13,981 nt of DNA, from positions 1 to 13,981 of the forward strand of contig JAICXZ010000020.1 in the NCBI GenBank assembly GCA_025934475.1, given 5' to 3'. The notes beneath the pieces are model-generated. The model ran no database searches, was not told the origin of the DNA, and saw nothing but the letters and a program-made list of their open reading frames with translations. The DNA comes from Mucilaginibacter sp. GTDB taxonomy: Bacteria > Bacteroidota > Bacteroidia > Sphingobacteriales > Sphingobacteriaceae. The position numbers were made by a program, and so were the translations under genes. Shown in pieces: positions 1 to 13,981 of the stretch (its first letter is position 1; each line of letters begins with the position of its first letter).

Positions 1-810
1 AACACTGCGCCGCATACACGTCTGGAAATTGCCAACGGTCCTAACGGTTATGATGGCTGGGGTGGTAATACACCACTGCAGAACCTTGTGGATGATTACG
101 AAATGAATAACGGTAAGATGATCACCGACCCAACTTCCGGTTACGATCCGCAGAACCCATATGTTAATCGCGACCCAAGGTTCTATGCTACTATCCTTTA
201 TAACAAGGCTCCTTACCGCGGTAGCACGGTAGATGTATTCTTACCAGGTGGCAAAGACAGTAACCAGGGACCTTCAAACTGGAATACCAGCTTGACCGGT
301 TACTATTTGCGGAAATTTATGAACGATGCATACCCGATCGATAACCCGTGGGCGGTTGCCGGTGCACAACCCTGGATCTACTTCCGTTACGCCGAGATAT
401 TGCTGAACTACGCTGAAGCACAAAACGAAGCCGCTGGTCCGGATGGAACAGTGTATGCAGCGATCAACGCTATTCGCAGCAGGTCTTCCGTGGCTATGCC
501 GGCATTGGCTGCAGGGCTCACGCAAGACCAGATGCGGACCGCTATTCGCGAAGAACGTCGCATAGAGTTGGCTTTCGAAGAGCACCGCTTCTACGATGTA
601 CGTCGCTGGAAAATAGCTATGACAACCGAAAATGTACCAGCATATGGGATGTCGGTTACAGTTAATGCTGCTAATCCGTCTGGCTATACCTATACTCAGA
701 AGACAGCGCTCGCCGGCCGTGCTTTCCAAACACAACATTACTGGCTGCCTATTCCGTTGGCTGAAATACAGGCCTCTAATGGGCAGCTTACCCAAAACCC
801 CGGTTATTAA
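1..810 (+). CDS. SusD/RagB-family outer-membrane glycan-binding lipoprotein (C-terminal part)
   Basis: The reading frame is already open at base 1 and continues for 269 codons to TAA, so this is the C-terminal half of a protein that is normally about 500-550 residues; signal peptide and N-terminus lie outside the window. SusD proteins sit on the cell surface as a lid on a SusC TonB-dependent channel and bind oligosaccharides for import. Family marks seen here are the helical stretch WIYFRYAEILLNYAEAQNEA (visible residues about 125-144), the basic/acidic block EERRIELAFEEHRFYDVRRWK-like region at about 184-204, and the typical ending YWLPIPLAEIQ...NPGY. A susC partner is expected just upstream, off the window. 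It precedes a GH5-GH2-GH35-galK cluster in the same direction, so it should bind the glycan those enzymes attack. The family call is firm; the ligand is inferred from neighbours. Confidence 0.95.
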   Translation, partial: NTAPHTRLEIANGPNGYDGWGGNTPLQNLVDDYEMNNGKMITDPTSGYDPQNPYVNRDPRFYATILYNKAPYRGSTVDVFLPGGKDSNQGPSNWNTSLTGYYLRKFMNDAYPIDNPWAVAGAQPWIYFRYAEILLNYAEAQNEAAGPDGTVYAAINAIRSRSSVAMPALAAGLTQDQMRTAIREERRIELAFEEHRFYDVRRWKIAMTTENVPAYGMSVTVNAANPSGYTYTQKTALAGRAFQTQHYWLPIPLAEIQASNGQLTQNPGY

Positions 811-817
811 TTGAATT

Positions 818-870
818 TGCGAAGTGGAATTGCCTGTGCTTTTCCACTTCGCATTTTGTTTCCTTCTGTT
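818..870 (+). terminator. Terminator-like hairpin between susD and GH5 gene
   Basis: A perfect 12-bp stem (818-829 with 842-853, arm core gcgaagtggaa) encloses a 12-nt loop and begins 7 nt after the susD stop. It is followed by a T-rich stretch (854-872) broken by a few G and C. This resembles a rho-independent terminator, perhaps partial, and would lower enzyme expression relative to SusCD. It could instead be an RNA-processing or stabilising hairpin. I saw no convincing TTTG / TAnnTTTG promoter between it and the next start codon at 900, which favours read-through over a separate transcript. Confidence 0.7.
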
Positions 871-899
871 TTATCTGCTTACCAAACCCGATATCTATT

Positions 900-2426
900 A
901 TGAGGAAATTAATCTTATTCGCCTTTGCAACCGCATTATTCATTGTGGGTTGTAAAAAGGATGCTGTAAAGCAAGTAACGACAAGCAGCACAACGACAAC
1001 AACAAGTACCAGCCCAGGAGGTTCGGTATCTGCCGGGGGCGTAAAAGCCCTGGCTTCAACACCTGCCAACGCTCTGGAAGGTGTAAACTGGGCGTGTACC
1101 GGCGATAATTTTGCTGACACCATCCTGGTACTAAGCGGCCTGACATCAGCGGATAGCTATTCGACCGTTACTGCAAAAACAAATTCAATTCTTACATCAC
1201 TGATAAGCAACACCGGCGCCAATACTATCCGGATCCCGGTTAATTATGCTACTACTTCACAATCGTGGTGGAATTCTTATACCGGGGTAATCGATGCTGC
1301 CACAGCTAAGGGGTTGAACGTGATCATTGGCTGCTGGGAAGGTAAATCATCCGAAGACGGTAAGATTGACAATACAACCCAGTTTTGGGCGATGTGGCAA
1401 ACGGTGGTCAACAAGTACGCCAGTAACTCAAAGGTTTACTTTGAAATATTTAATGAGCCTCACGGTTATTCGCTTACTGATTGGTCAAATATTTGTGTCC
1501 AGTGGCTTACTAATTATCCCAGCGTGCCGCAGGGCCATGTTTTGGTTGATGGCACCAGCTATGCCCAGGATGTGACCGGGGTAGGTGCTGATAGTCGTCT
1601 CACCAATTGCCTCTTGTCGATTCACGACTATACGTTTTTTACCAGCTCGTCACTTACGACGGCTTATTCCTGGGAAACAAGGCTTGCAGCCAATGTAGGC
1701 AACTACGCAAGTCGCACAGTACTTACCGAATTTGGCGTGACGATGAATAGCGGTGAGAATTTCACGGGGGCTATTGGCGGCAACGAAGATCAGGCCTATA
1801 TCCAGGGATTTACTAACCAGGTTAGGGCTACCGGCATGGGTAGCGTATACTGGCCGGGCATCCGCACCGGCGACAGCTATGCGATGGAAACCCTCCAGGG
1901 ATCGGGCAATAGCCTTACGCTTTCAAATAACAACGCTTCCGGCTTAAGCAGGTTGAAATATGGATGGGGAGTTGGAACAGGCGGTACCGATGTGTTTTAT
2001 TCAGGCGCTTATTATCGTTTCCTGAACATGAACAGCGGGCAAGCCATGGACGTGAACGGAGGATCGACGGCAAATGGTGCAAGCGTTATCCAATGGCCTC
2101 AAAATGGTGGCAACAACCAACAATGGGTCATTACGGATAACGGCAATGGTTATTATAAAATAACCAATCGCAACAGCGGATTGGCGCTTGATGTAAACGG
2201 TGGCTCGACTACGGCTGGAGCAACCATTATCCAATGGCCGTGGAACGGTGGTAATAACCAGCAATGGACGCTGACATCGACCGGGACTGGGATTTATAAA
2301 GTGATTAACCGCAACAGCGGAGATGTAGTGGATGTAACAGGGGCCTCCAAAACCAATGGCGCTAACGTTATCCAGTGGACCTGGAACGGGGGCTCTAACC
2401 AGCAATGGCAGGTGATACAGGAGTAG
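900..2426 (+). CDS. GH5-family glycanase with C-terminal ricin-type (CBM13-like) lectin domain, lipoprotein
   Basis: A 508-residue endo-acting glycoside hydrolase. Residues 1-17 form a lipoprotein signal with lipobox IVGC, so Cys18 is the lipidated residue, pointing to the outer membrane and probably the surface. A Ser/Thr-rich linker spans about 26-40. The GH5 TIM barrel covers about 58-355: acid/base Glu186 in IFNEPHG and nucleophile Glu277 in VLTEFG, both intact. Residues about 370-508 form a beta-trefoil with three 47-residue repeats, each with an IQW and a QQW motif, typical of galactose- or xylose-binding CBM13/ricin lectins. GH5 plus CBM13 is the layout of known beta-1,6-galactanases (subfamily GH5_16), and the neighbours are beta-galactosidases and galactokinase, so a galactanase is my best guess; an endoglucanase or mannanase remains possible. 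The start at 900 is fixed by the signal peptide. Confidence 0.88.
   Translation: MRKLILFAFATALFIVGCKKDAVKQVTTSSTTTTTSTSPGGSVSAGGVKALASTPANALEGVNWACTGDNFADTILVLSGLTSADSYSTVTAKTNSILTSLISNTGANTIRIPVNYATTSQSWWNSYTGVIDAATAKGLNVIIGCWEGKSSEDGKIDNTTQFWAMWQTVVNKYASNSKVYFEIFNEPHGYSLTDWSNICVQWLTNYPSVPQGHVLVDGTSYAQDVTGVGADSRLTNCLLSIHDYTFFTSSSLTTAYSWETRLAANVGNYASRTVLTEFGVTMNSGENFTGAIGGNEDQAYIQGFTNQVRATGMGSVYWPGIRTGDSYAMETLQGSGNSLTLSNNNASGLSRLKYGWGVGTGGTDVFYSGAYYRFLNMNSGQAMDVNGGSTANGASVIQWPQNGGNNQQWVITDNGNGYYKITNRNSGLALDVNGGSTTAGATIIQWPWNGGNNQQWTLTSTGTGIYKVINRNSGDVVDVTGASKTNGANVIQWTWNGGSNQQWQVIQE
2013..2423 (+). repeat. Three in-frame 141-bp repeats encoding the ricin-type beta-trefoil
   Basis: Units begin near 2013, 2154 and 2295, spaced exactly 141 bp (47 codons). 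Each codes for a Y(R/K)(F/I/V)-type opening, an N-S-G motif, a D-V-(N/T)-G motif, an IQW motif and a QQW ending. Codons differ between copies while the protein is well kept, so this is an old domain repeat held by selection, not a recent DNA duplication. Units 1 and 2 share DVNGGST, while unit 3 has DVTGASK, so the third sugar site may differ in affinity. Confidence 0.85.
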
Positions 2427-2456
2427 AACTGTGCATTTGTTATTAATTTTATTAAC

Positions 2457-4889
2457 ATGAGAACTAAAATATTGCCTTTGTTTTGCCTGCTATTGTCGCT
2501 GGTAATTACTGACCGGCTGCAAGCGCAGCAAAACAAAGGTTCTTTGCTGTTCGATGATGGATGGCTATTTCATAAAGGAGATATTTCGAACGGCGAAAAT
2601 GGCGGCACAAAAGGCACGCAATGGCGAAGCGTGCAATTGCCTCATGATTGGAGCATCGAAGGTCCCTTCAGCGATGAGTGGGCAAGTGCTACGGCTTATT
2701 TGCCGGGCGGCATTGGCTGGTATAAAAAGTCATTTACCGCGCCTGTAGGTTGGCGTGGTAAAAAAGTATTTATCAGCTTCGACGGGGTTTATAAGAACAG
2801 CGAGGTTTGGATCAACGGACATTACCTGGGTAAAAGACCCAATGGTTTTGTGCCTTTTGAGTATAACCTTTCACAATATCTCAATTTTGGCAAGAAGAAT
2901 CTGATCGCTGTTAAAGCCGATCACTCCGAATTTGCGGATTCGCGCTGGTACACAGGTTCGGGTATTTACCGGGACGTTTATCTGGTTGTAAAGAATCCGG
3001 TTTATGTGCAGCCATTCGATATTGCATTTTCTACACCGAAGGTTTCGGCAAAATCAGCCTCAATTAAGGTAAATCTTGATGTAACCAATGCAAATGCGAC
3101 CTCATCACGCGTAACATTAAAAATGCTTTTGGTTGATCCCAAAGGCAAAGTTGTGGTACAGGAGGAGCAAAACTTATCCACCAAACCGGGTTCAAATGCT
3201 GTTCAATTCCAGCATTCGATTTCAGACCCGCAATTATGGAGCGTCGATAATCCAAACTTATATCGCCTGCAAGTCTCGGTGATACAAAACGGGAAGGTGA
3301 TTGACGGGGAAAGCCAATCTGTCGGCATCCGGAGCATTCATTTTGATGCGGACAAAGGCTTTTTCCTGAATGGTGAAAACCTGAAACTAAAAGGCGTTTG
3401 TATCCATGATGATGCGGGTGCATTGGGCGTAGCCGTGCCGAGAGAAGTTTGGATTCGGCGATTGAAAATTCTAAAAGAAGGTGGCGTAAATGCTTTGCGC
3501 CTTAGCCATAACCCGCATGCGGCCTACCTGTACGATCTATGTGATCAGATGGGTTTCCTGGTGATGGATGAGGCATTTGACGAATGGGCAATGGGCAAAA
3601 ACAAATGGGTCAAAGGCTGGAATGTTGGTACACCATCAAAAGATGGTTATCACGAAGCTTTTAAAGAGTGGGCGCACCGCGATCTGGAAGCGATGATCAA
3701 GCGGGATCGCAATCATCCATCTATCATTCTTTGGAGTATTGGGAACGAGATCGATTATCCTAATGACCCATACTCGCACCCGGTACTTGATAGCGGCAAA
3801 AATCCGCAGATATACGGCAGGGGCTATTCGGCGAAGAATCCACCTGCGAGTGATATTACCGTCATCGCCAAAGATCTGGTTAAAACAGTAAAGGCTATCG
3901 ATACTACACGGCCGGTTACAGCCGCGCTGGCGGGTGTGGTTATGTCCAACCAGGTTGGGTACCCCGAGGTACTTGATGTGGTTGGCTATAATTACCAGGA
4001 GTATCGCTATAAAGAAGATCATCAGAAATATCCTAACCGCATTATCTACGGGAGCGAAAACGGTATGGCTCGCCAGGCGTGGGATGTGGTAGATACCAAT
4101 AAATATATCTTCGGCCAGTTTTTATGGACCGGAATTGATTACCTCGGCGAGGCCGGCCGATGGCCGCAACGGAGTAACGGCGCAGGCCTGATCGATTTGG
4201 CTGGATTTCAGAAACCGGAATACTATTATCGTCAAAGCTTCTGGGCAACCAAGCCGATGGCTTATTTGGGGGTAAAGAAAATTACCGAAGGCCAGGACAA
4301 CGGCATCTGGAGCCATCGCAATGTGCAACCCTTATGGAACTGGCCGGATGGCAGCAAGCTCAGGGTGGAGTGCTTTACCAACTGCAAAGAAGCCGAACTT
4401 TTCCTGAATGGTAAATCGCTGGGCAAGGTATTGAGACATACCAGTACAGCACATATCCCTGGCTGGAATGTCGATTACCAGGCTGGCGAGTTATCGGTAA
4501 AAGGTTATAACGATGGAAAGCTTGTCGCCAATTACGCTATAAAAACTTTCGGAGAAGCAGCCCTTATACAGGCTGTCCCCGATCAAACAAACTTCCTGAG
4601 GTCAGAGAAAGGCGTTTGCCAGGTCGAACTGCAAATTGCCGATCAGGATGGAGCCCCGGTTTACTCTGCAGAGAACGATATGAGTGTGAACATATCGGGC
4701 GATGCAGAGTTGCTGGGTCTTGAAAGCGGAAGCACCACCAGTCACGAAGATTACAAAGCCAATCACCGCCAGGTATTACACGGTAAATTGATTGCCTATA
4801 TCCAAACCAACGGGAAGCCCGGAAATATCATTATTCATTTTACTTCACCAAACCTCAAACCAGCATCAATCACATTAATTGTAAAATAA
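2457..4889 (+). CDS. GH2-family glycoside hydrolase, probable beta-galactosidase
   Basis: An 810-residue secreted exo-glycosidase. A Sec signal peptide occupies about residues 1-23 with cleavage likely after LQA, and there is no lipobox, so it should be periplasmic. Domains in order: GH2 sugar-binding jelly roll (about 28-180, including HDWSIEGPF and GGIGWYKKSF), Ig-like domain (about 185-292), TIM barrel (about 297-600), a DUF4982-type Ig domain (about 605-700, with VQPLWNWPDGSKLRV) and a last GH2 C-terminal domain (about 705-810). Acid/base Glu431 is in LWSIGNE and the nucleophile is probably Glu534 in YGSENG. The large Bacteroidota GH2 clade with this layout contains mostly beta-galactosidases, but also beta-glucuronidases and others, so the substrate is inferred from the GH35 and galK neighbours. 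It starts 30 bp after the GH5 stop and is probably co-transcribed. The start at 2457 is supported by the signal peptide. Confidence 0.9.
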   Translation: MRTKILPLFCLLLSLVITDRLQAQQNKGSLLFDDGWLFHKGDISNGENGGTKGTQWRSVQLPHDWSIEGPFSDEWASATAYLPGGIGWYKKSFTAPVGWRGKKVFISFDGVYKNSEVWINGHYLGKRPNGFVPFEYNLSQYLNFGKKNLIAVKADHSEFADSRWYTGSGIYRDVYLVVKNPVYVQPFDIAFSTPKVSAKSASIKVNLDVTNANATSSRVTLKMLLVDPKGKVVVQEEQNLSTKPGSNAVQFQHSISDPQLWSVDNPNLYRLQVSVIQNGKVIDGESQSVGIRSIHFDADKGFFLNGENLKLKGVCIHDDAGALGVAVPREVWIRRLKILKEGGVNALRLSHNPHAAYLYDLCDQMGFLVMDEAFDEWAMGKNKWVKGWNVGTPSKDGYHEAFKEWAHRDLEAMIKRDRNHPSIILWSIGNEIDYPNDPYSHPVLDSGKNPQIYGRGYSAKNPPASDITVIAKDLVKTVKAIDTTRPVTAALAGVVMSNQVGYPEVLDVVGYNYQEYRYKEDHQKYPNRIIYGSENGMARQAWDVVDTNKYIFGQFLWTGIDYLGEAGRWPQRSNGAGLIDLAGFQKPEYYYRQSFWATKPMAYLGVKKITEGQDNGIWSHRNVQPLWNWPDGSKLRVECFTNCKEAELFLNGKSLGKVLRHTSTAHIPGWNVDYQAGELSVKGYNDGKLVANYAIKTFGEAALIQAVPDQTNFLRSEKGVCQVELQIADQDGAPVYSAENDMSVNISGDAELLGLESGSTTSHEDYKANHRQVLHGKLIAYIQTNGKPGNIIIHFTSPNLKPASITLIVK

Positions 4890-4916
4890 TCACTCAGAAA
4901 ATTCTTCAAATTTTAT

Positions 4917-6740
4917 ATGCATAAATTGAAATATATCATTGCCTCGCTGTTAGTGCTGTGGGTAATAAGTGCGGGTGCGCAGGGAAGCAAGCATACATTT
5001 GAACTGGCCGACTCAGCATTCCTGCTCGACGGTAAGCCTTTTCAAATGATCAGCGGGGAGATGCATTACCCGCGGATACCTCGTGAAGCCTGGCGGGCAC
5101 GCATGAAAATGGCCAAAGCCATGGGCCTTAATACCATTGGTACCTATGTTTTCTGGAATTTGCACGAACCGCAAAAGGATCAGTTTGATTTCTCGGGGAA
5201 TAATGATGTTGCCGAGTTTGTAAAGATCGCAAAGGAGGAGGGGCTTTGGGTTATCATTCGCCCTAGCCCGTATATCTGTGCCGAATGGGAGTTTGGCGGC
5301 TATCCTTACTGGCTTCAGAACGAGAAGGGATTAATTGTGCGCAGTAAGGAACCACAATATTTAAAAGAATACGAAGCATATATCAAGGAGGTCGGCAAAC
5401 GGCTGGCGCCTTTACAGGTGAATCATGGCGGCAATATTTTGATGGTGCAGATAGAGAACGAATATGGCTCTTATGCTGCCGATAAAGAATACCTGGCTAT
5501 TAATCAAAAGATGTTTAAAGAAGCCGGCTTCGATGGTCTGCTTTATACCTGCGATCCGCCGGCCGATGTAGCCAATGGACATCTCCCGGGACTCCTTCCT
5601 GCTGTTAACGGGGTGGCCAGTCCTGCAACGGTAAAGCAGACTGTCAAGAAAAATCATGACGGCAAAGGGCCTTTCTTCATTGCCGAATGGTATCCTGCCT
5701 GGTTCGATTGGTGGGGAACAGCACATCATACCGTCCCGGCAGGGCAGTATTCCGGCCCGCTTGATTCGGTGCTGGCCGCGGGTATCTCCATCAACATGTA
5801 TATGTTTCACGGAGGTACCACCCGGGGATTTATGAATGGTGCCAATTTTAAAGACAACACGCCTTATGAACCGCAGATCAGCAGCTATGATTATGACGCA
5901 CCGCTTGACGAAGCCGGCAACCCAACGCCGAAGTTTTTTACCTTCAGGGATGTGATCAAAAAGCATTTGCCTGCCAGGCATACTTTGCCTGAGGTGCCTG
6001 CTAAAAAACCGGCAATCAGCATTCCCAATATTAAACTGACTGCCTCGGCACCTATACTCAGCAATTTGCCAAGCCCTAAAAACAGTTTGGAGCCGCTTAC
6101 TTTCGAGGATCTGCATCAGCCTTATGGTTTTGTTTTATATCGAACCAAGCTACAAGGAGGTAAGACCGGAACATTGCTTTTGGAGGGTTTAAGAGATTAT
6201 GCCGTAGTGATGGTAAATGGTAAACGTGTGGGTACACTTGACCGCCGCCTGAAAGAGGACAGTTTGGTACTGACATTGCCAAAGGGACAGGCTAGACTCG
6301 ATATTTTGGTGGAGAACCTTGGACGTATCAACTTTGGTAAATACCTGTTGCAAAACAAAAAGGGCCTCACCGGTAAGGTGCTTTTCGCCGGGAAAGAAGT
6401 AAAGCATTGGAGCATGTATGGTTTGCCGTTCAATAATACCGATGCCATTAAATACACCAGCACAGGGATCAATAGCCATCAGCCGGTGATTCTGAAAGGG
6501 ACCTTTGATGTGGATACCCTGGGCGATACTTACCTCGATATGCAGAACTGGGGCAAGGGCGTAGTTTGGATCAACGGGCACAATCTTGGCCGGTATTGGC
6601 GTGTAGGCCCGCAGCAAACCGTGTATGTGCCGGTGGAATGGCTGAAGAAAAACGGTAATGAGATTGTGGTACTTGAGTTATTACAGCCGCACAAAACCAT
6701 ATCTGCTATTTCGACACCAATACTTGATAAACTTCAATAA
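4917..6740 (+). CDS. GH35-family beta-galactosidase, secreted
   Basis: A 607-residue enzyme that removes terminal beta-linked galactose. The signal peptide covers about residues 1-21 (hydrophobic core IIASLLVLWVISAGA), with no lipobox, so it is likely periplasmic. The catalytic barrel (about 27-350) starts with the family hallmark SGEMHYPRIP; the GH35 signature GGNILMVQIENEYG carries acid/base Glu182 and FFIAEWYPAWFDWWG carries nucleophile Glu257. The C-terminal part (about 390-600) holds jelly-roll modules with the usual GH35 ending motif WGKGVVWINGHNLGRYW. Length fits the bacterial and animal-type GH35 group. It starts 27 bp after the GH2 stop. Having both GH2 and GH35 galactosidases suggests different linkages are handled, for example beta-1,3 versus beta-1,4 or beta-1,6, but linkage cannot be read from sequence. 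Confidence 0.95.
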   Translation: MHKLKYIIASLLVLWVISAGAQGSKHTFELADSAFLLDGKPFQMISGEMHYPRIPREAWRARMKMAKAMGLNTIGTYVFWNLHEPQKDQFDFSGNNDVAEFVKIAKEEGLWVIIRPSPYICAEWEFGGYPYWLQNEKGLIVRSKEPQYLKEYEAYIKEVGKRLAPLQVNHGGNILMVQIENEYGSYAADKEYLAINQKMFKEAGFDGLLYTCDPPADVANGHLPGLLPAVNGVASPATVKQTVKKNHDGKGPFFIAEWYPAWFDWWGTAHHTVPAGQYSGPLDSVLAAGISINMYMFHGGTTRGFMNGANFKDNTPYEPQISSYDYDAPLDEAGNPTPKFFTFRDVIKKHLPARHTLPEVPAKKPAISIPNIKLTASAPILSNLPSPKNSLEPLTFEDLHQPYGFVLYRTKLQGGKTGTLLLEGLRDYAVVMVNGKRVGTLDRRLKEDSLVLTLPKGQARLDILVENLGRINFGKYLLQNKKGLTGKVLFAGKEVKHWSMYGLPFNNTDAIKYTSTGINSHQPVILKGTFDVDTLGDTYLDMQNWGKGVVWINGHNLGRYWRVGPQQTVYVPVEWLKKNGNEIVVLELLQPHKTISAISTPILDKLQ

Positions 6741-6768
6741 TGTCCGTGAACCCTATGATCAGTAGCTT

Positions 6769-7929
6769 ATGTTCCCTGAATTACTAAAACACGAATTCGA
6801 GCGATTTTATAGTACTAAGCCCGCGGGGATTTATTTCTGCCCTGGTCGGGTGAACCTGATCGGCGAGCATATTGATTATAATGGTGGACTGGTAATGCCC
6901 TGCGCTATCAATATGGGCACTTTCCTGGTGATGGCGCCAAATACTTGCGGCAAGTTCAGGATACGCAGTCTTAATTTCGATGAGCACCTGGAGATACCGG
7001 TAGCCGACCGGTATAAAAAAATTGGCGGACTTTGGTACAACTATCCGCTGGGTATTATTGATCGCCTGGCGGTAGCTGGTAGTCGGCCGGGCGGGGTGGA
7101 TCTGCTATACTTCGGCAACCTGCCTATTGGTTCCGGGTTATCTTCATCGGCGTCCATCGAGGTGCTGACAGCCTTTGCCCTGAATGATTATTTCGGCCTG
7201 GGCTATGACCGTCTCGGGCTGGTTAAACTAGCTAAAGAGACCGAGAATCATTTTATCGGCGTCAATAGTGGCGTGATGGATCCCTTTGCGGTTGTGTTTG
7301 GCATGAAGGATATGGCCATGGTGCTTAACTGCCAGGACCTCACCTGTAAGCAGGTAAGCTTCGGGCTCGACGACCGCATCCTGGCTATTGTGAACAGCAA
7401 CAAACCGCATAATCTGGCGGAATCGAAATACAACGAACGAGTGCGCGAATGCAACGTCGCGCTGGGTTTGCTTAACCGGTATATAAGGGTCGAAAACCTT
7501 TGTCAGGTGACGCCCTGTCAGTTGGAGGCTTACAAAGACAGCATTCCTGATCAAACCATTTACAACCGGGCGCGTCACGTGGTTGAAGAAAACGAGCGCG
7601 TAAATAAAGCAGCGAAGTTGCTGAAGGAAAGCAACATCGGCGCCTTTGGTGAGCTGATGTATCAATCGCACCATTCGCTGAAAGAACTGTATGAAGTGAC
7701 TGGAATTGAACTGGACAGCATAGTCGAGTTCAGCCAGGGTTGGGAGGGTGTTATCGGCGCCCGCATGACCGGCGCCGGTTTTGGCGGCTGCGCTATAGCG
7801 TTGGTAGAGAAAGATGCCTTCCCCGCTTATTCCAATGCACTTATTGATTTTTATGAGGACCGTATCGGTTATAAGCCGTCGATCTACCAATGCGCGGTAA
7901 GCGATGGGGTGAATTGGCTGCGGTGTTAA
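6769..7929 (+). CDS. galK: Galactokinase (GHMP family)
   Basis: A 386-residue cytoplasmic kinase that phosphorylates alpha-D-galactose with ATP to galactose-1-phosphate, the first committed Leloir step. Seen motifs: the galactokinase signature GRVNLIGEHIDYNGG (residues 26-40), the ATP-binding loop LPIGSGLSSSASIE (118-131), the catalytic-base region SGVMDPF with Asp171, the SNKPHNLAESKYNERVREC block (about 210-228) and the GHMP C-terminal glycine motif GARMTGAGFGGCAIAL (330-345). Length is normal and there is no signal peptide. It starts 28 bp after the GH35 stop and closes the cluster; its presence is the best evidence that the glycan yields galactose. No galT, galE, mutarotase or galactose permease accompanies it in the window, so these must be elsewhere. 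Confidence 0.97.
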   Translation: MFPELLKHEFERFYSTKPAGIYFCPGRVNLIGEHIDYNGGLVMPCAINMGTFLVMAPNTCGKFRIRSLNFDEHLEIPVADRYKKIGGLWYNYPLGIIDRLAVAGSRPGGVDLLYFGNLPIGSGLSSSASIEVLTAFALNDYFGLGYDRLGLVKLAKETENHFIGVNSGVMDPFAVVFGMKDMAMVLNCQDLTCKQVSFGLDDRILAIVNSNKPHNLAESKYNERVRECNVALGLLNRYIRVENLCQVTPCQLEAYKDSIPDQTIYNRARHVVEENERVNKAAKLLKESNIGAFGELMYQSHHSLKELYEVTGIELDSIVEFSQGWEGVIGARMTGAGFGGCAIALVEKDAFPAYSNALIDFYEDRIGYKPSIYQCAVSDGVNWLRC

Positions 7930-7931
7930 TC

Positions 7932-7976
7932 GTCTGTAATATGATTTTTTTGATTTTAAAGATGGGCTATGATTTT
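7932..7976. repeat. Degenerate ~45-bp intergenic repeat, copy 1
   Basis: Starts gtctg, then a gattt-type block, then ttttaaagatgggc at 7954-7967 and a gatttt end. It lines up with copies at 8047 and 8189; the 14-base block is identical to that at 8072-8085. It begins three bases after the galK stop codon. The type resembles AT-rich intergenic repeats often seen in Bacteroidota genomes, but I cannot name a family. Confidence 0.55.
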
Positions 7977-7988
7977 AATAAATCATAG
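7967..7988 (+). terminator. Possible weak terminator hairpin after galK
   Basis: A perfect 8-bp inverted repeat, ctatgatt (7967-7974) and aatcatag (7981-7988), around a 6-nt loop, 37 bp after the galK stop and followed by ttt. The stem is AT-rich, so it is weak as a terminator and may only be part of the repeat element it overlaps. Confidence 0.35.
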
Positions 7989-8015
7989 TTTCTCATTTAA
8001 TCCCATACATCATAG

Positions 8016-8057
8016 TTCAAACAAATAGCCGGGCAAATGTCCGGCTGTCTGTTTGAA
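8016..8057. terminator. Long stem-loop between convergent galK and reductase gene, possible bidirectional terminator
   Basis: Arms 8016-8032 and 8041-8057 form a 17-position stem with 15 Watson-Crick pairs, one G-U-type pair and one mismatch, around the 8-nt loop gcaaatgt. The loop end is closed by agccgg/ccggct. There is no clean T-run on either side, so a stabilising or transcription-blocking hairpin is as likely as a textbook terminator. Its position between two convergent genes fits a shared 3'-end structure. Confidence 0.5.
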
Positions 8058-8093
8058 TACGATTTGAAGAGTTTTAAAGATGGGCGGGATTCT
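8047..8093. repeat. Degenerate ~45-bp intergenic repeat, copy 2
   Basis: Starts gtctg, then tttgaatacgattt, then ttttaaagatgggc (8072-8085) and gggattct. The 14-base core is identical to copy 1, and the tgaa-ac-acgattt part is closest to copy 3. The right arm of the 8016-8057 hairpin overlaps its first bases. Confidence 0.55.
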
Positions 8094-8112
8094 CAAAACA
8101 TCCCCCAAAAAC

Positions 8113-8180
8113 CGTCATTGCGAGGCGCATCGTATTTATTATGTGTCCAATAGCGACGAAGCAACTCCCGACCATGCAGG
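8113..8180. repeat. Decayed copy of a dispersed cgtcattgcgag / gcgacgaagca repeat
   Basis: Contains cgtcattgcgagg (8113-8125) and, after about 27 unrelated bases, gcgacgaagca (8153-8163). In many bacterial genomes these two words sit almost side by side in dispersed intergenic repeats whose chance translation reads RHCEERSDEA; here the frame reads RHCEA, then 9 other residues, then SDEAT. The small open frame at 8080-8262 is explained by this element and is not called as a gene. The family likeness is from memory, not from a search. Confidence 0.5.
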
Positions 8181-8188
8181 TGTTTTTT

Positions 8189-8231
8189 GTCTGAACACGA
8201 TTTATAGAATTAAAATGATTGACAGGATGAC
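8189..8231. repeat. Degenerate ~45-bp intergenic repeat, copy 3
   Basis: Starts gtctgaacacgattt, then attaaaatga and ttgacaggatgac. It aligns along its length with copies 1 and 2 but has lost the exact 14-base core. It ends 10 bases before the stop codon of the minus-strand reductase gene. Confidence 0.5.
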
Positions 8232-8241
8232 AATAATCCCG

Positions 8242-8805
8242 CTATTTCCTTATCTCATATAACAATTCCACCATTCCGTTTTTATAAGCTGTTACGCCTT
8301 TCAGGTGCAATGGATGTTCGTTTCCTATCTGGTCAAAAAATGGGGTCCCATTGCCCAGGATGATCGGAAGAATGGGCATTCTTATTTCATCGGCCAGGTT
8401 ATTGCGAAGGAAGTCTTTTACAAGTACCGCGCCGCCTACTACCCAAACATTGCTGTAGTTTGGTTTCAGGTGTTCGTTTACCAGTTGATGTAGGTCGCCG
8501 GAGTAAAGTTGAATGTTGGGTTTATTAATCGGCAGCTTTCGGTGGGATAGTACGATGGTGGGGACGTCGCCGTACGGCCAGCCGTAGGCTTTTGAAAGTT
8601 CGAGGGCATGTTCGTACGTGCGGGCGCCCATGATGTAGCAATCGACGGTTTTGAGAAAATCGGCAGCGTCATGGTCGGACATAGCTACGCCTTTTTCATA
8701 GTTGTCTGTTGTTTCGAACCACGAGACGCTGTTGTCTTTTTTGGCGATCATACCGTCGAGGCTTGATACCATGTGGATGGTTATTTTGAATGGATCCGTT
8801 GCCAT
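8242..8805 (-). CDS. Dihydrofolate reductase-like / RibD C-terminal domain reductase
   Basis: A 187-residue single-domain protein of the DHFR/RibD-C fold, expected to be a cytoplasmic NADPH-dependent reductase. Seen marks: the N-terminal strand and turn ITIHMVSSLDGMIA (residues 8-21), the nucleotide-site motif YIMGARTYE (57-65), VPTIVLSHRK (81-90), and the family's VWVVGGAVLVKDFL (120-133) followed by DEIRMPILPIILGNGTPFF. Length matches the stand-alone YwjB/YyaP-like group, whose substrates are mostly unknown; it is not a typical FolA, nor a complete riboflavin enzyme since the deaminase domain is missing. It faces galK and diverges from the methyltransferase gene, so it is not part of either PUL. 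The start at 8805 gives a compact N-terminus; a shorter start at Met12 would cut the first strand. Confidence 0.85.
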   Translation of the reverse strand: MATDPFKITIHMVSSLDGMIAKKDNSVSWFETTDNYEKGVAMSDHDAADFLKTVDCYIMGARTYEHALELSKAYGWPYGDVPTIVLSHRKLPINKPNIQLYSGDLHQLVNEHLKPNYSNVWVVGGAVLVKDFLRNNLADEIRMPILPIILGNGTPFFDQIGNEHPLHLKGVTAYKNGMVELLYEIRK

Positions 8806-8916
8806 TGGGTGCTACGTTAACTAATATGAATATGCAAATTTTCGCGGCATTATCCGTTCTTAATTCATTTCTTTATTATTGTTGACCCATAAACAATTCA
8901 GGAAATTATCCGCCAA

Positions 8917-9663
8917 ATGGTCTTAAAGCAAAGCATAAAGAATTTAGCTGCTAAAAACTCGGTTTTTAATATCATTTACCGGGTACTGGCAGGGGGGAAA
9001 TTCTTTGGTCTGGTACTGGTAAATGCCCGGCGCCGCTCCGAGTATCTGACCCGGTTGCGCTATAAGGACATGCACTTCCAGGGCCCCACCTTTACGGCCA
9101 GGGACCGATCGCCCATCGTTTTTGATCAATGTGCCAAATATCTTCAGCTGGTTGCGCAGCCAAAACTGCTTTCTTTTGGGTGTTCGACAGGTGAGGAGGC
9201 GTTTACGCTTGCGGAGTATATGCCCAATGCCAGCATAACGGGAGTGGATATTAACCAATGGTGTGTTAAGCAATGTATTAAAAAGAATAAGTCTGAAAAC
9301 CTGCATTTTTACCATCGTTTATCGGGCGAGTTTGACATTGACTCGGGTTATGATGCTATTTTTTGCATAGCGGTTTTTCAGCGGGCCGAGAATCGTTTTT
9401 TTAAGGAACGGATAACAGAGGGATTTACTTTTCAGCAGTTTGAAAACGAAGTAGCTATACTTGATACTAAACTAAAACCAGGAGGACTATTGATCATCAA
9501 TCACAGCGATTTCAGTTTCGCCGACACTGAAATTGCAGGCCAATATTCACCACTTGCTTTCGAAGGCAACAAGAAACGCCATAATCGCCCTTTATTTGAC
9601 CGAAACAACGTGCGGATTAGTGAGACGAGTGAGTATTATCGGGTTTTTGTGAAGAACGGGTAG
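8917..9663 (+). CDS. Orphan class I SAM-dependent methyltransferase, CheR-like
   Basis: A 248-residue protein with no signal peptide. Motif I reads KLLSFGCSTGEEAFTLAEY (residues 83-101), close to the SxGCSTGEExYT motif of CheR-type protein-glutamate methyltransferases; the acidic residue that would bind the SAM ribose is Asp111 in ITGVDIN, followed by a DAIFCIAVFQR stretch (146-156) and a KPGGLLIINHSDF strand (187-199). It lacks an obvious CheR N-terminal helical domain, and no chemotaxis gene is near, so I do not call it CheR. The C-terminal FEGNKKRHNRPLFDRNNVRI block (about 214-233) is unusual and may be substrate-specific. It stands alone, divergent from the reductase with a 111-bp gap and 429 bp ahead of the sigma gene. 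Substrate unknown. Confidence 0.75.
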   Translation: MVLKQSIKNLAAKNSVFNIIYRVLAGGKFFGLVLVNARRRSEYLTRLRYKDMHFQGPTFTARDRSPIVFDQCAKYLQLVAQPKLLSFGCSTGEEAFTLAEYMPNASITGVDINQWCVKQCIKKNKSENLHFYHRLSGEFDIDSGYDAIFCIAVFQRAENRFFKERITEGFTFQQFENEVAILDTKLKPGGLLIINHSDFSFADTEIAGQYSPLAFEGNKKRHNRPLFDRNNVRISETSEYYRVFVKNG

Positions 9664-9733
9664 GTTTGAGTGGCAGTGGCAGTTGCATTGGCAGCCGGAA
9701 AAATCTGTTTGCATGTTCACGAAAATAGGGGGT

Positions 9734-9764
9734 TTTGCATCGATTTTGCACTTTTGTAATTTTT
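9734..9764 (+). promoter_or_regulatory. Candidate Bacteroidota promoter far upstream of sigma gene
   Basis: TTTG at 9734-9737, a 19-base spacer and TAATTTTT at 9757-9764, matching the TTTG / TAnnTTTG consensus in all but the final base of the -7 element. If used, it would give a leader of about 320 nt to the sigma gene, or a separate small transcript. The surrounding DNA is T-rich, so a chance match is possible. Confidence 0.4.
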
Positions 9765-10032
9765 AATTATTTGATAATTAGATAGTTGTGTGGATATCGG
9801 CCTGGCGGGCGCGCGGACGTGAACACATAGTGTATTGAGTTGATTGGATTTGAGTCAGTAGTTTTTAGCTTTTTGGTCAATTGCTGATTGTGGTTGATGT
9901 TAAGGGGCTCCTGCCGCGCTTGCTTAGTGTGTCCAATTTTTCGACGCTGTTAAAATGAAGCAACATCCGGAATATCCTGGATATATTCTTTATCTATAAA
10001 TGAAGTTCAACAGGAATACGGCTGGGGCTGTT

Positions 10033-10065
10033 TTTGCACCGATGAAATAATTCTTATTAAATTTA
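10033..10065 (+). promoter_or_regulatory. Candidate promoter directly upstream of ECF sigma gene
   Basis: TTTG at 10033-10036 and TAAATTTA at 10058-10065, spacer 21 bases; the -7 element differs from TAnnTTTG only in the last base. The distance to the start at 10093 would give a short leader of about 20 nt. This is the simplest promoter for the sigma-fecR pair. Confidence 0.45.
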
Positions 10066-10092
10066 CCCGAATCAATTATACCTTTTGCTGTA

Positions 10093-10674
10093 GTGGATAA
10101 TAAACTCATCGATGAAAACGCGATACGTCGGCTTATTGCCGGCGATGAATCTGTATTCACGGCGGTTTATGAATTGTATAGCGAAAAAGTCTACCGGCTG
10201 GCTTATCGATTTTTAAAAGATAAAGAGCAAAGCGAAGAAATTGTCCAGGAAACCTTCATCAATTTTTGGCTGGGCAGGGAAAAGCTTGATCCTGCAGGCG
10301 ACTTGTGGCTGTATCTCTATGTGATTTCAAAGCGCCTGTCATTAAACGCCTTAAGGAAAATCGGCAGATCATCGGTTTTGATTGAGAAACTTTTACAGCA
10401 GATAAGCGACCTTCAAAATAACACTGAAGAATTTATTATTACCCATGACCTGGAGCAATACATCGAAAAAGCCATCGATAAGCTCCCGCACCAGCAGCAA
10501 CTGGTATTTAAACTGAGCAGGATTGAAGGTTTATCGCATAAAGAGATCGCTGAGAAGTTGCAGATATCGCCCAACACCGTAAAGAACCACATGGTTGAGG
10601 CGTTGAAAACCCTGAAAAAACACCTGAAATACGCCGATTTTTGCTGTCTGGCATTTTTGTTAATCTATTTTTAA
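10093..10674 (+). CDS. ECF-family RNA polymerase sigma factor of the PUL/FecI type
   Basis: A 193-residue ECF sigma factor. Region 2 covers about residues 22-90 (YELYSEKVYRLAYRFL, then EEIVQETFINFWLGRE, then YLYVISKRLSLNALRK) and region 4 about 125-177, with the helix-turn-helix LSHKEIAEKLQISPNTVKNH. It ends in a hydrophobic tail, as many Bacteroidota members do. The start is GTG at 10093; the frame is open back to 10051 but has no ATG there, and this start gives the family's usual N-terminus. It should be held by the FecR protein encoded 95 bp downstream and, when freed, transcribe the susC-type gene that follows. A T-run directly follows the stop (from 10675) without a strong hairpin. Confidence 0.93.
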   Translation: MDNKLIDENAIRRLIAGDESVFTAVYELYSEKVYRLAYRFLKDKEQSEEIVQETFINFWLGREKLDPAGDLWLYLYVISKRLSLNALRKIGRSSVLIEKLLQQISDLQNNTEEFIITHDLEQYIEKAIDKLPHQQQLVFKLSRIEGLSHKEIAEKLQISPNTVKNHMVEALKTLKKHLKYADFCCLAFLLIYF

Positions 10675-10769
10675 CTTTTTTTTCATTTGAACTAGTCGTA
10701 CCCATACCTGTCTGGTGTTCCCTCAATAACTAACCGCTCCTGCGGGGACCTATTATAAACCAAACAAGT

Positions 10770-11984
10770 ATGCAACAAGCCCGGCTTAAACGCCTGTTAG
10801 CGGAGTATTTTAATAACTCGATAAGCAGCACAGACTGCGAAGAACTGCTAACCTATTTAAGTTCAGCAGATCCGGTTGAGCTGGACGAGCTGATCGATAT
10901 AGAATTTGCAGCGTTGGATGAAGGCCCTGAGTTTAAGGGCCAACAATCGCAGGATGTGTTGAGCCGTATTAAAGCAGACCCGCGCTTTAATCAGCCTGCT
11001 CACGACGATCAGGAAGACAAACCTAAAGTCATCAAATTTTACCAGCGCCGTTTCGTGCAGGTCGCCGCGGCGATATTAGTCTTCTTCATCGCCGGTTTGG
11101 CGGTTTTCAATAACAGAAAAGCAATAACAGGCAGTAAACTCGCTAAAAATAACAAACCTGCCGCTATCGTTCCCGGCAGCAATAAAGCCATCTTGACCGT
11201 CTCGGATGGTAAGACTATCGTTTTGGATGCAGCTGCCAACGGCCTGGTCGCCAGAACTGGCGCGGGCGAAGTTCTGAAAACACAGCGCGGTCAGCTTGTC
11301 TATAAAGACAAAGCTTCAAATAATAGTGCGGCGGCTGTAGCCAATGTTGAATACAACACCTTAACGACTCCGCGGGGTGGCGAATACCAATTGGTTTTGC
11401 CCGATGGAACTAAAGTCTGGCTTGACGCTGCATCATCCATCACCTATCCGGTTGCTTTTACGGGCAATTCCAGGCGGGTTAAACTCACTGGCCAGGGTTA
11501 TTTTGAGGTGGCCAAGAACAAGGAAAAACCGTTTTATGTCGACGTCAATCAATCTGAGATCAAAGTACTCGGTACGCATTTCAATATATCAGCCTATGAT
11601 GATGACGGCCGGAATACTACCACTTTGCTGGAAGGATCTGTAGAAGTTACCAACAACAATAAGGTGGCTATGTTAAAGCCCGGGCAGCAGGCCATAATTG
11701 TTAAAGGGTCAGATAATATAGCCGTTTCAGAAGCCGACATCGAAGGTGCCATGGCCTGGAAGAATGGTTATTTCATATTTAATGATGACGACATCAGGGG
11801 CATCATGCGTAAAGTTTCCCGCTGGTATGATGTCGATGTTGACTTTCAGCGCGATTTTAGTGACCAGCATTTTGGTGGTACTTTCTATCGTTCAAAAAGC
11901 ATCAATGAGCTTTTGGACCATTTCCAAAAGGTCGGAAATCTGCACTTTAAAGTTTCAGGAAGGAGGATAGTAGTTATGGATTAG
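10770..11984 (+). CDS. FecR-family anti-sigma factor / signal transducer
   Basis: A 404-residue inner-membrane protein. The cytoplasmic N-terminal part (1-94) would bind the sigma factor; one membrane helix lies at about 95-114 (VQVAAAILVFFIAGLAVF). The periplasmic part has the FecR domain at about 196-294, with the hallmark TPRGGEYQLVLPDGTKVWLD and the block LTGQGYFEVAKNKEKPFYV, and a C-terminal DUF4974 domain at about 325-402 with the WKNGYFIFND opening and FGGTFYRSKSINELLDHF. It is expected to sense contact with the STN domain of the SusC protein encoded next and to release the sigma factor when ligand is imported. Length and order of domains are normal. The start at 10770 gives the typical LLAEYFNNSIS... 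N-terminus. It lies 95 bp after the sigma gene and is probably co-transcribed. Confidence 0.95.
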   Translation: MQQARLKRLLAEYFNNSISSTDCEELLTYLSSADPVELDELIDIEFAALDEGPEFKGQQSQDVLSRIKADPRFNQPAHDDQEDKPKVIKFYQRRFVQVAAAILVFFIAGLAVFNNRKAITGSKLAKNNKPAAIVPGSNKAILTVSDGKTIVLDAAANGLVARTGAGEVLKTQRGQLVYKDKASNNSAAAVANVEYNTLTTPRGGEYQLVLPDGTKVWLDAASSITYPVAFTGNSRRVKLTGQGYFEVAKNKEKPFYVDVNQSEIKVLGTHFNISAYDDDGRNTTTLLEGSVEVTNNNKVAMLKPGQQAIIVKGSDNIAVSEADIEGAMAWKNGYFIFNDDDIRGIMRKVSRWYDVDVDFQRDFSDQHFGGTFYRSKSINELLDHFQKVGNLHFKVSGRRIVVMD

Positions 11985-12002
11985 TTTATACTCTCTCATG
12001 AC

Positions 12003-12079
12003 GGTTATCCGGAAAAAAATTAACCAGGAGCGTTCGTACCGCCCCTGGTTATAAGCCAAAGGCTTAATGCCGGGTAATC
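12003..12079 (+). promoter_or_regulatory. Predicted three-stem junction RNA in the susC leader
   Basis: On the plus strand an outer stem (12003-12012 with 12070-12079; 10 pairs, two of them G-U) encloses two hairpins: 12021-12032 with 12040-12051 (8 bp, one mismatch, 3 bp, 7-nt loop ttcgtac) and 12052-12057 with 12061-12066 (perfect 6 bp, 3-nt loop aaa). The unit ends 45 nt before the susC start codon. There is no T-run downstream, so it is not a plus-strand terminator. It could be a cis-acting leader structure, or the complement of the antisense RNA listed separately. Confidence 0.5.
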
Positions 12080-12115
12080 AAACCAATTGCGACTTAGACA
12101 ATCAATTATTAACCT
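12013..12115 (-). ncRNA. Candidate ~100-nt antisense RNA against the susC leader
   Basis: Read on the minus strand, a promoter-like site at 12151-12122 would start RNA near 12115, and a hairpin (12051-12044 with 12028-12021, plus 3 inner pairs) followed one base later by seven T (complement of 12019-12013) would end it. The product would be about 100 nt and fully complementary to the susC 5' leader. In Bacteroides, PULs with ECF sigma/anti-sigma pairs are known to carry such cis-encoded RNAs (DonS type) that repress the susC gene. The ends are estimates and expression is unproven. Confidence 0.45.
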
Positions 12116-12121
12116 AACACT

Positions 12122-12151
12122 CAAATGTATAAAATTTTATCAGATTTTAAA
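12122..12151 (-). promoter_or_regulatory. Candidate minus-strand promoter over the susC start codon
   Basis: The minus strand reads TTTA (complement of 12148-12151), an 18-base spacer, then TACATTTG (complement of 12122-12129), a full match to TAnnTTTG; the -33 element matches 3 of 4 bases of TTTG. The -7 element overlaps the susC ATG at 12125, so part of the match is forced by the coding sequence ATGTAt. Confidence 0.4.
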
Positions 12152-13981
12152 GGGGGAAGCATGCGCTGTCGCCTTTATAAACCCCTGCTCGTCATGAAGC
12201 TAACCCTGTTTTTGCTGACAGCGTCCTTTCTGCAATTATCCGCGGCAACATTTGCCCAGAAGGTTACCCTAAAGGTTAAAAATGCCAGCATCAGACAAGT
12301 GTTTGAAAAAATACAGGCTGAAACCAATTACGATTTTCTGTATACCGTAGAAGACCTGAAAGACACGCACAAGGTGACGCTTAACGTGGCAGATATGCCG
12401 CTGAAAAATGCGCTGGATATTTGCTTCCGGGATCAGCCTGTAACCTACACTATATCAAATACCAGCATCCTGATCACCAAAAAAGCGCTCGAAGCTGAAC
12501 ATGCGGTGCAACAGGTAACTATTACCGGCTTAGTAACCGATACTGCAAACCTGTCATTGCCCGGAGTCACGGTAAGAGAAAAGGGTACTAATAATGCCAC
12601 CGTCACGGATGCCAAAGGCAAATATTCCATTACCGTTGCCGATAACGCTACGTTGGAATTTTCTTTCATCGGCTATACGACCACGAGCATACCTGTGTCC
12701 GGCAGCCCGACGATCAATGTGCGCCTAAAAGAAACGCCTACCAACCTTAATGAGATTGTGGTAGTGGGATACGGTACGCAAAAACGCTCTAATATCAATG
12801 GCGCCGTTAGTACCGTTGGCGCCAAAGACATAGGTAGCAAGCCGAACATGAATACATTTCAATCATTGCAGGGGGAATCGCCCAACCTGGTTATCCAGCA
12901 GCCGGTGCTTGATCCCGGCGCCACACCTGTTGTTAATATCCGGGGCGTAGGGACAACCGGCGATAACTCGCCCCTGGTTGTTATTGACGGTATCGTTATG
13001 CAGGGCCTGGGTAATCTTGCTACGCTGAATCCTAATGATATCGAGAATGTCACTATTCTTAAGGATGCCGGTTCGGCAGCCATCTATGGTTCCCGTTCCG
13101 CTAATGGCGTCATCCTTATTACTACCAAGAGCGGTAAACTGCACCAAAAAGCAACTGTTAATTACAATGGCAACTATGGTGTTCAAGTTCCAGATATACT
13201 GGTTCATAAGGTGGATGCGGCAGATAATGCCTACTACAAAAATGAAGCACTGGTGAATTCGGGACTGCCACCGGCTTATACACCCGATCAAATACAGGCT
13301 ATAGCCGCTCAGGGCCGTGGCACCTGGGATATCAACCACTTATTGTACGATGCCCCAATGACCTCGCAAAATGTTAACGTAACCGGGGGAGGCGAAAATA
13401 CATCATATTTTGTGGGCGCCGGCTACCAAAACCAGCTGAGCAACTTTGTTGGCAACGGCGGTTCAGGCGACAAGTTTGGCTATCAGAAGTACAATCTGCG
13501 CATAAACGAATCAACGGTGGTTGGGAATTTCAAATTCAATGCCATCTTGAATTATACCAAGAGCCGTAACAAGACAAATGCCTCGAATGATAATAATATT
13601 TTTGCCGATGCCAATCGTGTGCCGGCCAACTACAGCTGGCAGGACGCTCAGGGCAATTACCTGACAAACCCCGTGTCGTCGCAATTTAACCAGTTGGCCA
13701 TTTTGAAAAACGGTGGCTATAACCAGTTTGATGGCGACGAAATATTTGGCAACTTAAATGGTACATTAACCATCACTAAGGGCCTTACGCTGACCGGCGT
13801 TTTTGGCGGAACGCTGGATAACAACGGTAATTTCTACCGCGATGTAGAGCAGCATTATTTGCCGCAAGGAGTTTCGGGCGACGACCGTACGGTGGCGGAT
13901 AACAATGCCAAAACATCCATCTTTAATACCCAGGCTTACCTGGATTATACCAGAGCCTTCAACAAACATCACCTGCATGGC
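12125..13981 (+). CDS. SusC/RagA-family TonB-dependent outer-membrane transporter with STN domain (N-terminal part)
   Basis: The frame runs 619 codons from ATG at 12125 to the window edge without a stop; family members are about 1000-1150 residues, so roughly half is present. A long N-terminal signal region (about 1-45, core KLTLFLLTASFLQLSAATFAQ-like) precedes an STN signalling domain (about 47-118), a carboxypeptidase-regulatory-like beta-sandwich (about 131-203), and the plug (about 208-335) with NEIVVVGYGTQKRSNINGAVS-type start, VVIDGI and KDAGSAAIYGSRSANGVI. The rest is the start of the barrel. It imports an oligosaccharide using TonB energy. The STN domain and the sigma-fecR pair just upstream mean it probably also signals ligand arrival to FecR. 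The start choice fits the MYK...R...LLVMKL pattern of related proteins. Substrate unknown, since the enzymes of this locus lie outside the window. Confidence 0.95.
   Translation, partial: MYKILSDFKGGSMRCRLYKPLLVMKLTLFLLTASFLQLSAATFAQKVTLKVKNASIRQVFEKIQAETNYDFLYTVEDLKDTHKVTLNVADMPLKNALDICFRDQPVTYTISNTSILITKKALEAEHAVQQVTITGLVTDTANLSLPGVTVREKGTNNATVTDAKGKYSITVADNATLEFSFIGYTTTSIPVSGSPTINVRLKETPTNLNEIVVVGYGTQKRSNINGAVSTVGAKDIGSKPNMNTFQSLQGESPNLVIQQPVLDPGATPVVNIRGVGTTGDNSPLVVIDGIVMQGLGNLATLNPNDIENVTILKDAGSAAIYGSRSANGVILITTKSGKLHQKATVNYNGNYGVQVPDILVHKVDAADNAYYKNEALVNSGLPPAYTPDQIQAIAAQGRGTWDINHLLYDAPMTSQNVNVTGGGENTSYFVGAGYQNQLSNFVGNGGSGDKFGYQKYNLRINESTVVGNFKFNAILNYTKSRNKTNASNDNNIFADANRVPANYSWQDAQGNYLTNPVSSQFNQLAILKNGGYNQFDGDEIFGNLNGTLTITKGLTLTGVFGGTLDNNGNFYRDVEQHYLPQGVSGDDRTVADNNAKTSIFNTQAYLDYTRAFNKHHLHG

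Follow-up and report, generated by a model that had tools for sequence, protein, structure and literature searches.

Where a sigma/anti-sigma pair governs a PUL, its regulation is usually regarded as a matter of proteins. In Bacteroides, DonS-type RNAs accompany PULs that have ECF sigma/anti-sigma pairs. The locus described here, a 140-nt gap between fecR and a susC-like gene of a Mucilaginibacter sp., raises the question of whether a cis-antisense RNA of this kind also lies opposite a susC start outside the gut Bacteroides, as a sequence-only reading of the window (the whole stretch of 13,981 nt that was analysed) had proposed. The comparative evidence points to a real and conserved antisense RNA gene, and we think it probable that the locus is a DonS-like cis-antisense sRNA gene of ~104 nt which most likely keeps susC low.

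The second sugar cluster of the window, which contains the gap, is described in Table 1. The first (1-7929) comprises the end of a SusD gene, a GH5 gene with ricin-type lectin domains, GH2 and GH35 genes and a galactokinase-like gene, a content pointing to galactose-containing glycans. A fair minus-strand terminator at 8027-8046, between the galactokinase-like gene (plus strand) and a RibD_C-domain gene (8242-8805, minus strand), fits the end of the latter.

Table 1. Genes and predicted RNA features around the fecR-susC gap, numbered by position in the window.
Feature	Position	Strand	Remarks
ECF-type sigma factor gene	10093..10674	+	193 aa, GTG start as listed; Pfam Sigma70_r4_2, Sigma70_r2, Sigma70_ECF
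fecR anti-sigma factor gene	10770..11984	+	404 aa; Pfam FecR, FecR_C
susC-like TonB-dependent receptor gene	12125..13981	+	runs past window end; Pfam STN, CarbopepD_reg_2, Plug
Predicted antisense small RNA	12014..12117	-	~104 nt; both ends inferred; no ATG within it
-7 promoter element TACATTTG	12122..12129	-	overlies susC start codon (12125)
Stem P1, 5′ arm	12112..12118	-	at predicted 5′ end of RNA
Stem P1, 3′ arm	12069..12075	-	pairs with 12112..12118
Hairpin P2	12081..12107	-	10 pairs (fold of window sequence)
Small hairpin	12052..12066	-	6 pairs; sequence poorly conserved; outside consensus structure
Terminator hairpin P3	12021..12051	-	12 pairs
Seven-T run (A7 on plus), terminator end	12013..12019	-	one base past P3

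Read along the minus strand, the gap presents TACATTTG (12129-12122), a leader of ~70 nt, the 12-pair hairpin (12051-12021) and T7 (12019-12013), in that order. The perfect TAnnTTTG element and the hairpin with seven T claimed for this strand are both in place, and the same hairpin on the plus strand indeed has no T-run behind it; on the strand to be transcribed, a stable GC-rich stem leads into a T-run, as in an intrinsic terminator. Placing the -7 box at -12 to -5, after PMC9723704 (partial text), moves the predicted start slightly, from near 12115 to ~12117, and gives an RNA of ~104 nt. This RNA would be complementary to most of the sequence between fecR and susC, so that the proposed coverage of the whole region from hairpin to susC holds except for the last 8 nt before the start codon, where the predicted RNA stops. 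As RNA, the minus strand folds at -35.1 kcal/mol (z -3.64; 0 of 200 shuffles as good) and the plus strand at -25.2 kcal/mol (z -2.90); one P3 pair is G.U on minus and an A.C mismatch on plus. The window contains 18 terminator-like sites, and none has more pairs than P3; their number is not above shuffles (mean 15.5, sd 3.8), and P3 is therefore distinguished by its strength and conservation rather than by the number of such sites. Rfam had no match in the window, none in 11950-12200 at E<=10 and none in 12 relatives.

Conservation was assessed in fecR-susC gaps collected through FecR relatives from two sources: 100 genomes of the genus, of which 88 matched at E<=1e-60 (the loci used being the 30 listed), and named genomes (best 80 of 158), mainly Mucilaginibacter and Pedobacter, with Parapedobacter, Solitalea, Dyadobacter, Chitinophaga, Niastella and others. 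These gave 110 gaps, 92 of them distinct and 90 of at least 60 nt; the shorter ones, a common gap of L084 and L091 and that of L098, were excluded. Selection went by how closely FecR resembles that of the window, and the set accordingly leans towards close relatives, Mucilaginibacter standing in the titles of 29 of the 80 named loci. With terminators called at -12 kcal/mol or better, 71 of the 90 distinct gaps carry one on the minus strand and two on the plus strand; the rate in dinucleotide shuffles of the gaps is 2.5%, and other codirectional gaps of the same loci, taken as controls, yield 2/61 on minus and 2/61 on plus. The upstream end of the hairpin lies a median of 104 nt from the start codon, while the 71 terminator-bearing gaps span 108 to 282 nt, and the predicted RNA is 84-123 nt long (median 103, n = 62 gaps; both ends predicted). 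Relatives that keep the hairpin but have lost the A-run or the -7 element had been named as evidence against an antisense RNA. This was found in part: 17 of the 90 gaps have a hairpin (score >=22) with no called terminator, but 14 of these 17 retain TAnnTTTG. Two of the 17, L070 and L104, are doubtful as hairpins. The 17 belong to the 19 gaps with no called terminator, which include both M. lappiensis loci (L046, L048), where the T-run is broken.

The promoter element is conserved as well. CAAANNTA, which is TAnnTTTG on the minus strand, was counted if its first letter fell between -12 and +10 relative to the susC start, and was found in 76 of the 90 gaps vs 1 of 199 control starts (other gene starts of the same loci). 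The earliest ATG in frame was taken as the susC start; for L071 and L076 this is probably 24 nt too early, and correcting it would turn 76 into 78. Relative to the ATG the element takes two registers, -3 in 58/90 and -7 in 18/90 gaps, and in the -7 register most of CAAANNTA is upstream of the ATG, so the start codon does not force it; the caveat that the -7 match owes part of its letters to that codon is thereby answered. The near -33 element that had been proposed did not hold up, as TTG at spacings of 18, 19 and 20 occurs 1, 1 and 4 times in the 76 relatives vs a mean of 2.1 per position. Of the two Bacteroidota sigma-A promoter motifs, the -7 box TAnnTTTG is therefore present and the -33 TTTG is not; this motif could also not be identified in Flavobacterium johnsoniae (PMC7366714, partial text). 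Among 77 named loci counted by genus with hand-typed labels, the terminator is present in 59 and the -7 element in 63. FecR-type SusC proteins, both here (12125-12196) and in relatives, have an N-terminal stretch (MYK.. or MK..) ~20-30 residues ahead of the MKLT-like signal-peptide start, which is in frame in the loci printed. The antisense promoter overlaps the same DNA, so each may limit how far the other can change.

An alignment of 25 minus-strand sequences, from 53 representatives of 81 candidates and mostly from Sphingobacteriales, gave a three-stem consensus, with P1 starting at the predicted 5′ end, then P2, and P3 as the terminator. Pairing is kept in 95.1% of alignment cells, vs 29-47% in slid versions, and changes on both sides occur in 15 of 24 pairs, a number reached by 0 of 500 shuffles. 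For P1 and P2 together, both-sided changes with pairing kept were found in 6 of 13 pairs, and P1 partners score 18.8 vs 17.4 when swapped (sd 0.31) and 16.0 in letter shuffles. Duplex energies for trans pairing between paralogues were calculated with no shuffle control and were not used. An inverted repeat of the ATTATCTG...CAGATAAT type surrounds the hairpins in many Mucilaginibacter loci (here 12002-12012 with 12070-12080), its left half lying outside the predicted RNA end. Tried as a plus-strand stem, it has balanced wobbles (134 G.U to 143 A.C; interior 105 to 101); such a stem is possible, and so are a protein site and a place within the susC promoter. The plus-strand loop of the 12021-12051 hairpin starts with TT in many relatives, which could be relevant if the sense transcript covers the hairpin and a loop-loop contact starts pairing.

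A covariance model (R1) was then used to follow the RNA among genomes, with stricter filters and few candidates scored per genome in searches over more than 40 genomes. It matched in 102 of 151 genomes sampled at the level of the order (the listed ones are all of the same family as the window), at up to 11 places per genome and at 8 in Mucilaginibacter sp. SMC90. In a sample drawn across the phylum it matched in 6 of 247 genomes, of which two represent other families of the class. These searches carried no bias as to position. All 42 inspected hits at E<=0.01 (L119, L121-L157, L158-L161), of which at least 7 are model members, lie between fecR and susC and antisense to susC, the contig of L157 ending soon past the susC start; the sole weaker hit inspected (L120, E 0.62) adjoins neither gene. 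In the complete genome of SMC90, 30 fecR loci (the best 30 of 52 FecR_C matches, 11 of the 52 being receptors in frames of at least 988 aa) carry 25 minus terminators (L205, whose start is probably misplaced, included), one plus terminator and 22 -7 elements. Among the best 30 of 136 receptor matches in SMC90, all seven TonB receptors with fecR upstream have both terminator and -7 element, and the 23 lacking fecR upstream have one of each (Fisher 3.9e-6). In the genome from which the window comes, the three other evaluable fecR-susC gaps show terminators of -19.1, -18.1 and -18.3 on minus (plus at best -2.3), with a perfect -7 element in one and an element one letter off in two; a fourth locus, L112, is cut off where its contig stops. 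Two of ten evaluable loci from other families of the class (L186, L187) reach -12, the terminator of L187 lying 246 nt from the ATG; L163 (-10.3) and L166 (-11.1) come near it on minus but are at least as strong on plus (-11.6, -13.3). In other classes, 0 of 16 evaluable loci reach a -12 terminator on the minus strand.

How else could these signals arise? That a chance hairpin met a chance promoter match might be suspected from the number of terminator-like sites in the window, which is that of shuffled sequence, but conservation on the minus strand (71/90 terminators, 76/90 -7 elements) and the controls (2/61, 1/199, 1/23) refute it, and we give it practically no credence. More substantial, though still improbable, is the proposal of a plus-strand function, in which the element is a structured leader of susC or a signal for processing and the minus-strand signals are by-products. 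Retention of the hairpin in 17 of the 19 gaps that have no called minus terminator would suit such an element, as would the outer inverted repeat, whose own partners score 19.4 vs 18.0 when swapped (sd 0.35). Wobble pairs were compared between strands; strand counts from the structure predicted on the minus strand are biased by that prediction and were set aside. In P1 the ratio of 176 G.U to 55 A.C fits either strand, since letter shuffles give 174 to 75 and the excess thus says nothing on strand. Over all P3 pairs the ratio is 171 to 43, with 175 to 87 expected, so that G.U is near composition. The interior wobbles are the telling count for P3: in 83 hairpins, a stem finder giving G.U and A.C equal scores found 109 G.U vs 8 A.C on minus, against ~2:1 from composition. 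The consensus folds at -28.4 on minus vs -11.9 on plus (RNAalifold), each of the 25 aligned sequences folds better on minus, and plus terminators are confined to 2 of 90 gaps. A T-run and a TAnnTTTG element would, moreover, serve no purpose on the plus strand.

The alternative to which we allow the most room, while still thinking it unlikely, accepts that the antisense RNA is made but denies regulation by pairing: opposing transcription alone might interfere with the ECF promoter, or the RNA might be a tolerated by-product with a terminator that protects fecR. Conservation of promoter and terminator fits this proposal, the susC start codon lies outside the RNA, and some antisense starts in Bacteroides are considered spurious by the authors who reported them (PMC7366714, partial text). 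Against it stand the both-sided changes by which P1 and P2 keep their pairing, a constraint that bare transcription does not need.

A DonS-type antisense RNA is thus favored by position, length, -7 element, minus-only terminator, linkage to fecR-type susC and conservation. DonS and other PUL cis-antisense RNAs of B. fragilis and B. thetaiotaomicron (Cao et al., 2016, as cited in PMC7366714, PMC10994844, PMC11697453 and PMC9723704, partial texts) are likewise short and opposite the start of a susC-like gene, and the sequence here places the predicted RNA antisense to the 5′ end of a susC homologue. The 78-128 nt of the DonS family (PMC7366714, in part) encompass the 84-123 nt between the predicted ends found here. 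Many copies per genome are a further likeness, with PUL antisense RNAs at 15 PULs in B. fragilis (PMC9723704, partial text) and 32 in B. thetaiotaomicron (PMC10994844, partial text). The likeness is one of layout, position and length, and the lineages differ, being here Mucilaginibacter, Pedobacter, Chitinophaga, Dyadobacter and others. DonS has been demonstrated to repress its PUL (PMC7366714, PMC11697453, partial texts), by a mechanism that PMC11697453 describes as unknown; for the predicted RNA here, repression would be the most likely role. Some antisense-PUL pairs of B. thetaiotaomicron correlate positively (PMC10994844, partial text), which counts against a reading of repression. The multicopy FopS sRNAs of B. 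thetaiotaomicron are similar in being paralogous, having sigma-A promoters and acting at susC starts; FopS-10 binds beside the start codon and blocks susC translation (PMC11697453, partial text). However, FopS RNAs are ~65-70 nt, mostly intergenic (9/14) and trans-acting according to the same excerpts, while each predicted RNA here is encoded opposite the susC gene that it would act on. Antisense RNAs were reported in Flavobacterium psychrophilum, where DonS-like work is mentioned as a prospect only (PMC9723704, partial text). For Mucilaginibacter, Pedobacter and Chitinophaga, our literature search, which covered openly available journal papers, brought up no description of RNAs of this kind, and the new part would be a DonS-like RNA in lineages where that search found none.

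Assuming a DonS-like RNA that keeps susC low, the housekeeping sigma factor would start transcription at the TAnnTTTG overlapping the susC start codon, and the antisense RNA would end at the intrinsic terminator behind fecR, as anatomy and conservation suggest, the terminator shielding fecR from antisense transcription. While FecR holds the ECF sigma factor, susC would be held low: the RNA may pair with the leader of susC immediately before the start codon and cause an initiation block or cleavage by RNase III, and collision of opposing polymerases could be a second route to low susC. Once substrate frees the ECF sigma factor, strong sense transcription would presumably cross the antisense promoter and silence it. 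A broader proposal, which we offer tentatively and hold to be possible rather than probable, is that of an old, structured P1-P2-P3 antisense family on most ECF/FecR-controlled susC genes of Sphingobacteriales and their neighbours. With the promoter within the susC start, sense transcription by ECF and antisense transcription by sigma-A would shut each other out, and each PUL might thus be a two-state switch. The tens of paralogues per genome, having a common 5′ sequence, may even cross-talk in trans in the manner of FopS.

The analysis provides a covariance model where Rfam has no match, and a single genome yields predictions of promoter, ends and structure for tens of RNAs (25 of the 30 fecR loci read in SMC90). 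Since the same arrangement occurs beside many related genes in soil bacteria, an RNA switch class of gut Bacteroides may reach much further, and if most such PULs of soil Bacteroidota carry an antisense RNA, a second regulatory layer would have been missed by annotation.
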